From contig DYJD01000011.1 of the NCBI GenBank assembly GCA_020723325.1, forward strand, positions 15,373-79,372: a DNA stretch of 64,000 nt, in the 5' to 3' direction. The position numbers and the translations under genes are program-made. The notes beneath the pieces were generated by a model. That model was not told the DNA's origin. It searched no databases and saw only the letters and a program-made list of their open reading frames with translations. Shown here one piece after another: positions 1 to 64,000 of the stretch. Each line of letters starts with the position of its first letter. Position 1 is the first letter of the stretch. This stretch comes from Desulfosudis oleivorans (GTDB lineage: Bacteria; Desulfobacterota; Desulfobacteria; Desulfobacterales; SURF-7).

Positions 1-369
1 CTTCTGCTAATTCAGTCTCGGCGGTTTCCTCAGTCTGATCAGTCTCAATGGTTTCCAGGTCTTCATCTTCGATTTCCTGAATTTGATCTTCATCGACAGT
101 TTCAAGGTTGTCAATGGTATCCTCGACTTCTGCTAATTCAGTCTCGGCGGTTTCCTCAGTCTGATCAGTCTCAATGGTTTCAAAATCTTCCTCATCGACT
201 TCCTGGATCTGGTCCTCATCCACGATTTCAAGGCTGTCAATGGTTTCCTCGACTTCTGCTAATTCAGTCTCCGCAGTTTGATCAATCTCAATAGTGGTCA
301 TATCTTCTTCATAGACTTCCTGGATTTGGTCCTCATAAACGGTTTCAAGATCGTCTATTAAATCCTGGA
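1..369 (-). repeat. In-frame 126-bp tandem repeats
   Basis: Two near-identical 126-bp units lie at 1-126 and 127-252. A third, diverged unit at 253-369 is 117 bp, nine bases shorter. All lengths are multiples of three, so the frame holds and each full unit encodes 42 residues. A further degenerate unit may lie upstream in the coding direction. The array probably continues beyond the left edge. Confidence 0.9.
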
Positions 370-1063
370 CCTCTTCGATTTCAGATTCCTCAATCTGGTC
401 AATATCTAAAGGAGGCACTTTATTGCTTTTTATAGTATGTTTTTCCCTTTTTTCGGTTTCAGAGCTGTAATTGCTTTCTGATTTATCAATGCCATCAGTC
501 CCTGACTCATAATCGGGTATGTATTTGCTGTCGATGACTTTATTGGATAAGCTTTTTACCAAATCAAAAATTTTTTTAAGCTCATCCTGAGACTCTTTTT
601 CAGGTTTTTTATCAAGATCAGGCAGTATATTGTTCAGCAGACTCAGCACTTCGGAAATTTTTTTTAATGTTGAGCCCTCTCCGGAATGAATAACATCCGC
701 AAAGGAGGAGAGCAGTTGGTTCTTGGCGCTTTCCGACATTTCAAAAACATTGGCAGAAGAAATGGTAATCCCCTCTTTATTCTTACCCTCCTGGTACAAG
801 CGCTTGAGATCGGCGTTGACGGTGGAACGGATGCTGTTGAAATTTTTTCGTTTGGATTTGATAATCTCCATATCGTCGCCAATATCCCAGATGGTTTTAA
901 TCAGGATATCTGAATCAATATGTCTGAGATTCTCAACAGCATCCGGTCTGTTATAGAATCGCCGAATGGCCTGAATGCATTTGTATTTTGGGGCCTGGGT
1001 ATTGCGATAATTCAGTTGTGAGATGGCGAGGTCGATTCCGGCAATGGTAATGGAAGACGTCAA
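1..1063 (-). CDS. Acidic tandem-repeat protein, C-terminal part outside the window
   Basis: An open frame of 354 codons runs off the left edge. It starts with TTG at 1063, placed 5 nt after a strong GAGGAGG ribosome site. I do not recognise the family. Residues 1-200 are non-repetitive and mostly helical-looking, with a Lys-rich middle. From about residue 215 the protein becomes extremely acidic and repetitive, with 42-residue units containing EDQIQEV and TETELAEVE. There is no signal peptide or membrane segment. The repeats resemble a flexible acidic spacer or a binding array. It is divergent from the ParA-like operon, 137 bp away, which suggests a shared module (inference). The TTG start and low-complexity end would make it easy to miss in routine annotation. 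Confidence 0.8.
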   Translation of the reverse strand, partial: MTSSITIAGIDLAISQLNYRNTQAPKYKCIQAIRRFYNRPDAVENLRHIDSDILIKTIWDIGDDMEIIKSKRKNFNSIRSTVNADLKRLYQEGKNKEGITISSANVFEMSESAKNQLLSSFADVIHSGEGSTLKKISEVLSLLNNILPDLDKKPEKESQDELKKIFDLVKSLSNKVIDSKYIPDYESGTDGIDKSESNYSSETEKREKHTIKSNKVPPLDIDQIEESEIEEVQDLIDDLETVYEDQIQEVYEEDMTTIEIDQTAETELAEVEETIDSLEIVDEDQIQEVDEEDFETIETDQTEETAETELAEVEDTIDNLETVDEDQIQEIEDEDLETIETDQTEETAETELAE

Positions 1064-1200
1064 TAGGCCTCCTCAAATATCAGATGCAAAGGAAGAGGGT
1101 TATAATAATGTAAAATTATATCGTATAAATATTCGGTATTCAAGCACTCCCTGCGCACAAGCAACTTTTCAATTGTGTATTTTTATGATAGATTCGCAAC

Positions 1201-1980
1201 ATGTCCAACATGTCGAAAATCATATGCATTGCCAATCAAATAGCAGATACTGGGAAAACCGCTACAGCCGTAAGTTTGGCAGCCTCTTTTGCCTTAATGG
1301 AGAAGTCCACGCTTCTCATTGATTGTGATCCACAGGCGGCAGCAACCCGCTGGCTAGGGCTTGATGAAAAAAAATTAGACCTATCTCTGTATCATGCTTT
1401 TATAGGTCGAGCTTCATTCGCTGATATAATAGTGAGCCACCAAATTCCATGCTTGAGTATTCTGCCCTCTCAAATCGGTCTATTTCAGGTGGAACATCAA
1501 TTGGCTGTAAAACCCGGCAAAGAGATGATCCTGCGAAAACAAGTACAAAAAATTTCCTCATCTTACGATTATATAATTATTGATTCCCCCCCGACTTTGG
1601 GTTTTTTTACAGTCTGCGCCATGGCCTCTGCCGATTTTATGATGATCCCGGTCCGTTATGGGCTTAATGAGACAAGCGCTTTGAACCATCTGCTTGAAGT
1701 TGCCGACATGGTTCGCAATGAGCTTAATCCAGATTTAAAAACAATCGGGAGAATTCTAACTTTTTATGGCGGCCTTACGCATTCTGAACAATGCTTTCCG
1801 GTGAACATAGGAAAGGGAAATACAGGCAAACTGTTTTCAACCACAATCCCCAACGACAGGATTTTTCAAGAGGCTTTTAATAATGGCCGACCGATTCAAC
1901 TCCATGACATCATGGCACGCGGGACACAATCCTATCTGGATCTCGCAGTGGAATTTATCGGCTTAATGGGTGATAACTGA
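1201..1980 (+). CDS. ParA/MinD-like ATPase with a degenerate Walker A motif
   Basis: A 259-residue protein of the ParA/Soj P-loop family, normally used to position DNA or protein cargo on the nucleoid. The fold signature is clear: the strand before the P-loop, LLIDCDPQAAATRWLG (residues 38-53) and Walker B YIIIDSPPTLG near residue 125. The Walker A reads ANQIADTGKTA in place of the usual ANQKGGVGKTT. The GKT nucleotide-binding core is kept, but the signature lysine, both glycines and the last Thr are changed. The signature lysine normally reaches across the dimer to ATP, so ATP sandwich dimerisation may be altered (inference). No ParB gene or parS cluster is visible. It heads a tight operon with the next two genes. 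No good Shine-Dalgarno precedes ATG 1201; ATG 1210 is an alternative. Confidence 0.85.
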   Translation: MSNMSKIICIANQIADTGKTATAVSLAASFALMEKSTLLIDCDPQAAATRWLGLDEKKLDLSLYHAFIGRASFADIIVSHQIPCLSILPSQIGLFQVEHQLAVKPGKEMILRKQVQKISSSYDYIIIDSPPTLGFFTVCAMASADFMMIPVRYGLNETSALNHLLEVADMVRNELNPDLKTIGRILTFYGGLTHSEQCFPVNIGKGNTGKLFSTTIPNDRIFQEAFNNGRPIQLHDIMARGTQSYLDLAVEFIGLMGDN

Positions 1981-2030
1981 TATTGTTGCAGCAGTACCGA
2001 ATAATCGACCAGCAAATAAGGGGAGCCACC

Positions 2031-2435
2031 GTGAAAATTACAAATTCCGAGGTAATAAGGACTGGTGAAAAAGAGTTGATCGATGCAATCACCGGTGATC
2101 TTGATTGGCAAGCCATTGAACAACTATTTCGCGAAAAATATCATCTTGGGCTTCAGGACGAAGTTGAGTACAAAAAGGGCGACATGGTTGTGCACAACAA
2201 TCAGATCGCTTATAAACTAGATTTTGAAGTCAAGGTCACCCTTTCAGTTTTGTTTGACAGAAGAGGTGAATGTCTTGAAGTAACCGCCCTTGATCGTCAT
2301 GCTGACATGGATGCGGAAACACAAAGCCGTGAGAGTGATCTTGATATAATTGTTCCAGATGAACCTGCTAATGAAAATGTGTCTCAAATGGCTTCTCAAA
2401 TAGCCGAGATGATGACTGAGATAAATAAGGACTGA
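2031..2435 (+). CDS. Hypothetical protein between ParA-like and zinc-ribbon genes
   Basis: A 134-residue soluble protein that I do not recognise. GTG 2031 is chosen because GGGAG at 2021-2025 lies 5 nt before it. The frame can be extended to a TTG at 1983, which has no ribosome site. The middle (about residues 40-90) has alternating hydrophobic residues like a beta-sheet (YKLDFEVKVTLSVLFDRRGE). The C-terminus is acidic and helical. It ends 3 bp before the next gene and begins 50 bp after the ParA-like gene, so the three are very likely co-transcribed and may form one complex (inference). Confidence 0.7.
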   Translation: MKITNSEVIRTGEKELIDAITGDLDWQAIEQLFREKYHLGLQDEVEYKKGDMVVHNNQIAYKLDFEVKVTLSVLFDRRGECLEVTALDRHADMDAETQSRESDLDIIVPDEPANENVSQMASQIAEMMTEINKD

Positions 2436-2438
2436 TAA

Positions 2439-3854
2439 ATGGAACCAACGGAAAATGTTGAAACACCCAATGTTCGGGCTCAGTTCGATGAAATTTTGGT
2501 AAAACATATTCGTCGGTTGCTGGAAGTCGAAAGCATCGCCACCTCCTTATCCTTTAACCTTTCATCCATCACTTGTCTATTGTTCTTAGTGGAGCGTGAA
2601 AATGAGATCAAAAATTTTCCAGCCGCTCCACCGAAAAGATATGTTCGTGAAACCTTATTGGATGATTTATCCGACATCGGTCTTGAAATTGATGATGACC
2701 TGATGGTTTCCTTTCAGGCTTTGACCCAGTATGGCTATATTGCTATTCAGGATGATGAGCATTTTCATCCTCAGATTTCAGCCTATGCTCTGGTGGGTTT
2801 TTTAGATAATCTTTTTCCAGGCATGACTGGTTTAAACCTGGTCGGTTTTATTTTGCAGATGATAAAAGAGGTAACGACCAATCGAAAAGAACTAAAAGAT
2901 GCTCTTGAACAGTTTGATCAAACCCTATTTACCCAAGGGATTACTCTTTCAAGACAAAAATTAAAACAAGATGAAAAGGAAGCCCTCAAAGAATGTGTGA
3001 ATAAAACCGCTAAGCCATATGAATCAAAAAAAATATCAGAGGATTTAAAACTGGCTTTTGTTCAGCGTTTAACCAAACTGAGAAAGCGGGAAGATGGGGG
3101 AGGTGCCATCCCAAAAGTTTTTCAAAGCACACGACCGCGCGCTGTTCTGGAAGTGCAGGACCTATTCTCCAAACAACCTGGTGAGTCCATCAATGATTCG
3201 GCTACCTCTATTGACCAAGTAGAAATGGAGGTCGAATCAAAGACCGGTCAGCCTGAAATTCGAGTTGAAAAAGAAGCAGAGCAGATCGCTGCTGAAAAAT
3301 TGGCCATGGAGATTGAAAAAAAAGCAGCCGAACTGGCAGCCCGTGAGTCCGAAATTAAAGCGGCCGAGATAGCCACACGCGAAGCGGAAATCAAGCGTAT
3401 GGAGGCGGAGATCAAAGCGCGCGAAATGGAAATGAGAATGCGCGAGGCTGAACAGCAATTGATGGAAAAAAGAGCGGAATCCTTTCCAGCGGAAACAAAA
3501 TTATCGGATATTGAAAAAAAAATCGAAGCTTTTCAGGAAACCATGGCCATGGGTTGCCCCCTTTGTCATTTGGGAAAAATAAAAATGGAGGAAACCGAAA
3601 AAGGCCGTAAATATTTTTCCTGTTCCAATGAAAATTGTGGATTTATCAGTTGGGGAAAGCCTTATCCTTTTTCTTGCCCTTTATGCAAGAATTCCTTTTT
3701 AATTGAATTTGTCGGCGCTGAGAATCAAATGGGTTTAAAATGCCCGCGAGCTACTTGCTCCTTTTCACAGAATCATTTGGGGCAACCACCCCAGAGTCAG
3801 CCTGATGATAAGATCGGAAAACGGCGGAAGCTGGTGCGTGTTCGAAAGAAATAG
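2439..3854 (+). CDS. Coiled-coil protein with C-terminal zinc ribbons
   Basis: A 471-residue protein with three visible parts. Residues 1-160 look globular and helical. Residues about 265-365 form a long charged coiled coil of repeated AREAEIK/AREMEMR-type heptads. Residues 372-440 hold zinc-ribbon-like pairs: CPLC with CSNENC, then CPLC with CPRATC, similar in spacing to topoisomerase I C-terminal ribbons. The last 20 residues are strongly basic (KRRKLVRVRKK), which suits nucleic-acid contact. I cannot assign a known function. As the last gene after a ParA-like ATPase it could be the DNA- or cargo-binding partner that ParB would normally supply (inference). No catalytic motif is visible. Confidence 0.8.
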   Translation: MEPTENVETPNVRAQFDEILVKHIRRLLEVESIATSLSFNLSSITCLLFLVERENEIKNFPAAPPKRYVRETLLDDLSDIGLEIDDDLMVSFQALTQYGYIAIQDDEHFHPQISAYALVGFLDNLFPGMTGLNLVGFILQMIKEVTTNRKELKDALEQFDQTLFTQGITLSRQKLKQDEKEALKECVNKTAKPYESKKISEDLKLAFVQRLTKLRKREDGGGAIPKVFQSTRPRAVLEVQDLFSKQPGESINDSATSIDQVEMEVESKTGQPEIRVEKEAEQIAAEKLAMEIEKKAAELAARESEIKAAEIATREAEIKRMEAEIKAREMEMRMREAEQQLMEKRAESFPAETKLSDIEKKIEAFQETMAMGCPLCHLGKIKMEETEKGRKYFSCSNENCGFISWGKPYPFSCPLCKNSFLIEFVGAENQMGLKCPRATCSFSQNHLGQPPQSQPDDKIGKRRKLVRVRKK

Positions 3855-3861
3855 CGTGTTT

Positions 3862-4245
3862 TTATGCCAGCACATGCCGTTCCAGAACAAAACAAATAAA
3901 ATCACCTTGAAATACCACGCCGGCCTCACTTGAGACCACCACCGCAACAATTCTTTTTTTTCCTTCGCTTTTTTCCAATTTGGCAACAGCCGTAATTCTT
4001 TCATCTGCTCGTACGGGCTTAGTGAATTTCACCTCAGCGGCACCTAGAACAACATTTGGATGATTAACGGCGATCATTGCAGCATAGTCTGCCAGACCAA
4101 AGATAAAACCGCCGTGGACAAGGCCGGTCTCATCCACACGCATTTCCTCAAATACCTTTAATTCAACCTTGCTGTATCCTTCCCTGATTTCAATGGGGCT
4201 CCCACAATATTTTTCGCTGATTTTTTGGTGAGTTAAAATATTCAT
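3862..4245 (-). CDS. Hotdog-fold thioesterase (PaaI-like)
   Basis: A 127-residue single hotdog domain. The diagnostic loop-helix VHGGFIFGLADYAA (about residues 43-56) carries the HGG motif and the acidic residue used by PaaI/YbgC-type acyl-CoA thioesterases. The length is typical of the family. The substrate cannot be read from the sequence; aryl- or short acyl-CoA esters are usual. It converges with the zinc-ribbon gene (7 bp between stops) and is divergent from the menaquinone operon, so it may share that 145-bp control region. There is no membrane segment, so it should be cytoplasmic. Confidence 0.85.
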   Translation of the reverse strand: MNILTHQKISEKYCGSPIEIREGYSKVELKVFEEMRVDETGLVHGGFIFGLADYAAMIAVNHPNVVLGAAEVKFTKPVRADERITAVAKLEKSEGKKRIVAVVVSSEAGVVFQGDFICFVLERHVLA

Positions 4246-4359
4246 GCCATTTCCTTTATTAAAGGGCTGTATTCAGAAACTGTGATTGCCTATCAGGTTT
4301 CATTTCTGATGGCAACATTTTTGAATAATAGCTGAAAAAAAGGGAATAACGGATTCTTC

Positions 4360-4388
4360 TTGCTTTGAGCGGGTGCCTGCTTTATAAG
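4360..4388 (+). promoter_or_regulatory. Candidate promoter of the mqnE operon
   Basis: TTGCTT (4360-4365), 17-bp spacer, then TATAAG (4383-4388), five of six matches to the -10 consensus. Transcription would start near 4395. If so, mqnE translation begins at ATG 4397, 4421 or 4424 rather than at ATG 4391. Confidence 0.45.
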
Positions 4389-4408
4389 AAATGACCATGT
4401 GGTCATTT
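4389..4408. promoter_or_regulatory. Perfect 20-bp palindrome, candidate operator
   Basis: AAATGACCATGTGGTCATTT is two perfect 9-bp arms around TG. It sits immediately downstream of the TATAAG box and covers the expected transcription start and the first codons of mqnE. That position suits a repressor site. The regulator is unknown; the TetR gene of the mqnBD operon is one candidate. Confidence 0.55.
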
Positions 4409-5533
4409 TCTGAAAAGATGATGGATTTTCCGCTTTCCGATAGTCGGCTGCAGACGATAAAAGAAAAGGTGCTGCAAGGACGAAGATTGGATCAAGATGA
4501 TGGGGTGCTTCTATACCAGAGCAAAGATCTGCTCGGTAAGGGAAAACTTGCGGATTTTGTACGAAAAAAGCGGCATGGGCGCAAAGCTTTTTTTATATAT
4601 AATCAGCATGTCAATTATACGAATGTGTGCACCAACCAATGCCTTTTTTGCGCCTTTTCGAAAGATAGCGGGGATGAGAATTCTTTTACTCTATCCATGG
4701 ATCAAATCAGAGACAAACTCCATGAACGCATAAATGAGCCCATTCGGGAATTGCATGTGGTGGGTGGAATCAACCCGGCTCTCCCTTTTTCATATTATAT
4801 GGATCTCCTTCGGACCATTAAAACTGTGCGCCCTAATGCAACCATAAAAGCCTTCACAGCCGTTGAAATTGATCATTTTGCTAGAATTTCAGGTCTTACA
4901 GTTGAGGGGGTATTCAAGGAGTTAATGGCGGCAGGCCTGGCAATGATGCCTGGTGGAGGTGCCGAAGTGATGAGCCAGAGAGTAAGGCAGACCTTATTCC
5001 CTCAAAAAATTGGGAAAGAGCGCTGGATGGAGGTGATTGAAAAGGCCCATGCCTGTGGATTGTCGACCAATGCCACCATGCTGTACGGGCATGTGGAAAC
5101 CCTGGAGGAACGAGTTGCTCATCTTATCAGTCTGCGGGAGCTTCAGGATCGCAGTCACGGGTTTTCGGCTTTCATTCCTCTGGCTTTCCATTCCCAAAAT
5201 ACGACTCTGTCCCATTTGCCGCGTACCACCGCTTTTGATGATTTAAGCAACATTGTGGCGGCACGTTTAATGTTGGATAATTTTGACCATATTAAAGCCT
5301 ATTGGGTCATGATCGGGGAAAGGTTGGCACAAATCGCACTTTCATTTGGGGCTGATGATTTGGATGGGACCATAATTGAGGAAAAAATTACGCATATGGC
5401 CGGAGCAACCTCGGCCAAGGGGATGTCACGGGAACAAATGCGCTCTTTAATTTCCGATGCGGGCTTTGATCCAATGGAGCGGGATTCTTTTTATCAAATT
5501 GTGGATGAATCGGGGCAAAATGGAGTTGGATAA
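4391..5533 (+). CDS. mqnE: Aminodeoxyfutalosine synthase
   Basis: Radical SAM enzyme of the futalosine route. It joins 3-[(1-carboxyvinyl)oxy]benzoate to SAM-derived adenosine to give aminodeoxyfutalosine. About 380 residues, the usual length. The cluster motif CTNQCLFC lies in NYTNVCTNQCLFCAFSKD (about residues 76-93), followed by ELHVVGGINP and IKAFTAVEI, typical of MqnE rather than MqnC. It heads mqnE-mqnC-mqnX-mqnA and overlaps mqnC by 14 bp. The start is uncertain: ATG 4391 has no ribosome site and lies in a palindrome next to a TATAAG box. ATG 4397 or 4421 are realistic alternatives and cost no domain sequence. Confidence 0.93.
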   Translation: MTMWSFSEKMMDFPLSDSRLQTIKEKVLQGRRLDQDDGVLLYQSKDLLGKGKLADFVRKKRHGRKAFFIYNQHVNYTNVCTNQCLFCAFSKDSGDENSFTLSMDQIRDKLHERINEPIRELHVVGGINPALPFSYYMDLLRTIKTVRPNATIKAFTAVEIDHFARISGLTVEGVFKELMAAGLAMMPGGGAEVMSQRVRQTLFPQKIGKERWMEVIEKAHACGLSTNATMLYGHVETLEERVAHLISLRELQDRSHGFSAFIPLAFHSQNTTLSHLPRTTAFDDLSNIVAARLMLDNFDHIKAYWVMIGERLAQIALSFGADDLDGTIIEEKITHMAGATSAKGMSREQMRSLISDAGFDPMERDSFYQIVDESGQNGVG

Positions 5534-6590
5534 AAAACTTATCCAAAAAATCACCGCAGGCAAACGTATTGATGCTGATGAAGCGCTATATTTGCTGCAG
5601 GAAGCTGAATTGCTGGATTTGGGGGCTTTGGCTCATAACAAAAGGATGCGCCTGCACCCGGAAGCAGCCGTTACATTTGTGATTGATCGAAACATTAATT
5701 ATACCAATATCTGCCTATCCGGATGCGATTTCTGCGCTTTCTATCGTGAACCAAACCAGACCGAAGGTTATTTGATCACCAAAGCCGAGCTTGAAAAAAA
5801 AATCTCGGAAACATTGGCATTGGGAGGAACGCAGATCTTGCTGCAGGGTGGGCTGAATCCTGATTTGACTCTGGATGACTATTTGGATTTACTGCTTTTT
5901 ATTAAAGAACGGTTTCGGATTCACATTCATGGTTTTTCACCGCCGGAGATTTTGTTCATGGCAAACCAGTCCGGGCGTTCCATCCATGAAGTGTTGTCCG
6001 AATTGATAGAGGCGGGTTTGGACTCGATTCCAGGCGGAGGGGCAGAGATTCTCGTGGATGAAATCCGTTCTAAAATTTCACCCAATAAGTTCAGAGCAGA
6101 TGAATGGTTACAAGTAATGGAAGTCGCCCATGGACTGGGATTAAGAACAACCGCCACCATGATGTTCGGTCACATCGAGCAGCCGGTTCATATCATTGAG
6201 CATCTTGTAAAGATTCGAAAACTGCAAGATCAAACAGGAGGGTTCACAGCCTTTATTCCCTGGACCTTTCAGCCCAATAAAACACGGATAACTGTAAAAC
6301 CCGCTTCCTCTGTCATGTATTTGCGGGTATTGGCCCTGTCCCGTCTGGTGTTGGATAATGTGCCTAATTTACAGGCCTCATGGGTAACACAAGGGGATAA
6401 GGTCGCCCAGTTGGCCCTTGCCTTTGGAGCCAATGATCTCGGCAGCACCATGATTGAAGAAAATGTCGTGGCTGCAACCGGTGTAAGCTTTACTTTACCC
6501 CAAACGGAAATGGTTCGGCTGATTCAGGATGCCGGGTACGAGGCTCGTCAAAGGGATTGTTTTTATAATATCATCAGGGTTTTAAATTGA
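5520..6590 (+). CDS. mqnC: Cyclic dehypoxanthine futalosine synthase
   Basis: Radical SAM enzyme that cyclises dehypoxanthine futalosine. 356 residues from ATG 5520. The frame is open further upstream to 5457, but that would overlap mqnE by 77 bp and add 21 residues unlike the family. The cluster motif is CLSGCDFC within NYTNICLSGCDFCAF. ILLQGGLNPDLTLDDYLDL and HIHGFSPPEI distinguish MqnC from MqnE, its paralogue directly upstream. Stop and next start are fused (TGATG at 6588-6592), so translation of mqnX is probably coupled. Confidence 0.94.
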   Translation: MELDKKLIQKITAGKRIDADEALYLLQEAELLDLGALAHNKRMRLHPEAAVTFVIDRNINYTNICLSGCDFCAFYREPNQTEGYLITKAELEKKISETLALGGTQILLQGGLNPDLTLDDYLDLLLFIKERFRIHIHGFSPPEILFMANQSGRSIHEVLSELIEAGLDSIPGGGAEILVDEIRSKISPNKFRADEWLQVMEVAHGLGLRTTATMMFGHIEQPVHIIEHLVKIRKLQDQTGGFTAFIPWTFQPNKTRITVKPASSVMYLRVLALSRLVLDNVPNLQASWVTQGDKVAQLALAFGANDLGSTMIEENVVAATGVSFTLPQTEMVRLIQDAGYEARQRDCFYNIIRVLN

Positions 6591-7834
6591 TGACCGATCA
6601 GCAATTATCTGATATCCCTTATATAGGGCGGGTCACAGGAGTATCTATTGCCGGCCCCATGGCCCATCGCGCAGGATGGGTATTGGTGGATTCAAACACT
6701 GCCCTTGAAAACGGATATATCGTTATTGAAAATGAAAAAATTGCCGCCATCGGTCAAGGCAAGACGCCCAGCGACATTCAGACAATGGATCATGGCCCGG
6801 GTGTGTTGATGCCACCGCTGGTAAATGCTCACACTCATTTGGAACTATCAGCCCTACAAGGGAAAATTGACTGTGCTGGCGGATTCAGATTTTGGGTGCG
6901 GGAGCTTATCCGGCAACGGGAAGCCCTCGATTCCGGCACCATTTGCAAAGGAGCACAAGAAGGGGCTCGCATGCTGCATGAAAGTGGCTGCGGTTTGGTT
7001 GGTGAAATATCAACCCTTGGATTGAGCCGGGATATATTCAGGGAAGCACAATTCAGCGGTATCTGGTTCCAAGAATTGATTGGAAATCCCACAGAAGTGG
7101 ATTCGATTGAAATATCAGAAGGATTCACCTCAGATAAAGCTTTTTCCCTGGCAGGTCATGGACCCCATACCACCGCGCCTCAACGGCTGATTCAATTAAA
7201 AGAAAGCACGCTGAATGCAAAATTACCCTTTTCCATTCATGTGGCTGAATCTGAAGATGAAATCCTTTTCATCAATACAGGCAAGGGACCCTGGGCTGAT
7301 TTGCTCAAAGAGCGGAATATTAATTTCAGTGACTGGCCCATCAAAGGGAAGACTCCGGTCCAATACCTATCGGAAATCGGCTTGCTGGATGAGAAAACCC
7401 TTGCTGTTCATCTGATAACAGCCGAAAAAAATGATTTGGCCTTGCTTCAAAAGGCAAAAGTGAATGTTTGCCTTTGTTTGAGAAGCAACCAAACTCTGCA
7501 TGGCAGATTGCCGGATGTGGAAAAAATGCAACAATACGCTTTGAATCTTTGTTTGGGTACGGATAGTCTTGCCAGTGTTGACAGCCTTAATATTTTTAAA
7601 GAAATGGTTTTTCTGGCTGACAAGTTTCCAGGTTTGTCGCCCAATAACATTCTGAAAATGGCAACCTACAATGGCGCTGTAGCATTGGGCCTGGCTGATC
7701 ACTTTGGAACCATCGAGCCGGGCAAATCCGGTAAGTTGCTCTATATTCCTGTGCAAGCAGGCCGGGCCGAGCAATTGTATACGAAAATTGTTCATGCGGA
7801 CTTTAAAAACGAGATACATTTTATTCATCAATAA
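6590..7834 (+). CDS. mqnX: Aminofutalosine deaminase (amidohydrolase family)
   Basis: A 414-residue amidohydrolase that should convert aminodeoxyfutalosine to futalosine. This is needed because the downstream nucleosidase here is the futalosine-specific MqnB. Metal-site motifs are visible: NAHTHLEL (about residue 82), a later His in HVAES, and the catalytic Asp in CLGTDSLAS (about residue 325). The C-terminal IEPGKSGKLLYI is the usual end of the beta-sandwich. ATG 6590 overlaps the mqnC stop; an in-frame TTG at 6587 is less likely. The family also contains chlorohydrolases and guanine/adenosine deaminases, but the operon position makes the assignment strong. Confidence 0.88.
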   Translation: MTDQQLSDIPYIGRVTGVSIAGPMAHRAGWVLVDSNTALENGYIVIENEKIAAIGQGKTPSDIQTMDHGPGVLMPPLVNAHTHLELSALQGKIDCAGGFRFWVRELIRQREALDSGTICKGAQEGARMLHESGCGLVGEISTLGLSRDIFREAQFSGIWFQELIGNPTEVDSIEISEGFTSDKAFSLAGHGPHTTAPQRLIQLKESTLNAKLPFSIHVAESEDEILFINTGKGPWADLLKERNINFSDWPIKGKTPVQYLSEIGLLDEKTLAVHLITAEKNDLALLQKAKVNVCLCLRSNQTLHGRLPDVEKMQQYALNLCLGTDSLASVDSLNIFKEMVFLADKFPGLSPNNILKMATYNGAVALGLADHFGTIEPGKSGKLLYIPVQAGRAEQLYTKIVHADFKNEIHFIHQ

Positions 7835-7898
7835 GAAAAACAGGCAGCTTAAAGGATTACTTAATATAAAGCGATACTTTAATAAATGGCAATAATAT

Positions 7899-8837
7899 AT
7901 GAAATTTTTAGATAATATTTCTTCATCGATTCGAATCGGAAGAATCCGCTATTTTAATGTGGCGCCGGTGTATTACGGCTTTGACCAAGGAATGAAATGG
8001 GAAAATATTGAATGGGTGCAAGGGTCTCCAGCAGTGTTGAATCGTTTGATGGCGACTGGGGCCATTGATATCAGTCCTGTTTCTTCAGCAGCTTATGCTG
8101 AATATCAAGATCGTTGGATGTTGTTGCCGGATCTTTCCATCTCCAGTTTCGGCAAGGTCATGAGTGTTCTTTTGGTCAGCCGCCATCCCATGCACTTGTT
8201 GAGCGGCAAAAAGGTGTGTATAACGGATGAGTCCGCTTCGGCTGCTGCTTTATTGAAACTGATATTGGCCCATCATCAAGTAGAGCCTGAATACTCAATC
8301 AGTGAAATTCCCGGACCGGATGAACTCGACCCCAGTATTGCCGGATTTTTAGTCATTGGTGACAAAGCCATGAAAACCAAGTGGCATCGATATTTCCCCT
8401 TTGTTTTGGATTTGGGAGAAATATGGCGACAAATTAGCGGATTACCTTTTGTTTATGCGGTTTGGGCGATTCGCAAGCAGTTTGCAGAGGAGCGACCTGA
8501 CGTTGTTTCTGAAATCCATGCTGCTTTCTTACGTTCAAAAATCCAAGGTCTTGCTTCCATTCCCGCCATCTGTAAACGTGTTTCCCAATACACCGGACTC
8601 CCAGTGGATTTATTACAGAATTATTACCGACAACTGTTATTTGATTTTGATTCAAACAAGAAACTTGGGCTTCAATTGTTTTATGATCATTTATTCAACC
8701 ATGGTTTGATTCGACAGCCGGTTCAGCCATCGTTTTTTGAACCACAAGTTCCCAAGGTGATCTATGTTGAATCTTTCAAGCGAATAAAAAACAGCAGGGA
8801 GTCAGTTGATAAAAAGCGGCTTGCCCAAGGCAGGTAA
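7899..8837 (+). CDS. mqnA: Chorismate dehydratase
   Basis: A 312-residue periplasmic-binding-protein-like enzyme that dehydrates chorismate to 3-[(1-carboxyvinyl)oxy]benzoate, the first step of the futalosine pathway. Family signs are RIGRIRYFNVAPVYYGF at residues 12-28, DISPVSSAAYAEY and LPFVYAVWAI. Unlike transport binding proteins it has no signal peptide, so it is cytoplasmic. It lies 64 bp after mqnX and is the last plus gene of the cluster. Its 3' end overlaps the 3' end of mqnD on the other strand by 36 bp, an unusual tail-to-tail overlap that adds a basic C-terminal tail. Confidence 0.92.
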   Translation: MKFLDNISSSIRIGRIRYFNVAPVYYGFDQGMKWENIEWVQGSPAVLNRLMATGAIDISPVSSAAYAEYQDRWMLLPDLSISSFGKVMSVLLVSRHPMHLLSGKKVCITDESASAAALLKLILAHHQVEPEYSISEIPGPDELDPSIAGFLVIGDKAMKTKWHRYFPFVLDLGEIWRQISGLPFVYAVWAIRKQFAEERPDVVSEIHAAFLRSKIQGLASIPAICKRVSQYTGLPVDLLQNYYRQLLFDFDSNKKLGLQLFYDHLFNHGLIRQPVQPSFFEPQVPKVIYVESFKRIKNSRESVDKKRLAQGR

Positions 8838-9638
8838 TAAACCCTTTTGACCGGCCATGGCCATGAGGGCGTCAACTGCCTGTTCACCTTCTTTTCCCAA
8901 ATTAATTGTGAAATCGTTCACATAGAGTGAAATATGCTGTTGGATGACCTGGGGGTCAAGCTCTTGGGCATGCTTTAAAATGTAAGGCATCGCAGCATCC
9001 GGATGCTGTAAGGCATATTGAACGCTTTCAGCAATGGCATGCTCTATTCGGAGGGCTGTACTTGAATCGATTCGGCGATGAATGGCTATGCCGCCCAACG
9101 GAATCGGCAAAGAGGTGGTCTGCTCCCACCATTCACCAAGATCGATTATCTTTTCAAGTCCATATTGCTCAAATGTGAACCGTCCTTCATGAATAATCAG
9201 ACCCATTTCCGCTTCTCCCCTTTGAATGCAAGGCATGATCTGATCAAAGGGCATAATTCGCACTTGCGGCTGTTTCTGAAGAAAAAGACTGAGGAGAAGA
9301 AAGGCCGTGGTCCAGAGGCCGGGGATGGCAAACACCTGACTTCCATCAGCCTTTATCTGAATGCCGGGTTTGGCAACGATCAACGGCCCGCAGCCCCTGC
9401 CCAGTGCAGCGCCGCTGCGCAAAAGGGCATATTGATCAAGCAAATGGCCCAAAGCTGCAAAGGAAAGCTTGGAAATATCATATTTACCCGAAACAGCATC
9501 CTGGTTGAGGGTTTCCACATCCTTCAGTTCTGGAAATAACAGAATGTTCTCGCATTTTATAATGTCGTGAATAAGGGCATGAAAAATAAAAGTATCGTTG
9601 GGGCAGGTTGAAAAACCGATGGACATTTTTTGGATCAT
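8802..9638 (-). CDS. mqnD: 1,4-dihydroxy-6-naphthoate synthase
   Basis: A 278-residue enzyme of the same fold as MqnA. It converts cyclic dehypoxanthine futalosine to 1,4-dihydroxy-6-naphthoate. IGFSTCPNDTFIFHALIHD at residues 7-25 is the family signature; SKLSFAALGHLL and LPIPLGGIAIHR follow at the expected places. There is no signal peptide. It overlaps mqnB by 4 bp (ATGA) and so is translationally coupled in tetR-mqnB-mqnD. Confidence 0.93.
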   Translation of the reverse strand: MIQKMSIGFSTCPNDTFIFHALIHDIIKCENILLFPELKDVETLNQDAVSGKYDISKLSFAALGHLLDQYALLRSGAALGRGCGPLIVAKPGIQIKADGSQVFAIPGLWTTAFLLLSLFLQKQPQVRIMPFDQIMPCIQRGEAEMGLIIHEGRFTFEQYGLEKIIDLGEWWEQTTSLPIPLGGIAIHRRIDSSTALRIEHAIAESVQYALQHPDAAMPYILKHAQELDPQVIQQHISLYVNDFTINLGKEGEQAVDALMAMAGQKGLLPALGKPLFIN

Positions 9639-10399
9639 TTGAATTCCCTATTGAAACCTTGCGGCAAGTTTTTCAGAATAACTCTTACTGCTTCACTGCA
9701 ATTGGCGCAAGCCAAGGGGATATTCCATTGACTGAGTTCCCGCTTGCCGACCATGTTGCTGGCTGAGCGTATTTCAATCAAGGGAATTTCATAATATAAG
9801 GAAAGATGGCTTGCGGCCGCGCCCTCCATAGATTCCATGCAGGCTTGGTAATGGGTAGACAATTGTTGGGCGCGTTTGTCCGAAGCTGTAATTGTACTGA
9901 CGGTAATAAATGGTCCGATCTTGATTTTAATGTTCCGGGTTGAAAAATATTGGTTCAGGATGGTGAAGGCCGCATTTGTCAGATTCGAATGAAACGGATA
10001 TCTGTTCCTGATGGCTATTTTTTGTTTTTGTAAAATCGGAAAGGGCAGGGGGGGAAGCATTTCTCCTTCCGACTCAGCTTCGATACCAAGCTGAACATCG
10101 ATTTCTTCGCTGGCAATGCCGATATCTCCCACGCTTAAATTGCTATCTCTGAAAGCACCGGCAATACCGGTCTGAATCATAAGCCCAGGACGTTTCTTTT
10201 CAATGCAGGCAGTTACAGCTTGAATGGTATTGGCTATACCAGGACCGGTGCTGAGGATCATGACTTTACTGTTATACAGGGTGCCTGTGGTCACATTCCG
10301 GCCACCGATAACAAGGTGCTGTTGGTTATCAACACTAGGATACAGGGAGTTAACTTCCTCAGACACTGCTGAAAAAATTAAAATATGCTCTGGGATCAT
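9635..10399 (-). CDS. mqnB: Futalosine hydrolase
   Basis: A 254-residue nucleoside phosphorylase/hydrolase fold protein that removes hypoxanthine from futalosine. Motifs are GIAGAF (residues 79-84), CMESMEGAAASH (about 186-197) with the purine-ribose binding Glu, and IEIRSASNMVG with the SxN base-recognition element. It resembles MTA/SAH nucleosidase, which acts directly on aminofutalosine in some bacteria. The presence of a deaminase (6590-7834) supports futalosine as substrate here. It overlaps the upstream regulator and the downstream mqnD by 4 bp each. Confidence 0.9.
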   Translation of the reverse strand: MIPEHILIFSAVSEEVNSLYPSVDNQQHLVIGGRNVTTGTLYNSKVMILSTGPGIANTIQAVTACIEKKRPGLMIQTGIAGAFRDSNLSVGDIGIASEEIDVQLGIEAESEGEMLPPLPFPILQKQKIAIRNRYPFHSNLTNAAFTILNQYFSTRNIKIKIGPFITVSTITASDKRAQQLSTHYQACMESMEGAAASHLSLYYEIPLIEIRSASNMVGKRELSQWNIPLACANCSEAVRVILKNLPQGFNREFK

Positions 10400-11097
10400 G
10401 GGAATGGCTGGATTTCTATATTTGAAGTTTTTACAGCAGTCTTTGTGTTGGGAGTATGGTCAAGACCAATACCGCTCCGAAGAATTTCCATCAATTCTTT
10501 GATCCATACTTTAACGATTTGATCATCAGCCTGATGAATGCCGAGTCCGGCATCCAGATATTGGATGGTATGGGTTTGCAGAAAGCGGTCCATAATAGCA
10601 TCAATGATAAAACAGGCTTTTTCAATATTTAGGTCATCGCGAAGTTCCCCTTTTTTCCAGGCTGTGGTCAACAATGAACGGATATATTCATAGCTGTATT
10701 TGCGCAAGGATATTAAAATTTCACTTCTGAAGGGTATATTTGATCCAAATAAAACATGGAGATAAAGCTGGTAAATTTTAGGATGTTCTTTTAAAAAGGA
10801 AACACCCACCAGCAAGCTTTTTTCCAAACGAGAGAAGAGGTCATCATCTTGGGTTTGATCGCGAATCGTTCGCAATTTGTTTTTTACCAGTTGGGTGGAT
10901 TTATCAAAGATGAAAAAGAACAATCCCTTTTTATCACCAAAGTATTGAAAAATAGATCCCTTGGCAATGCCCAGTTGATCCACAAGGGCATTTATGCTGG
11001 CTCCGGCATAACCTTTTTCACTGAATTCAGCTATGGCAGCCCTTGTAATACGTTCTTGCTTTGCTTTTGATAAATTTTGAAATGTTTTATTTGTCAT
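10396..11097 (-). CDS. TetR-family regulator, first gene of the mqnBD operon
   Basis: A 233-residue transcription factor. The N-terminal helix-turn-helix is complete: AAIAEFSEKGYAGASINALV, then GIAKGSIFQYFGDKKGLF (about residues 20-60). The long ligand-binding region after residue 70 is typical of TetR proteins that sense acyl-CoAs or drugs, but its ligand cannot be deduced. It overlaps mqnB by 4 bp, so it controls or is made with menaquinone enzymes. Autoregulation through the palindrome-like site at 11111-11124 is plausible. Confidence 0.88.
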   Translation of the reverse strand: MTNKTFQNLSKAKQERITRAAIAEFSEKGYAGASINALVDQLGIAKGSIFQYFGDKKGLFFFIFDKSTQLVKNKLRTIRDQTQDDDLFSRLEKSLLVGVSFLKEHPKIYQLYLHVLFGSNIPFRSEILISLRKYSYEYIRSLLTTAWKKGELRDDLNIEKACFIIDAIMDRFLQTHTIQYLDAGLGIHQADDQIVKVWIKELMEILRSGIGLDHTPNTKTAVKTSNIEIQPFP

Positions 11098-11110
11098 CAG
11101 AAGTTAGACC

Positions 11111-11124
11111 TGAACATTCATTCA
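11111..11124. promoter_or_regulatory. Candidate TetR operator before tetR-mqnB-mqnD
   Basis: TGAACATTCATTCA has TGAA/TTCA outer arms and resembles FadR/PsrA-type TetR sites. It lies 14-27 nt upstream of the tetR start codon, between the divergent tetR and ugd genes. The symmetry is imperfect, so this is a moderate call. Confidence 0.35.
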
Positions 11125-11318
11125 CCTGAATTTAAGTAGCATGAAGTTGCCGAAAGCACCAGAAGAAAAACCTCTTGAATTAGATAATTATCATTGATAT
11201 GAATTTTACATTCACAATCGGCTGCTGGAGTGGACCAGCATATCATCCTTTTTCGCCATTTTAAGGGTATATTAATAAATATAGCTGTTTTTGTAATGAT
11301 CAAACTTGAGGAATTCGA

Positions 11319-12701
11319 ATGGAATCCGCTTTTCAGAAAAACATCCTTTGCATCGGCGCAGGATATGTTGGGGGGCCAACCATGGCAATGATTGCTTATA
11401 AATGCCCCCAATACAGAGTCAATGTTGTGGATATTAATCCCATCCGCATTCAAGAATGGAATTCCAGCGAGCTTCCAATTTTTGAACCTGGCCTGGATGA
11501 AATCGTTGCAGAAGTCCGTGGAAAAAATCTTTTTTTCACTACGGATATTGATAAAGGGATTCACGACGCAGATATAATTTTTGTCAGTGTTAATACTCCC
11601 ACCAAAACATTTGGAGTAGGTGCCGGCATGGCAGCCGACCTGCAATATTGGGAAAAAACAGCCCGACAGATATTACGCTGTTCTGAATCATCAAAAATTA
11701 TTGTTGAAAAAAGTACTTTGCCTGTAAAAACCGCTTTGGCCATGGAACGTATTTTAAAATCCGATAACAGCCACATTCATTTTGAAGTGCTTTCCAATCC
11801 GGAGTTTCTTGCCGAAGGCACAGCGATTCAGGACCTGGAAAACCCGGATCGGGTCTTAATCGGATGTTCCCAAACCGAGAGCGGATTCAAGGCCATGGAA
11901 CAAATAGTTGAAATTTATGCAAATTGGATTCCAAAGGAACGGATACTCACTTCCAATATTTGGAGCAGCGAGCTTTCTAAACTTGTTGCCAATGCCTTTC
12001 TAGCCCAACGCATTTCTTCCATCAACGCCATTTCTGAGCTTTGTGAGAAAACAGAAGCGGATGTGAAAGAAGTGGCGCGTGCCATTGGTATGGATACGCG
12101 CATCGGCAACAAGTTTTTAAATGCCAGTGTCGGTTTTGGCGGGTCCTGTTTTCAAAAGGATATTCTTAATTTGGTTTATCTCTGCCGCAGTTATGGCTTG
12201 AATATCGTGGCTGATTACTGGGAAAGTGTCGTGAGTATCAATAATCACCAGAAAGAAAGGTTTGTATTGAATATGTTAAAAGCCATGTTCAATACTTTGG
12301 CAGGGAAAAAGATTTGTTTGTTTGGATTTGCCTTCAAAGCCGACACTGGAGATACCCGGGAAACACCGGCCAGGTATGTCGCCCAAAAATTACTGGAAGA
12401 AAATGCTGAGCTGGTTATTTCCGATCCCCAGGCCCTTCAAAATGCCCAAAAAGATATGCATGGGGTTACAGGCAAGATTCACTATATTAAGGATCCCTAC
12501 GCGGCTGCCCAAGGTTGTCATGCCATTGCCATTATCACGGAATGGGATCTTTACCGACATTTGGATTACAAAAAGATTTTCAGCAGCATGAACAAGCCGG
12601 CCTTTATCTTTGACGGACGCAATATTGTTGATCACAATATTTTATTTGATATCGGATTCAATGTTTATCCCATTGGCAAGCCAGCTTTGACGCATTTTTA
12701 A
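11319..12701 (+). CDS. ugd: UDP-glucose 6-dehydrogenase, eukaryote-type
   Basis: A 460-residue NAD-dependent enzyme that oxidises UDP-glucose to UDP-glucuronate. Motifs are [14 protein letters not shown] (NAD fold), [33 protein letters not shown], the catalytic-Cys region [20 protein letters not shown] (about residues 268-287) and [16 protein letters not shown]. The wording of these motifs and the length match animal/plant UDP-glucose dehydrogenases much better than the common shorter bacterial Ugd/WbpA type. This suggests a distinct bacterial lineage of the enzyme or old transfer (inference). ATG 11319 follows GAGGAA. It heads the nucleotide-sugar gene run ugd-gmd-fcl. Confidence 0.93.
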
Positions 12702-12742
12702 ATATCAATTTCACTGAACATTTTTTAAAAAGGAGAAAAATC

Positions 12743-13900
12743 TTGGCAAGAAAAGCATTGATAACCGGAATTACGGGACAAGACGGTGCGTATTTGGCGG
12801 AGTTTCTGCTCGCCAAAGGCTATGAAGTCCATGGCATCAAGCGCCGTTCTTCACTTTTCAATACCCAGCGCATTGATCACCTATACGAGGACCCTCATGT
12901 TGAAAAGCGGCATCTTTCCCTCTACTATGGTGACCTGACGGATGCCACCAATATTATCCGGATCATTCAGACGGTTCAGCCGGATGAGATATATAATTTG
13001 GCAGCCCAGAGTCATGTTAAGGTTTCTTTTGAAGCACCCGAATATACAGCCAATACCGACGCCCTTGGAACCTTGCGGATATTGGAAGCGATTCGCATGC
13101 TGGACTTGGTTAAAAAAATCAAATTTTATCAAGCTTCCACTTCGGAATTGTTCGGGAAAGTTCAGGCTGTTCCACAAAATGAAAATACTCCCTTTTATCC
13201 GCGTTCGCCCTATGCTTGCGCCAAATTATACAGCTATTGGTGCACCATTAATTACCGGGAAGCCTATGACATGTTCGCCTGCAACGGTATTTTATTTAAT
13301 CACGAATCTCCCATCCGCGGAGAAACTTTTGTAACCCGGAAGATCACCCGGGCAGCAGCCCGAATCGCCCTTGGATTGGAAGAGGCCTTGTACCTCGGCA
13401 ACGTGGATGCACTTAGAGATTGGGGCCATGCCAAGGATTTTATCAAAGCGCAATGGCTGATCCTTCAACAGGACCAAGCGGATGATTATGTCATTGCCAC
13501 CGGAGAACAGCATTCGGTAAGAGAGTTTTGTACACTGGCTTTTAAGGCTTTGGGTATCGAACTGGAATGGCAGGGTAAGGGCATTGACGAAAAGGGTATC
13601 ATTGCGGAAGTCGCCCCTACTGACTTGCTTCAAAAACATGATCGTGGAAAGAACAGTCAGAGTCTTCAAAAGGGCCGCGTCTTGATATCAGTGGATCCTC
13701 GCTATTTCAGACCCACCGAGGTTGAAACTTTGCTCGGTGATCCGACAAAGGCCAAACAAAAGCTTGGATGGACGCCGGAAATCACCTTTGAAGAAATGAT
13801 ACTCGAGATGGTTAGCCATGATTTGACCGAGGCCTCCCGTGAAGATGTTTGCCGCAGAAAAGGATTTTTGATTCCGAGTAGCTTTGAAGCCAATATGTGA
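12743..13900 (+). CDS. gmd: GDP-mannose 4,6-dehydratase
   Basis: A 385-residue short-chain dehydrogenase that makes GDP-4-keto-6-deoxymannose. It starts with TTG 12743, seven nt after AAAGGAG. The motifs are [20 protein letters not shown], the YxxxK catalytic pair in [12 protein letters not shown], and [20 protein letters not shown]. The middle contains an extra 15-20 residue stretch around [14 protein letters not shown] compared with the E. coli-type enzyme. Directly followed by fcl, so the product is probably GDP-L-fucose. Confidence 0.95.
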
Positions 13901-13924
13901 TGATTTGTAAAAAGATAGGAAGCG

Positions 13925-14890
13925 ATGAATAAAAACGCCAAAATCTATATCGCCGGTCATAATGGACTTGTCGGAAGCGCAATATACCGGATGCTAGCTG
14001 CGCAAGGATACACCAATCTATTGATTCGCGATCACCATGAACTGGATTTGACCCGACAGACAGAGGTGGAGTCCTTTTTCCAAAAAGAACAACCTGAATA
14101 TGTGTTTTTAGCAGCAGCCAAAGTCGGCGGAATTTGGGCCAATAATACTTATCCAGCAGACTTTATTTACATCAATCTGGCAATTCAAACCAATGTGGTT
14201 CACAGTGCCTGGAAATCCCACGCAAAGCGGCTTCTTTTTCTGGGCTCATCCTGTATCTATCCCAGGGATTGCGCCCAGCCCCTGCGAGAGGAATATCTGT
14301 TGACCGGCGCTCTTGAACAGACCAATGAGCCATATGCAATTGCGAAAATTGCCGGTATTAAGATGTGTCAATCCTATAACCGGCAATACGGCACCCGGTA
14401 TCTGGCGGCAATGCCGACCAATCTTTTCGGACCCAATGACAATTTCCACCCAGAGAATAGCCATGTTCTGCCGGCCTTGATCCGGAAATTTCATGAAGCC
14501 AAAACCCTTGGCAGAGATTTTGTTGAGATATGGGGAACAGGAACGCCCCGGCGAGAATTTCTTTTTGTGGAAGATCTTGCTGCTGCCTGTTTCTTTTTAA
14601 TGAATCTGGACGATGAAGCCTATGGGGGCCTAACCGGAACAGCCGCGATACCGCTTATCAATATCGGATTCGGTAAGGATATCTCTGTCCGGGAATTGGC
14701 GGAAATGATTAAGTTCATTATCGGCTATGATGGGGAGATACGCTATGATACCGCCAAACCAGATGGGACTCCGCAAAAACTGCTGGATGTATCGCGGATT
14801 AATACTATAGGATGGAGGCCCCAAATTTCGCTGCGTACCGGTATTGAATTGACATATGCATGGTGTCTTAAAAATCATGTCTTTGGATGA
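13925..14890 (+). CDS. fcl: GDP-L-fucose synthase
   Basis: A 321-residue epimerase/reductase that converts GDP-4-keto-6-deoxymannose to GDP-L-fucose with NADPH. GHNGLVGSAIYRML gives the nucleotide-binding loop, LFLGSSCIYPRDCAQP the active-site serine region, and YAIAKIAGIKMC the YxxxK pair. It starts at ATG 13925 after AGGAAGCG, 24 bp downstream of gmd. Fucose would feed the surface polysaccharide made by genes at 29217-45173. Confidence 0.95.
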   Translation: MNKNAKIYIAGHNGLVGSAIYRMLAAQGYTNLLIRDHHELDLTRQTEVESFFQKEQPEYVFLAAAKVGGIWANNTYPADFIYINLAIQTNVVHSAWKSHAKRLLFLGSSCIYPRDCAQPLREEYLLTGALEQTNEPYAIAKIAGIKMCQSYNRQYGTRYLAAMPTNLFGPNDNFHPENSHVLPALIRKFHEAKTLGRDFVEIWGTGTPRREFLFVEDLAAACFFLMNLDDEAYGGLTGTAAIPLINIGFGKDISVRELAEMIKFIIGYDGEIRYDTAKPDGTPQKLLDVSRINTIGWRPQISLRTGIELTYAWCLKNHVFG

Positions 14891-14923
14891 AGTCGTCTAA
14901 ATTTAAGCATTGTTAAACTTGGT

Positions 14924-15973
14924 ATGACAAGGGAAGCCTTTTTAAATCACCTATTGTTCGGTATATGTTTGTTTGTCTTTGCCTGTTGCATTTGTCTGGT
15001 CATTATCAAGCGTGTTCGGATCATGGATATTCCCAATGAGCGCTCTTCCCATAATAGACCGATCCCTAAATCAGGTGGTATCGTAATTGTTTTGACTTTT
15101 GTAATCGGCGTTATAACCATATATCTTTTTGGAGATGCCACCCTGATAAAAACCAAATATTTTTTTGGTTTTCTCCTGTCTTCGCTTTTTATCGCCATGA
15201 TTTCTCTTTATGACGATATCAGCGGAAGGCCTTTTCATTTTAAATTAATCGGCCAAATCGCGGCCATATTGCTGGTTTTGAATTTCGGTATCGTTCTGCG
15301 GGAAATCTCCATTCCAAATATCGGGCGCCTGCATCTCGGCAGCATCGGTTGGGTACTGACCTTTTTATGGATGTTGGGATTCACCAATGCCTATAATTTT
15401 ATGGATGGTCTGAATGGAATGGCTGCTGGGTCGGCAGCCATTGCAGCTTTTTTTTTCTGTCTGATCAGTTTTCAGCAAGGCAGTACTTTCGTATATATCA
15501 TTTGTTATGCCCTGATTTCAGGTACGCTTGGATTTCTTGTTTTCAATTTTCCCAAGTCTAAGCTTTTTATGGGGGATGTGGGCAGCGCCTTTTTGGGTTT
15601 TGTGTTTGCCAACCTGGCTGTCATCGCAGCATTGTATGACCATTCACATACATCTTTTTTTGTGCTGCCTTTATTGTTTTTTAACTTTATCTTCGATACT
15701 TCTTTCACATTTATAAGGAGGTTGCTGCGACGGGAAAATGTCTTCGCAGCCCATCGTTCGCATCTTTATCAATTGTTTAATCAACTGGGGCCAGGCCATA
15801 CTTTGGTCAGCGGATTTCATTTTGTTGTGTGCATTTTGCAAGGGCTGGGCGCTGTTTACATGGTTACAATCACAGGCGATCAACGGATCTTGGTTTTCAT
15901 TCCCTATCTTCTTTTCCAGGCAATTTATGCCGGCATTATCATTCGTAAATCCCAGAAATCAGGTATTATTTAG
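14924..15973 (+). CDS. Polyprenyl-phosphate sugar-1-phosphate transferase (WecA/WbpL-like)
   Basis: A 349-residue integral membrane enzyme of the MraY/WecA family, with about ten hydrophobic segments. It should start O-antigen-type synthesis by moving an N-acetylhexosamine-1-phosphate onto undecaprenyl phosphate. PNERSSHNRPIPKSGG near residue 38 is the cytoplasmic substrate motif. YDDISGR, NAYNFMDGLNGMAAGS and MGDVGSAFLG carry the Mg-binding Asp residues. HRSHLYQ is the HxH-type loop. The PNERSSH form is more like WbpL than WecA, which fits the UDP-QuiNAc/FucNAc genes at 38766-41683. Confidence 0.88.
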   Translation: MTREAFLNHLLFGICLFVFACCICLVIIKRVRIMDIPNERSSHNRPIPKSGGIVIVLTFVIGVITIYLFGDATLIKTKYFFGFLLSSLFIAMISLYDDISGRPFHFKLIGQIAAILLVLNFGIVLREISIPNIGRLHLGSIGWVLTFLWMLGFTNAYNFMDGLNGMAAGSAAIAAFFFCLISFQQGSTFVYIICYALISGTLGFLVFNFPKSKLFMGDVGSAFLGFVFANLAVIAALYDHSHTSFFVLPLLFFNFIFDTSFTFIRRLLRRENVFAAHRSHLYQLFNQLGPGHTLVSGFHFVVCILQGLGAVYMVTITGDQRILVFIPYLLFQAIYAGIIIRKSQKSGII

Positions 15974-16011
15974 AACAGGACCGGTCCAAGGACCAGACCG
16001 GCAGCGAGGAC

Positions 16012-16953
16012 ATGAGATTGAACACTATAAATAACAATTTTATACCGGATTTATCAGTTGACATCGCTGGGATGCATCTGAAAAACCCCATTATGACCGC
16101 TTCCGGCACCTTCGGATACGGCGAGGAGTTCAAAGATGTGGTGGATCTGAATTTATTGGGGGCCATTATCGTCAAGGGACTATCCCTTGCCCCTGCTCCA
16201 GGAAATAAGCCGCCCCGCATCGTGGAAACAGCATGTGGTATGCTGAATGCCATCGGGCTTGAGAATGTCGGTATTGAAGCTTTTGTTAGGGATAAGCTGC
16301 CTTTTCTGAAAAAGCTGTCAACTCCTATGGTGGCCAATATTTATGGAAAAACCATTGATGAATATGTCGGCCTGGCAGCGCGTATCGATGATGTAGATGG
16401 TATCAGCGCCATTGAGGTCAATATTTCCTGCCCTAATGTAAAAGCCGGAGGAGTCGCCTTTGGAGTGGATCCGCGATCTGTTTATCAGGTAGTATCTGCT
16501 GTTAGAAAGGCAAGTCAAAAGCCGTTGATCATAAAGCTTTCACCCAATGTGAGTGACATCGCCACAATTGCCCAAAGGGCCGAAGAAGGCGGGGCCGACG
16601 CCTTATCTCTTATCAATACCATTACCGGCATGGCCATTGACATTCACACCCGCAAGCCAAAGCTGGCCAATATTACCGGGGGACTGTCCGGCCCGGCGAT
16701 AAAACCCATAGCGCTTCGCATGGTATGGCAGGCAGTCAATGCAGTTAAAATTCCGGTGATCGGTATCGGTGGGATTGTGAGTGCTGAGGACGCTTTGGAA
16801 TTTTTTATCGCCGGTGCCTCAGCAGTACAAATAGGGACAGCCAATTTCATGAATCCATCTGCCACTATTGAAATTCTGGAAGGGCTTACCCGTTATTTGA
16901 AATCTAATAACATGGCAACATTGCGGAATCTATATGGTACGCTGGTTCTTTGA
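16012..16953 (+). CDS. pyrD: Dihydroorotate dehydrogenase, class 1B catalytic subunit
   Basis: A 313-residue FMN enzyme of pyrimidine synthesis. The class 1B features are the catalytic Cys in EVNISCPNVKAGG (about residue 138) and KLSPNVSDI, with LINTITGMAIDI and GIGGIVSAEDALEFFIAGASAVQIG at the FMN phosphate end. Class 1B enzymes pair with the electron-transfer subunit PyrK, which is not in the window. It has its own GAGGAC ribosome site and is the last gene before a strong terminator, in an otherwise sugar-related run. Confidence 0.94.
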   Translation: MRLNTINNNFIPDLSVDIAGMHLKNPIMTASGTFGYGEEFKDVVDLNLLGAIIVKGLSLAPAPGNKPPRIVETACGMLNAIGLENVGIEAFVRDKLPFLKKLSTPMVANIYGKTIDEYVGLAARIDDVDGISAIEVNISCPNVKAGGVAFGVDPRSVYQVVSAVRKASQKPLIIKLSPNVSDIATIAQRAEEGGADALSLINTITGMAIDIHTRKPKLANITGGLSGPAIKPIALRMVWQAVNAVKIPVIGIGGIVSAEDALEFFIAGASAVQIGTANFMNPSATIEILEGLTRYLKSNNMATLRNLYGTLVL

Positions 16954-16963
16954 ACTAGTAAAT

Positions 16964-16996
16964 AAAAAGCGCCCTGTTCAGTTCAGGGCGCTTTTT
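16964..16996. terminator. Bidirectional Rho-independent terminator
   Basis: A perfect 13-bp stem, AAAAAGCGCCCTG with CAGGGCGCTTTTT, around a 7-nt loop. The A and T flanks give a U-tract on both strands. It lies between convergent pyrD and the TPR gene and can end both. Confidence 0.95.
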
Positions 16997-17010
16997 AGAG
17001 AAAATTATAT

Positions 17011-17757
17011 TTATTGAACGCTTTTAAGCAACCGATCCTTCCAATCTATAAAATATTTGCTGTCTGTCTTTACATTGTTTTGGAGAATTGCTTTAGCCTC
17101 TTTCTTGTTTTCATCTCCTCCCAACTCGATGAGTAGTTCTGCCAAAAAGATCGGTCCTTCAGCAACCTGTCCAAAAAATTCCGTTTTTTGATATTCACGG
17201 TAGTATTTCAATGATAATTCTTTGTCGTTTAAAGGCCAGGGCAGTACGGCCCAAAATCGGCCTAAGCTTAGAATGCTTCCTGCTTTTTCGTGGGCTTTAT
17301 TCATGGAATATGTTTTTTCAAAGCTTTCTTGGGTTTTATCCTTCAGGCCTTCCTTTAAAGCCGTAAGAATACTGACTCCGTCTGAGTAAATCCCCACATT
17401 CAGTCCATACCAGTAATAGCCATCCGGTTTGTTCGGTTGTAATTCGATTGCTTTTTGGGCATAGTTCATACCCTCTTTGCCGTACTTAGCGCAAATGTCT
17501 TTCCAGTCGGCGGCACTGGCTCGTTTTGAAAGTTCGGCATACCAGCGCAAGGCTCGCGCATATCGCCAATTGGCTTCAAAATCATTCGGATTTTCGGCCA
17601 CCGCCTTTTTGCAAATATCTATGGATTTTTGATAGTTTTGAATGGTCACTTCATCATTCAACGCGTCGAGGGCAGCGTAATCCGCTGCCGGTGAGGCAAT
17701 AGGCATGAGCATAATTAGAGTTAATGTTATCATCCATACGGATACACGCTTGTGCAT
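17011..17757 (-). CDS. Exported TPR-type protein
   Basis: A 248-residue protein. ATG 17757 follows GAGGAGG by 6 nt; the frame is open further upstream to 17862 but that adds a non-family AT-rich leader. Residues 1-25 form a signal peptide (RVSVWMITLTLIMLMPIASPA, shown in part), so it is probably periplasmic. The rest is helical with TPR-like units: YQKSIDICKKAVAENPNDFEANWRYARAL and NYAQKAIELQPNKPDGYYWYG (motifs abridged by position: residues 45-75 and 95-120). Related TPR proteins serve as TRAP-transporter T-components or adaptors. No enzyme motif is seen. Confidence 0.8.
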   Translation of the reverse strand: MHKRVSVWMITLTLIMLMPIASPAADYAALDALNDEVTIQNYQKSIDICKKAVAENPNDFEANWRYARALRWYAELSKRASAADWKDICAKYGKEGMNYAQKAIELQPNKPDGYYWYGLNVGIYSDGVSILTALKEGLKDKTQESFEKTYSMNKAHEKAGSILSLGRFWAVLPWPLNDKELSLKYYREYQKTEFFGQVAEGPIFLAELLIELGGDENKKEAKAILQNNVKTDSKYFIDWKDRLLKSVQ

Positions 17758-17846
17758 AAGAATCCTCCTCGTCCGCTTTCGCGTAAAAAATAAAATTGTT
17801 TTTGATAAAAAATGAAAAGTCCAAACGATGTTGTAAAAACGGAACG

Positions 17847-17876
17847 ATGTTAGAAAAAACAAGAATGTTTTGTCAA
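17847..17876 (-). promoter_or_regulatory. Candidate sigma-70 promoter of the TPR gene
   Basis: On the minus strand a perfect TTGACA (17871-17876), 18-bp spacer and TAACAT (17847-17852). It would leave a leader of about 80 nt before ATG 17757. Confidence 0.55.
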
Positions 17877-18275
17877 GGAAAAAGAATCTGGAATTTGTGC
17901 ATTTGAAACTTTTTTTCGAAAACGAAAACGAAAATACAATTTTTTGTGAGTTATTTTTCAGGCAATTGATTATTGAATAAGATAGTTAAAAATTCATAAA
18001 AAAAAGATTATTCAACACTGGAAAAATCAAAAAAAAAATGATATGGGGTGAACACGATATATTGGGCGGAGCACTGTTTGGTAACTTAAAAGCTGTTTAT
18101 CGTAATGTTATGATGACAGCGGGGTTTTGCTTTTGAAAATATACACGCCCGTTCATTGGTAATTGAGGAAGGGCATATTCCATGGGTATGTTTTTCAAGA
18201 AGTTGCTGATGAATTTATAAAAGGATATTTTCAGGCAAAGAAACAACAACTTACTATTAAGGAGAGAGGTGACCA
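17877..18275. other. AT-rich intergenic region, no gene recognised
   Basis: Four hundred bases between two divergently placed exported-protein genes. It is very AT-rich up to about 18050, with A-runs and the repeat GAAAACGAAAACGAAAA near 17918. No coding frame, RNA gene or strong promoter was found for the plus-strand gene, apart from a good AAGGAGAGAGGT ribosome site at its end. Confidence 0.6.
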
Positions 18276-18842
18276 ATGATGAAAAAAATGATGATTGTCT
18301 TCATGTCTTTAATGATGGTTGCATCAATGGCGGCTGCAAAAGAGATCGGTGGGAAGAACTTACCGGATTCCATAACAGCCGGAAAAGAAACACTTGCCTT
18401 GAATGGCGGCGGGTTGCGGGTTAAATGGATGATGGACATTTATGCCGGCGGTCTGTATACTAAAACTAAAACCCAAGATGCGGCCAAATTGATTGAAGCT
18501 GATGAAGCCATGGCCATCAAGGTTCATATCATTTCCGGTTTGATGAACGATACCAAAATGGCTGATGCCCTGAAAGAAGGTTTTGAGAAATCAACCAAGG
18601 GCAACCTTGCACCGATTCAATCCCGCATTGACAAACTGATCGCCGTTATGAAGGGTGAATACAAACCGGATGATGTTTTTGATTTTATTTATGTTCCGGA
18701 AGAGGGTGTCAATGTTTACAAGAACGGCAGATTGCTCTCCACCATCAAAGGCCTTGATTTCAAAAAACCCTTATTTGGAATTTGGCTTTGCGATGAACCG
18801 GCCCAAGAGGATCTGAAACAGGCCATGCTCGGCAAGAAATAA
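18276..18842 (+). CDS. Exported chalcone isomerase-like domain protein
   Basis: A 188-residue protein with a clear signal peptide (residues 1-20, ending SMAAA). The mature part matches the bacterial chalcone-isomerase-like fold: LNGGGLRVKWMMDIYAGGLY, then an AIKVHIISGLMND strand, YVPEEGVNVYKNG and a final FGIWLCDEPAQEDLKQAMLG. The FGIWLCDEP-like ending is typical of these secreted proteins. They are not plant-type flavonoid enzymes and their role is unknown; fatty-acid binding has been proposed for the wider fold. It stands alone, with an inverted repeat after its stop. Confidence 0.85.
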   Translation: MMKKMMIVFMSLMMVASMAAAKEIGGKNLPDSITAGKETLALNGGGLRVKWMMDIYAGGLYTKTKTQDAAKLIEADEAMAIKVHIISGLMNDTKMADALKEGFEKSTKGNLAPIQSRIDKLIAVMKGEYKPDDVFDFIYVPEEGVNVYKNGRLLSTIKGLDFKKPLFGIWLCDEPAQEDLKQAMLGKK

Positions 18843-18860
18843 TTCAATTTTTCTGGTAAA

Positions 18861-18910
18861 TGTAACTGCCTAGGTTCATCGAAATATCGATTTATTCCTG
18901 GGCAGTTACA
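18861..18910. terminator. Inverted repeat between convergent genes, probable terminator
   Basis: A 14-bp arm TGTAACTGCCTAGG pairs with CCTGGGCAGTTACA with one G-T wobble. A second small hairpin (ATCGA/TCGAT) sits inside the loop. There is no T-run, so it is not a classic intrinsic terminator. It lies between the chalcone isomerase-like gene and leuA, in the gap where both transcripts should end. Confidence 0.5.
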
Positions 18911-18923
18911 ATTCCAACCATTT

Positions 18924-20462
18924 CTATAGGACTTCCGAAGCTGTAAACGGGTGGGCCTTTAAATATTCCAAACGATTTAACCCATTGATATAGGCTTTGG
19001 CACTGGCAGTAATAATATCCGAATCAGCCCCCCTGCCGATGGCAATCAACCCGTTTTCTCCCAAGCGAACAGTTACTTCCCCTTGAGCGTCTGTGCCGCC
19101 GGTAAGGGCGGCAATGGAGAATCGCAGCAATTCGGATTGAGTTCCGGTCAGTTTGGCAATGGTATTGAAGGTGGCATCAATCGGGCCATTGCCATAAGCA
19201 GTGCTCTCAGCCGAACGTCCGTTTATGGACATTTTAACACTGGCAACCGGATGAATGGTAGTGCCGCTGCTGACATGCAAATATTCCAGGCGAAAAATAT
19301 CCGCTGTCCGCAATATGCCTTCGGTCACCAATGCTTCCAAGTCTTCATCCATGACATGTTTTTTCTTGTCGGCCAATTCTTTAAATTTGGTAAAGATCAA
19401 TTGCAGCTCTTCATCTGAAAGTTCGTAACCCATTTCTTTTAAATGGGATCTCAGAGCGTGCCGACCGGAATGTTTTCCAAGAATCAATTTATTGCTAGAC
19501 AGGCCGATGGTTTCAGGGCGCATGATTTCATAGGTCATGGGATTTTTCAGCACGCCGTCCTGATGGATGCCGGCTTCATGGGCAAAGGCATTTGCACCGA
19601 CAATGGCCTTATTCGGTTGAACCATAATGCCGGTGATCATACTCACCAGTCGACTGGTGGGATGAATCAGCGTTGTGTCCACCCTGGCTTGTACTGGGAA
19701 AAGATTCGGCCGTGTATGAATGGACATGACTACTTCTTCCATGGAAGTATTGCCGGCCCGTTCACCGATTCCGTTGACCGTCACTTCCACTTGGCGCGCT
19801 CCGGCGCAAACCGCGGCCAGCGTGTTTGCAGCAGCGAGGCCGAGATCGTTGTGACAATGCACACTTAAGATAGCCTTTTCGATATTCGGCGTATGCGCTA
19901 TCACATAACGAACCAGGTTGGCAAATTCCTCCGGGATGGCATAGCCCACGGTATCCGGCAGATTGATGGTTGTTGCGCCGACCGAGATGGCGGCTGCAAA
20001 AACCTGGCACAAAAAATCACGATCACTGCGAGAGCCGTCTTCGGCTGAAAATTCAACATTTTCAGTGAATGATTTGGCATATCGAACCCCTTCCATGGCG
20101 GTCTTGATCACTTCTTCACGACTCATATTCAGTTTATATTTCATATGAATGTCCGAAGTGGCGATAAAGGTATGAATTCTCGGCTTGGCGGCATGCGCAA
20201 TCGCTCTCCAGGCGCAGTCAAGATCCGACTTGGAGGTCCTTGCCAAAGCGGCAATTTCACAATTTTTCAATTTGGCTGCAATCTGCGAGACTGCTTCAAA
20301 ATCCCCCTGTGAAGCAGCCGGGAAGCCTGCTTCGATAACATCAACACCTAATTTTTCCAGTTGCGTCGCCAGCCGCAACTTTTCAGCCGTATTCATGCTG
20401 GCACCGGGGGATTGTTCGCCATCCCGTAAGGTGGTGTCGAAAATGATTAATTTTTCCGTCAT
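18924..20462 (-). CDS. leuA: 2-isopropylmalate synthase
   Basis: A 512-residue enzyme that condenses acetyl-CoA with 2-oxoisovalerate, the committed step to leucine. The catalytic TIM barrel has DTTLRDGEQSPGASM at residues 9-23, EAGFPAASQGDFE, SVHCHNDLGLAAANTLA with the metal-binding HxH, and GNTSMEEVVM. The C-terminal regulatory domain (about 390-512) is present, so leucine feedback is likely. ATG 20462 follows GGAG by 8 nt. It is the last gene of the ilvD-ilvB-ilvH-ilvC-cimA-leuA run; leuC, leuD and leuB are not nearby. Confidence 0.94.
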   Translation of the reverse strand: MTEKLIIFDTTLRDGEQSPGASMNTAEKLRLATQLEKLGVDVIEAGFPAASQGDFEAVSQIAAKLKNCEIAALARTSKSDLDCAWRAIAHAAKPRIHTFIATSDIHMKYKLNMSREEVIKTAMEGVRYAKSFTENVEFSAEDGSRSDRDFLCQVFAAAISVGATTINLPDTVGYAIPEEFANLVRYVIAHTPNIEKAILSVHCHNDLGLAAANTLAAVCAGARQVEVTVNGIGERAGNTSMEEVVMSIHTRPNLFPVQARVDTTLIHPTSRLVSMITGIMVQPNKAIVGANAFAHEAGIHQDGVLKNPMTYEIMRPETIGLSSNKLILGKHSGRHALRSHLKEMGYELSDEELQLIFTKFKELADKKKHVMDEDLEALVTEGILRTADIFRLEYLHVSSGTTIHPVASVKMSINGRSAESTAYGNGPIDATFNTIAKLTGTQSELLRFSIAALTGGTDAQGEVTVRLGENGLIAIGRGADSDIITASAKAYINGLNRLEYLKAHPFTASEVL

Positions 20463-20514
20463 AATGTATGCTCCGTTATTAGCGTCTCATGCCGAAGATG
20501 TTGATTTGTATTGA

Positions 20515-22137
20515 TTAAGCATCTTGTTTATCGTTGGTCAATTTATAATGAAAACTATCCATAAGGGCTTGCCAACTCGCCTCGATGATATCGCTGGATA
20601 CACCGATGGTGCTCCATATTTTTTCATTATCCCGGGAATCGATCAGGACGCGAACTTTGGCAGAGGTGCCGTCACGGCCATCCATAACCCGAACCTTGAA
20701 ATCCACCAAATGCATGCCGTCCAGTTTGGAAAAGAAATTTCCCAAGGCCTTGCGCAAGGCATTGTCAAGGGCGCTCACCGGCCCATTGCCTTCAGCAGCG
20801 GTGATCTCTTCCTTGCCTGCAACCGCTATTTTGATCATGGCATGGGAGGAGCAAGGACGATCTTTATTTTTTTCAACAGTGACCCGAAAAGATTTTAGTT
20901 CGAACAAGGGCTTAAATTTACCGGTAAATTTATCCATGAGGATTTTAAAAGATCCGCCGGCGGCTTCAAATTGGTACCCTTCTTGCTCAAGTCGTTTGAT
21001 TTCGGATATGATTTTACGACTATCGTTGCCCTTGCCATCCAGATCAACGCCCAGTTCCTTGGCTTTATACTCGATGTTGCTCTTGCCCGCCAGGTCGGAA
21101 ATTAAAACCCGGCGCTTATTACCCACAAGTTCAGGTTTGATATGCTCGTAAGCCCGGGGAAGTTTCATAATGGCGCTGACATGAATGCCACCCTTGTGGG
21201 CAAAGGCGCTTTTGCCAACAAAAGGCCTGCTGTTCAAAGGAGTCATATTGGCGGTTTCACTTACAAAGCGGGAAAGCTTGCGCAGTTTTTCAAGGTTTTC
21301 AGAAGATATGCAAGGTCGGCCCATTTTCAGGCTAAGAATCGGAATAATGGCAGTGAGATCGGCATTCCCGCATCTTTCACCATATCCATTGATTGTTCCA
21401 TGAACCATACAAGCACCGCTGCGCACAGCGGTGATGCTGTTGGCCACCGCCAGACCACAGTCATCATGGACATGAATCCCGATTTTGCATTTGTAGCCAG
21501 ATGGTGTTGAGTGGGAAAGTTTGCGCAACGATTTCTTAACCGCTTTCATGGTACCTTCAATATCAAAAGTAAGTGTTCCACCGTTGGTATCGCACAATAC
21601 AATAAAGTCCGCCCCTCCTTGGATGGCGGCTTTCAGTGTTTTCAAGGCATAATCCTGGTTTTCACGAAAACCGTCAAAAAAATGCTCGGCATCATAAACG
21701 ACTTCCCGATCCGCGGTTTTTAAGAAACGAACACTTTCGCGGATCATTGCCAGATTTTCTTCAAGGTTGTTTTTCATTACCTTTTCAACATGTAAATCCC
21801 AACTTTTCCCGAAAATAGTCACAACCGGAGCTTTGCTGGCAATAAGCGCTTTGAGATTCTGATCATCTTCTGGGGCGATGTTCGGGCGCCGGGTGGCGCC
21901 GAAAGCGGCCAATTTGGCATTGGAAAAAGACATTTTCTTTGCCATATTAAAAAACTGCATATCCCGTGGATTTGATCCAGGCCAACCGCCTTCAATATAG
22001 TGAACTCCGATATCGTCCAATTTTTCGGCTATGCGAATTTTCTCCTCAGCCGTAAAACAGATATTTTCCCCTTGGGTTCCATCTCTTAAGGTTGTGTCGT
22101 ATATCAATACTGGTTCGGATTTCTTATCATGAGACAT
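20515..22137 (-). CDS. cimA: (R)-citramalate synthase
   Basis: A 540-residue LeuA paralogue that condenses acetyl-CoA with pyruvate, giving a threonine-independent entry to isoleucine. DTTLRDGTQGENICFTAEEK, VHYIEGGWPGSNPRD and HVHDDCGLAVANSITAV mark the long CimA subfamily rather than LeuA. The C-terminal regulatory domain is present. ATG 22137 is chosen; an in-frame TTG at 22146 lies too close to AAGGAG. It is 52 bp upstream of leuA, so the two homologues form a tandem pair. Confidence 0.92.
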   Translation of the reverse strand: MSHDKKSEPVLIYDTTLRDGTQGENICFTAEEKIRIAEKLDDIGVHYIEGGWPGSNPRDMQFFNMAKKMSFSNAKLAAFGATRRPNIAPEDDQNLKALIASKAPVVTIFGKSWDLHVEKVMKNNLEENLAMIRESVRFLKTADREVVYDAEHFFDGFRENQDYALKTLKAAIQGGADFIVLCDTNGGTLTFDIEGTMKAVKKSLRKLSHSTPSGYKCKIGIHVHDDCGLAVANSITAVRSGACMVHGTINGYGERCGNADLTAIIPILSLKMGRPCISSENLEKLRKLSRFVSETANMTPLNSRPFVGKSAFAHKGGIHVSAIMKLPRAYEHIKPELVGNKRRVLISDLAGKSNIEYKAKELGVDLDGKGNDSRKIISEIKRLEQEGYQFEAAGGSFKILMDKFTGKFKPLFELKSFRVTVEKNKDRPCSSHAMIKIAVAGKEEITAAEGNGPVSALDNALRKALGNFFSKLDGMHLVDFKVRVMDGRDGTSAKVRVLIDSRDNEKIWSTIGVSSDIIEASWQALMDSFHYKLTNDKQDA

Positions 22138-22233
22138 CGATGGCAACGCTCCTTGATAATATTTACTAATCTTGGGATCGATAAAACGGACTTGTCAGGT
22201 TTCCTATATTATTTGCAGGACTTGATTCTAATT

Positions 22234-22308
22234 TTTACTACAGAGCGCACTAGTAAAATGATTTATCGTGTTTATCGATATCAAGTTATCCGTTCGCTCT
22301 GTAGTAAA
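22234..22308. promoter_or_regulatory. Perfect 14-bp inverted repeat between ilvC and cimA
   Basis: TTTACTACAGAGCG (22234-22247) and CGCTCTGTAGTAAA (22295-22308) are perfect complements 47 bp apart. The loop contains a repeated TTTATCG. Neither strand has a T-run after the second arm, so this is not an intrinsic terminator. It is the only sizeable gap in the operon (198 bp) and may be an operator pair, a processing site or an RNA switch. Confidence 0.55.
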
Positions 22309-22335
22309 TGCTTTATTGCGAGCAGCCTGTCATTA

Positions 22336-23388
22336 TTATTTTTTTCTATTTTCAGGTCGCAAAGAGCGTACAGCAGCCCCGGCCCGCCACATTTCCGAGT
22401 CTCTTAAGGCTTTTAATTCAGCTTCAAGCTTGACCTTATAATCCGGTGCGCTGTTGACGGTCAAAACCCGCTCGGTTTCCTTTCCGGTTTTTACACGATC
22501 ATAAAGTTCATTGAAAACCGGTGCAACCGCATCCCTAAATTTGGGTGCCCAATCAAGAGCGCCTCTCTGGGCCGTGGCGCTGCAATTAGAGAACATCCAA
22601 TCCATACCATTTTCAGCCACGAGACGGATCAAACTCTGGGTCAGTTCTTCTACCGTTTCATTGAACGCTTCGCTGGGAGAGTGTCCGTTTTTGCGCAACA
22701 CATTATATTGGGCTTCCATTGTTCCTGCAAGACAGCCCATTAAGACCCCGCGTTCGCCGGTGAGATCGCTATAGACCTCCTTCTCAAAACTAGTCGGAAA
22801 AAGATATCCGGAACCAATGGCGATACCGATTGCCAAGGCTCTTTCCACAGCCCGTCCGGTAAAATCCTGATGAACAGCATAGCTGGAGTTGATTCCGCTG
22901 CCGTCCAGGAAATTCCTTCTGACATTGGTGCCTGAGCCCTTTGGTGCCACAAGGATTACATCAATATCAGCAGGCGGAACAACGCCGGTTTGTTCCTTAT
23001 AGACAATGGAGAAGCCATGTGAGAAATAAAGCGCATCGCCTTTATTAAGACATTTTTTCACCTTAGGCCAGACAGCCACTTGACCTGCGTCGGAGAGCAG
23101 CATTTGAATGATGGTTCCCCGCTTGGCAGCCTCTTCAATGGGAAAAAGGGTTTTGCCTGGAACAAAACCATCTCTGATCGCTTTTTCCCAATATTCATCG
23201 CCTTCAAGCTGACCGATAATCACTTGGAAACCGTTGTCTTTCATGTTCAGGGCTTGGGCCGGCCCTTGAACTCCATATCCCAGAACGGTGATGGTTTCAC
23301 TTTTTAGAATTTCACGTGCTTTTGCAAGGGGGAATTCTTCAACTGTTACAATGTCTTCATGAACCCCACCAAAATCGATTTTCGGCAT
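22336..23388 (-). CDS. ilvC: Ketol-acid reductoisomerase, class I
   Basis: A 350-residue enzyme that isomerises and reduces acetolactate and acetohydroxybutyrate. VLGYGVQGPAQALNMKDNGF is the dinucleotide loop, and LVAPKGSGTNVRRNF carries active-site residues. It is a little longer than the common 330-residue class I enzyme. Its end, WRAGAAVRSLRPEN, recalls the Bacteroidetes-type KARI branch. It follows ilvH by 87 bp and has an AAGGAG ribosome site. Confidence 0.92.
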   Translation of the reverse strand: MPKIDFGGVHEDIVTVEEFPLAKAREILKSETITVLGYGVQGPAQALNMKDNGFQVIIGQLEGDEYWEKAIRDGFVPGKTLFPIEEAAKRGTIIQMLLSDAGQVAVWPKVKKCLNKGDALYFSHGFSIVYKEQTGVVPPADIDVILVAPKGSGTNVRRNFLDGSGINSSYAVHQDFTGRAVERALAIGIAIGSGYLFPTSFEKEVYSDLTGERGVLMGCLAGTMEAQYNVLRKNGHSPSEAFNETVEELTQSLIRLVAENGMDWMFSNCSATAQRGALDWAPKFRDAVAPVFNELYDRVKTGKETERVLTVNSAPDYKVKLEAELKALRDSEMWRAGAAVRSLRPENRKK

Positions 23389-23475
23389 GATAATCTCCTT
23401 GTTTTTTATGTTTATTAGTCTTTAATGCTGGCAAGTATTCCAGATTCGATTGTTTAAAAAATAAATGGCTGTCTT

Positions 23476-23967
23476 TTATTTAGTCTCTCGAAGCAAGGCT
23501 ATATTCCCAGTGCGCACAATTTCCTTTATTCCCATTGGTTTCAGCAAATTTTGGATTGCCAGGAGTTTATCCTCATTCCCTGTTATTTCAATCGTATAGT
23601 GTTCTGGACCCACATCCACGACCTTGGCCCGGAAAATGTCTACGATACGAAGAATTTCCGCACGGTGCTCCGGCTTTGCCATGACTTTAATCAGTACAAG
23701 TTCCCGCTGAATACAGTTGGAACCTGTTAAGTCATTCACTTTGATGACATTAATCAGTTTGAACAATTGTTTTTTGATCTGTTCAATGATCTGATCGTCT
23801 CCTATGGTGACCATGGTGATCCGCGATACTTGCGGATCCAGGGTCTCGGCCACACAAAGACTTTCGATATTATATCCTCGTCCGCTGAAAAGTCCCACAA
23901 TTCTGGACAGTACACCGGGTTGATTATCCACCAAAATTGAAAAAAGATGTTTCCCTTCCGTCATCAT
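23476..23967 (-). CDS. ilvH: Acetolactate synthase regulatory subunit
   Basis: A 163-residue two-ACT-like-domain subunit. It activates the catalytic subunit and normally confers valine feedback inhibition. [19 protein letters not shown] and [16 protein letters not shown] (residues 9-45) form the N-terminal ACT effector-binding region. [10 protein letters not shown] starts the second domain. It lies 15 bp after ilvB with GGAGGG as ribosome site, so subunits should be made together. Confidence 0.94.
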
Positions 23968-23982
23968 TTTGACCCTCCAGAA

Positions 23983-25668
23983 TCAAACCAGAAGCATTTC
24001 AGTAATGGCTTTACCTGCCGGAACCATTGGATAAACCCCTTCTTCTCTTTCCACAACAAAATCCATGATCACCGGCCTATTGATGGACAAGGCTTTTTGT
24101 ATGACCGGCTCCACATCTTCAGGCTTTTTCGCCCGCAATCCCACAGCACCATAAGCTTCAGCCAGCCGGACAAAGTCCGGAGCGTGTTCCATATTGGTAC
24201 AGGAATAATTCTTTTTATAGAACAATTCCTGCCATTGGCGTACCATGCCTAGGTAACCGTTGTTCAGAATGGCAATTTTTACAGGCAGGCAGAATTGCAC
24301 GGCAGTGGCCATTTCTTGAATGTTCATTTGAATACTGCCGTCTCCGGCAATATCAATAACGATTTTTTCCGGGCAAGCCACTTGGGCGCCAATGGCAGCG
24401 GGTAGTCCGAAACCCATGCAACCCAAACCACCTGAGGTGATGAAATGGTTCGGGCGGTTAAAATGATAATACTGGGCGGCCCACATCTGGTTTTGGCCGA
24501 CTTCTGTTGTGATAATGGCTTGCCCCTTGGTCAATTCAAACAGCTTTTCAACCACATATTGGGGTTTAATGGTTTCTTTCTGTTCATAGGCAAGGGGCGT
24601 GGTCTTTCTCCAGGCAGAGATCTGATCCAGCCAGGGTTGGCGTTTCCCGCTGACATTTCCCAGATCCACATCAACCAACATCCGGTTTAAATGCTTCAAG
24701 GTGATCTTGCAATCGCCCACCAAGGGCACCGACACAGGTATATTTTTATGAATAGAGGTCGGATCAATATCAATCTGCACGATTTGGGCGTACCTAGCAA
24801 AGGCTTCTAATTTACCGGTGACCCGGTCGTCAAAACGAACTCCCACGGAGATCAGCAGATCGGCCTCGCCAATGGACATATTGGCCCGGTAAGTTCCATG
24901 CATGCCGAGCATGCCGAGCCAAAGCGGATCTGTTCCTGGAAAAGCCCCCAGTCCCATCAAGGAAGCGGTGACCGGAATTTGGGTTTTACGGGCCAGCTCG
25001 GTCAGGTCATCCGAAGCTTTGGAAAGGATCACGCCGCCGCCTGCAAAAATTACCGGTTTTTGTGCTTGCTGGATCAATTCAATTACTTTACGGACCTGTT
25101 TCAGATTCGGCTCATAAGTGGGATTATAAGAACGTAATTTAACCGATTCAAACCCCTTATAGTCGGCTTTGGCGTTGGTCACGTCTTTGGGGATATCAAT
25201 CAATACCGGACCAGGACGGCCGGACCTGGCAATGTAAAAGGCTTCACGGATAACCCGTTCCAGATCATCGATGTTTTTAACAAGATAATTGTGCTTTGTA
25301 CAAGGCCTGGTAATACCGACAATATCCACTTCCTGAAAGGCATCATTGCCGATGAGATGGGTCGGCACCTGTCCGGTTATGATCACCAGCGGAATGGAAT
25401 CGGAATTGGCCGAGGCGATTCCAGTCACGGTATTGGTAGCGCCTGGGCCGGAAGTAACCAAACAAACTCCAACCTTCCCGCTGGCTCTGGCATAACCATC
25501 AGCGGCATGTACTGCGCCCTGTTCATGGCGAACCAGGATATGATTGAAATCTGTGCGCGACAGTTCATCATAGAAATCTAGAACTGCGCCGCCTGGATAA
25601 CCGAAAATCGTATCCACGCCTTCTTCTTTCAACACCTTCATTAGAATTTGAGCCCCTGTCAGTTGCAT
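23983..25668 (-). CDS. ilvB: Acetolactate synthase catalytic subunit
   Basis: A 561-residue thiamine-diphosphate enzyme that makes acetolactate from two pyruvates, or acetohydroxybutyrate. The catalytic Glu lies in LVRHEQGAVHAADGYARA. The ThDP/Mg motif is GDGSIQMNIQEMATAVQF (about residue 435), with LNNGYLGMVRQWQ after it. The start is set at ATG 25668, just after AAAAGGAC; an in-frame GTG at 25698 adds ten residues and has no better site. It is 39 bp downstream of ilvD. Confidence 0.95.
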   Translation of the reverse strand: MQLTGAQILMKVLKEEGVDTIFGYPGGAVLDFYDELSRTDFNHILVRHEQGAVHAADGYARASGKVGVCLVTSGPGATNTVTGIASANSDSIPLVIITGQVPTHLIGNDAFQEVDIVGITRPCTKHNYLVKNIDDLERVIREAFYIARSGRPGPVLIDIPKDVTNAKADYKGFESVKLRSYNPTYEPNLKQVRKVIELIQQAQKPVIFAGGGVILSKASDDLTELARKTQIPVTASLMGLGAFPGTDPLWLGMLGMHGTYRANMSIGEADLLISVGVRFDDRVTGKLEAFARYAQIVQIDIDPTSIHKNIPVSVPLVGDCKITLKHLNRMLVDVDLGNVSGKRQPWLDQISAWRKTTPLAYEQKETIKPQYVVEKLFELTKGQAIITTEVGQNQMWAAQYYHFNRPNHFITSGGLGCMGFGLPAAIGAQVACPEKIVIDIAGDGSIQMNIQEMATAVQFCLPVKIAILNNGYLGMVRQWQELFYKKNYSCTNMEHAPDFVRLAEAYGAVGLRAKKPEDVEPVIQKALSINRPVIMDFVVEREEGVYPMVPAGKAITEMLLV

Positions 25669-25707
25669 TGTCCTTTTCCTTTGATCATTATAATTCACAG
25701 CCTGGAA

Positions 25708-27375
25708 TTATTTAAACACAGCCCCTTCGCTGGCGGATGAAACCAGCTTGGCATAGCGCGCCATATAGCCCTTGGTGATTTTGGCCTTTGGTGGCGACCA
25801 TTGGGCCAGTCTTTTCTCAATCTCATTTTCCGAAACTTTCAAGGTTATAGCTTTTCCGGGAATATCAATTGCGATGCGGTCACCTTCCTGTATGATGGCA
25901 ATGAGGCCTTTTTGCATGGCCTCAGGTGAAATATGACCGATGGCAGCGCCTCTGGTGCCGCCGGAAAAACGCCCATCGGTGATCAGGGCAACATCCGCAT
26001 CCAGTTTCATACCGGCAATTGCGGAAGTGGGTGTCAACATTTCACGCATACCCGGGCCGCCCATGGGGCCCTCATAACGCACAACAATTACATCGCCTTT
26101 GTTGATTTGCGCGTTCATGATAGCCCTGGTGGCCTCTTCTTCTGAATCAAACACCCGGGCCGGGCCTTCATGCCGCATCATTGCCTCACATACCGCGGAT
26201 TGTTTTACCACACAGCCATTGGGAGCCAGGTTGCCGAATAATACAGCCAGGCCGCCCTCTTGATGATAGGGGGCCGTTATCGGCCGGATGACATCAGCAT
26301 TCAGAACCTGGGATGCTTCTAAATTTGCGGCAAGGGTATCGCCGGTGACCGTGATGCAATTCGTGTCCATTAAGCCTGCTTGAGAAAGAACCTTCATGAC
26401 GGCGCTGATGCCGCCGGCATCATTCAAGTCCTGAATATGATGGGTCCCGCCAGGGCTTAATGAGCATAGATGCGGCGTTTTTTTACTGATGGCATTGATC
26501 ATGTTCAAATCGATTTCTATCTCGGCCTCACGGGCAATCGCCGGTAAATGTAAAACCGTATTGGTAGAACAACCCAGGGCCATGTCCACAGTAAGGGCAT
26601 TGTGAAAGGCCTCTGGGGTCATTATTTTTCGGGCGGTGATTTGCTTTTCCCATAGGGATAGGATACGGATACCGGCGAGTTTGGCCAAGCGCAGTCTGGC
26701 GGCCATGACCGCGGGGATGGTTCCGTGGCCTGGTAAACCCATTCCAATAACCTCTGTCAAACAGTTCATGGAGTTCGCCGTGAACATTCCGGCACATGAC
26801 CCACATGTGGGACAGGCATTATCTTCAATAACAGCAAGTTCTTGTTCACTTAGCTTACCGGAAAGGACCGCTCCCACGGATTCAAAAACAGTTACCAGGT
26901 CCAATTTTTTGCCTGCTTGGGAAGGATGACGGCCAGCCAGCATGGGGCCGCCGCTGATGAAAATGGTCGGCAAGTCCAGCCGGGCCGCGGCCATCAGCAT
27001 TCCTGGAACGATTTTATCGCAGTTCGGCACCATGACCATGGCATCAAAAGCATGGGCTGTGGCCATCACCTCAATTGAATCCGCAATCAATTCCCGGCTT
27101 CCAAGGGAATATTTCATGCCGATGTGATTCATGGCAATGCCGTCGCAAACTCCAATGACTCCGAATTCAATGGGCGTACCGCCGGCCATATAGATCCCGG
27201 CTTTAACCGCCTCTACGATATTGTTTAAATGAACATGCCCTGGAATGATGGTATTGGCAGAGTTGGCAATTCCGATCAATGGGCGCTTGATCTCATCATC
27301 CGTATAGCCCATGGATTTAAACAATGAGCGATGGGGCGCGCGTTCAATTCCTTTTTTAACGATGTCGCTTTTCAT
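25708..27375 (-). CDS. ilvD: Dihydroxy-acid dehydratase
   Basis: A 555-residue Fe-S dehydratase that acts on dihydroxyisovalerate and dihydroxymethylvalerate. Cluster ligands are visible in [19 protein letters not shown] (about residues 118-136) and [19 protein letters not shown] (about 190-208). The C-terminal [20 protein letters not shown] carries the active-site Ser. First gene of the operon. Its AAGGAG ribosome site directly abuts the U-tract of the upstream attenuator terminator, so expression depends on readthrough. Confidence 0.96.
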
Positions 27376-27389
27376 ATCCAGGTCTCCTT

Positions 27390-27434
27390 AAAAAAAAAAC
27401 CGTTATCAGCTCTGGGGCTGATAACGGTTTTTTT
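27390..27434 (-). terminator. Attenuator terminator of the ilv operon
   Basis: Read on the minus strand, AACCGTTATCAGC pairs with GCTGATAACGGTT around CCCAGA and runs into ten T. Its 5' arm can instead pair through CCGTTATCA (27419-27427) with TGATAATGG (27453-27461), which overlaps the leader-peptide stop codon. That alternative pairing is the antiterminator. An upstream stem (27470-27501) can sequester the antiterminator region. Confidence 0.92.
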
Positions 27435-27458
27435 GAAAAAAAATTTGTTAGGCCATTA

Positions 27459-27545
27459 TCATCCCCGTTCCTCGCAGCAGGGTACCCCCGCTACAACGAG
27501 GCTAATAAGAATAGATATATCGATAATGACCAATAGTTTTTTCAT
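27459..27545 (-). CDS. ilv leader peptide, branched-chain attenuator
   Basis: A 28-residue open frame, MKKLLVIIDISILISLVVAG followed by eight more residues, with AAAGGAA as ribosome site. Thirteen of 28 residues are Leu (4), Ile (5) or Val (4). It is followed by competing antiterminator and terminator hairpins and then ilvD. This is the classic design of multivalent branched-chain attenuation. When charged Leu/Ile/Val tRNAs are short, a ribosome stalled in the run of codons would favour the antiterminator. It has no function expected as a protein. It is far too short for standard gene callers. Confidence 0.93.
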   Translation of the reverse strand: MKKLLVIIDISILISLVVAGVPCCEERG

Positions 27546-27568
27546 TGAAGTTCCTTTGAATCTCTAGT

Positions 27569-27597
27569 CCATTAGCATCCTCATAAATACTTGTCAA
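27569..27597 (-). promoter_or_regulatory. Promoter of the ilv operon
   Basis: Minus-strand TTGACA (27592-27597), 17-bp spacer, TAATGG (27569-27574) preceded by TGC, an extended -10 feature. Transcription would begin about 15-20 nt before the leader peptide start. Confidence 0.6.
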
Positions 27598-27707
27598 GCG
27601 GATAGTCAAATAATTAATCGATTTTTTTTTCATAAACAACGAATCGAATTGAAACCGGTGGGCATAGATGTTAAGGTGCCTTGAAAAAAACTGAAAGGAA
27701 GACGGAT

Positions 27708-29096
27708 ATGATCAGTGACAAATTGACGGCCCTCTCGGTATTGGATGGACGCTATGCCAAGCTTACGGCAGACCTACATGATATTTTTTCCGAGTATGGT
27801 CTTGTTCGTCAAAGAATATATGTTGAAATTCAGTGGCTTTTATTTTTAATTCAAGATTTGAAGCTGGTACAGATAAGCAAAAGCAAAATCGAAAACATTC
27901 ATGCAATTGCCGAAAACTTTTCTGCTAAGGAAGCCGCTATAGTTAAGGAAATTGAGAAAAAAACCAATCATGATGTAAAAGCCGTAGAGTACTATATCAA
28001 AGACCGACTTAGCGCCCTTGGTTTGGATGAAATCAAAGAATGGGTGCATTTTGCTTGCACATCGGAAGATATCAACAACAATGCCTATGCACTGATGTTG
28101 ACAGCAGGAAGAAGATTGATGGCTGACTTGATTAAACGTCTTCTTGTAGTAATTGAAAATTATGGCAGGAAATATAAAGCAACACCCATGATGGCCAGGA
28201 CCCATGGTCAGCCGGCTTCTCCAACAACCATCGGCAAGGAATTTATAAATTTCGCTTGGCGCATTAGGGAAGAACTTGAATATTTGATGCAGATCGAAAT
28301 GCAGGGAAAAATGAACGGTGCCACTGGAAATTTTAACGCGCATTATTTTGTTTTTCCGGATATCGATTGGATTGCAACCAGCCAGCGATTCATTTCAACC
28401 TGCCTTGATTTAACGCCGCTTTGCTATACAACCCAAATCAATCCCTACGGCTATATTTCACGATTACTTCATTCCATGATCCGAATCGCCTCCATAATTG
28501 TTGATTTGGATCGAGATATGTGGGGATATATTTCGCTAGGGTACTTTAAGCAAAAACTCAAAGAAGGAGAAGTCGGATCATCCACCATGCCCCACAAGGT
28601 CAATCCCATTGATTTTGAAAATAGCGAAGGAAATATGGGCATCGCCATTGCCATGATGGAGCATCTGGCCGTCAAATTATTAAATTCCAGATTTCAGCGT
28701 GATTTAACGGACAGCACGGTTTTGCGAAATTTGGGGGCATTGTTCGGTTATTTTCAAATCGGATTGTTGAATACAATAAAAGGATTGGATAAGATTGACA
28801 TCGATGTTCCACAAATCCAAAAAGATTTGGATGAAAATTGGGCGCTTTTATCCGAAGCTGTCCAGACGGCCATGCGGGTTTTTCGTGAAGAAAATCCTTA
28901 TGAAAAGTTGAAGGAACTTACCCGCGGGAAAAAAATCACCAGAGAGGAATTGTCGAATTTTGTCAGTGTGCTGCAAAATGTACCTTTTGAGATAAAACGC
29001 AAAATGGAGCAAATGACTGTAAGTCAATATGTCGGTTTGGCCGAAGGGCTGGTGGATCATTATTTTTCGAAATTGCCGGCAACCAGTAAACAATAA
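27708..29096 (+). CDS. purB: Adenylosuccinate lyase
   Basis: A 462-residue fumarase/aspartase-superfamily enzyme acting twice in purine synthesis. The superfamily signature is GSSTMPHKVNPIDFENSEGN (about residues 287-306). The opening LTALSVLDGRYAKLTADL is the E. coli PurB type. ATG 27708 is chosen because AAAGGAAG precedes it; a TTG at 27681 extends the frame by nine residues. It is divergent from the ilv operon, with the promoters close together. Confidence 0.95.
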   Translation: MISDKLTALSVLDGRYAKLTADLHDIFSEYGLVRQRIYVEIQWLLFLIQDLKLVQISKSKIENIHAIAENFSAKEAAIVKEIEKKTNHDVKAVEYYIKDRLSALGLDEIKEWVHFACTSEDINNNAYALMLTAGRRLMADLIKRLLVVIENYGRKYKATPMMARTHGQPASPTTIGKEFINFAWRIREELEYLMQIEMQGKMNGATGNFNAHYFVFPDIDWIATSQRFISTCLDLTPLCYTTQINPYGYISRLLHSMIRIASIIVDLDRDMWGYISLGYFKQKLKEGEVGSSTMPHKVNPIDFENSEGNMGIAIAMMEHLAVKLLNSRFQRDLTDSTVLRNLGALFGYFQIGLLNTIKGLDKIDIDVPQIQKDLDENWALLSEAVQTAMRVFREENPYEKLKELTRGKKITREELSNFVSVLQNVPFEIKRKMEQMTVSQYVGLAEGLVDHYFSKLPATSKQ

Positions 29097-29216
29097 TTAT
29101 ATATTTGCATGCTCAGCAACGGTAAGCAAACAGGCAAGGCCATTTTAGCGACACTCCCCGGATAAAGTTTGGGGCAAATGAACCTTCCACTCTTTGTAGC
29201 TTAGAAAGGTAGCTAT

Positions 29217-30377
29217 ATGCAATTTATTGATTTAGAAACGCAGCAAGGTAAAATCAGAAATTCAATAGAGGCCAATATTCGGAAAGTTCTAGATCACGGT
29301 CAGTACATCATGGGACCGGAAGTAAAGGAGCTTGAAAAAAAATTGGCTGATTTTGTTGGAATGAAGTGTTGTATCGGTTGTAGTTCCGGAACAGATGCTT
29401 TGCTCATGGCGCTTATGGCATTATCACTGGGGCCTGGCGATGCAGTTATTACCACTCCGTTTACATTTGTTGCCACCGCAGAAGCAATCGCCCTAACCGG
29501 AGCCGTACCCATATTCGCAGATATAGATCAGAATACTTTTAATATTGCTCCGGCTGAAATTGAAAAAATAATGAAAGCCATTAAATTACGGGACAATTCG
29601 CTCCCTTCCTTGCCGCGAAATGTTTCCCTAGAAAATCTTAAAATTAAAGGAATTATTGCGGTTGACCTTTTCGGATTGCCTGCCGATTATGATGAAATCC
29701 GAAGAATCGCCTTGGAGAACGATCTTTTTGTTATTGCCGATGCCGCCCAATCCTTTGGATCTGAATATCTGGGGCGAAAAGCATGTGCTTGTGCCGATGT
29801 GGCATGCACTTCCTTTTTTCCTGCAAAACCCCTCGGCGCGTATGGTGATGCAGGTGCCGTATTTACGAATGATGAGGATTTGTATCAAAAAATGCTGTCC
29901 ATCCGCATTCATGGACAAGGGGTTGACAAATACAACAATGTCCGCATCGGTTTAAATGCAAGACTGGATACATTACAAGCAGCGGTTTTGCTGTCAAAAT
30001 TGGAGCTTTTTCCTTCTGAAATCGAAGAGCGTCAAAGAGTAGCACAACAATATAGCCGAAATCTACAAAGTCTCCCCAAGATCAAACTTCAGGAAATCCC
30101 CAAAGGATATAAAAGTGTATGGGCCCAATATTCAATTAAAAGCGGAATGAGAAAAGAGATTCTGAGCAGACTATCAGCCCATGGAATTCCAAGCGCTATT
30201 TACTATCCGATGCCATTACATTTACAACAGGCATTTGGATTTTTAGGTTATTCTCCCGGAGATATGCCTGTAAGCGAAACCATTTCTCAAGAAATATTCA
30301 GCCTGCCGATGCATCCATATCTGGAGAACTCTCAAATTAAAGTGATTTGTGAGATTATTTCTGCCTGTTTTGAGTGA
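29217..30377 (+). CDS. DegT/DnrJ/EryC1 sugar aminotransferase (WbpE-like)
   Basis: A 386-residue PLP enzyme that puts an amino group on a nucleotide keto-sugar. QFIDLETQQGKIRNSIEANI at the N-terminus and GQYIMGPEVKELEKKLADFVG match WbpE. DAAQSFGSEY gives the PLP-contacting Asp, and the Schiff-base lysine is in SFFPAKPLGAYGDAGA (about residue 205). WbpE acts on a UDP-3-keto-GlcNAcA sugar, but WbpB and WbpD partners are not seen here, so the exact substrate is open. First gene of the polysaccharide run; stop is 4 bp before the next start. Confidence 0.88.
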   Translation: MQFIDLETQQGKIRNSIEANIRKVLDHGQYIMGPEVKELEKKLADFVGMKCCIGCSSGTDALLMALMALSLGPGDAVITTPFTFVATAEAIALTGAVPIFADIDQNTFNIAPAEIEKIMKAIKLRDNSLPSLPRNVSLENLKIKGIIAVDLFGLPADYDEIRRIALENDLFVIADAAQSFGSEYLGRKACACADVACTSFFPAKPLGAYGDAGAVFTNDEDLYQKMLSIRIHGQGVDKYNNVRIGLNARLDTLQAAVLLSKLELFPSEIEERQRVAQQYSRNLQSLPKIKLQEIPKGYKSVWAQYSIKSGMRKEILSRLSAHGIPSAIYYPMPLHLQQAFGFLGYSPGDMPVSETISQEIFSLPMHPYLENSQIKVICEIISACFE

Positions 30378-30381
30378 GAAT

Positions 30382-32427
30382 ATGACTGCTGAAAATAAGA
30401 TATTTGATATCATCATCGTGAACTATAAAAGCATGGAGTATCTTCTGGATTGTATCAGAACCACTTATCAAGCCCTTGGTGATTTGCAGGCGGACATAAT
30501 CATCAAAGATAATGGAAATGAAGAGGTGGGGTCGCTAATTTCGATTTTCCCGAAGATTAAATTGGAGCAATTTGGATATAATTTGGGTTTTGCCGCCGCC
30601 GTAAACCGGGCTATCCATGATGGAGAAGCGCCTTTCATTGTACTATTGAATCCAGACACAAAAATAGAGGAAGACTTTTTTCAGCTCGTCCTTAAATACA
30701 TGCAAGCGAATCCTGATGTGGGAATAATCGGTCCGAAAATATTGAACAGCGATGGGTCGATTCAAGGTTCCGCAAGGGCCTTTCCGACTCTTTTTTCCGG
30801 TTTTTTCGGTCGAACCTCTTTGCTTACCAGATTGTTTCCAAACAATTGGATCACCCGAAAAAACATTCTCACAGGTACTATCAACGGAACCAACCCCATG
30901 AATGTGGACTGGGTTTCAGGCGCATGCATGATTGTGCGGCGTTCAGCAATTTTAAGCGTAGGACCGATGGACGAGCGCTATTTCATGTATTGGGAGGATG
31001 TGGATTGGTGTAAACGGATGTGGGATAATGGCTGGCGTGTTGTATACTATCCAAAAGCGAGGATCACCCATTATGTAGGCGGCAGCAGCGGCAAACGTCC
31101 TATCCGATCATTATTTGAATTCCATAGGAGTTGCTACCGGTATTTTGTTAAGTATACAACAAGACCGATGTTGATTTTCAAACCACTAGCAATGCTCGGA
31201 TTATCCCTTCGGTTTTTCTTTTTATCCCTTTCCTATCTGTTGGGCAGCTCATGGAATTCAAAAAAAGCAAAGCCAATAAGCCATTCCCCCAAATTGCTTT
31301 TTTTAATCACGGAGGACTGGTATTTTTGGAGCCATCGGTTGCCGATTGCAAGGGCGGCCAAGTCTGCCGGTTTTGAAGTGTTGATTGCTACCCGTGTTCA
31401 TTTGCATCATGAACGGATCATAAAAGAGGGCATTAAAGTCATCCCGATCCAACTCCAGCGTAAAAGCCGACGACTATTAAAGGAAATTAAAGACTTCATC
31501 GAAATTATTAAAATTTATAGACGTGAGCGGCCGGATATTGTTCACCATGTGGCGATTAAACCGATTTTATACGGTTCATGGGCCGCTGTTTTTACACGAG
31601 TTCCGGCGGTGGTGAATGCTGTGGCCGGTTTGGGATTCATATTTGTTTCCAAAGGTAGACAATCCTCTTTGATTCGGGAAATTGTTAAATTCGCTTATCG
31701 ATTTGCTTTTTTACCCGATAATACAGTAGCGATTTTTCAGAATCCCGATGATTTGAATCTATTTGTGGATGCAAATATTGTTACCAAATCGAAAACCATG
31801 TTGATTCGCGGCTCCGGAGTGGATATTGCCAGATTCCAATATCTGCCGGAAAGAGATGGCTGCCCGGTAGTAATTTTAGCATCCCGAATGCTCTGGGATA
31901 AAGGGGTAGGGGAATTTATCCAAGCCGCCAAGATTGTAAAGAAAGAATATCCAAACTGTCGATTCGTTTTGGTGGGAGATCCAGATCCTGAAAATCCCAT
32001 GTCGATTCCTGAAGAAGTCTTACAAGGCTGGCATAAAGCCGAGATTGTGGAATGGTGGGGGCATCGCGATGACATGCCTCAAATTTTTGCAAATTCGAAC
32101 ATAGTGGTTTTGCCATCCTATCGTGAAGGGCTACCTAAAGTATTATTGGAAGCTGCTTCGTGCGGACGTGCAATTGTAACCGCAGATGTTCCAGGCTGCA
32201 GGGAAATTGTTCGGCACATGTACAATGGTGTTCTTGTCAAACCCTATGATTCGGAACTACTAGCTGATGCAATCACGAAGCTTCTTGCAAATCCGGATCT
32301 TAGAAGAAAAATGGGTATTAGAAATCGTAGAATAGTAGAGAATGAATTTTCCGATAAATTCGTGGCTGAACAAACCCTACGAGAATATTATCAACTGATC
32401 CGCAATCGAAAGATATATAATAATTAA
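30382..32427 (+). CDS. Fused GT2-GT4 glycosyltransferase
   Basis: A 681-residue protein with two complete transferase halves. Residues 1-300 are a rhamnosyltransferase-like GT2: NLGFAAAVNRAI, LLNPDTKIEED with the metal-binding Asp, and DERYFMYWEDVDWCKR with the catalytic acid region. A hydrophobic hairpin around 275-300 follows. Residues 305-680 are a GT4 (GT-B) domain: LLFLITEDWYFWSHRLPIAR, VVNAVAGLGFIF, and the nucleotide-sugar motif PSYREGLPKVLLEAASCG. ATG 30382 is used; the frame is open 33 bp further upstream into the aminotransferase. Two successive linkages may be made by one protein (inference). Confidence 0.9.
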   Translation: MTAENKIFDIIIVNYKSMEYLLDCIRTTYQALGDLQADIIIKDNGNEEVGSLISIFPKIKLEQFGYNLGFAAAVNRAIHDGEAPFIVLLNPDTKIEEDFFQLVLKYMQANPDVGIIGPKILNSDGSIQGSARAFPTLFSGFFGRTSLLTRLFPNNWITRKNILTGTINGTNPMNVDWVSGACMIVRRSAILSVGPMDERYFMYWEDVDWCKRMWDNGWRVVYYPKARITHYVGGSSGKRPIRSLFEFHRSCYRYFVKYTTRPMLIFKPLAMLGLSLRFFFLSLSYLLGSSWNSKKAKPISHSPKLLFLITEDWYFWSHRLPIARAAKSAGFEVLIATRVHLHHERIIKEGIKVIPIQLQRKSRRLLKEIKDFIEIIKIYRRERPDIVHHVAIKPILYGSWAAVFTRVPAVVNAVAGLGFIFVSKGRQSSLIREIVKFAYRFAFLPDNTVAIFQNPDDLNLFVDANIVTKSKTMLIRGSGVDIARFQYLPERDGCPVVILASRMLWDKGVGEFIQAAKIVKKEYPNCRFVLVGDPDPENPMSIPEEVLQGWHKAEIVEWWGHRDDMPQIFANSNIVVLPSYREGLPKVLLEAASCGRAIVTADVPGCREIVRHMYNGVLVKPYDSELLADAITKLLANPDLRRKMGIRNRRIVENEFSDKFVAEQTLREYYQLIRNRKIYNN

Positions 32428-32448
32428 ATCCTATTTCAAATATATAAT

Positions 32449-33366
32449 ATGTGCATAAAAAAAGTTTCAATAGCTGTTTTAACTTACAATCATGAAAAAT
32501 TTATTGAAGAAGCCCTAGAAAGCTGTGTAAGCCAAACTTATCCGGATTTCGAAATTTGTATTTCCGACGATTGTTCCACAGATAAAACGGTTCAAATAAT
32601 AAAAGAATTTCAGAGCCGTCATCCTGGAAAAATCAAATTAAATGTTATGCCGGAAAACATGGGGCGATACTCCATCGCGATAAACTTGAATATGGTACTA
32701 TCCATGTGCAAAGGAGATTACATAGCACTTTTGGAGGGTGATGATATCATGTTGCCTAACCGTCTTAATAAGCAAGTGGAGTTCTTGGAAAAAAACAATG
32801 ATTGTATCGCAGTAAGTCACAACTTCATAACTTTTGATTCAAATGACGGCAAAATCATTGATCCATTACATTATTTTCCTACAATGGATCAACGAACAAC
32901 CAAAAATCTAATTAAGTATGGCAATCAAGTACATACTCCAACCGTCATGTTTAAAAACTTAGGAAACGGGAAACTGCAGGGCAATACTTCTTTAAAAAAG
33001 ATGATTGACTATTATTTTTTTATCGAAATGTCCCTGTATGGAAGAATAGGACATCAGAATGAAATATTGACAAAATATCGCCGTCATGCCAACTCAGTCA
33101 GTATCGATCGAAAAGCGATGCTGGATGACCACCTATTGACGCTTGCTCTAGTGGAGATGAATTATCCCCAATTCTTACATGAAGTGACCTATCACCGATT
33201 GCAAAAATACCTCAGTCAAGTATTGCGCGGGGATTTTTTTTACCTCAAAGGTATATTCCGACATTCCATTTTCTTTTTCGGATATCTTCTTGTCAATGAA
33301 TTACATATCCGACTTCGATATAGATTTAATAAGCGACGAGAAGAATCAAGGAAGCTAAACAACTAA
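32449..33366 (+). CDS. GT2 family glycosyltransferase
   Basis: A 305-residue GT-A fold transferase. VSIAVLTYNHEKFIEEALES and QTYPDFEICISDDCSTDKT (residues 5-45) are the donor-binding start, and ALLEGDDIMLPNRL holds the DxD-like metal site. The C-terminal part is basic and membrane-near. Donor and acceptor are unknown. The AT-rich composition starts here and continues to about 36800, unlike the flanks, a common mark of exchanged O-antigen genes. Confidence 0.88.
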   Translation: MCIKKVSIAVLTYNHEKFIEEALESCVSQTYPDFEICISDDCSTDKTVQIIKEFQSRHPGKIKLNVMPENMGRYSIAINLNMVLSMCKGDYIALLEGDDIMLPNRLNKQVEFLEKNNDCIAVSHNFITFDSNDGKIIDPLHYFPTMDQRTTKNLIKYGNQVHTPTVMFKNLGNGKLQGNTSLKKMIDYYFFIEMSLYGRIGHQNEILTKYRRHANSVSIDRKAMLDDHLLTLALVEMNYPQFLHEVTYHRLQKYLSQVLRGDFFYLKGIFRHSIFFFGYLLVNELHIRLRYRFNKRREESRKLNN

Positions 33367-33419
33367 AATTGTACCAACGATTTTGATCTATAGCGAATTT
33401 AAATGTTATAACGGCCCCC

Positions 33420-34682
33420 ATGAATTTTTATAAAACCTCTTTTTTGTCCGGCATTTCCCATACCGTTAAAATACTATCGCAACTCATATTTAATAAGATT
33501 TTATCAGTTTACTGTGGGACAACCGGCATGGCCGTTGTTGGTCAATTCACAAACATTCTAGGAATTGTAAACGGTTTTTCAAATGGAGGGATTTCTTCAG
33601 GAATTGTTAAATATGTCTCAGAGTATCGGAATGATGAGAAGTTGCGCCAAGAATTTTTAATTTCTTCAATCCTTCTCTCTTTTTCCAGTGCCTTGATCGT
33701 GGGCATATTGTTTTTTATACTAAAAGAGATTATTGCTGAACATATTTTGCATGAAAAAAAATTTTCAATCTTTATTGTATTTTTGATTCCCACCGCCTTT
33801 CTGGTATCTTTTTACAATAGCCTGATGTCGCTGCTAAACGGCCTGCAAAAAATACATATTTTTACAAGCCTGAATGCCTTGAGTGGAATATTGCTAATTA
33901 TTTTCAGTTTTATCTTAATTCCGCCCTTTAAAATAAATGGAGTGATGAGTGTCTTAATCTTATCGCAAGCAATAATTTCAATTTTTTCCTTATGGGTTTG
34001 CCGGCCATTTTGGATTCCTGATAGAAATAATATTAAGTGTCTTATCTATTTCGATAAATTAAAGCTTTTATTAAAATTTTCAGGTATGGCGATTACCACT
34101 GTCGTAACTGTAAATATTTCTCAATTGCTGATTCGAAATTATATCATTCAGAACCTGTCCATGGGCCACGCCGGTATATGGCAGGGAATGGTAAAAATTT
34201 CTGACGCCTATCTTGGCTTCATCACCTCAACCCTGGCTGTTTATTATCTTCCTAAATTATCAGCACTTCGAAGAAATGATGAAATTAAACTTGAAATTAT
34301 ATCTCTCTTTAGGGTAATCCTTCCGTCTTTACTGCTCATTACCATAGCGATATACAGTTTCCGACATTTTGTGATTCGTTGTTTATTTACCGAATCCTTC
34401 ATGGTTATGGCTGACCTTTTTGCGTTTTATCTCATCGGGGATATTCTTAAGATCTCAAGTTGGTTGATCTCATTCATTATGGTAGCTAAAGCCATGAGTA
34501 CAACTTTCATAATCACAGAGCTATTTTTTTCACTGACTTATGTTATCCTATCAATCCTTTTTATGAAATTCTATGGTTTTGCCGGAGTAAGCTATTCATG
34601 GGCAGCAAACTATTTTTTATATTTATTATGCATGTTGTTTATTCTAAGAGCATTTTTTCGGAGAAACAACAGCGCCTGTTAA
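33420..34682 (+). CDS. wzx: Wzx-type O-antigen flippase
   Basis: A 420-residue polytopic membrane protein with about 12 hydrophobic segments and no enzymatic motif. Start FYKTSFLSGISHTVKILSQL, then CGTTGMAVVGQFTNILGIVNG, matches the Wzx/RfbX (MOP exporter) O-antigen and enterobacterial-common-antigen translocase group, which flips undecaprenyl-linked repeat units. Its presence implies a Wzy-dependent route, but no Wzy polymerase is recognised in the window. It lies between two glycosyltransferases. Confidence 0.88.
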   Translation: MNFYKTSFLSGISHTVKILSQLIFNKILSVYCGTTGMAVVGQFTNILGIVNGFSNGGISSGIVKYVSEYRNDEKLRQEFLISSILLSFSSALIVGILFFILKEIIAEHILHEKKFSIFIVFLIPTAFLVSFYNSLMSLLNGLQKIHIFTSLNALSGILLIIFSFILIPPFKINGVMSVLILSQAIISIFSLWVCRPFWIPDRNNIKCLIYFDKLKLLLKFSGMAITTVVTVNISQLLIRNYIIQNLSMGHAGIWQGMVKISDAYLGFITSTLAVYYLPKLSALRRNDEIKLEIISLFRVILPSLLLITIAIYSFRHFVIRCLFTESFMVMADLFAFYLIGDILKISSWLISFIMVAKAMSTTFIITELFFSLTYVILSILFMKFYGFAGVSYSWAANYFLYLLCMLFILRAFFRRNNSAC

Positions 34683-34701
34683 CATATGGGAATTTATATC
34701 A

Positions 34702-35715
34702 TTGGATGCATTTAACTACAAAGAAAAAGCCGCAGTTGATATTGTTATTGTCAATTGGAATTCCGGTGATCTGCTGAAGAGGTGCCTTAGATCTATATCA
34801 GACTATCCTCCAAAGATTTGCGAAATAAAAAAAATTGTTATTGTGGATAACGGCTCCAGCGACGGATCGATGCAAGGTGTCAATAAGAAATCAATTCCTT
34901 TACAATTGATCTTTAATAACAATAATAAAGGGTTCGCCGCAGCTTGTAATACTGGAGCAGCCCATTGTTCTTCCAAATACCTTCTATTTCTGAATCCAGA
35001 TGCCAGGTTTCAAGAAGGGGTATTGGACGGCTTAATTACGTTTCTGGAGTCAAATGAATCCAAGGCATTCGGTATATGTGGGCCGCGTTTGATAACCGAC
35101 ACAGGCGAAATCTCAAGAACCTGTGCGAGATTCCCGACCTTGAAAACTATGGTGGCCACTTCAACGGGCCTCGATCGCTTATCTTTGCGAGGGATCAAAT
35201 CCTTCCATATGTGGGATTGGGATCATTCCAATTCTCGGGCTGTTGATCATGTTATCGGCGCTTTTTTTCTAGTTAGAACCTTGCTTTTTCAAAAACTGAA
35301 TGGTTTTGATGAAAGGTTTTTTGTTTATTTAGAGGATTTGGATTTTTCTCTGAGGGCGCGAAGGATTGGCTATCGGTCTTACTATCATGCCGGTGTCATT
35401 GCTTTTCACGAGGGTGGCGGATGCTCCAAACAAGTCAAAGCCCTGCGCCTTTTTTATAGCTGGCGAAGCAGGCTTTTATTTGTTTTCAAACATATGGGAT
35501 GCCTCAATGGATTCATCATTCTGTTATGCACGATTTTTTTGGAACCTTTGATTCGTTTCCTGAAAGGTTTAATCATAAGGCATTATCAAGAATCTCGGGA
35601 GGCAATAACCGCTGGCTTAATGCTGATTCAAGATCTTCCGAAAGTATTGTCGGTTGCATTGAAAACAAACAAACACAATAAAAACTTCTGTAAATCCAGT
35701 CAGATCAAACGCTGA
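34702..35715 (+). CDS. GT2 family glycosyltransferase (rhamnosyltransferase-like)
   Basis: A 337-residue GT-A transferase. VDIVIVNWNSGDLLKRCL, NNNNKGFAAACNTGA, LLFLNPDARFQEGV with the metal-binding DxD-type site, and DERFFVYLEDLDFSLRARR follow the same plan as the N-half of the fusion protein at 30382. The start is weak: TTG 34702 with no clear ribosome site, 20 bp after wzx, so reinitiation after wzx is possible. dTDP-rhamnose is a plausible donor because rfbBACD are in the same locus. Confidence 0.85.
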   Translation: MDAFNYKEKAAVDIVIVNWNSGDLLKRCLRSISDYPPKICEIKKIVIVDNGSSDGSMQGVNKKSIPLQLIFNNNNKGFAAACNTGAAHCSSKYLLFLNPDARFQEGVLDGLITFLESNESKAFGICGPRLITDTGEISRTCARFPTLKTMVATSTGLDRLSLRGIKSFHMWDWDHSNSRAVDHVIGAFFLVRTLLFQKLNGFDERFFVYLEDLDFSLRARRIGYRSYYHAGVIAFHEGGGCSKQVKALRLFYSWRSRLLFVFKHMGCLNGFIILLCTIFLEPLIRFLKGLIIRHYQESREAITAGLMLIQDLPKVLSVALKTNKHNKNFCKSSQIKR

Positions 35716-35725
35716 TTTCTTTGAG

Positions 35726-36787
35726 ATGAAACTACTCGCTTTAACGAAATATGATCATTATGGTCCCAGCAGTCGACTTCGTTTATTTCAGTATATACCA
35801 TACTTAAAAAATAGAGGAATATCCATCCGGGTTGAACCGCTTTTTAATTCTACTTATCTTCATGAACTCTTTTCAACCGGCAAACGCCCTTTACCCTCCA
35901 TATTATTCGGATATACCAAGCGTTGTCTAACCCTCCTAAAGCTGGGACAGTATGATCTTGTGTGGATCGAAAAAGAACTTTTCCCTTGGATACCTTTACT
36001 AGAAAAAGTGCTTCTTTCAATATTAAAAAAACCATACATTGTTGATTACGACGACGCTGTTTTCCACATGTATGATACACATACATCTCGTTTGGTTCGT
36101 TTTTTGCTAGGTAATAAAATTCATGCGGTTATGCGTAATGCAAGCATAGTCACCGCCGGGAATGCCTACCTTGCCCAGTATGCCCGAAACGTCGATGCTG
36201 GCCATGTGGAAGTCATCCCTACAGTTGTGGACATGTTACGTTACAGGGCGGCTGCATGTCCCCCCAAAAAAACTTTTACCATTGGTTGGATCGGAACACC
36301 TATAACCGAAAAATATGTCGAAATAATCAAGCCGGCTTTAGCGGCCCTGGCACAACAAACTGATGTGCGGATTGCACTGGTTGGAGCTTCTCAGAATGCT
36401 TTGTCTGGCTTGAAAAGGGAAATCCTACCATGGAGCGAGAGGACGGAAGTCGCTACTATTCAATCCTTTGATGTCGGAATAATGCCGTTATTGGACAGTC
36501 CTTTTGAACAGGGCAAATGCGGCTACAAACTCATTCAGTATATGGCCTGTGGCGTGCCGGTTATCGCCTCGCCCGTTGGTGTTAATCAAAACATTGTGGA
36601 GCATGGAATTAATGGTTTTTTGGCAGGAAATATAAATGAATGGATTGAGTATCTAGAATTATTAAGAGCGGATAAATCAGTTCGAAACAAACTCGGCAAA
36701 AATGCTAGGTTCAAAGTAGAAAACTATTTTTCCTTATCGCAAACAGCACCCATTTTTTATAATCTTTTGCTCCAGGCAGCAACATGA
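35726..36787 (+). CDS. GT4 family glycosyltransferase
   Basis: A 353-residue GT-B fold protein. The C-half has IGWIGTPITEKYVEII, FDVGIMPLLDSPFEQGKCGYKLIQYMACGVPVIASPVG (residues about 250-285, abridged) and EHGINGFLA. The EX7E-like site is modified to the QGKCGYK...QYM form common in a subgroup acting on O-antigens. The N-half begins LLALTKYDHYGPSSRLRLFQY. Donor unknown. It precedes asnB by 20 bp. Confidence 0.85.
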   Translation: MKLLALTKYDHYGPSSRLRLFQYIPYLKNRGISIRVEPLFNSTYLHELFSTGKRPLPSILFGYTKRCLTLLKLGQYDLVWIEKELFPWIPLLEKVLLSILKKPYIVDYDDAVFHMYDTHTSRLVRFLLGNKIHAVMRNASIVTAGNAYLAQYARNVDAGHVEVIPTVVDMLRYRAAACPPKKTFTIGWIGTPITEKYVEIIKPALAALAQQTDVRIALVGASQNALSGLKREILPWSERTEVATIQSFDVGIMPLLDSPFEQGKCGYKLIQYMACGVPVIASPVGVNQNIVEHGINGFLAGNINEWIEYLELLRADKSVRNKLGKNARFKVENYFSLSQTAPIFYNLLLQAAT

Positions 36788-36807
36788 TCATGTAAAGTTA
36801 TTATAAT

Positions 36808-38769
36808 ATGTGCGGAATAACCGGTTTTTTTTCAAAGTCTATTGCTATTGATCAATGGACCCAAATTTTGACGTCCATGGCCACAGTCATGGCCCATCGC
36901 GGACCCGATGACCAAGATATTTGGTATGATGTCACTGCAGGTATGGGGTTGGCCCATCGAAGACTCTCCATTATCGATCTTTCCACTGACGGCCGCCAGC
37001 CCATGATTTCCACTTCCGGTCGGTATGTGATTGTCTATAACGGTGAAGTCTATAATTTTAAACAAATCCGTAAATACCTTGAAGGTGTTAGAATTAACTG
37101 GCGCGGCGGTTCAGATACCGAAGTAATACTAGCCGCCATTGAAACTTGGGGTATAAAAGAAGCTGTCAAGCAATTCATCGGTATGTTTGCATTTGCCGTA
37201 TGGGATCGAAAGGAAAGAAGGCTAAGCTTGTGTCGAGATCGATTAGGCATAAAGCCATTATATTATGGTAAATGCAAAGACGGTTTTTTGTTCGGCTCGG
37301 AATTGAAACCGTTTTCAGTTTTTCCGGATTTCAAGCCGGCTATCGATCGAAATGCATTGGCTCTTTATTTCCGGTTTAATTGTATACCGGCGCCGTTTTG
37401 TATATTTCAAAACACTAGGAAATTATTGCCGGGAACAATTTTAACTCTTTCAGCGGAGCATATGCTGAACAGATCTGAATTACCTGAGCCTGAACCCTAT
37501 TGGTCAGCCGCTGAAGTGGTTAATGCGGGTCAAAAACAAGCTATTACCTCTTCCCCAGATCAAGCTATCGAAGAACTCCATGCGCTATTAAAGGATGCCG
37601 TTGGTTTGCGCATGATCAGCGATGTGCCCTTGGGAGCTTTTTTATCAGGTGGGATTGATTCTTCTATGGTCGTTGCTTTGATGCAAACTCAATCAACAGA
37701 TAAAATAAAAACTTTTTCCATTGGTTTTTCGGAAGAAGGCTATAATGAGGCCATCTATGCAAAAAACGTTGCAGAGCATTTGGGAACCGCGCATACCGAA
37801 CTCTATGTAACAGCGGCCGAGACTCTCAAGGTGATTGAGGAGTTGCCCTTTTTATATGATGAACCATTCGCCGACTCTTCTCAAATTCCTACTGTTCTGC
37901 TTTCAAGATTGACGCGCAGGCATGTTACCGTAAGTCTTTCCGGAGATGGGGGGGATGAATTGTTTGGTGGCTACAACCGGTATTTCTGGGGGCGTATCAT
38001 TTGGAATACTATCGGTATGTTACCGGTTGGTATTCGAAAAGTTATGGCTGCCGGACTTCAAAATATTTCGCCTCTATCCTGGGATTCACTGTTTCATTCC
38101 ATCATCAGGCGACTACCAGACAGATTCAAGCTGGATACACCCGGTGATAGGATACACAAACTCGCCGATGTAATAGCTTCAAATGGGCCGGAAGACATGT
38201 ATCAGTTGCTGATTTCCCATTGGAACAAGCCTGAAAAACTGGTGATCAACAGTATGGAACCCTCCAGTAATCTGATTCAACACCCATGGCTTACCCGACA
38301 TAAAGATTTCACCCACCAAATGATGTATTTTGATCTGATCAACTATCTGCCCAATGATATTCTAACCAAAGTAGATCGGGCCAGCATGGGAGTGGGTCTA
38401 GAGGCACGGGTTCCGCTCCTTGACCATCGAATCGTGGAGTTTGCCTGGCGCTTACCTTTGTCCATGAAAATAAAGGGGGGGCAAGGGAAATGGATTTTCA
38501 GAAAAGTACTTGAATTATATGTGCCTAGGCAATTGTTTAATCGGCCCAAAACCGGTTTTGCCATTCCGATTGATACCTGGCTGAGAACCGATTTGAGGGC
38601 ATGGGCCGAAGAACTCCTGTCTGAAAAAAAATTGGCCCAGGAAGGTTTTTTAAATTCACAAGATATCCGGCAGAAATGGTTGGAGCATGTAACTGGAAAA
38701 CGTAACTGGCAGTATCATCTATGGGATGTGCTCATGTTTCAAGCCTGGAAAGCCCATTATCGAGTATGA
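36808..38769 (+). CDS. asnB: Asparagine synthase-like amidotransferase
   Basis: A 653-residue class II glutamine amidotransferase. The N-terminal nucleophile is Cys2 in MCGITGFF; RGPDDQD and VYNGEVYNFKQIRKYL belong to the glutaminase. The synthetase half carries the PP-loop LSGGIDSS (about residue 278). In polysaccharide loci such proteins often amidate uronic acids rather than make free asparagine. UDP-glucuronate is available from ugd at 11319, so an amidated hexuronic acid is a reasonable guess. It overlaps the next gene by 4 bp (ATGA). Confidence 0.88.
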   Translation: MCGITGFFSKSIAIDQWTQILTSMATVMAHRGPDDQDIWYDVTAGMGLAHRRLSIIDLSTDGRQPMISTSGRYVIVYNGEVYNFKQIRKYLEGVRINWRGGSDTEVILAAIETWGIKEAVKQFIGMFAFAVWDRKERRLSLCRDRLGIKPLYYGKCKDGFLFGSELKPFSVFPDFKPAIDRNALALYFRFNCIPAPFCIFQNTRKLLPGTILTLSAEHMLNRSELPEPEPYWSAAEVVNAGQKQAITSSPDQAIEELHALLKDAVGLRMISDVPLGAFLSGGIDSSMVVALMQTQSTDKIKTFSIGFSEEGYNEAIYAKNVAEHLGTAHTELYVTAAETLKVIEELPFLYDEPFADSSQIPTVLLSRLTRRHVTVSLSGDGGDELFGGYNRYFWGRIIWNTIGMLPVGIRKVMAAGLQNISPLSWDSLFHSIIRRLPDRFKLDTPGDRIHKLADVIASNGPEDMYQLLISHWNKPEKLVINSMEPSSNLIQHPWLTRHKDFTHQMMYFDLINYLPNDILTKVDRASMGVGLEARVPLLDHRIVEFAWRLPLSMKIKGGQGKWIFRKVLELYVPRQLFNRPKTGFAIPIDTWLRTDLRAWAEELLSEKKLAQEGFLNSQDIRQKWLEHVTGKRNWQYHLWDVLMFQAWKAHYRV

Positions 38770-39746
38770 AAAGAATTCTAATTACCGGCGCAGCCGGGTT
38801 TATTGGCAAGGCTGTTTGTCAAAGACTGGCCAAAGACCACAACATAAAAGGGCTTTTCCACAATCGAAAACCGATTGATATCGATTCGGCTTTATTGGAA
38901 CAGATTGATCTTGACGACGAAGCCGGGGTGGAAAGACTCTGCCGTGGCTTTGAACCTGAAATTACAATTCACTGTGCCGGGATTGCTCATCAAAAGCTTG
39001 GCAGTTGTCATCGTGACCATTATTTCAAAATCAACTGCGATGCTGCTTTCAAATTGGCTGCGGCAGTATTTCGTTCCAACCCAAATGCTCATTTTATCCA
39101 TCTCTCCTCTGTATCGGTTTATGGTGAAACCAATTTGGCATTGCCAGTGACGGAAACCCATCCTTGTCGCCCTAGCGGGGATTATGCTGAAAGCAAATAC
39201 GCTGCTGAAAAAAAAATAATCGCATTCAAGGAAAAAAGACCAGCAGGATGTATCACCATATTGCGTTTGGCACCGGTTTACGATGCTGATTGGCATTTTA
39301 ATCTGGATCGCCGGATTTTGGCGCCGAGAAAATTGGCTTTTTTACGTTTCGGTAGCGGTCGACAGCAATTGTCTGCCCTGGCGCGTCCAAATCTAATTGA
39401 TTTCATAGACTTTCTGATCCAAAAGCCCTTGTTCTCGGATCAACAAATTGAAATTTATAATGTTTGCGATAAAGAAGCCTATAGTTTCAATGAGCTTATT
39501 CGCGTTTTCCAAAAAAGCGGTTTACATTTCCCAGCTCCTGTGATTTGGATTCCTTTGCCTGCGGTTTTGGGTGTGACGCGCTTATGGGGAATTATCAATC
39601 CGGCAAGGCGAAAATGGATTCATGCTGCCTATGAGAAACTGGCCTATAGTTTTGTTTATGACAATCGAAAAATGTTTCAAGCCGGTTTTCAGATGCGGCA
39701 TTCACTGCAAAGCATTTTTGCTACCAAAGGAAAAACCCTTGGATAA
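38766..39746 (+). CDS. NAD-dependent epimerase/reductase (WbpV-like)
   Basis: A 326-residue extended short-chain dehydrogenase. ILITGAAGFIGKAVCQRL is the NAD loop, and SGDYAESKYAAEKKI the YxxxK pair. ATG 38766 overlaps the asnB stop; a longer frame is open inside asnB but is unlikely. Paired with the WbpM-like dehydratase downstream it resembles WbpV, which reduces a UDP-4-keto-6-deoxy-HexNAc to UDP-QuiNAc or UDP-FucNAc. That reaction is an inference from context. Confidence 0.82.
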   Translation: MKRILITGAAGFIGKAVCQRLAKDHNIKGLFHNRKPIDIDSALLEQIDLDDEAGVERLCRGFEPEITIHCAGIAHQKLGSCHRDHYFKINCDAAFKLAAAVFRSNPNAHFIHLSSVSVYGETNLALPVTETHPCRPSGDYAESKYAAEKKIIAFKEKRPAGCITILRLAPVYDADWHFNLDRRILAPRKLAFLRFGSGRQQLSALARPNLIDFIDFLIQKPLFSDQQIEIYNVCDKEAYSFNELIRVFQKSGLHFPAPVIWIPLPAVLGVTRLWGIINPARRKWIHAAYEKLAYSFVYDNRKMFQAGFQMRHSLQSIFATKGKTLG

Positions 39747-39778
39747 ATCATCTGGCTGAATCTGGATAAGATTGATCT

Positions 39779-41683
39779 GTGAAATTGAATCGAAATACTA
39801 TTGCAGTGCTCTGGGTCGATGCTCTGCTGATTGCATGTGCATATTTTTTAGCCAATCTGATCCGTTTCGAATTTGCCATCCCGTTATACTTCCTACAACA
39901 GATTAAACACATGCTTTTCATCATCGTGCCTGTTAAAATGACGATATTCCATTTTTTTTCCCTATACCGGGGTATGTGGCGCTACACCAGTGTATCGGAT
40001 CTGAGCAATATCATCAAGGCCGCCATTGTCAGTTCCCTTTTGATTGTCAGCCTTGTTTCTTTTGTTCACCGCTTTGAAGGCTTTTCCCGATCGGTCTTTA
40101 TCATTGACTGGTGCCTTATTATTTTTTTTATCGGCGGATTTCGTTTGTCTGTGCGCTATTACTATGAACGCATCGGAGAGAATCCCGCCATATCAAACAT
40201 CATTGAGGATTTGCACGGTTTTTTTTTCCCGCTTAAAAAAGACCGAAAAAGGCTGCTGATCATCGGCGCCGGCAATTGTGGGGAAACCATATACCGGGAA
40301 ATACGGGGGAACAATCAGCTCGCCTATTCGGTCGCCGGTTTCCTGGATGATGATCCGCAAAAACAGGGAAAAACCATTCATGGGGTTCCGGTATTGGGAA
40401 CCATTAATGACGTTCAGGAGGCTGCCCAAAAAGCACGCGCTGATGAATTGCTCATCGCGATTCCTTCCGCCAGCGGGCAGCAGATGCGGCGTATTGTTGA
40501 AAATTGCCGACAAAGCGGAATTGATTATAAGACCATACCCGGCTATCGCGAACTGATTAATGGTAAAGTAACCCTGAAAGCTGTTCGAGAGGTTGATTAT
40601 AGTGATTTGTTGGGCCGGGAGGCGGTCCGTTTGGATCAGCAAAAGATCGGTGCCTACCTGAAATCCCAAACCGTACTAATAACCGGGGCAGGCGGCTCCA
40701 TCGGCTCGGAATTATGCCGGCAAGCGGCTCGTTTTCAACCCAGTCAGCTTTTGCTGTTGGATAATGCCGAAAGCCCTTTATACGAGATTGAATTGGAATT
40801 GAAGACGAATTTTGATCAAATCCAAGTGATCCCCCTTTTATGCGATATTCGCAATCATGATGCCCTTGAGAAAGTCTTTAACCGGTATCGTCCTTATACG
40901 GTTTTTCATGCCGCTGCGTACAAACATGTGCCCATGCTGGAATTGCAGCCTTGGAGAGCGGTGGATAACAATATTTTAGGCACATTAAACCTGATTGAAA
41001 TTTCATCCCAATTTGATATAGATCGATTTGTTTTTGTTTCAACGGATAAGGCGGTGCGGCCGGTTAATGTAATGGGGGCTTCCAAAAGGGTGGCGGAAAT
41101 GCTGGTTCAAAGCCGGAGCAACCAGGCCGATTCCAAGACGCGTTTCATGATTGTCCGGTTCGGCAATGTGGTCGGCAGTGTCGGCAGCGTGATTCCGTTG
41201 TTTAAAAGGCAAATTGAAAAAGGCGGGCCGGTAACGGTCACCCATCCGGAAGTTACCCGATATTTCATGATGATACCGGAAGCCTGCCAGTTGATCCTGC
41301 AGGCCGGGGCCCTGGCAGATGAAAATCATGGCGCCATCTATTTATTGGAAATGGGGGCGCCCATAAAAATTGCGGACATGGCCAGGGATCTGATTCGCTT
41401 TTCCGGTTTTGTTCCAGATGAGGAAATTGCCATTCAATATATCGGCCTGCGGCCTGGGGAAAAACTGTATGAGGAACTGATCACTGCCGATGAAGGCGTG
41501 GTTCCTACTAGTCATGAAAAAATTATGGTGCTGAAAGGCGGCTCCAGCCGTGATTTGGGTGATTTGAAAAAAGCAGTGATGGAACTTGCGCTGTCGGCAA
41601 AAAGTCAGGAACGTTCCGGTATCATAGAAAAGCTGAAGATGATTGTGCCTGAATATAATCCCATGCTCGATAATCTGGATTAG
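39779..41683 (+). CDS. Membrane UDP-HexNAc 4,6-dehydratase (WbpM/FlaA1-like)
   Basis: A 634-residue protein with GTG start at 39779. Residues 1-125 contain four membrane helices. Residues 155-290 form a Rossmann-like domain with IIGAGNCGETIYREI. Residues 295-590 are the dehydratase: TGAGGSIGSELCRQAARFQP and STDKAVRPVNVMGASKR with the catalytic Asp/Lys and modified Met replacing Tyr. The enzyme makes UDP-4-keto-6-deoxy-GlcNAc for QuiNAc or FucNAc. It lies between the WbpV-like reductase and rfbB. Confidence 0.9.
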   Translation: MKLNRNTIAVLWVDALLIACAYFLANLIRFEFAIPLYFLQQIKHMLFIIVPVKMTIFHFFSLYRGMWRYTSVSDLSNIIKAAIVSSLLIVSLVSFVHRFEGFSRSVFIIDWCLIIFFIGGFRLSVRYYYERIGENPAISNIIEDLHGFFFPLKKDRKRLLIIGAGNCGETIYREIRGNNQLAYSVAGFLDDDPQKQGKTIHGVPVLGTINDVQEAAQKARADELLIAIPSASGQQMRRIVENCRQSGIDYKTIPGYRELINGKVTLKAVREVDYSDLLGREAVRLDQQKIGAYLKSQTVLITGAGGSIGSELCRQAARFQPSQLLLLDNAESPLYEIELELKTNFDQIQVIPLLCDIRNHDALEKVFNRYRPYTVFHAAAYKHVPMLELQPWRAVDNNILGTLNLIEISSQFDIDRFVFVSTDKAVRPVNVMGASKRVAEMLVQSRSNQADSKTRFMIVRFGNVVGSVGSVIPLFKRQIEKGGPVTVTHPEVTRYFMMIPEACQLILQAGALADENHGAIYLLEMGAPIKIADMARDLIRFSGFVPDEEIAIQYIGLRPGEKLYEELITADEGVVPTSHEKIMVLKGGSSRDLGDLKKAVMELALSAKSQERSGIIEKLKMIVPEYNPMLDNLD

Positions 41684-41694
41684 GACTGGATAAA

Positions 41695-42774
41695 ATGAAA
41701 TCCCTAAAAAAAATTTTGGTAACCGGCGGCGCCGGCTTCATTGGTTCCAATTTTATTCGACATGCTTTACAAACAAGGCCGGAATGGGAGATTTACAACC
41801 TGGATGCATTAACCTATGCCGGGAACCCCAACAATCTGGCCGACCTTTCCCCGGATCAAAACCCGCGCCATCACTTTTTTCACGCAGACATTCGCGATGG
41901 AAAATTTTTAAAGAATTTGTTCCAGAAAGAATCCTTTGAAGGGGTTTTCCATTTTGCCGCAGAATCCCATGTGGATCGATCGATTTTGGAACCTGAGGCT
42001 TTTGTGGAAACCAATGTACTTGGAACATTTCGCCTTCTAGAAGCCAGTCTTTCTCAATGGGAGCAAACCGGGCGCCCAAAATTCAAATTTGTACATATTT
42101 CCACGGATGAGGTCTACGGCAGTCTTGGCCCGGTGGGCTATTTTACGGAAACAACCCCCTATGACCCTTCCAGCCCTTATTCTGCCTCCAAAGCAGGCTC
42201 TGATCATTTGGCCAAGGCCTATTGCAAAACCTATGGGCTGCCGCTGGTAGTCACCAATTGTTCCAACAATTACGGCCCTTATCAATTTCCGGAAAAATTG
42301 ATTCCGCTGATGATCCTGAATATCATTGAGAAGAAACCCCTGCCGGTTTACGGTGACGGCAAAAACATCCGGGATTGGCTCTATGTCGTCGACCACTGCG
42401 AGGCCTTGATCCGTGTTTTTGAGGACGGACGCAACGGTGAGACATACAACATCGGCGGTTCTGCCGAGTATGAAAATATTGCCGTGATCCATTTGCTTTG
42501 TGAATTGCTGGACAAGCGTCTGCAAAGGGGGCCGGGTGAGAGTAGCAAGAACCTGATCAGAATGGTGAAAGATCGTCCGGGCCATGACCGCCGTTATGCC
42601 ATTGATGCTGGGAAAATCAAATCAGAATTGGGCTGGGCCCCGCGCCATGGATTTGAAGACGGCATCAGCCAAACCATTGATTGGTATCTGACGCATATGG
42701 CTTGGGTGCATGCGGTTCGCAGCGGTAGATACCGTGAATGGATAGAAAAAAATTATGATAAACGGGATCAGTAA
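41695..42774 (+). CDS. rfbB: dTDP-glucose 4,6-dehydratase
   Basis: A 359-residue short-chain dehydrogenase of dTDP-rhamnose synthesis. TGGAGFIGSNFIRHAL, HISTDEVYGSLG with catalytic Asp-Glu, and YSASKAGSDHLAKAY are diagnostic. Starts 12 bp after the WbpM-like gene. It begins the rfbBACD block. Confidence 0.95.
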   Translation: MKSLKKILVTGGAGFIGSNFIRHALQTRPEWEIYNLDALTYAGNPNNLADLSPDQNPRHHFFHADIRDGKFLKNLFQKESFEGVFHFAAESHVDRSILEPEAFVETNVLGTFRLLEASLSQWEQTGRPKFKFVHISTDEVYGSLGPVGYFTETTPYDPSSPYSASKAGSDHLAKAYCKTYGLPLVVTNCSNNYGPYQFPEKLIPLMILNIIEKKPLPVYGDGKNIRDWLYVVDHCEALIRVFEDGRNGETYNIGGSAEYENIAVIHLLCELLDKRLQRGPGESSKNLIRMVKDRPGHDRRYAIDAGKIKSELGWAPRHGFEDGISQTIDWYLTHMAWVHAVRSGRYREWIEKNYDKRDQ

Positions 42775-42853
42775 AGCCACAGGAAGTAATACAAGGTTAA
42801 AAACCGAGTAAAAACAATAATTATTATTAGATTGGGGTAGGGTCGCAATCCAA

Positions 42854-43735
42854 ATGAAAGGCATTATTCTGGCCGGAGGTTCCGGCACGCGTTTGTATCC
42901 AATCACAAGGGTCGTGAGTAAACAGTTGTTACCGATCTATGATAAACCGATGATTTATTATCCTCTTTCTGTCCTGATGCTGGCCGGTTTGCGGGATATT
43001 CTCATTATTTCAACCCCCACTGACCTGCCCATGTTTCAGGCTTTATTGAATGACGGCTCCCAGTGGGGGATCGCATTTACCTATGCAGTCCAGGAAAAAC
43101 CCGCAGGACTGGCCCAAGCCTTTACCATCGGCCGGAAATTTGTCGGCAATGACACGGTCTGTTTGATTTTAGGGGATAATATTTTCTATGGTCAGGGCTT
43201 GACCGGCCAGTTGCGAAAAGCCGCGGAAATAAAAAATGGCGCCACGGTTTTCGGATACTGGGTAAAAGATCCCCAGCGCTATGGGGTTGTGACTTTTAAT
43301 GCTGCCGGGCAAGCTGTCAAAATCGAGGAGAAACCTGCCCAGCCCGAATCCAATTGGGCTGTTACCGGTCTGTATTTTTACGACAATCAAGTTCTCGATA
43401 TCGCCGCCGGTCTGAAACCCTCTGTCCGGGGTGAGCTGGAGATTACGGATGTGAATCGGACCTATTTGGAGCGCAATGCGCTATTTGTGGAAAAACTCGG
43501 TCGTGGGATCGCCTGGTTGGATACCGGCACCCATGAGAGCTTGATGCAAGCGGCAAATTATATTGAGGCCATCGAAAACAGACAGGGTTTAAAGGTGGCC
43601 TGTGTGGATGAAATCGCCTATAAAATGAAATATATCGACGCAGAACAGGTGGAAAGGCTGGCCCGTCCGATGCTGAAAACAGAATATGGGCAATATTTGA
43701 TCACAATGCTGAAACACGAGAGCAGCAACAGATGA
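42854..43735 (+). CDS. rfbA: Glucose-1-phosphate thymidylyltransferase
   Basis: A 293-residue nucleotidyltransferase that makes dTDP-glucose, normally feedback-inhibited by dTDP-rhamnose. [20 protein letters not shown] (residues 8-27) is the nucleotide-binding signature, and [10 protein letters not shown] the Mg-binding Asp. It overlaps rfbC by 4 bp. The 79-bp gap before it is the only gap in the rfb block. Confidence 0.96.
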
Positions 43736-44295
43736 GATTTGAACAAACCGGACTAGAGGGTGTCCTGATTATTGAGCCGATGGTGTTCAAGGACCAGCGT
43801 GGCTTCTTCATGGAAACCTATCATCAATCACGTTATCGTGAAATCGGTATTCAGGATGATTTTATTCAGGATAATGTTTCCTTCTCGGTACAGAACACTT
43901 TGCGCGGGCTTCATTATCAATATCCCCGGTCCCAAGCCAAGCTCGTGCAAGTATTTCAAGGTGAAATCTACGATGTGGCCGTGGATATCAGGCGGGGTTC
44001 CCCGACTTTCGGCGCCTGGGTGGGCGTATATTTAAGTGCCACCAACAATCGACAATTGTACATTCCCAAGGGCTTTGCCCATGGATTTGCCGTGGTCAGC
44101 GATACGGCTCTGTTTACTTATAAATGCAGCGATTTTTATTCCCCTGAAACCGAAGGAGGGATCATGTGGAATGACCCGGATCTGGACATCGATTGGCCGG
44201 TGGAGAATCCCTTATTGTCCTTAAAGGATCAGAAATATGTCCGCCTTGGAGATATTGAACTGCAAAAACTGCCAAGTTTTACAGGTGAGGCATGA
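43732..44295 (+). CDS. rfbC: dTDP-4-dehydrorhamnose 3,5-epimerase
   Basis: A 187-residue cupin that epimerises at C3 and C5. [20 protein letters not shown] carries the catalytic His, and [15 protein letters not shown] the product-binding loop. It overlaps both neighbours by 4 bp, so rfbA, rfbC and rfbD are translationally coupled. Confidence 0.95.
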
Positions 44296-45173
44296 CCATC
44301 CTGGTAATCGGCAGCAATGGACAGGTGGGTTGGGAGTTGGAACGTCAAGGTCGGCAGATGGGGCTGCCAATAAAAGCCAAGGATTTGCCTGAAATCGATA
44401 TCACCGATTTGCAATCAGTGGCGAAAAATTGCAATGCCGATACCCGTTTGATTATCAATGCAGCGGCATACACGGCGGTTGACAAGGCTGAATCTGAAGC
44501 GGAGCTGGCCTTTGCCGTCAATCAAATCGGCCCCCGGAATCTGGCCTGCTTCTGCGCTGATCAAAACATTCCGCTGATTCATCTTTCCACAGACTATGTT
44601 TTTGATGGGTCCAAGCATGCGCCCTATACGGAATCCGACCCGATTGCGCCTTTGGGAGTATACGGCGAAAGCAAATCAGCCGGCGAGGTTGCCGTGCGCT
44701 CCGTTTTAGCAAAGCATCTGATCTTGCGCACTTCCTGGCTTTCCGGCCTCCATGGACAGAATTTTGTCAAAACCATGTTGAGGCTCGGCCGGGAACGGGA
44801 AATTATTCGCGTGGTAAACGACCAACATGGCTGTCCCACATTCGCATTTGATCTGGCCGAGGTCATCGTAAAACTCGCCGTTCGCGCAGCCGCCGGAGAG
44901 GATTTGCCCTGGGGAACATATCACTATTGCGGCCAAGGCGCGACAACATGGTACGAGCTCACCCAGAAAATCATTTTATTGGCCGGCAAGTATATTGAAT
45001 TAAAGGTTCACACCATTGAACCCATACCAACCGCAGCCTATCCCACTGCGGCAAAACGACCCAGATATTCGGTTCTAGATTGCAGTTTGATCCAAAGACA
45101 CCTGGGAATCGTCAACAAACCTTGGCAGGAAGGGTTGATAAAACTGATTCATGGCCTGCTTGCCGACCAATGA
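44292..45173 (+). CDS. rfbD: dTDP-4-dehydrorhamnose reductase
   Basis: A 293-residue NADPH reductase giving dTDP-L-rhamnose. VIGSNGQVGWEL is the cofactor loop, INAAAYTAVDKAE and YGESKSAGE carry the conserved SDR elements. The last plus gene of the polysaccharide locus. Its stop abuts (1 bp) the stop of a small minus-strand gene. Confidence 0.95.
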   Translation: MTILVIGSNGQVGWELERQGRQMGLPIKAKDLPEIDITDLQSVAKNCNADTRLIINAAAYTAVDKAESEAELAFAVNQIGPRNLACFCADQNIPLIHLSTDYVFDGSKHAPYTESDPIAPLGVYGESKSAGEVAVRSVLAKHLILRTSWLSGLHGQNFVKTMLRLGREREIIRVVNDQHGCPTFAFDLAEVIVKLAVRAAAGEDLPWGTYHYCGQGATTWYELTQKIILLAGKYIELKVHTIEPIPTAAYPTAAKRPRYSVLDCSLIQRHLGIVNKPWQEGLIKLIHGLLADQ

Positions 45174-45350
45174 TTATTCCACATAGCCCCGGCAGCAAGA
45201 AATTCCCTGGGCGAGGATGGCCTGAATGGCACTGATAATAACACAATCGTCAGCGCATTTTGGGAAAAGCTTGCGTTGATCGCAATCCCTGCAAGGGCTT
45301 TTTTTAATATAGCCCAGTTCAAAATCGAATTTATCTCTTTTTATAGCCAT
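45174..45350 (-). CDS. Small Cys-rich protein (58 residues)
   Basis: A 58-codon frame, ATG 45350 to TAA 45174. It begins MAIKRDKFDFELGYIKKSPC and has cysteines at 20, 23, 32, 36, 52 and 53. The CxxC-x8-CxxxC spacing could bind zinc or an iron-sulfur cluster. It ends precisely where rfbD ends, with no overlap, which supports a real gene. I have an impression of similar SPCRDC-type mini-proteins in sulfate reducers, but no database check was possible. A TTGAT-N4-ATCA box lies 47 bp upstream. The ribosome site is weak. Confidence 0.6.
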   Translation of the reverse strand: MAIKRDKFDFELGYIKKSPCRDCDQRKLFPKCADDCVIISAIQAILAQGISCCRGYVE

Positions 45351-45396
45351 TCTGTTTTTTCAGCCTAGCGGCTCCTCATACTTTACGAAAATGGAC

Positions 45397-45410
45397 TTGA
45401 TCCATATCAC
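45397..45410. promoter_or_regulatory. FNR/CRP-family-like binding site
   Basis: TTGATCCATATCAC matches the TTGAT-N4-ATCAA consensus at nine of ten positions. It lies 47 bp before the small Cys-rich gene and about 90 bp upstream of the DUF2760 promoter. Position suits control of the small gene by an oxygen/nitrosative sensor of the CRP/FNR family (inference). Confidence 0.4.
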
Positions 45411-45500
45411 AGCTCGCTTATCAGAACAAGCTGGAAATTATGATCAAATCGACGGACTGGGAGCGGATCTTGCCCAAGTCCCGGTGGTCCTAATTCTTTC

Positions 45501-45529
45501 TTGACAGTTGGGCATGAAGCCCTTACATT
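45501..45529 (+). promoter_or_regulatory. Sigma-70 promoter of the DUF2760-Hsp70 operon
   Basis: Perfect TTGACA (45501-45506), 17-bp spacer, TACATT (45524-45529). Transcription would begin near 45536, giving a leader of about 50 nt before ATG 45585 with AAGGAG. No heat-shock (sigma-32) type promoter or CIRCE element was seen. Confidence 0.65.
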
Positions 45530-45584
45530 CCACCTTTATTTTAGTTGAAGCTGTTTTCAACCAAAGCCCCAAGGAGATTCAGCC

Positions 45585-46346
45585 ATGGAATTGATTGCCG
45601 CATTTTCACGACGAGCGTTTTTAATCACTGCCCTGCTTATGGCCTTCCTGCTGTTGCTGGTTAATTTGTCTTTTTATTATGGAATAAATGCCATTTTCAG
45701 CAATATCTCCATTTCCAGCAAGATCGGCAGTAATGTTTCCGAGGTGGTGGGGCTGATCAAAAATATTGCTTTCATTCAAAGCCAGTTGCGGACCTATTTT
45801 GTTCCCATTTCAGCCTTTGTATTTGCCCTGGCCGGTTTTTTCTTATGGTTGTCCCTGCGAAATACCCTGGGCAGTCTGCTAAAAAAGAACGCTTCTGCTC
45901 ATCCAACCGCAAAGGCGACTGCTGCCAGTGCGCCGGCATTTGATCCCAAAGTCAAGCTGATGGAGGACCAGCGCCTCTTTTTGCATCTGCTTTCGGTTTT
46001 ACAGCGGGAAGGGCGCTTGGTTGATTTTTTTTCAGAAAATCTGAACCTGTATGAAGATGCCCAAATCGGGGCTGCTGTGAGAAGCATTCACGACCAATGC
46101 AAAAAGGCCTTGCACAAATATCTCTCCTTATGCGCGGTAATGGATCACAATGAAGGCACGGAAGTGACCATACCCCGGGATTTTAATCCGGCTGCGATTA
46201 AATTGACCGGTAATGTTACCGGTGAACCTCCATTTACCGGGATGCTGCGCCACCGGGGCTGGCAAGTGTCCAAGATCGAATTGCCGACATTCACCAGCGG
46301 CGAAGATTGCAAAATTATTGCGCCGGCAGAAGTGGAAATTTCATAA
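45585..46346 (+). CDS. DUF2760-type membrane protein
   Basis: A 253-residue protein with two membrane helices (about 11-33 and 72-91), an Ala/Pro/Thr-rich linker (98-118) and a cytoplasmic C-terminal domain. The C-domain, with LFLHLLSVLQREGRLVDFF, LYEDAQIGAAVRSIHDQC and GMLRHRGWQVSKIELP, matches DUF2760. Its function is unknown. DUF2760 genes are recurrently found before two divergent Hsp70 genes, as here, 21 bp apart. It could anchor the chaperones to the membrane (inference). ATG 45585 follows AAGGAG. Confidence 0.85.
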   Translation: MELIAAFSRRAFLITALLMAFLLLLVNLSFYYGINAIFSNISISSKIGSNVSEVVGLIKNIAFIQSQLRTYFVPISAFVFALAGFFLWLSLRNTLGSLLKKNASAHPTAKATAASAPAFDPKVKLMEDQRLFLHLLSVLQREGRLVDFFSENLNLYEDAQIGAAVRSIHDQCKKALHKYLSLCAVMDHNEGTEVTIPRDFNPAAIKLTGNVTGEPPFTGMLRHRGWQVSKIELPTFTSGEDCKIIAPAEVEIS

Positions 46347-46367
46347 TTTTTTGAAAAATGAGGGCAG

Positions 46368-48188
46368 ATGTCGCTAGAAGCTGAGTTTATTGTCGGGATT
46401 GATTTGGGGACGACCAACAGCATCGTCGCCTATACGGCAGCAAATATAAAGCGGGGAGAGCAGCCGAAAATTCAAGTTCTTGAAATACCGCAGTTGATCG
46501 CTCCCGGTAGTTTGGCAAATCGTCATACACTGCCATCCTTTATTCTCATGCCGGCTTCCCATGAGACGGATCGGCAAGCCTTTGCAATGCCATGGAAAGA
46601 AGGAAATACATTTCCGGTGGGGGAATATGCCAGGACCCGCGGGGCGGAAATTCCGGAACACTTGATCGCCTCAGCCAAATCCTGGCTTTGCCAAGAACAT
46701 GTGGATCGCAACCAGCCGATCTTGCCGTGGAATGCTCCGGAAGGAATTCAGCGGATCTCCCCGGTGGCTGCCTCGGCCAGGATTCTCGAACATATCCATT
46801 GTGCCTGGAATCATGTCATGGGCGCTGCCGATCCCTCCCATCGGCTTGAGAATCAGCTTGTCTATCTCACCGTGCCGGCCTCTTTTGATGCTGCCGCTCG
46901 CGACTTAACCGTTAAAGCTGCCGAGCTTGCCGGCCTGAAACACGTTACACTCTTGGAAGAGCCCCAGGCGGCTTTTTACGCCTGGATCGAATCAGCAGGC
47001 GATGAATGGCGGGAAAAAATCCGGCCGGGAGATTGTATCCTGGTGTGTGATGTGGGGGGCGGAACCAGCGATTTCAGCTTGATTATGGCAGCAGAGGAAA
47101 ACGGGAACCTGACCCTGGAAAGAATCGCCGTGGGGGATCATCTCCTGGTGGGCGGTGATAACATGGATCTGGCTTTGGCCTATGCTGTGGCCCAACAATT
47201 GAGACAACAGGGGATGCGTTTGGATTCCTGGCAAATGCGCGGACTCTGTCAGAGTTGCCGCACTGCCAAAGAGATGTTGCTATCTGATCCTTCTCAGAGT
47301 GAATATCCGCTGACGATTTTGGGCAGAGGCAGCAGCCTTATTGGTGGGACGATTAAGACCAAGCTTTCAATTGAAACCATCACCGCAACGATTCTGGACG
47401 GTTTTTTCCCCAGATGTGAAGCTGCAGCCCTTCCGCGCCATGGGCAACGCAGCGGCCTGCAGGAACTCGGACTCATCTATGAAGCCGACCCGGCCATTAC
47501 CAGACATCTTGCCAAGTTCGTCATGCAGCGGCCTGAAAAAGCCCAATACGCGCCGACAGCCATACTCTTCAACGGCGGGGTCATGAAGGCCGAAGCCATC
47601 CGGCAGCGGGTAAGGGATACCATGGCTGACTGGGTCGGCGAACAAAGCCAGGCTTCCTCGGCCTTGCGGATCATTGAGGCTTCTGATTATGATGGGGCCG
47701 TGGCAAAAGGGGCGGCTTATTACGGCCTGGTCCGTCAGGGCAACGGTATCCGAATTCGCGGCGGTCTGGGCAAATCATATTATATCGGGATCGCCGCGGC
47801 CATGCCGGCAGTTCCGGGCATGCCGCCGCCCATCAAAGCCCTTTGCGTGGCGCCCTTTGGAATGGAAGCGGGCACCGAAGCGGCCATCCCAAATCAAGAG
47901 TTCGTGTTGGTGGTGGGCCAACCTGTCAGATTCGACATTTTCAGCTCATCCACCAGGCATGAGGATCAGCTCGGTCAGATGCTGGATACCTGGGATGAAG
48001 CTGAAATTTTGGAAATGACCGGTATCGAAACCGTTTTAGAAGGTCAAGCCGGACAAACCATACCTGTGCATATTGAAATGAAAACCACGGAGATCGGCAC
48101 CCTGGAATTCTGGTGTGTATCCAAGCCGGACGGGCAGCGCTGGAAACTTGAATTCAATGTGCGGGAGAAAAAATCCCTTGGATCATGA
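46368..48188 (+). CDS. Divergent Hsp70 (DnaK-like) protein 1
   Basis: A 606-residue Hsp70 homologue. The ATPase domain is complete: FIVGIDLGTTNSIVAYT (phosphate 1), VTLLEEPQAAFYAW, LVCDVGGGTSDFSLI (phosphate 2) and ILFNGGVMKAEAIRQRV (adenosine). Many DnaK elements differ, and the substrate-binding part after residue 480 is short, without the full helical lid and EEVD/Gly-rich tail. No DnaJ or GrpE is nearby, so it probably has specialised clients. It overlaps the next gene by 11 bp. Confidence 0.9.
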   Translation: MSLEAEFIVGIDLGTTNSIVAYTAANIKRGEQPKIQVLEIPQLIAPGSLANRHTLPSFILMPASHETDRQAFAMPWKEGNTFPVGEYARTRGAEIPEHLIASAKSWLCQEHVDRNQPILPWNAPEGIQRISPVAASARILEHIHCAWNHVMGAADPSHRLENQLVYLTVPASFDAAARDLTVKAAELAGLKHVTLLEEPQAAFYAWIESAGDEWREKIRPGDCILVCDVGGGTSDFSLIMAAEENGNLTLERIAVGDHLLVGGDNMDLALAYAVAQQLRQQGMRLDSWQMRGLCQSCRTAKEMLLSDPSQSEYPLTILGRGSSLIGGTIKTKLSIETITATILDGFFPRCEAAALPRHGQRSGLQELGLIYEADPAITRHLAKFVMQRPEKAQYAPTAILFNGGVMKAEAIRQRVRDTMADWVGEQSQASSALRIIEASDYDGAVAKGAAYYGLVRQGNGIRIRGGLGKSYYIGIAAAMPAVPGMPPPIKALCVAPFGMEAGTEAAIPNQEFVLVVGQPVRFDIFSSSTRHEDQLGQMLDTWDEAEILEMTGIETVLEGQAGQTIPVHIEMKTTEIGTLEFWCVSKPDGQRWKLEFNVREKKSLGS

Positions 48189-50982
48189 AGGAAAAAAATT
48201 TGTTATCGGCATTGATTTGGGAACCACCAATACAGCGGTTTCCTATGCAGATCTGCGTCCGGAGCACAAGCTGCCTGAGATTAAAATCTTCCGAATACCC
48301 CAATTGATCGGGCCAGGAGAGTTCGCTCCCCAAGCGATCCTGCCTTCCTTTCTCTATATTCCAGGTTCGTATGATATATCCTCAACGGCCATTGCCATTC
48401 CCTGGGAAAAGGAGTCCAAACCCTTTGTAGGCGTCTTTGCACGGGAGCATGGCAGCAAAGTCCCGGCTCGGCTAGTTTCTTCGGCAAAAAGCTGGCTATG
48501 CCATGACAATGTTGATCGAAAAGCCAAAATACTGCCCTGGGGGGCCGATGAAGAAGTTTTCAAGGTCTCCCCGGTTGCGGCCACCGCCGCCTATTTGCAG
48601 CATATCCGCAAGGCCTGGAACAACTGGCGCGGGGCCGATGAGGAGCTGCATCTTGAAAACCAGATGGTCATCATTACCGTGCCGGCCTCGTTTGATGAGG
48701 TGGCCCGGGATTTGACCATGGAGGCGGCCCGCCTGGCCGGTATTCAGGATGTTACTTTATTGGAGGAACCGCTGGCGGCTTTTTACAGTTGGTTGACCCG
48801 GCATGAAGCCCAGTGGCCTCGTCATTTAACTGCCCATGACTTGATTCTCGTCTGCGACGTGGGCGGTGGTACCACTGATTTTACCTTGATATCCCTGCGG
48901 GAAGCTGAGGGTGGCCCCCGCCTTGAAAGGATCGCCGTGGGTGATCACCTCATTCTGGGCGGGGATAACATTGATTTTGCTTTGGCGCGCATGGTGGAGA
49001 CCAAGGTCGGCAAGAAAAGCATGGCCCTGACCTTGGATCGCTGGAAAACCCTTTGCCATCAGTGCCGCCAAGCCAAGGAAAACATCCTGGGCCATAAAAC
49101 CGAAAAGGAAAGAATCACCATCATGGGAGCGGGCGGCAGCTTGATTGCCGGGACTTTATCCACTGAACTGGGTCGCAAGGAACTGGAAGAAATCATTCTG
49201 GAAGGTTTTTTCCCACTGGTTGATTCTAAAAAACTTGCACCCCCCGCAATCCGCAAGGGTATATCGGAAATCGGCTTGCCGTTTGAATCTGAACCGGCAA
49301 TCACCAAGCATTTGGGCTGGTTCTTGGAAAGACATGCAGAGGATGTCCGAAAATTGCATAACAAACGGCCCATGCCTGATGTGATCCTGTTCAACGGCGG
49401 CTCCTTGAAATCCGCAGCCATCCAGATGCGGATTCGTCAAGCCATCTGCCGTTGGTTTCAGGAGGGCGATGAGCGCCTGCCCAGGGTGCTTGATAATCCC
49501 CATCCGGATTTGGCGGTGGCCTTGGGCGCCTCTTACTATGGCTTGGTGAAAAGCGGTCGGGGCGTAAAGGTCGGCAGCGGCAGTCCCCGCGGGTATTATT
49601 TGGGGATTTCAACCAAACCGGATCAGCAGGCTTCCGAAACGCCAGATCAAAAGAAATATGCACTTTGCTTGGTGGAGCGCGGATTGGATGAGGGCTCCCG
49701 CATTGTTTTGGAAAACAAGAAATTTGAAGTCCTCGCCAATCAACCGGTCAGTTTTGATATCTACAGTTCAAGCTACCGGGCCTCGGATCGTACCGGCGAT
49801 CTGATTGAAGTCGATAACAGCTTGTCGCCTTTGCCGCCCATCCAAACCATCGTGCAATTCGGCAAAAAAGGCGTGAAAACCAGCATTCCGGTAACCATTG
49901 AGGCTGACTATACAGAAATCGGCAGCCTGGCCCTCTGGTGCCGATCCCTGGCCAGCAATCATCGCTGGCGGCTTCAATTCCAATTGCGGGGAGCGCTATC
50001 CGGTTTTTCCGTGGCTGAATCCGAAGTGTTTGATGAAGATTCGGTTAGGGCGGCATGTTCAGCAATTGCCAAGGCCTTTCAGTCGGGTTCAAGCAACGCG
50101 GAACGTACCAATCTGATCAAAGAGCTGGCTGGTTTGGTGGAAAGGCCCAAGGAAAAATGGCCCCTGTCCTTTATCCGGCGTCTCTGCGATGATTTGCTCG
50201 ATAATGTACCCGTGCGAGGGCTTTCTCCGGATCATGAAAGCCGCTGGTTGAATCTGGTGGGCTTTGCCTTGCGACCGGGGTTTGGTGACAGCTTGGACAG
50301 CCATCGGATCAAAATCCTTTGGAAGGTCTATCAGCAAGGGCCGGTTTTTTCCAAACACCCGCAGGTGGCATCGGAATGGTGGATCCTCTGGCGCCGGGTG
50401 GCTGGTGGTTTAAACCCAGGGCAGCAGCGGCAGATCATTCAGGATCTGTCTGCCATGATTTTATCCAAAAAAGGCACACCTCAGAAAATTCAGGTTCAGG
50501 AGCAGCTTGAAATCTGGATGGCCATCGCGAATATGGAAAGACTGTCGGTAAATGACAAGATCAGATGGGGACGGCATTTGCTCAGGGAATTAAAACCCAA
50601 AAAGACCAAGCCGCAATTGTTTTGGACCCTGTCGCGTTTGGGGGCCCGTGAGCTGTTGTATGGCCCCGTGGACCGCGTGATCCCTGCCCATGAGGCGGCT
50701 GATTGGATCAGGTCGCTATTAGACCAAAATTGGCGTAATCCCAAGCCGGTGATGGCTGCCGTCATTCAGATGGCACGCAAGACCGGTGATCGGGTGCGGG
50801 ACTTGCCTGCCGACTTATTGGATCAGATATCGGCCTGGCTGAATCTTCATGATGCTAGCCTGGAATCCCAAAAATATCTCCAGCAGGTGATTCCCCTTGC
50901 TTCCAAAGAGAAAACGGATTTGTTCGGGGAATCCCTGCCAATGGGTCTGGTAATGTCCGTTGGCGAGGATTCACCAGCCTAA
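48178..50982 (+). CDS. Divergent Hsp70 protein 2 with long helical C-terminus
   Basis: A 934-residue Hsp70 homologue. FVIGIDLGTTNTAVSYADL, LVCDVGGGTTDFTLI and VILFNGGSLKSAAIQMRI are the nucleotide motifs. After a short substrate-like domain (to about 610) it has about 320 residues of helical sequence found in the DUF3731-type Hsp70 group (from memory, not checked). TTG 48178 is chosen because GGGAG lies 10 nt upstream; a longer frame is open inside the first Hsp70 gene (ATG 48157). The 11-bp overlap suggests coupled synthesis with protein 1. The two paralogues may form a heteromer. Confidence 0.87.
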   Translation: MDHEGKKFVIGIDLGTTNTAVSYADLRPEHKLPEIKIFRIPQLIGPGEFAPQAILPSFLYIPGSYDISSTAIAIPWEKESKPFVGVFAREHGSKVPARLVSSAKSWLCHDNVDRKAKILPWGADEEVFKVSPVAATAAYLQHIRKAWNNWRGADEELHLENQMVIITVPASFDEVARDLTMEAARLAGIQDVTLLEEPLAAFYSWLTRHEAQWPRHLTAHDLILVCDVGGGTTDFTLISLREAEGGPRLERIAVGDHLILGGDNIDFALARMVETKVGKKSMALTLDRWKTLCHQCRQAKENILGHKTEKERITIMGAGGSLIAGTLSTELGRKELEEIILEGFFPLVDSKKLAPPAIRKGISEIGLPFESEPAITKHLGWFLERHAEDVRKLHNKRPMPDVILFNGGSLKSAAIQMRIRQAICRWFQEGDERLPRVLDNPHPDLAVALGASYYGLVKSGRGVKVGSGSPRGYYLGISTKPDQQASETPDQKKYALCLVERGLDEGSRIVLENKKFEVLANQPVSFDIYSSSYRASDRTGDLIEVDNSLSPLPPIQTIVQFGKKGVKTSIPVTIEADYTEIGSLALWCRSLASNHRWRLQFQLRGALSGFSVAESEVFDEDSVRAACSAIAKAFQSGSSNAERTNLIKELAGLVERPKEKWPLSFIRRLCDDLLDNVPVRGLSPDHESRWLNLVGFALRPGFGDSLDSHRIKILWKVYQQGPVFSKHPQVASEWWILWRRVAGGLNPGQQRQIIQDLSAMILSKKGTPQKIQVQEQLEIWMAIANMERLSVNDKIRWGRHLLRELKPKKTKPQLFWTLSRLGARELLYGPVDRVIPAHEAADWIRSLLDQNWRNPKPVMAAVIQMARKTGDRVRDLPADLLDQISAWLNLHDASLESQKYLQQVIPLASKEKTDLFGESLPMGLVMSVGEDSPA

Positions 50983-50985
50983 AAT

Positions 50986-53175
50986 TCATCCAGCCTGTTT
51001 CCGGTTGATGAATTTACGATATTCATACATCCTGGCGATTGAATGCACCGCCTGTTCCGGCGCCGGAAAAAACACCCCCTTATAAGGCGCATTTTCAATG
51101 GGATAAACCGTGAGATCCTTTTCGTCTTTCAGCATGGCCACGCCGATTATGGGTTTGTGATATTTTTCCATCAGGGCAACAATGTGCCGGACATATTTAT
51201 CTTCAAAGCGCAGCATCCCGGCTTTGATTTTTTCCAGCATGCTGGCGTCGTGGGAAGGGTCGGCCTTGCGAATGGAATTGGACAAACTCTCCACCATGTG
51301 CCTGCGTCCCATGATACCAAGATTGATGACAGCATCGCAACCATCCCATTTCATCAATTCTTCCAGAATCTTCATGGGTATGGACATATCGTTGTCGCCC
51401 ACGAGATCGATGGGGTTTGCGCGACTCCAGTATGGCGGTAAAATTTGATCGATCTTTTCTATAATCGCTTTGGACAAAGGCGCCACTTCCATCCCATATA
51501 ATTCACAAAGATCGGCTGCCACCACTCCCCAGCCGCCCCCCAGGGTCATAATGGCCACCCGGTTGCCGGCCGGCAGGGGCATGGATGAAAAAGCGGCTGA
51601 TAGGTCAAGCAGGTCCATGGGCTTGTCCACCCGCACAATCCCGGCTTGACGGCAGGCGGCATTGAAGACTCGGGTATCGGACAGCATGGCGCCGGTATGG
51701 CTTGCGGCAGCCTTATTACCGGCCTGGGTTTGCCCGCCTTTCAGCAATACAATGGGCTTTTTGCGACCCAATCGCTTGGCGCTTTCAAAAAAACGGCGAC
51801 CGTTTTTCACGCTTTCAATATACAGCATAACCGTTTCCGTCAGCGGATCTGCTTCAAATGCATCCAAATAGTCTTCAATGGTAATCATGGCTTCGTTGCC
51901 GGAGCCGCAAAAACCTCTGATGCCGATTCCCTGCTGCTCGGCAAAGGCCAGCAACTGGTTGCCCATATTGCCGGATTGGGCCACCACCCCGATGGAGCCC
52001 GGCAAAGGGCGCACATGGCTGCCGGTGCAATAAAAATGAATGTGGGGGTTGCAGATCCCCATGGTATTGGGACCGATGATGTAGACCCCGGCGGCCCGGG
52101 CTTTTTGAACCAGCTCGATCTCTTTTAACTTTCCCGCTTCACCGGTTTCGGAAAACCCTGATGCAATCAGCAGCATGCTCTTAATGCCTTTGGCCTGGAA
52201 TTGGGGAATGAGCTCTGCCACAAATTCAGCCGGAATGGTAACCACCGCCACATCCACCTTATCCGGAATATCAGCGACGCTTGGATAAACCGGATGTCCG
52301 GCAATGGTGCCGCCCTTGGGATTGACCATATAAATTTTGCCGGAATAGCCGCCGCCGATGGTATTGGTGAGCAAAGTATAGCCCCATTTACCCATGGCGC
52401 CGGAGGCCCCGACAAAAGCAATGGATTTGGGATAAAACAGTGATCCCACGCTGTTTGGATCCACCGGCGGCAGAAACATTGGTTCTTCAATGGCAGGATC
52501 CTGGATGATCAGGGCGTCCACAGCCAAGGGCGCCCCGTTTTTTGCAATGATTAATGGGTTAATATCGATCTCTCGAATTTGAGGAAAATTTTCAGCAATT
52601 TTCGACAAGCCCATCAATACGGCGACCAGTTTTTCGCGATCCGCCGGTTCCTCACCTCGAAAAGGGCCCAGGAGTTTGCGCGCTTTGATTTCATCCAACA
52701 TTTCATGGGCATCGGTGAAGGTCAAGGGCGCCAAGCGAAAACTCACGTCGGCAAGGGCCTCGGTAAGGATTCCTCCCAGTCCGAACATGATCACCGGTCC
52801 AAAGGTGCGGTCGCGAAACAGGCCGGCAACGAATTCCCTTTTACCGGCCAGCATGGGTTGGACCAAAATCCCTTCCAGCTCAGACCCGGCTTCGGTAACA
52901 ATGGCTTCACCTGCAATTTCAACTTCTTTATCAGTGGAAAGATTCAGATGCACCAAGCCGCGCTCGGTCTTGTGCAGGAGGGTCTTGCCCAACCCTTTTA
53001 AGACAACCGGATAACCGAAGGATTGGGCCGCTTGTACTGCTTCTGCCAGGTTTGTCGCGATCACTTCCGGTATGACCGGAATGGCGTATTGCTTGAGGAA
53101 TTGTTTGGATTCAAATTCGGTGAATACCATCCGGTTCTCCGGCTGGAAATTTTGTCTATTTTGAGCGGAATGCAT
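50986..53175 (-). CDS. ADP-forming acyl-CoA synthetase, single-chain
   Basis: A 729-residue NDP-forming acyl-CoA ligase that links acyl-CoA cleavage to ATP formation, or activates acids. Order is inverted from archaeal AcdA-type fusions: the ATP-grasp (beta) domain is first, residues 15-235 with GYPVVLKGLGKTLLHKTERG. The CoA-binding domain follows (FYPKSIAFVGASGAMGKWGY, about 247-265) and then the ligase domain with phospho-His in AAASHTGAML. It has no partner subunit. Substrate may be acetate, propionate or an aryl acid. It converges with the Hsp70 gene, with only 3 bp between stops. ATG 53175 follows AGGTGA. Confidence 0.88.
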   Translation of the reverse strand: MHSAQNRQNFQPENRMVFTEFESKQFLKQYAIPVIPEVIATNLAEAVQAAQSFGYPVVLKGLGKTLLHKTERGLVHLNLSTDKEVEIAGEAIVTEAGSELEGILVQPMLAGKREFVAGLFRDRTFGPVIMFGLGGILTEALADVSFRLAPLTFTDAHEMLDEIKARKLLGPFRGEEPADREKLVAVLMGLSKIAENFPQIREIDINPLIIAKNGAPLAVDALIIQDPAIEEPMFLPPVDPNSVGSLFYPKSIAFVGASGAMGKWGYTLLTNTIGGGYSGKIYMVNPKGGTIAGHPVYPSVADIPDKVDVAVVTIPAEFVAELIPQFQAKGIKSMLLIASGFSETGEAGKLKEIELVQKARAAGVYIIGPNTMGICNPHIHFYCTGSHVRPLPGSIGVVAQSGNMGNQLLAFAEQQGIGIRGFCGSGNEAMITIEDYLDAFEADPLTETVMLYIESVKNGRRFFESAKRLGRKKPIVLLKGGQTQAGNKAAASHTGAMLSDTRVFNAACRQAGIVRVDKPMDLLDLSAAFSSMPLPAGNRVAIMTLGGGWGVVAADLCELYGMEVAPLSKAIIEKIDQILPPYWSRANPIDLVGDNDMSIPMKILEELMKWDGCDAVINLGIMGRRHMVESLSNSIRKADPSHDASMLEKIKAGMLRFEDKYVRHIVALMEKYHKPIIGVAMLKDEKDLTVYPIENAPYKGVFFPAPEQAVHSIARMYEYRKFINRKQAG

Positions 53176-53472
53176 AAGATCACCTGAAAAAAATGTAATG
53201 TGTATATTAACTTAGTTCTTTCATGCAGATTGGTTTTCCTGCATATATAAAATTAACGTAAAGGTTAAATTATGGGTTCGCTGCCGTATTTGTCAAGAAA
53301 AACCTGCAACATGAATTAAATGCATCATCATATTGATTATTTGTCAATTCCTTGTTACAAGAAAAGCATCTGTTTATGGATATGAATTCGAATATGGATA
53401 GCCTTATAGCCGCAAGCGGATGAGAAATTGCGCCTGCGGCCGACGCAAAACAGAGGGGACCGGAGAACAGAA
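53176..53472. other. Divergent intergenic region, acyl-CoA synthetase / pncB
   Basis: A 297-bp AT-rich control region. The minus-strand promoter is described separately. For pncB a weak TTGATT-N17-TACAAG pair is visible near 53334-53362 and a good GGAGA site near its start. No RNA gene or small frame was found. Confidence 0.5.
53269..53296 (-). promoter_or_regulatory. Candidate promoter of the acyl-CoA synthetase gene
   Basis: Minus-strand TTGACA (53291-53296), 16-bp spacer, CATAAT (53269-53274), five of six -10 matches. Leader would be about 85 nt. Confidence 0.55.
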
Positions 53473-54648
53473 ATGGCGATCATCAAAAGTCTGCTTGATA
53501 CTGATTTTTACAAGCTTACCATGGCCCAAGCGGTGTTGCATCAATATCCAGCCGTAACAGTTCGCTATAAATTCAAATGCAGAAACGATAAAAAAATTCC
53601 TTATCTCGATGAAATCAACCAGGAAATAGATCATTTGTGCTCATTGAGATTTCAGGATGAGGAAATCCGCTACTTATCCACCATCTCTTTTTTTAAAGCG
53701 GATTTCATCGATTATCTACGCCTTTTTCAATTAAACAGAAAGTATATCAAAGTATCTTTGGATGATAACCAATCCTTGAAAATTGATATTGAAGGCCCCT
53801 GGATTTCAACGATCCTATTTGAAGTGCCGGTGCTGGCCATTGTGAGTGAAGTGTATTCCAGGCACCAGATGGACCCGGAAACAGCCTTTCAGAACGGCCA
53901 TAAAAATTTAGAGAAAAAGACCACCTATCTCACCGATCTTCTGAAAACAGGACAGGTTCCAGGCTTCCGCTTTGCTGATTTTGGAACCCGCAGGCGCTAT
54001 TCGCGCAAATGGCATGCGGCGGTTCTGGATGTTCTGCGCTCTAAATTCCGTCCACACTTATTTGTCGGCACCACCAATGTCAATTATGCCATGCGTTACA
54101 AACTCAAGCCCATCGGCACCATGTCCCATGAATGGCTGATGGCCCATCAGCAGCTCGGGATTCGTTTTGCCGACAGTCAAATGGCGGCGCTGAATGACTG
54201 GGTCAAGGAATACCGGGGCGATTTGGGCATTGTTCTATCTGATGTGGTCGGATTTAAGGCCTTTCTCAGGGATTTTGACCTGTATTTCGCCAAATTGTTT
54301 GACGGCTGCCGGCATGACAGCGGTGATCCGGTATCCTGGTGCGTGAAGCTGATTGAGCATTATGATAAGCTGGGCATAGATCCTTTGACCAAATCAGCGG
54401 TCTTTACTGACAGCATCAATTTTGAAACAGCGGTTGAACTGCATCAGACTTTTCATGAGATGATCAAGGTTTCCTTTGGCATCGGCACCCAGTTGACCAA
54501 TGACGTGGGCATCGTGCCTGCCGACATCGTCATCAAGATGGTGGAATGCAATGGCCAGCCGGTTGCCAAGATCTGCGATAGTGACGGCCGGGGAATGTGT
54601 GAAGATCCTGAGTTTGAAGCCTATCTAAAAAAAGTGTATCAGATTTAG
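53473..54648 (+). CDS. pncB: Nicotinate phosphoribosyltransferase
   Basis: A 391-residue NAD-salvage enzyme. LDTDFYKLTMAQAVLHQYP (residues 8-26), FGTRRRYSRKWHAAVL, the phosphorylated-His region GTMSHEWLMAHQ (about residue 206) and CRHDSGDPVSWC are diagnostic for the E. coli PncB group. ATG 53473 is used with GGAGA upstream; the frame extends 45 bp earlier in a G+C-rich stretch without a site. Confidence 0.94.
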   Translation: MAIIKSLLDTDFYKLTMAQAVLHQYPAVTVRYKFKCRNDKKIPYLDEINQEIDHLCSLRFQDEEIRYLSTISFFKADFIDYLRLFQLNRKYIKVSLDDNQSLKIDIEGPWISTILFEVPVLAIVSEVYSRHQMDPETAFQNGHKNLEKKTTYLTDLLKTGQVPGFRFADFGTRRRYSRKWHAAVLDVLRSKFRPHLFVGTTNVNYAMRYKLKPIGTMSHEWLMAHQQLGIRFADSQMAALNDWVKEYRGDLGIVLSDVVGFKAFLRDFDLYFAKLFDGCRHDSGDPVSWCVKLIEHYDKLGIDPLTKSAVFTDSINFETAVELHQTFHEMIKVSFGIGTQLTNDVGIVPADIVIKMVECNGQPVAKICDSDGRGMCEDPEFEAYLKKVYQI

Positions 54649-54704
54649 CAAGGCATGTATTCACAGTTTTGCTGTTCCATGGAAATGTAATAAAGGAGGG
54701 CGAT

Positions 54705-55154
54705 ATGTCGATTAAACAGATTGCCGTATGCACGGATTTTTCGAAAAATGCCGATCTCGCCTTTGAAAGCGCCCTGGAAATGGCGCGCAAATTTCAAGCA
54801 AAACTATATATTGTTCATGTCATGCCGCCGAATATCAATCCGGTATTCACGGATTTTGACAGCGTGGCCTATACCCAGCCTGATCCTTCCCTGTTCATAA
54901 AAGTTGAAGAAAGAATGGAAAGCCAGTATGGGAGCAGAATCGACAAGGGTATGGACTATAGCCTGAATGTGCTGGATGGGCATGTATCCACCGAGATTTT
55001 GCGGTTTATTGATGAGAAACAAATCGATCTGGCAATATTGGGGGCCTATGGATTGGCCGGCATGGGATTGGTGGTATTCGGCAGCGTGGCCAAACGGGTT
55101 TCCCACAAAGCCTCCTGCTCGGTAATGGTCGTCCGGGATCGTGATAAATTATGA
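54705..55154 (+). CDS. Universal stress protein, UspA family
   Basis: A 149-residue single Usp domain. IKQIAVCTDFSKNADLAFESAL starts the alpha/beta fold, and GLAGMGLVVFGSVAKRV (about residues 120-136) is the G-2x-G-9x-GS ATP-binding motif, so it is probably of the ATP-binding type. ATG 54705 follows AAGGAGG by 6 nt. It lies 10 bp before argC. Confidence 0.9.
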   Translation: MSIKQIAVCTDFSKNADLAFESALEMARKFQAKLYIVHVMPPNINPVFTDFDSVAYTQPDPSLFIKVEERMESQYGSRIDKGMDYSLNVLDGHVSTEILRFIDEKQIDLAILGAYGLAGMGLVVFGSVAKRVSHKASCSVMVVRDRDKL

Positions 55155-55164
55155 TGGAGTAAAT

Positions 55165-56202
55165 ATGGTTAAAGTCGGAATTATTGGTGCCACAGGATAT
55201 GCCGGCGCAGAGCTTGTCAGAATATTGTTGGACCATCCGGAAGTGGAGCTTACCACCATCACTTCGCGGCAATATGCCGGCGTCCCTTTTCCGGCGGTAT
55301 TTCCAGCCATGACCAATACAACCGAATTGATTTGCGAGTCTTATGACATGAATCGTTTCTGCGAGCAGGCGGATATCGCCTTTACAGCCCTGCCGCATAA
55401 ATTACCAATGGCCTTTGTGCCCGAGCTGCTGGCGCGGGGGAAAAGGGTGATCGATCTGTCGGCTGATTTCCGCTTTCGTGATGTATCCATTTATGAAACC
55501 CATTATCAGGCCCACTCTGCCGGAGATTTATGTAAAAAAGCAGTTTACGGCCTTTCTGAGATATACGCTGAAGAAATTAAAAATGCGGTATTGATCGGTA
55601 ATCCCGGTTGCTATCCCACCAGTGCATTGCTTCCGCTGCTGCCCTTGTTGAGAAAGGGCCTGATCGATCCCCGGACAATCATCATTGATTCCAAGTCCGG
55701 CGTGAGCGGAGCCGGCCGATCGCCTTCCCTGGCCACGCATTTTTGTGAAGTGAACGAGGCTTTCAAGGCCTATAAGATCGCTTCCCACCGCCATACTCCT
55801 GAAATCGAGTCCCAGCTCAGCCATGCAGCCGGCAATCCGGTTAAAATCAGTTTTGTGCCCCATCTGGTGCCCTTGAATCGTGGGATGCTGACAACCATTT
55901 ACGCCTCGCTTCAAACAGAAACCCCGGAAAAAGAAATCCGAAATTATTTATATGATTTCTATAAAGGCCGCAGGTTCATTCGTATCTATTCAGAGGACAA
56001 TTTCCCCAACGTCGCCGCTGTGCGTGGAACAAACTATTGTGATATCGGCCTGAAACTGGAGACTGCCACCAATCGCCTGATTATGGTCTCAGCCATAGAT
56101 AATCTTGTCAAAGGCGCGGCCGGCCAGGCTGTGCAGAATATGAATCTCATGCTGGGGTTGAACGAAACCATAGGGCTTGATCATGCCCCGTTCCCGGTTT
56201 GA
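55165..56202 (+). CDS. argC: N-acetyl-gamma-glutamyl-phosphate reductase
   Basis: A 345-residue enzyme of arginine synthesis. GATGYAGAELVRILL (NADP loop), the catalytic Cys in GNPGCYPTSALLPLLPL (about residue 151) and VPHLVPLNRGMLTTIYA are typical of the long type-1 ArgC. ATG 55165 follows GGAG; the earlier frame overlaps uspA. No other arg gene is adjacent. The next ORF begins 44 bp after its stop. Confidence 0.95.
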   Translation: MVKVGIIGATGYAGAELVRILLDHPEVELTTITSRQYAGVPFPAVFPAMTNTTELICESYDMNRFCEQADIAFTALPHKLPMAFVPELLARGKRVIDLSADFRFRDVSIYETHYQAHSAGDLCKKAVYGLSEIYAEEIKNAVLIGNPGCYPTSALLPLLPLLRKGLIDPRTIIIDSKSGVSGAGRSPSLATHFCEVNEAFKAYKIASHRHTPEIESQLSHAAGNPVKISFVPHLVPLNRGMLTTIYASLQTETPEKEIRNYLYDFYKGRRFIRIYSEDNFPNVAAVRGTNYCDIGLKLETATNRLIMVSAIDNLVKGAAGQAVQNMNLMLGLNETIGLDHAPFPV

Positions 56203-56245
56203 CCTCATCATCGTCTGTGAAAGGTACGGTTTTCTGGAGCATGAT

Positions 56246-56686
56246 ATGAAGATTGAACAACTCACCATTTTTATCGAGAACAAGGCCGGAAGACTGGCCA
56301 CCATTGCAGAAGCCCTGGGGGATATCCAGGTGAACATCCGGGCCATGTCCTTGGCAGATACACCCAATTTCGGGATTTTGCGGCTCATTGTCAGTGATAT
56401 TGAGAAAGCCAAGCAAAGGCTCAAGGAACGTGGATTCACCGTGCGTACAACCGAAGTGCTTGCCGTAAAAATACCCGACCAGCCCGGGGAGTTGGGACGA
56501 TTGTTGCGGACCATGGAAGCAGCCGACTTGAATGTTGAATATATTTACGGTCTCAGTCAAAGCAATAAGGATTATGCCATCTTGATATTGCGTTGTGAAA
56601 ACCTGGAAAAGGGGATTGCAACCTTGACATCCCACGGCCTTGAGTTGCTTGACTCAAATTCCTTTCGAAACCTGGTTGAAAAATAA
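56246..56686 (+). CDS. Tandem ACT-domain protein
   Basis: A 146-residue protein of two ACT modules: IEQLTIFIENKAGRLATIAEAL (residues 3-24) and AVKIPDQPGELGRLLRTMEA (about 75-94). ACT pairs bind amino acids. Stand-alone copies often accompany acyl- or aryl-CoA ligases, but no target can be named here. ATG 56246 follows GGAG; a longer frame overlaps argC and is unlikely. Confidence 0.85.
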   Translation: MKIEQLTIFIENKAGRLATIAEALGDIQVNIRAMSLADTPNFGILRLIVSDIEKAKQRLKERGFTVRTTEVLAVKIPDQPGELGRLLRTMEAADLNVEYIYGLSQSNKDYAILILRCENLEKGIATLTSHGLELLDSNSFRNLVEK

Positions 56687-56823
56687 TCGGTATTGACATT
56701 CATTTTGTAGTTGATAAAAAAGATATTTTCTTAAGCAAATTCCTGCGTACCGAAACCAGAATACCGGCAATGAACTGGATATGGCTGAATAATAAACCAA
56801 TACGTTTTGAAAGGAGATGAAGC

Positions 56824-57729
56824 ATGACTGCAAAACTGATAAAAGGAACGGAAATACGGGAACAGATCCTGGAAGAGATCACCGCCGAAGTCGCGGAGAT
56901 CAAGGCCAAATATGGAAAGGTGCCCGGGCTTGTGACGATTTTGGTCGGAGAAAATCCGGCTTCGATCTCTTATGTTACCTTGAAAATTCAAACCGCCCAT
57001 CGTGTCGGCTTTAAAGAGGTCCAGGATTCACAACCGGTTACTATTTCAGAGGCAGACCTCCTGGCCTTGATCGACAAATACAACAAGGATGATTCCATCA
57101 ACGGTATTTTGGTTCAGTTGCCGCTTCCAAAACATATTGATGAAAAAAAAGTGTTGAATGCCATTGATCCGGATAAGGATGTGGACGGCTTTCATCCGGT
57201 GAATGTGGGCCGGCTGATGATCGGCGGTGATGAAGTCAAATTTCCCCCTTGCACGCCGGCCGGTATTCAGGAAATGATCATTCGCGCCGGAGTGGAAACC
57301 AAGGGTGCTGAGGTCGTGGTGGTAGGCCGTTCCAACATCGTCGGCAAACCCATTGCCAACATGATGATTCAAAAAGGCAAAGGCGCCAATTCCACGGTTA
57401 CCATCGTACATACCGGAACAAAAGATCTGGCCGGACATTGCAAACGGGCCGACATCCTCATCGTGGCCGCCGGCGTGCCCGATCTTGTAAAACCGGAATG
57501 GATCAAACCAGGCGCCTGCGTAATTGACGTGGGTGTGAACCGGGTGGGTGAAAAAGTCAACGAGGCCGGCAAAAAAGTGGCGATTCTCAAGGGTGACGTT
57601 GATTTTAATGCCGCCAAGGAAATTGCCGGCTGGATTACACCGGTTCCCGGAGGAGTGGGTCCCATGACGATTACCATGCTGATGCTGAATACCCTCAAAT
57701 CACTTAAATTCAAGCTTGGAAAAAAATAA
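56824..57729 (+). CDS. folD: Methylenetetrahydrofolate dehydrogenase/cyclohydrolase
   Basis: A 301-residue bifunctional enzyme of one-carbon metabolism. SYVTLKIQTAHRVG carries the catalytic Lys, QLPLPKHI and DVDGFHPVNVGRL the folate site, and VVVGRSNIVGKPIANMM the NADP loop. The end, TPVPGGVGPMTITMLM, is diagnostic. In an anaerobe it may serve either biosynthesis or the Wood-Ljungdahl methyl branch. GAAAGGAG ribosome site. Confidence 0.96.
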   Translation: MTAKLIKGTEIREQILEEITAEVAEIKAKYGKVPGLVTILVGENPASISYVTLKIQTAHRVGFKEVQDSQPVTISEADLLALIDKYNKDDSINGILVQLPLPKHIDEKKVLNAIDPDKDVDGFHPVNVGRLMIGGDEVKFPPCTPAGIQEMIIRAGVETKGAEVVVVGRSNIVGKPIANMMIQKGKGANSTVTIVHTGTKDLAGHCKRADILIVAAGVPDLVKPEWIKPGACVIDVGVNRVGEKVNEAGKKVAILKGDVDFNAAKEIAGWITPVPGGVGPMTITMLMLNTLKSLKFKLGKK

Positions 57730-57761
57730 TTCGCGCTGTTTCCGGAATTTTTTTTTGTTAC

Positions 57762-57795
57762 AAAGGGGGAGGGGCCTGGCTCCTCCCTTTTTTTT
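57762..57795 (+). terminator. Rho-independent terminator after folD
   Basis: G-rich stem (GGGAGG with CCTCCC, flanked by AAA/TTT) around GGCCTGGCT, followed by eight T. A two-base bulge is needed on the 5' arm. It ends folD before the NifU-like gene. Confidence 0.85.
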
Positions 57796-57873
57796 GAGAA
57801 GCTTTTTATTATAATATTTAAAAATAGTCAGGAGTATGGAAAAATCCGGTATCAAGTCGGGAGGAATTAGTAA

Positions 57874-58317
57874 ATGAGTGAATCAAAAAGCCTAGATAGT
57901 GAAACGCTTGATTTTTGGCAGGATCATTCCCCGCGCTACCTGGAAATGGCTATACGTTCGGATCGACATGAACGCATTGAAAACCCGGACGGCTATGGCA
58001 AGAAGAGCAGGGGCTGTGGCGATACCTTGGAAATATTCCTGATGATCCGGAACAAGCGCATCCAATCGGTTTCCTTTGCCCTTAGCGGCTGCATCCACAC
58101 CAACGCCTGCGCCAATACATTGGTTCAACTCACGGAAGACCGGGCCATTGCCGAGGTGATTGAGATCAAACCCCAGGCCATCATCGATTTTCTCCAAACC
58201 CTGCCGCCCCACGAACATCATTGCGCGGAGCTGGCTGTGGCCGCCTTTCATCTGGCTTTAACGGATTTTTTTGAAAATCAAAAAGCCCCCTGGAAAAAAG
58301 CCTATAAAAAGCGCTGA
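57874..58317 (+). CDS. NifU/IscU-like Fe-S scaffold protein
   Basis: A 147-residue protein with an IscU-like core. SRGCGDTLEIFLMI gives Cys48 and Asp50, ALSGCIHTNACANTL Cys73, and HHCAELAVAAFHLAL Cys117. The spacing is that of IscU/NifU N-domains, with the Asp and the His beside Cys117 also kept. The N-terminus has an extra 40 residues with no cysteine. Anaerobes often hold such variants of uncertain clients. No IscS gene is adjacent. Next gene begins 16 bp after. Confidence 0.85.
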   Translation: MSESKSLDSETLDFWQDHSPRYLEMAIRSDRHERIENPDGYGKKSRGCGDTLEIFLMIRNKRIQSVSFALSGCIHTNACANTLVQLTEDRAIAEVIEIKPQAIIDFLQTLPPHEHHCAELAVAAFHLALTDFFENQKAPWKKAYKKR

Positions 58318-58333
58318 TGGGGGTCAATGCCTA

Positions 58334-59188
58334 ATGCAAGCAAAAACCCGCAGTCTGATCCAGATTAACATTGCCGTTCTGCTCTTTGGGCTGGCCGGTC
58401 TATTCGGCAAATTGTCAACCCTGCCGGCCATCGGGTTGGTAGGGGGCCGCACGCTTTTCGCAGCCCTGGCTCTGGTGCTGGTCCTGATCTGGAAAAGGGA
58501 GACCTTTGTATTCAAGACCTGGCGGGAATATTATTGCTTTTTCCTATTGGGAGCACTCCTGGCCGTGCATTGGACTACCTTCTTTTATTCCATCCAGTGC
58601 TCCTCGGTGGCCATCGGACTTTTGACCTATGCGACTTTTCCGGTTTTCGTGACTTTCCTGGAACCGGTTCTATTCCGGGAGAGCCTGAAAAAGAGCGATC
58701 TCCTCATCGCCCTGGCAGTGTTCGGCGGCTTGGTTTTGATCATCCCGGAATATCGGCTTTCCAATCATATCACCCTGGGGGTCCTTTGGGGAACCCTCTC
58801 CGGATTGACTTTTGCGCTTTTATCGGTCTTGAACCGCAAATACGTCCGGCAATATTCAGCCCTCACCATTGCTTTTTATCAAAACACATTCGCCTGCATT
58901 TGCCTTTGGCCCGTTATCTTCTCTATACATATATCCTTTCCATTCCATGAGTTGTTGAATCTGCTGATTCTGGGCATTTTATGCACAGCCTTGTCCCATA
59001 CCCTTTTTATCCAGAGCATGATCCGGCTCAAAGCCCAATTGGCCAGTGTCATCGCCGGCCTGGAACCGGTTTACGGCATGGTCCTGGCCGCCCTTTTACT
59101 GGGAGAATATCCCAATTTGCGCACGTTGGCAGGGGGCAGTGTGATTTTAACAACTGTTATTTATGCCTCCGTAAAGATGCCGCGCTGA
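58334..59188 (+). CDS. EamA/DMT-family transporter
   Basis: A 284-residue membrane protein of ten predicted helices in two EamA repeats. INIAVLLFGLAGLFGKL opens the first half and GVLWGTLSGLTFALLSVLNRKYV the second; ALSHTLFIQSMIRLKAQLASV and LEPVYGMVLAALLLGEYP are the usual end. Such proteins export amino acids or metabolites; the substrate is not evident. ATG 58334 is preferred; an upstream frame overlaps the NifU-like gene. Confidence 0.88.
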   Translation: MQAKTRSLIQINIAVLLFGLAGLFGKLSTLPAIGLVGGRTLFAALALVLVLIWKRETFVFKTWREYYCFFLLGALLAVHWTTFFYSIQCSSVAIGLLTYATFPVFVTFLEPVLFRESLKKSDLLIALAVFGGLVLIIPEYRLSNHITLGVLWGTLSGLTFALLSVLNRKYVRQYSALTIAFYQNTFACICLWPVIFSIHISFPFHELLNLLILGILCTALSHTLFIQSMIRLKAQLASVIAGLEPVYGMVLAALLLGEYPNLRTLAGGSVILTTVIYASVKMPR

Positions 59189-59356
59189 GTTGCGGCGTAA
59201 ATTAGCTAAATAATATTTTGACCATACGAGTATTTTGGTATGGATTTTAAAGGCATAAATAGGAAAACCTTCTAACTTTCTCCTTTTCTTTTGGGGAAAG
59301 GCTTGGGGAAAGTCGAAGGCTTTTAAAGGTAAAAAATTGAAATTTTTAATAAAAAT

Positions 59357-59709
59357 GGTGGAGGCGGCGGGAGTTGAACCCGCGTCCGAAGACATTCCAC
59401 ACTGGCATCTACATGCTTATCCTGAAATCTGAAATTCGCCGGTTCAAGTCTCCATCAGGCAGGATGCTTGAACGGCTAGCCTATGGGAATCTCATCAACC
59501 TTGAAACAGGCATTCGAGGTTGACCAGCCTGCGGAGTCGACGTTCCATCCGGATCTGCAGGCATGACCCGGGAGAACGTTGGCCAGCTTACGCGGCCAAG
59601 GCGTAGTTATAATCGTCTGCGATTATGTTTAATTCCGCCCTTTTACGAGTTGACGGAACTCGGCATGCAACCAGAGCTTCTTTATCCCCGTCGAAGCCGT
59701 TTCGCCCCC
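59357..59709 (-). ncRNA. ssrA: tmRNA
   Basis: 353 nt on the minus strand. The 5' end GGGGGCGAAACGGCTTCGAC pairs with the 3' end CGCCTCCACCA as an Ala-tRNA-like acceptor with G·U at the third pair. GGTTCAACTCCCG is the T-arm. The resume codon is GCA at 59618-59620 after TAATC. The tag frame (59588-59620) reads ADDYNYALAA and stops with TAA. This tag form is common in Deltaproteobacteria. smpB lies just upstream on the same strand. The genome copy encodes CCA. Confidence 0.97.
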
Positions 59710-59775
59710 ATGTGGAATTACCGATATTTACAAAGAACCGGTGCGGGCCGGTAAGAAGTCCGCACTTATGTTTAA

Positions 59776-59804
59776 AGGCTAAGCGTTTCCGTTTTGTTTG
59801 TCAA
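59776..59804 (-). promoter_or_regulatory. Promoter and precursor hairpin of ssrA
   Basis: Minus-strand TTGACA (59799-59804), 17-bp spacer, weak -10 TAGCCT (59776-59781). Between it and the mature tmRNA 5' end is a hairpin GTGCGG/CCGCAC (59741-59765), which would form the 5' leader removed by RNase P. Confidence 0.5.
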
Positions 59805-59873
59805 GCAGGATCGCAAAGGCGCCGGGTTTTTTCCATGGATTTCCACAAATGCCGGGTCTGTTTCTGATCCGCT

Positions 59874-60341
59874 TCAGCGACTGTAGTGTTTTTTGCGGTC
59901 CCGGTCCAGATCGCGTTTGGCATCGCGCTGTTTGATGGTTTCGCGTTTGTCAAATTTTTTTTTGCCCCGGGCCAGGGCGATGACCAATTTGGCTTTGCCG
60001 CCTTTGAAATACACCTTCATGGGGATGAGGGAAAAGCCTTTTTCATTGATCTTGCCGTACAGGCGCTTGATTTCCTGCTTATGGAGCAACAGTTTGCGCG
60101 GCCGCTCAGGCTCATGGTTGTCGTAATAGGCAAAGGGATAGGGGCTGATGTTCATCTGGTATACAAAAACCTCGCCGTTCTTGATCCGGGCATAGGCATC
60201 TTTCAGATTGATGCGGCCGTCCCGCATGGATTTGACCTCAGTACCCTTGAGCACCATGCCGGCTTCAAATTCATCGTCGATAAAATAGTCATGGCCGGCT
60301 TTTTTGTTGACGGCCACAATTTTGATATGTTTCTTATCCAA
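59874..60341 (-). CDS. smpB: tmRNA-binding protein SmpB
   Basis: A 155-residue partner of tmRNA in ribosome rescue. AVNKKAGHDYFIDDEFEAG (OB-fold start), LKGTEVKSMRDGRINLKDAY and the basic C-terminal tail KKFDKRETIKQRDAKRDLD, which inserts in the mRNA channel, are all present. Directly upstream of ssrA. Confidence 0.97.
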   Translation of the reverse strand: MDKKHIKIVAVNKKAGHDYFIDDEFEAGMVLKGTEVKSMRDGRINLKDAYARIKNGEVFVYQMNISPYPFAYYDNHEPERPRKLLLHKQEIKRLYGKINEKGFSLIPMKVYFKGGKAKLVIALARGKKKFDKRETIKQRDAKRDLDRDRKKHYSR

Positions 60342-60414
60342 CTTGCCTTATTCTCCGATCATTTTTCAGGGGAGCACCCATAGCGGAACCAGAGCAACCC
60401 AGGTCCTTTAATTT

Positions 60415-62181
60415 TTATCCTTGCCGGAACCCGGCCTCCGGCACGATATCACTATAATTTTTCTTCAGCAAGGCCAGAATATCTTTAATATTGGTCAGTT
60501 TCAACACATCTTTGATGAGTTGCCGGGAAATGCCCATGTCGAGTTGTTTCAACACATTTTTCAGTCTTGGAATGGACTGGGGAGTCATGCTGAGGCCTTC
60601 CAAACCGAATCCCAGCAATATGGGCAGATATAACGGATCACCGGCCATTTCACCGCACATGAAAACCTTGACCCCTTTAGCCTGCCCCACTTCCACCACA
60701 TGGTTGATCATGCGCAGAACCGCCGGATGCAGCGGATGATAAAGGTAGGCCACGTCTTTGTTGCCCCGATCAATGGCCAGGGAATATTGCACCAGATCAT
60801 TGGTGCCGATGCTGAAGAAATCCACTAATTCAGCCAGGGCGTCGGCAATGATCACCGCCGAAGGCACCTCGATCATGATACCCACTTGAATATCGTTTTT
60901 ATAGGGGATATTTTCCCGTGCGAGGGATTCCGCCGCTTCCCGCAGCAGCCTTTTGGCTTCCTTCACCTCATCGCAATTGGAAATCATGGGGAACATGATC
61001 CGCACATTGCCGAAGGCCGCGGCCCGCAGGATCGCCCGCAACTGGGTCTTGAATACATCCGGCCGTTTCAGACAAAAGCGAATGGCCCGCAGGCCCAGTG
61101 CCGGATTGGCTTCATTGGTATCTGGGGAAACCACTTTGTCGCCGTTGATATCCAAGGTGCGGATCACCACCGGCGAGGGCGCCACGGCCGCCACCACCAT
61201 GCGGTATTGTTCGAACAATTCATTTTCATCCGGAAAAGCTTTGCGACGCAAATATAAAAATTCCGTGCGAAACAGGCCGATGCCTTCACCGCCCAGATCG
61301 ATGACGGAGGCAACCTCTTCCGGGGACTCAATATTGCCCATGATCTGCAAGCGGAAACCATCGGCGGTTCTGGCCGGTACTCGGCTTTCCCGGGTGATGG
61401 CTTGCTGATATTCCGCATATTGGCGTTTGAGGCTCTCATATTCGATAATGGTCTGATCGGTTGGATGAATAATGACAATGCCGGCCTCACCGTCCAGAAT
61501 GACGATATCGTCGTTTTTCACAAGACTGGTGATATCCCCCAAACCCAAAACACAGGGAATGCCCAGGGTGCGGGCGATGATGCCAGTGTGGGAGGCCTTG
61601 CCGCCACGATCGGTTATAAAGCCCTTGACGCGGTCCAGTCGGATCTGGGCCGTGTCGGCCGGTGAAAGATCCCGGGCCACCAGAATCACCCGTTTATCGA
61701 TGCCGGCGATATACACATCATCCCCCCCCACCAAATGGCGCAGGATGCTGTCGGCCACATGCTCAATATCAAAGGCGCGGCTCCGCAAATATGGATCAGC
61801 GATGGAGTTAAACATGGTCTTGACATCCGTTTCCACTTTTTTAAGGGCCCATTCGGCATTGACCTTTTCTTTTTCAATGGTCTCAATGATGCGGACATAG
61901 AGCATCTTATCCTGATACAAGGCCATGTGGGTTTCCAGGATGTTCATGTGCTTGCGCAAATCTTCCGGGGTGGCGGCAATGATGTCTTCCAGCTCATCCT
62001 TGGCTTTTTTCACCGCCATCTTGAAGCGATTGATTTCGGATTTGAGGTTTTGCTTTTGGATTTCATATTTTTCGACAACGTTGACCCCTTCCCGGTCAAC
62101 TATATAGGCTTTGCCGATGCTGATACCCGGTGATCCGCCGATTCCGTTGAGACGGATTTCGCCGGTATCCATATCTGTCAT
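60415..62181 (-). CDS. ptsI: PTS enzyme I
   Basis: A 588-residue phosphoenolpyruvate-protein phosphotransferase. The phosphorylated His is in GGKASHTGIIARTLGIPCV (about residue 190). SIGTNDLVQYSLAIDRGN and FMCGEMAGDPLYLP with the catalytic Cys complete the PEP site. ATG 62181, 9 nt after GGAG, fits the family length; ATGs at 62202 and further upstream would overlap ptsH. No EII sugar permease is in the window, so the pair may act in regulation or with distant EIIs (inference). Confidence 0.95.
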   Translation of the reverse strand: MTDMDTGEIRLNGIGGSPGISIGKAYIVDREGVNVVEKYEIQKQNLKSEINRFKMAVKKAKDELEDIIAATPEDLRKHMNILETHMALYQDKMLYVRIIETIEKEKVNAEWALKKVETDVKTMFNSIADPYLRSRAFDIEHVADSILRHLVGGDDVYIAGIDKRVILVARDLSPADTAQIRLDRVKGFITDRGGKASHTGIIARTLGIPCVLGLGDITSLVKNDDIVILDGEAGIVIIHPTDQTIIEYESLKRQYAEYQQAITRESRVPARTADGFRLQIMGNIESPEEVASVIDLGGEGIGLFRTEFLYLRRKAFPDENELFEQYRMVVAAVAPSPVVIRTLDINGDKVVSPDTNEANPALGLRAIRFCLKRPDVFKTQLRAILRAAAFGNVRIMFPMISNCDEVKEAKRLLREAAESLARENIPYKNDIQVGIMIEVPSAVIIADALAELVDFFSIGTNDLVQYSLAIDRGNKDVAYLYHPLHPAVLRMINHVVEVGQAKGVKVFMCGEMAGDPLYLPILLGFGLEGLSMTPQSIPRLKNVLKQLDMGISRQLIKDVLKLTNIKDILALLKKNYSDIVPEAGFRQG

Positions 62182-62185
62182 GATA

Positions 62186-62467
62186 TTATTCTCCGAATCC
62201 ATTTTCAAACAGTGCCACAATCCTTTCCATTACGGGTAGATCCGCCGGATCATCAATTTGGAGTGAAAGTCTGGTGTTTTTAAAGGCCGCAAGCGTCAGC
62301 AGATCAATGATGCTTCCGGCATCGACCTTTTCTCCGTCTTTAATCAGCCATACCTTTTTTTTTGCAGTTCTTGCGATTTCCGCTATGCGTGCAGCCGGTC
62401 TGGCATGGAGGCCCAACTCGTTTTGGATGATGATCTGCTTTGACAGCGCTTTATGCAAAATACCCAT
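62186..62467 (-). CDS. ptsH: PTS phosphocarrier protein HPr
   Basis: A 93-residue HPr. The phosphorylated His is in NELGLHARPAARIAEIA (about residue 21). GEKVDAGSIIDLLTLAAF corresponds to the regulatory Ser region. The gene stops 4 bp before the chosen ptsI start. No HPr kinase gene is seen here. Confidence 0.95.
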   Translation of the reverse strand: MGILHKALSKQIIIQNELGLHARPAARIAEIARTAKKKVWLIKDGEKVDAGSIIDLLTLAAFKNTRLSLQIDDPADLPVMERIVALFENGFGE

Positions 62468-62511
62468 CGATATAAAATCCCTGGTCCCAACAATATGTGA
62501 TCAGGGGTATA

Positions 62512-62540
62512 ATTAAATCCCAACAAGGTGAAAAATCCAA
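62512..62540 (-). promoter_or_regulatory. Candidate promoter of ptsHI
   Basis: Minus-strand TTGGAT (62535-62540), 17-bp spacer, TTTAAT (62512-62517), five of six -10 matches. Leader of about 38 nt. Confidence 0.5.
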
Positions 62541-62657
62541 ACAAAACCAAGCTTTTTTACCATGCCCGCCCGGAATAGTCAAACGCTATTCATTGCGGGA
62601 TGTGGGTAGAAAAACGTGTTGACATTCCATCGTGGACTAACCTATGTCGTGAACATA

Positions 62658-62898
62658 CGAAAAAGTTGCGAGATCCGAGATACGGGATTCAAAATCCGGG
62701 TTGCGGACCATGATCATTATTTCGTCTGGTCAGGAAAATCAGTCTTGATCATCGTTCCGGCCGGCATCGCATTGTGGGAGCGGCTTCCAGCCTCGATACG
62801 GGCGAAGCGATGATCAAGGCCTCTTGTCCTGTGTTCATTTACCCGTATCCCGTATCCCATATACCATATCCTATATCTCGTATCTCGCAGCATTTTCG
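62658..62898. repeat. REP/MITE-like structured intergenic element
   Basis: A 241-bp element with 31-bp terminal inverted repeats (62658-62688 and 62868-62898), 26 of 31 identical. The right arm belongs to a tract of 7-bp repeats: CCCGTAT CCCGTAT, then variants to CTCGCAG (62842-62890). Nested inside are a perfect 11-bp inverted pair CTTGATCATCG (62744-62754) / CGATGATCAAG (62808-62818) and a REP-like core GTGGGAGCGGCTTCCAGCC (62774-62792). No transposase is present. It may be a non-autonomous mobile repeat. It separates ptsH from the lipoprotein gene. Confidence 0.75.
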
Positions 62899-62951
62899 AC
62901 AAGGGGCTGTTTTATAGATCAACCATGTAAATGCAACATCAAGGAGGAGAA

Positions 62952-64000
62952 ATGAAAAGAAAGACGGGTTTCAGCATTTTATTCGCGGTATTGCTTTTTT
63001 CCTTTGCAAAGATTCTTGTGAGTTGTGACGGCGGGGAAGGCGACGGCGGGGTTTCCGGGGCGGTGGGTTTGAGCGGAGATCTGGGGGCTGTGATCGGTAA
63101 CGGCAACACTGTCAGCCTGGAAGGGATTTCCTTGAATTTCATGGCTGTTGATGGAACATCGGCTTACACAGCGACTACCGATTTGAATGGAAATGTTTCC
63201 ATAGCCACCAATACGATCCCACCTGGAACCTATACGGTGGTTCCCGCAAAAGAGCGATTCACCTTTGTGCCGCAAAGCCAGGAAATCGTGGTTATCCAAG
63301 ATGTACCGGTACCGGTTTCATCTTTGCATTTCGCTGCCACACCAATGGCTTATATACAAGGACAGGTCAGCGATGGTCTAGGCAATCCGGTTTTTGGGGT
63401 ACAGGTGACGTTGAACAGCCAAGGGGTTTCCACCTCACTGGGTGACGGTGTGAGTGTCACCATCGGCGATGGGGTGTCCGTCGTAGTGGGCGGGATATCC
63501 TTCACTGTGACTGATCAGGAAGGTCGTTATGCTTTTTATTCACTACCCTCAAATGGACGCGAGTTTATTGTTGCACCATTTGTAGGCGGGAAATCCTTTG
63601 CTTCACAACCAGTCAATTTAACGAGCGATCCCATGGTTCTGAATTTCTCTATCAGTGATAGTCAATTGGATATTCCTATTAAAATAGTAGCACATAAAAC
63701 TCGATCTCAATTCGGTGATAGCGTAGCTGCTTCGGCTGATGCCAAAACCATTGTCACCGGATGTCGTGGTGGTACGGTCAACTTCGGAACCTTTTATATC
63801 TATAAATTCATAAATGGGGGTTGGCAGCGCAGCAACATAGTCGAACGCTGTTCGGGGCCCGCTTGTTCTATTACTTTGGGATCTGAAGGTATGGCTGTTT
63901 CAGCAGAAGGGGACATGGTTATTGTTAGCGATGGGTTGATGAACGAAATCCTCATGTATCAATGGAATGGAACGAACTGGGTGAAGACAAAGACAATAGT
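62952..64000 (+). CDS. Lipoprotein with regulatory-like and beta-propeller repeats, 3' part outside
   Basis: 349 codons are visible; the frame runs off the right edge. ATG 62952 follows AAGGAGGAG. Residues 1-25 are a lipoprotein signal ending at the lipobox LVSC, so Cys25 should be acylated. A Gly-rich linker comes next. Two carboxypeptidase regulatory-like domains follow: about 50-120 (NGNVSIATNTIPPGTYTVVPA) and 130-215 (QGQVSDGLGNPVFGVQVTLN, then TDQEGRYAFYSLPSNG). From residue 240 the sequence FGDSVAASADAKTIVTGC and LGSEGMAVSAEGDMVIVSDG resembles FG-GAP/propeller repeats. It is probably a surface-exposed adhesin-like protein (inference). Confidence 0.82.
   Translation, partial: MKRKTGFSILFAVLLFSFAKILVSCDGGEGDGGVSGAVGLSGDLGAVIGNGNTVSLEGISLNFMAVDGTSAYTATTDLNGNVSIATNTIPPGTYTVVPAKERFTFVPQSQEIVVIQDVPVPVSSLHFAATPMAYIQGQVSDGLGNPVFGVQVTLNSQGVSTSLGDGVSVTIGDGVSVVVGGISFTVTDQEGRYAFYSLPSNGREFIVAPFVGGKSFASQPVNLTSDPMVLNFSISDSQLDIPIKIVAHKTRSQFGDSVAASADAKTIVTGCRGGTVNFGTFYIYKFINGGWQRSNIVERCSGPACSITLGSEGMAVSAEGDMVIVSDGLMNEILMYQWNGTNWVKTKTI

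Follow-up and report, generated by a model that had tools for sequence, protein, structure and literature searches.

The genes at the start of the window (the 64,000-nucleotide stretch of Desulfosudis oleivorans DNA that we analysed) may encode a nucleoid-associated, non-catalytic complex, a reading to which we assign a probability of about 0.45. Its core would consist of pseudo-TopA, a descendant of topoisomerase I, and a partner that combines a wHTH-like domain, an acidic neck and an FGE-fold domain, and in many lineages a ParA-family ATPase would distribute the complex. The function given here is a proposal. No description of the group, of inactive TopA homologues, of a link between FGE, ParA and topoisomerase or of DUF4388 combined with ribbons was found in the open-licence literature, among the matches listed. 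The features of the locus are as follows; L004 denotes the same contig, on which 15373 is window position 1.

L004:14090-15372, minus strand, beside the window: remainder of the repeat protein, with further repeats and the FGE-fold domain
1..403, minus strand: acidic 42-residue repeats (TRF period 126 bp over L004:15373-15651, which is window 1-279; a second TRF row, period 117, extends to 403)
2..1063, minus strand: first 354 residues of the repeat protein (wHTH-like domain, helical part, acidic repeats)
539..1063, minus strand: RepN, the conserved N-terminal domain of the repeat protein, 175 residues modelled, helical with a beta hairpin, wHTH-like
1064..1200: divergent intergenic region of 137 bp between the ParA and repeat protein genes
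1201..1980, plus strand: ParA-family ATPase, 259 residues (PF13614 AAA_31, 7.9e-44)
1983-2435, plus strand: open reading frame of the Small protein, with a likely start at 2031 that gives 134 residues
2439..3854, plus strand: pseudo-TopA, an inactivated topoisomerase I derivative, 471 residues
2598..2930, plus strand: TopA core remnant, pseudo-TopA residues 54-164, aligned to residues 450-559 of the same genome's genuine TopA
3555..3758, plus strand: two C4 zinc ribbons related to the TopA C-terminal ribbons (29% identity, E 5.4e-7 against the C-terminal part of the genuine TopA)
3804..3851, plus strand: conserved basic C-terminal tail, net charge +7 over the last 16 residues

The four reading frames lie where the original prediction had placed them, and the 42-residue acidic repeat (period 126 bp, 88% matches) and the two C4 ribbons and basic tail of the 471-residue protein were also borne out. 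What had been called a coiled coil in that protein is a run of charged residues, highly variable among relatives. The repeat protein begins at position 1063 of the minus strand and leaves the window at base 2; when the adjoining part of the contig is read as well, the whole protein has 781 residues (L004:14090-16435, minus strand), with a stretch of unknown bases within its repeats.

Profile comparisons and a set of longer relatives show that pseudo-TopA is a descendant of topoisomerase I. When a profile of 12 family members was searched against the PDB, 10 distinct sequences had E values below 1e-4 (best 5.1e-6) and 12 had E values of 0.001 or less, and all of these were topoisomerase I. Alignment of the family to 13 genuine TopAs by hhalign gave 99.2%, with an E value of 2.2e-19 that applies to one comparison only. 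Three long forms (L135, L136 and L138) match TIGR01051 at 5e-32, 1e-32 and 1e-28 over most of the TopA model, with scores far under its equivalog cut-off; all three exceed the cut-off of PF01131, and two of the three exceed that of PF01396. On its own, the window protein matched neither a Pfam topoisomerase family nor PF01396 at E <=1, and in it a weaker resemblance (5.1 bits) to the VEREREI segment of TopA directly precedes the core remnant. Among the results named in advance as evidence against the original idea was a closer resemblance of the zinc protein to some known, unrelated family; a known family, TopA, does match it better, yet TopA points towards DNA. Sub-threshold matches of the ribbons to rubredoxin-like and GRF domains were superseded by TopA.

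The sequences show that pseudo-TopA lacks the tyrosine and TOPRIM residues required for DNA cutting. A genuine TopA is encoded elsewhere in the same genome (784.5 bits). The tyrosine motif [TS]YMRTD[SN] is present in 13 of 13 genuine TopAs and in none of the three long forms, and a complete DxDxE, SAGRVQS or GRPSTY is likewise kept in none of the three. At the TOPRIM DxDxE position the long forms read DGEER, DVDQR and DSDQH, and in some the first E survives, as does a portion of the set. The window form has no TOPRIM domain, and the region of the tyrosine motif falls outside its aligned part; it has lost the catalytic part and retains the core remnant, the two C4 ribbons and the basic tail. 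Because SAGRVQS and GRPSTY, which we take to be DNA-contacting motifs of the TopA core, are missing along with the catalytic motifs, any DNA binding could be credited only to the ribbons and the tail. These two elements are strongly conserved: all eight ribbon cysteines are present in each of the 43 distinct relatives scored, and the tail has a charge of +6 to +13 in 44 of 44 rows (43 distinct), whether ParA is present or not. Long forms thus differ from TopA in lacking the catalytic Tyr motif and a complete DxDxE, and the window form in lacking both regions. YrdD of Enterobacteriaceae also carries TopA-type C4 ribbons without a catalytic core and is reported to bind ssDNA (PMC4678816); compared by description only, it differs in having four ribbons, and the portion of that source available to us mentions neither a core remnant nor conserved partners.

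A search of the neighbourhoods of the zinc protein's N-terminal part supported the expectation that the genes form a conserved unit. Among 40 relatives in the order, 12 had a total of 13 matches, 12 of which adjoin Small and the repeat protein, 11 of them with ParA as well. The other 28 relatives had no match to the N-terminal part, so the unit is patchy, and within the same family code this N-terminal part was found in 5 of 12 genomes; three members of that family (G003, G005 and G006) have Small without pseudo-TopA. Across 395 genomes of the phylum, RepN occurs in 17, pseudo-TopA (E <=3.5e-10) in 18 and both in 17, the pair being spread over 9 family codes. The gene group is conserved in relatives of sulfate-reducing bacteria, often with a ParA-type ATPase, and ParA and Small form a patchy layer upon the core pair. 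One cultivated carrier is Desulfobotulus alkaliphilus (L079). Overproduction of inactive topoisomerase I is reported to be lethal in E. coli in the text available of PMC9352719, and it is therefore surprising that at least 9 family codes within a single phylum have retained a dead TopA. This retention suggests that the topoisomerase I scaffold has been put to regulatory use. As to other classes, none of five sequences had a PADLOC match at E 0.01, which led us to reject an anti-phage defence system, and a mobile element was rejected on the grounds that pseudo-TopA had no match (E 1e-5) in 72,556 plasmid and 50,697 phage records and RepN had none in viral contigs.

For the accessory genes we surveyed 68 loci, a non-random set made up of the 13 first relatives, 23 named loci, 20 from a Small search and 12 from a RepN search. 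The named loci were 23 of 30, seven that repeated earlier contigs having been dropped, and the 20 Small-search stretches were chosen so that second copies and families were represented. One contig appears twice, as L085 and L132, which reduces 68 loci to 67 distinct ones, 41 ParAs to 40 and 44 tails to 43. A further comparison of identities used 21 loci, two of them on the same contig.

In 41 of the 68 surveyed loci, Small has a ParA no more than two genes away. This association is an argument for an alternative in which ParA and Small are the engine of cargo positioning of the McdAB kind, with the pseudo-TopA/FGE pair as one of the cargoes, perhaps in the form of an acid-base condensate. Ten of the 41 loci, some of which end at a contig edge, have no recognisable pseudo-TopA or repeat protein, and ATPases of this sort are reported to have highly diverse partners that contact them through short charged peptides (PMC10241942, as far as the text was available). 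We nevertheless consider this alternative unlikely. The core pair persists without a recognised ParA in L023, L076, L086, L090, L107, L128-130 and L135-138, where absence refers to the flanks read, and these loci include several distant families. Where ParA is present, its signature lysine is kept in 27 of the 41 loci and missing in 14, the window locus among them: the window P-loop reads QIADTGKT, as against the canonical KGGxGKT, with Ile in place of the signature lysine, and does not fit the deviant Walker A pattern KGGxxK[ST]. The starred branches of a quick tree force at least four changes of the lysine label, for which the tree gives no direction, and in L088 and L094 Arg also replaces the P-loop lysine. 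McdA is itself listed with SGGQGKT (PMC9178275, in the part available), so that a missing signature lysine is no proof of a dead ParA. Nonetheless, the patchy loss of the lysine or of the entire gene and the persistence of the pair count against the original placing of ParA at the centre of the system. The ParA of L028 was verified with a profile from which it had been excluded (5.6e-23). We discarded the notion that ParA is the fastest-evolving member, as its mean identity of 31.1% equals that of the pseudo-TopA N-terminal part (30.9%; 21 loci).

The locus resembles ParA/MinD systems such as ParABS, McdAB and ParC/PpfA in having a ParA-family ATPase and an adjoining small, partner-like gene, but differs from them in that its conserved pair persists without ParA, the window has no parS-like site and ParB is found only elsewhere. 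No 16-mer resembling the parS consensus occurs in the window with up to two mismatches. In this genome, one ParB above the family cut-off is encoded on another contig and a weak ParB match lies on the same contig outside the window.

The likely start of Small is the GTG at 2031, based on conservation and on a AAGGGGAG site ahead of it, and the longest frame runs from 1983. The protein has a conserved domain of about 86 residues, an acidic linker and a C-terminal helix, MASQIAEMMTEIN. The helix was found in 28 of 40 Smalls beside ParA and in 1 of 13 without it (Fisher 1.8e-4), a correlation with too few independent pairs to be tested, the starred branches giving one. This test left out L073, L082, L083 and L087, which have no ParA and fewer than 700 bases upstream of Small; L076 and L098 have Small without ParA and still carry the helix or a close variant. 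The window Small has no Pfam or NCBIfam family above cut-off and no sequence match to a known partner protein, its profile had a best E of 1.8 against the PDB, and structure comparison of its model (mean pLDDT 75.5) gave no useful match. CBM_5_12 was its commonest Pfam match, in only 6 of 50 alignment members (best 0.00044), and was taken as chance.

The second member of the core pair, the repeat protein, ends beyond the window edge in an FGE-sulfatase domain (2.4e-48) that is nearly full length and whose best PDB match is SUMF2 (1.5e-36), which we take to be a non-catalytic FGE paralogue. It differs from FGE and SUMF2 in being without the catalytic Cys pair and in its fusion to an acidic neck and a wHTH-like domain. 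At the catalytic Cys positions, which we assume from human FGE and placed by its alignment, none of the 21 scored domains has Cys in the first place and a single one has it in the second; a further 11 of 32 domains, truncated ones included, did not fit the pattern and were left unscored. The FGE domain is the best conserved part of the group, with a mean identity of 50% against 31-41% for the others (21 loci). The necks are 30-66% D/E in 26 rows, with approximate bounds, and the protein is presumably cytoplasmic.

The AF2 model of RepN (mean pLDDT 85.6) may have a wHTH-like fold: OmpR/PhoB-type DNA-binding domains or regulators make up 18 of its 20 best VIA rows, the best of which (Z 6.8, rmsd 3.0, 84 aligned) is under the Z that the tool calls safe. 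Such a fold, together with the conservation of the FGE domain despite its lost catalytic Cys pair, would suit a role in transcription control, in which the repeat protein is a one-component sensor with a wHTH-like DNA reader and an FGE-fold ligand head and pseudo-TopA is an accessory of RNA polymerase or promoter melting. The C-terminal domains of E. coli topoisomerase I are reported to interact with RNA polymerase (PMC4678816 and PMC9352719, in the portions available). This role also seems improbable, as RepN has no significant sequence or Foldseek match to a regulator (none by Foldseek at E <=0.001, no Pfam winged-helix match, a best profile E of 0.017 against the PDB, and for the window RepN no Pfam or NCBIfam family above cut-off), and an acidic neck would be expected to disfavour DNA binding by the same chain. 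ENCP4, the commonest Pfam match of RepN, was found in only 6 of 36 alignment members (best E 0.0099) and was taken as chance.

We return to a nucleoid-associated complex of pseudo-TopA and the repeat/FGE protein. The original prediction had offered a nucleoid role as one option; that part is likely because the zinc protein derives from topoisomerase I, and the ParA-centred part is not upheld. Pseudo-TopA, which by its sequence would be unable to cut DNA, retains TopA-type ribbons and the basic tail, and TopA ribbons are reported to bind ssDNA (PMC4678816, available in part). We infer that the ribbons and the tail anchor it to DNA that is single-stranded, negatively supercoiled or being transcribed, or alternatively to RNA polymerase; there it would compete with or sense topoisomerase I and would not relax DNA. 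Inactive topoisomerase I or its CTD, overproduced in E. coli, is said to act as such a competitor in the text available of PMC9352719. Pseudo-TopA would work with the repeat/FGE protein, with which it co-occurs and which it may contact; the acidic neck could pair with the basic tail, and the FGE-fold head would bind a ligand or protein. Small could be an adaptor whose C-terminal helix contacts ParA, and ParA, where still active, may spread or position the complex on the nucleoid. With a degenerate ParA, or with none, the core would function without active positioning. An otherwise so-called orphan ParA thereby gains cargo candidates. In a more daring and rather doubtful form of the proposal, the dead TopA would be a natural dominant-negative topoisomerase I that sits on negatively supercoiled DNA or on transcribed DNA prone to R-loops; the acidic partner would sequester the basic tail, the ligand of the FGE head would act as a gate, local supercoiling would be protected, and an intact ParA would distribute the complexes over the nucleoid.

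In the same genome, the C-terminus of a PATAN (DUF4388) protein shares 52% identity with pseudo-TopA residues 357-466. Elsewhere, the pseudo-TopA N-terminal domain is fused to HDOD (L029), a PilZ protein lies ahead of pseudo-TopA (L129), and Small paralogues follow a receiver/NMT1-like protein, without ParA, in L091, L106 and L108. With such partners, a role in signalling or polarity (c-di-GMP, chemosensory or surface motility), with the zinc ribbon and basic tail as a shared docking tag, would also fit. We think it quite unlikely, as each of these partners was observed in some lineages only, as against the repeat/FGE pairing in 17 of 18 genomes. Finally, the missing catalytic residues of two proteins and the degenerate ParA motif at many loci could be those of a functionless, decaying relic, a reading made highly improbable by the conservation of the eight ribbon cysteines (43 of 43) and of the FGE domain and by the near-perfect co-occurrence of the pair.

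The original prediction had placed a ParA ATPase, a small protein and a zinc-ribbon protein beside a divergent protein with acidic repeats, and a reading-frame check of the window bore out these open reading frames as real. In this 7.2 Mb draft genome (window at contig C89:15373-79372), the ParA has 259 amino acids and the zinc protein 471; the small protein (Small) has 134 when read from its probable start at 2031. The repeat protein, transcribed away from these three, reaches 781 amino acids when completed from contig sequence adjoining the window, and is laid out as follows:

Repeat protein, N- to C-terminus: N-terminal domain (RepN); acidic repeats (the neck), period 126 bp; formylglycine-generating-enzyme (FGE)-sulfatase domain (PF03781, 2.4e-48).

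Sequence evidence identifies the zinc protein as an inactivated topoisomerase I (pseudo-TopA). Its distant relatives L135, L136 and L138 (the long forms), which start like TopA, gave the clue to this identity. They score 5e-32, 1e-32 and 1e-28 with TIGR01051 and pass the PF01131 cut-off, but fall far short of the equivalog threshold curated for TopA. In the PDB, a profile made from the short family matched 10 distinct sequences at <1e-4 and 12 at <=0.001, all topoisomerase I, and hhalign with 13 genuine TopAs gave 99.2% across residues 54-164 of the window protein. Motif columns contained the tyrosine motif in 13/13 genuine TopAs and 0/3 long forms; complete DxDxE, SAGRVQS and GRPSTY were absent from all three long forms. 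L136 and L138 retain both aspartates and the first glutamate of DxDxE, so in these two the decay is partial. L203, a further long form that is interrupted in its assembly, also lacks the tyrosine motif when read by eye, and the window pseudo-TopA has wholly lost its catalytic regions. The same genome encodes a separate genuine TopA (784.5 bits). It also encodes a PATAN (DUF4388) protein (L005:7053-7955, minus strand) with pseudo-TopA-like zinc ribbons and basic tail; this ribbon/tail part is 52% identical to pseudo-TopA, and the protein is matched in 39/40 relatives, mostly via the PATAN part, DUF4388-type matches being common.

The core of the module is the pair of pseudo-TopA and the repeat/FGE protein. 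Among 395 genomes of the phylum, RepN was found in 17, pseudo-TopA (E <= 3.5e-10) in 18 and both in 17, as judged from two separate searches with the same genome handles among the matches listed; the 17 genomes represent 9 family codes and are related, so that these counts are not independent. The single genome with pseudo-TopA and no RepN, G040, has a contig end nearby. Upstream of its pseudo-TopA (L202:9944-10309, minus strand) lies a different acidic repeat protein with DPLGGLPDVSEMT repeats, and the Small of L107 ends in similar repeats. The same pseudo-TopA search gave weaker matches in 63 further genomes, and the 12 that were aligned are all genuine TopAs with the tyrosine motif. Outside the window's class, the pair occurs in four families (f88, f129, f131, f142) with flanks in which neither ParA nor Small is recognisable; all four genes are present in f104, and f109 has the pair on two separate short contigs. 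We put the probability that the pseudo-TopA identity and the core pair both hold at roughly 0.95.

The module as a whole is a conserved yet patchy unit. When 40 relatives were searched with the first 230 residues of the zinc protein, 12 genomes yielded 13 matches. Of these matches, 12 are module loci that also carry Small and RepN, with ParA in between at 11 of them (none at L023); the thirteenth (L029) is a pseudo-TopA N-domain fused to HDOD. Small is present in 160/389 genomes of the window's class; its 30 named loci are from MAGs, 27 with Desulfo- or Deltaproteobacteria in their titles and 2 with Pseudomonadota or Proteobacteria, and from one isolate, Desulfobotulus alkaliphilus. The survey took in 68 loci (67 distinct), which do not form a random sample and in which contig ends shorten some gene sets. 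Its commonest set was ParA, Small, pseudo-TopA, RepN and FGE (20 loci); ParA with Small alone accounted for 10 and Small alone for 10.

In the module, ParA is a layer that can be missing and is often degenerate. Its signature lysine is kept at 27/41 loci and missing at 14, the full KGGxGK occurs at 19, and in two ParAs Arg stands in place of the P-loop lysine. A quick tree built from the other module proteins has 17 of its 40 inner branches starred; these require at least 4 switches in the label "ParA without signature lysine" and at least 3 in "no ParA", the tree giving no direction. Because an excerpt of PMC9178275 lists McdA with SGGQGKT, a missing signature lysine does not by itself prove the window ParA inactive.

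Small looks like an adaptor in which a domain of 86 residues leads through an acidic linker to a C-terminal helix (modelled at low confidence). The helix pattern occurs in 28/40 Small proteins beside ParA vs 1/13 without it (Fisher 1.8e-4), the independent pairs on the tree being too few to test this association; a looser pattern adds three with ParA and one without (L098). Small paralogues with a different tail come after a fusion of a response-regulator receiver and an NMT1-like protein at L091:9379-11468, L106:7747-10002 and L108:8017-9983, the last with ABC-transporter-like genes alongside, by eye. PilZ-domain proteins adjoin pseudo-TopA (L129:11119-11475, minus strand) and lie near a tandem Small protein (L101:10034-10465, plus strand).

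Within the module, the FGE domain, which matches SUMF2 best, is the most highly conserved part. Among 21 scored copies, Cys was found at the first catalytic position in none and at the second in one. The RepN model (pLDDT 85.6) has OmpR/PhoB-type domains or regulators as 18 of its best 20 VIA rows (Z <= 6.8), a suggestive resemblance only. The neck is 30-66% D/E in 26 rows (bounds approximate), and the pseudo-TopA tail carries a charge of +6 to +13 in 44/44 rows, whether or not ParA is present; acid-base contact between them would be the simplest reading. That a non-catalytic pseudo-TopA on DNA, its repeat/FGE partner, and ParA distribution via Small together make up a nucleoid complex is a tentative proposal, to which we give slightly less than an even chance. 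Since overproduced dead TopoI or its CTD is a competitor in E. coli, according to an excerpt of PMC9352719, a competitor reading of pseudo-TopA is testable.

Downstream of the module (window 4391-8837) are two radical-SAM mqn-type genes, of the futalosine menaquinone pathway, and their neighbours. Among 33 loci with 6 kb of sequence on both sides, mqn-type genes recur nearby at 12, XerC at 12 and the thioesterase at 10; an old neighbourhood is therefore common in part to module loci. Elsewhere on the contig, outside the window, a 327-aa frame has a weak ParB-like match under the family cut-off (G000:C89:128891-129202). Inside the window, a tmRNA gene with the tag ADDYNYALAA lies at 59356-59709.
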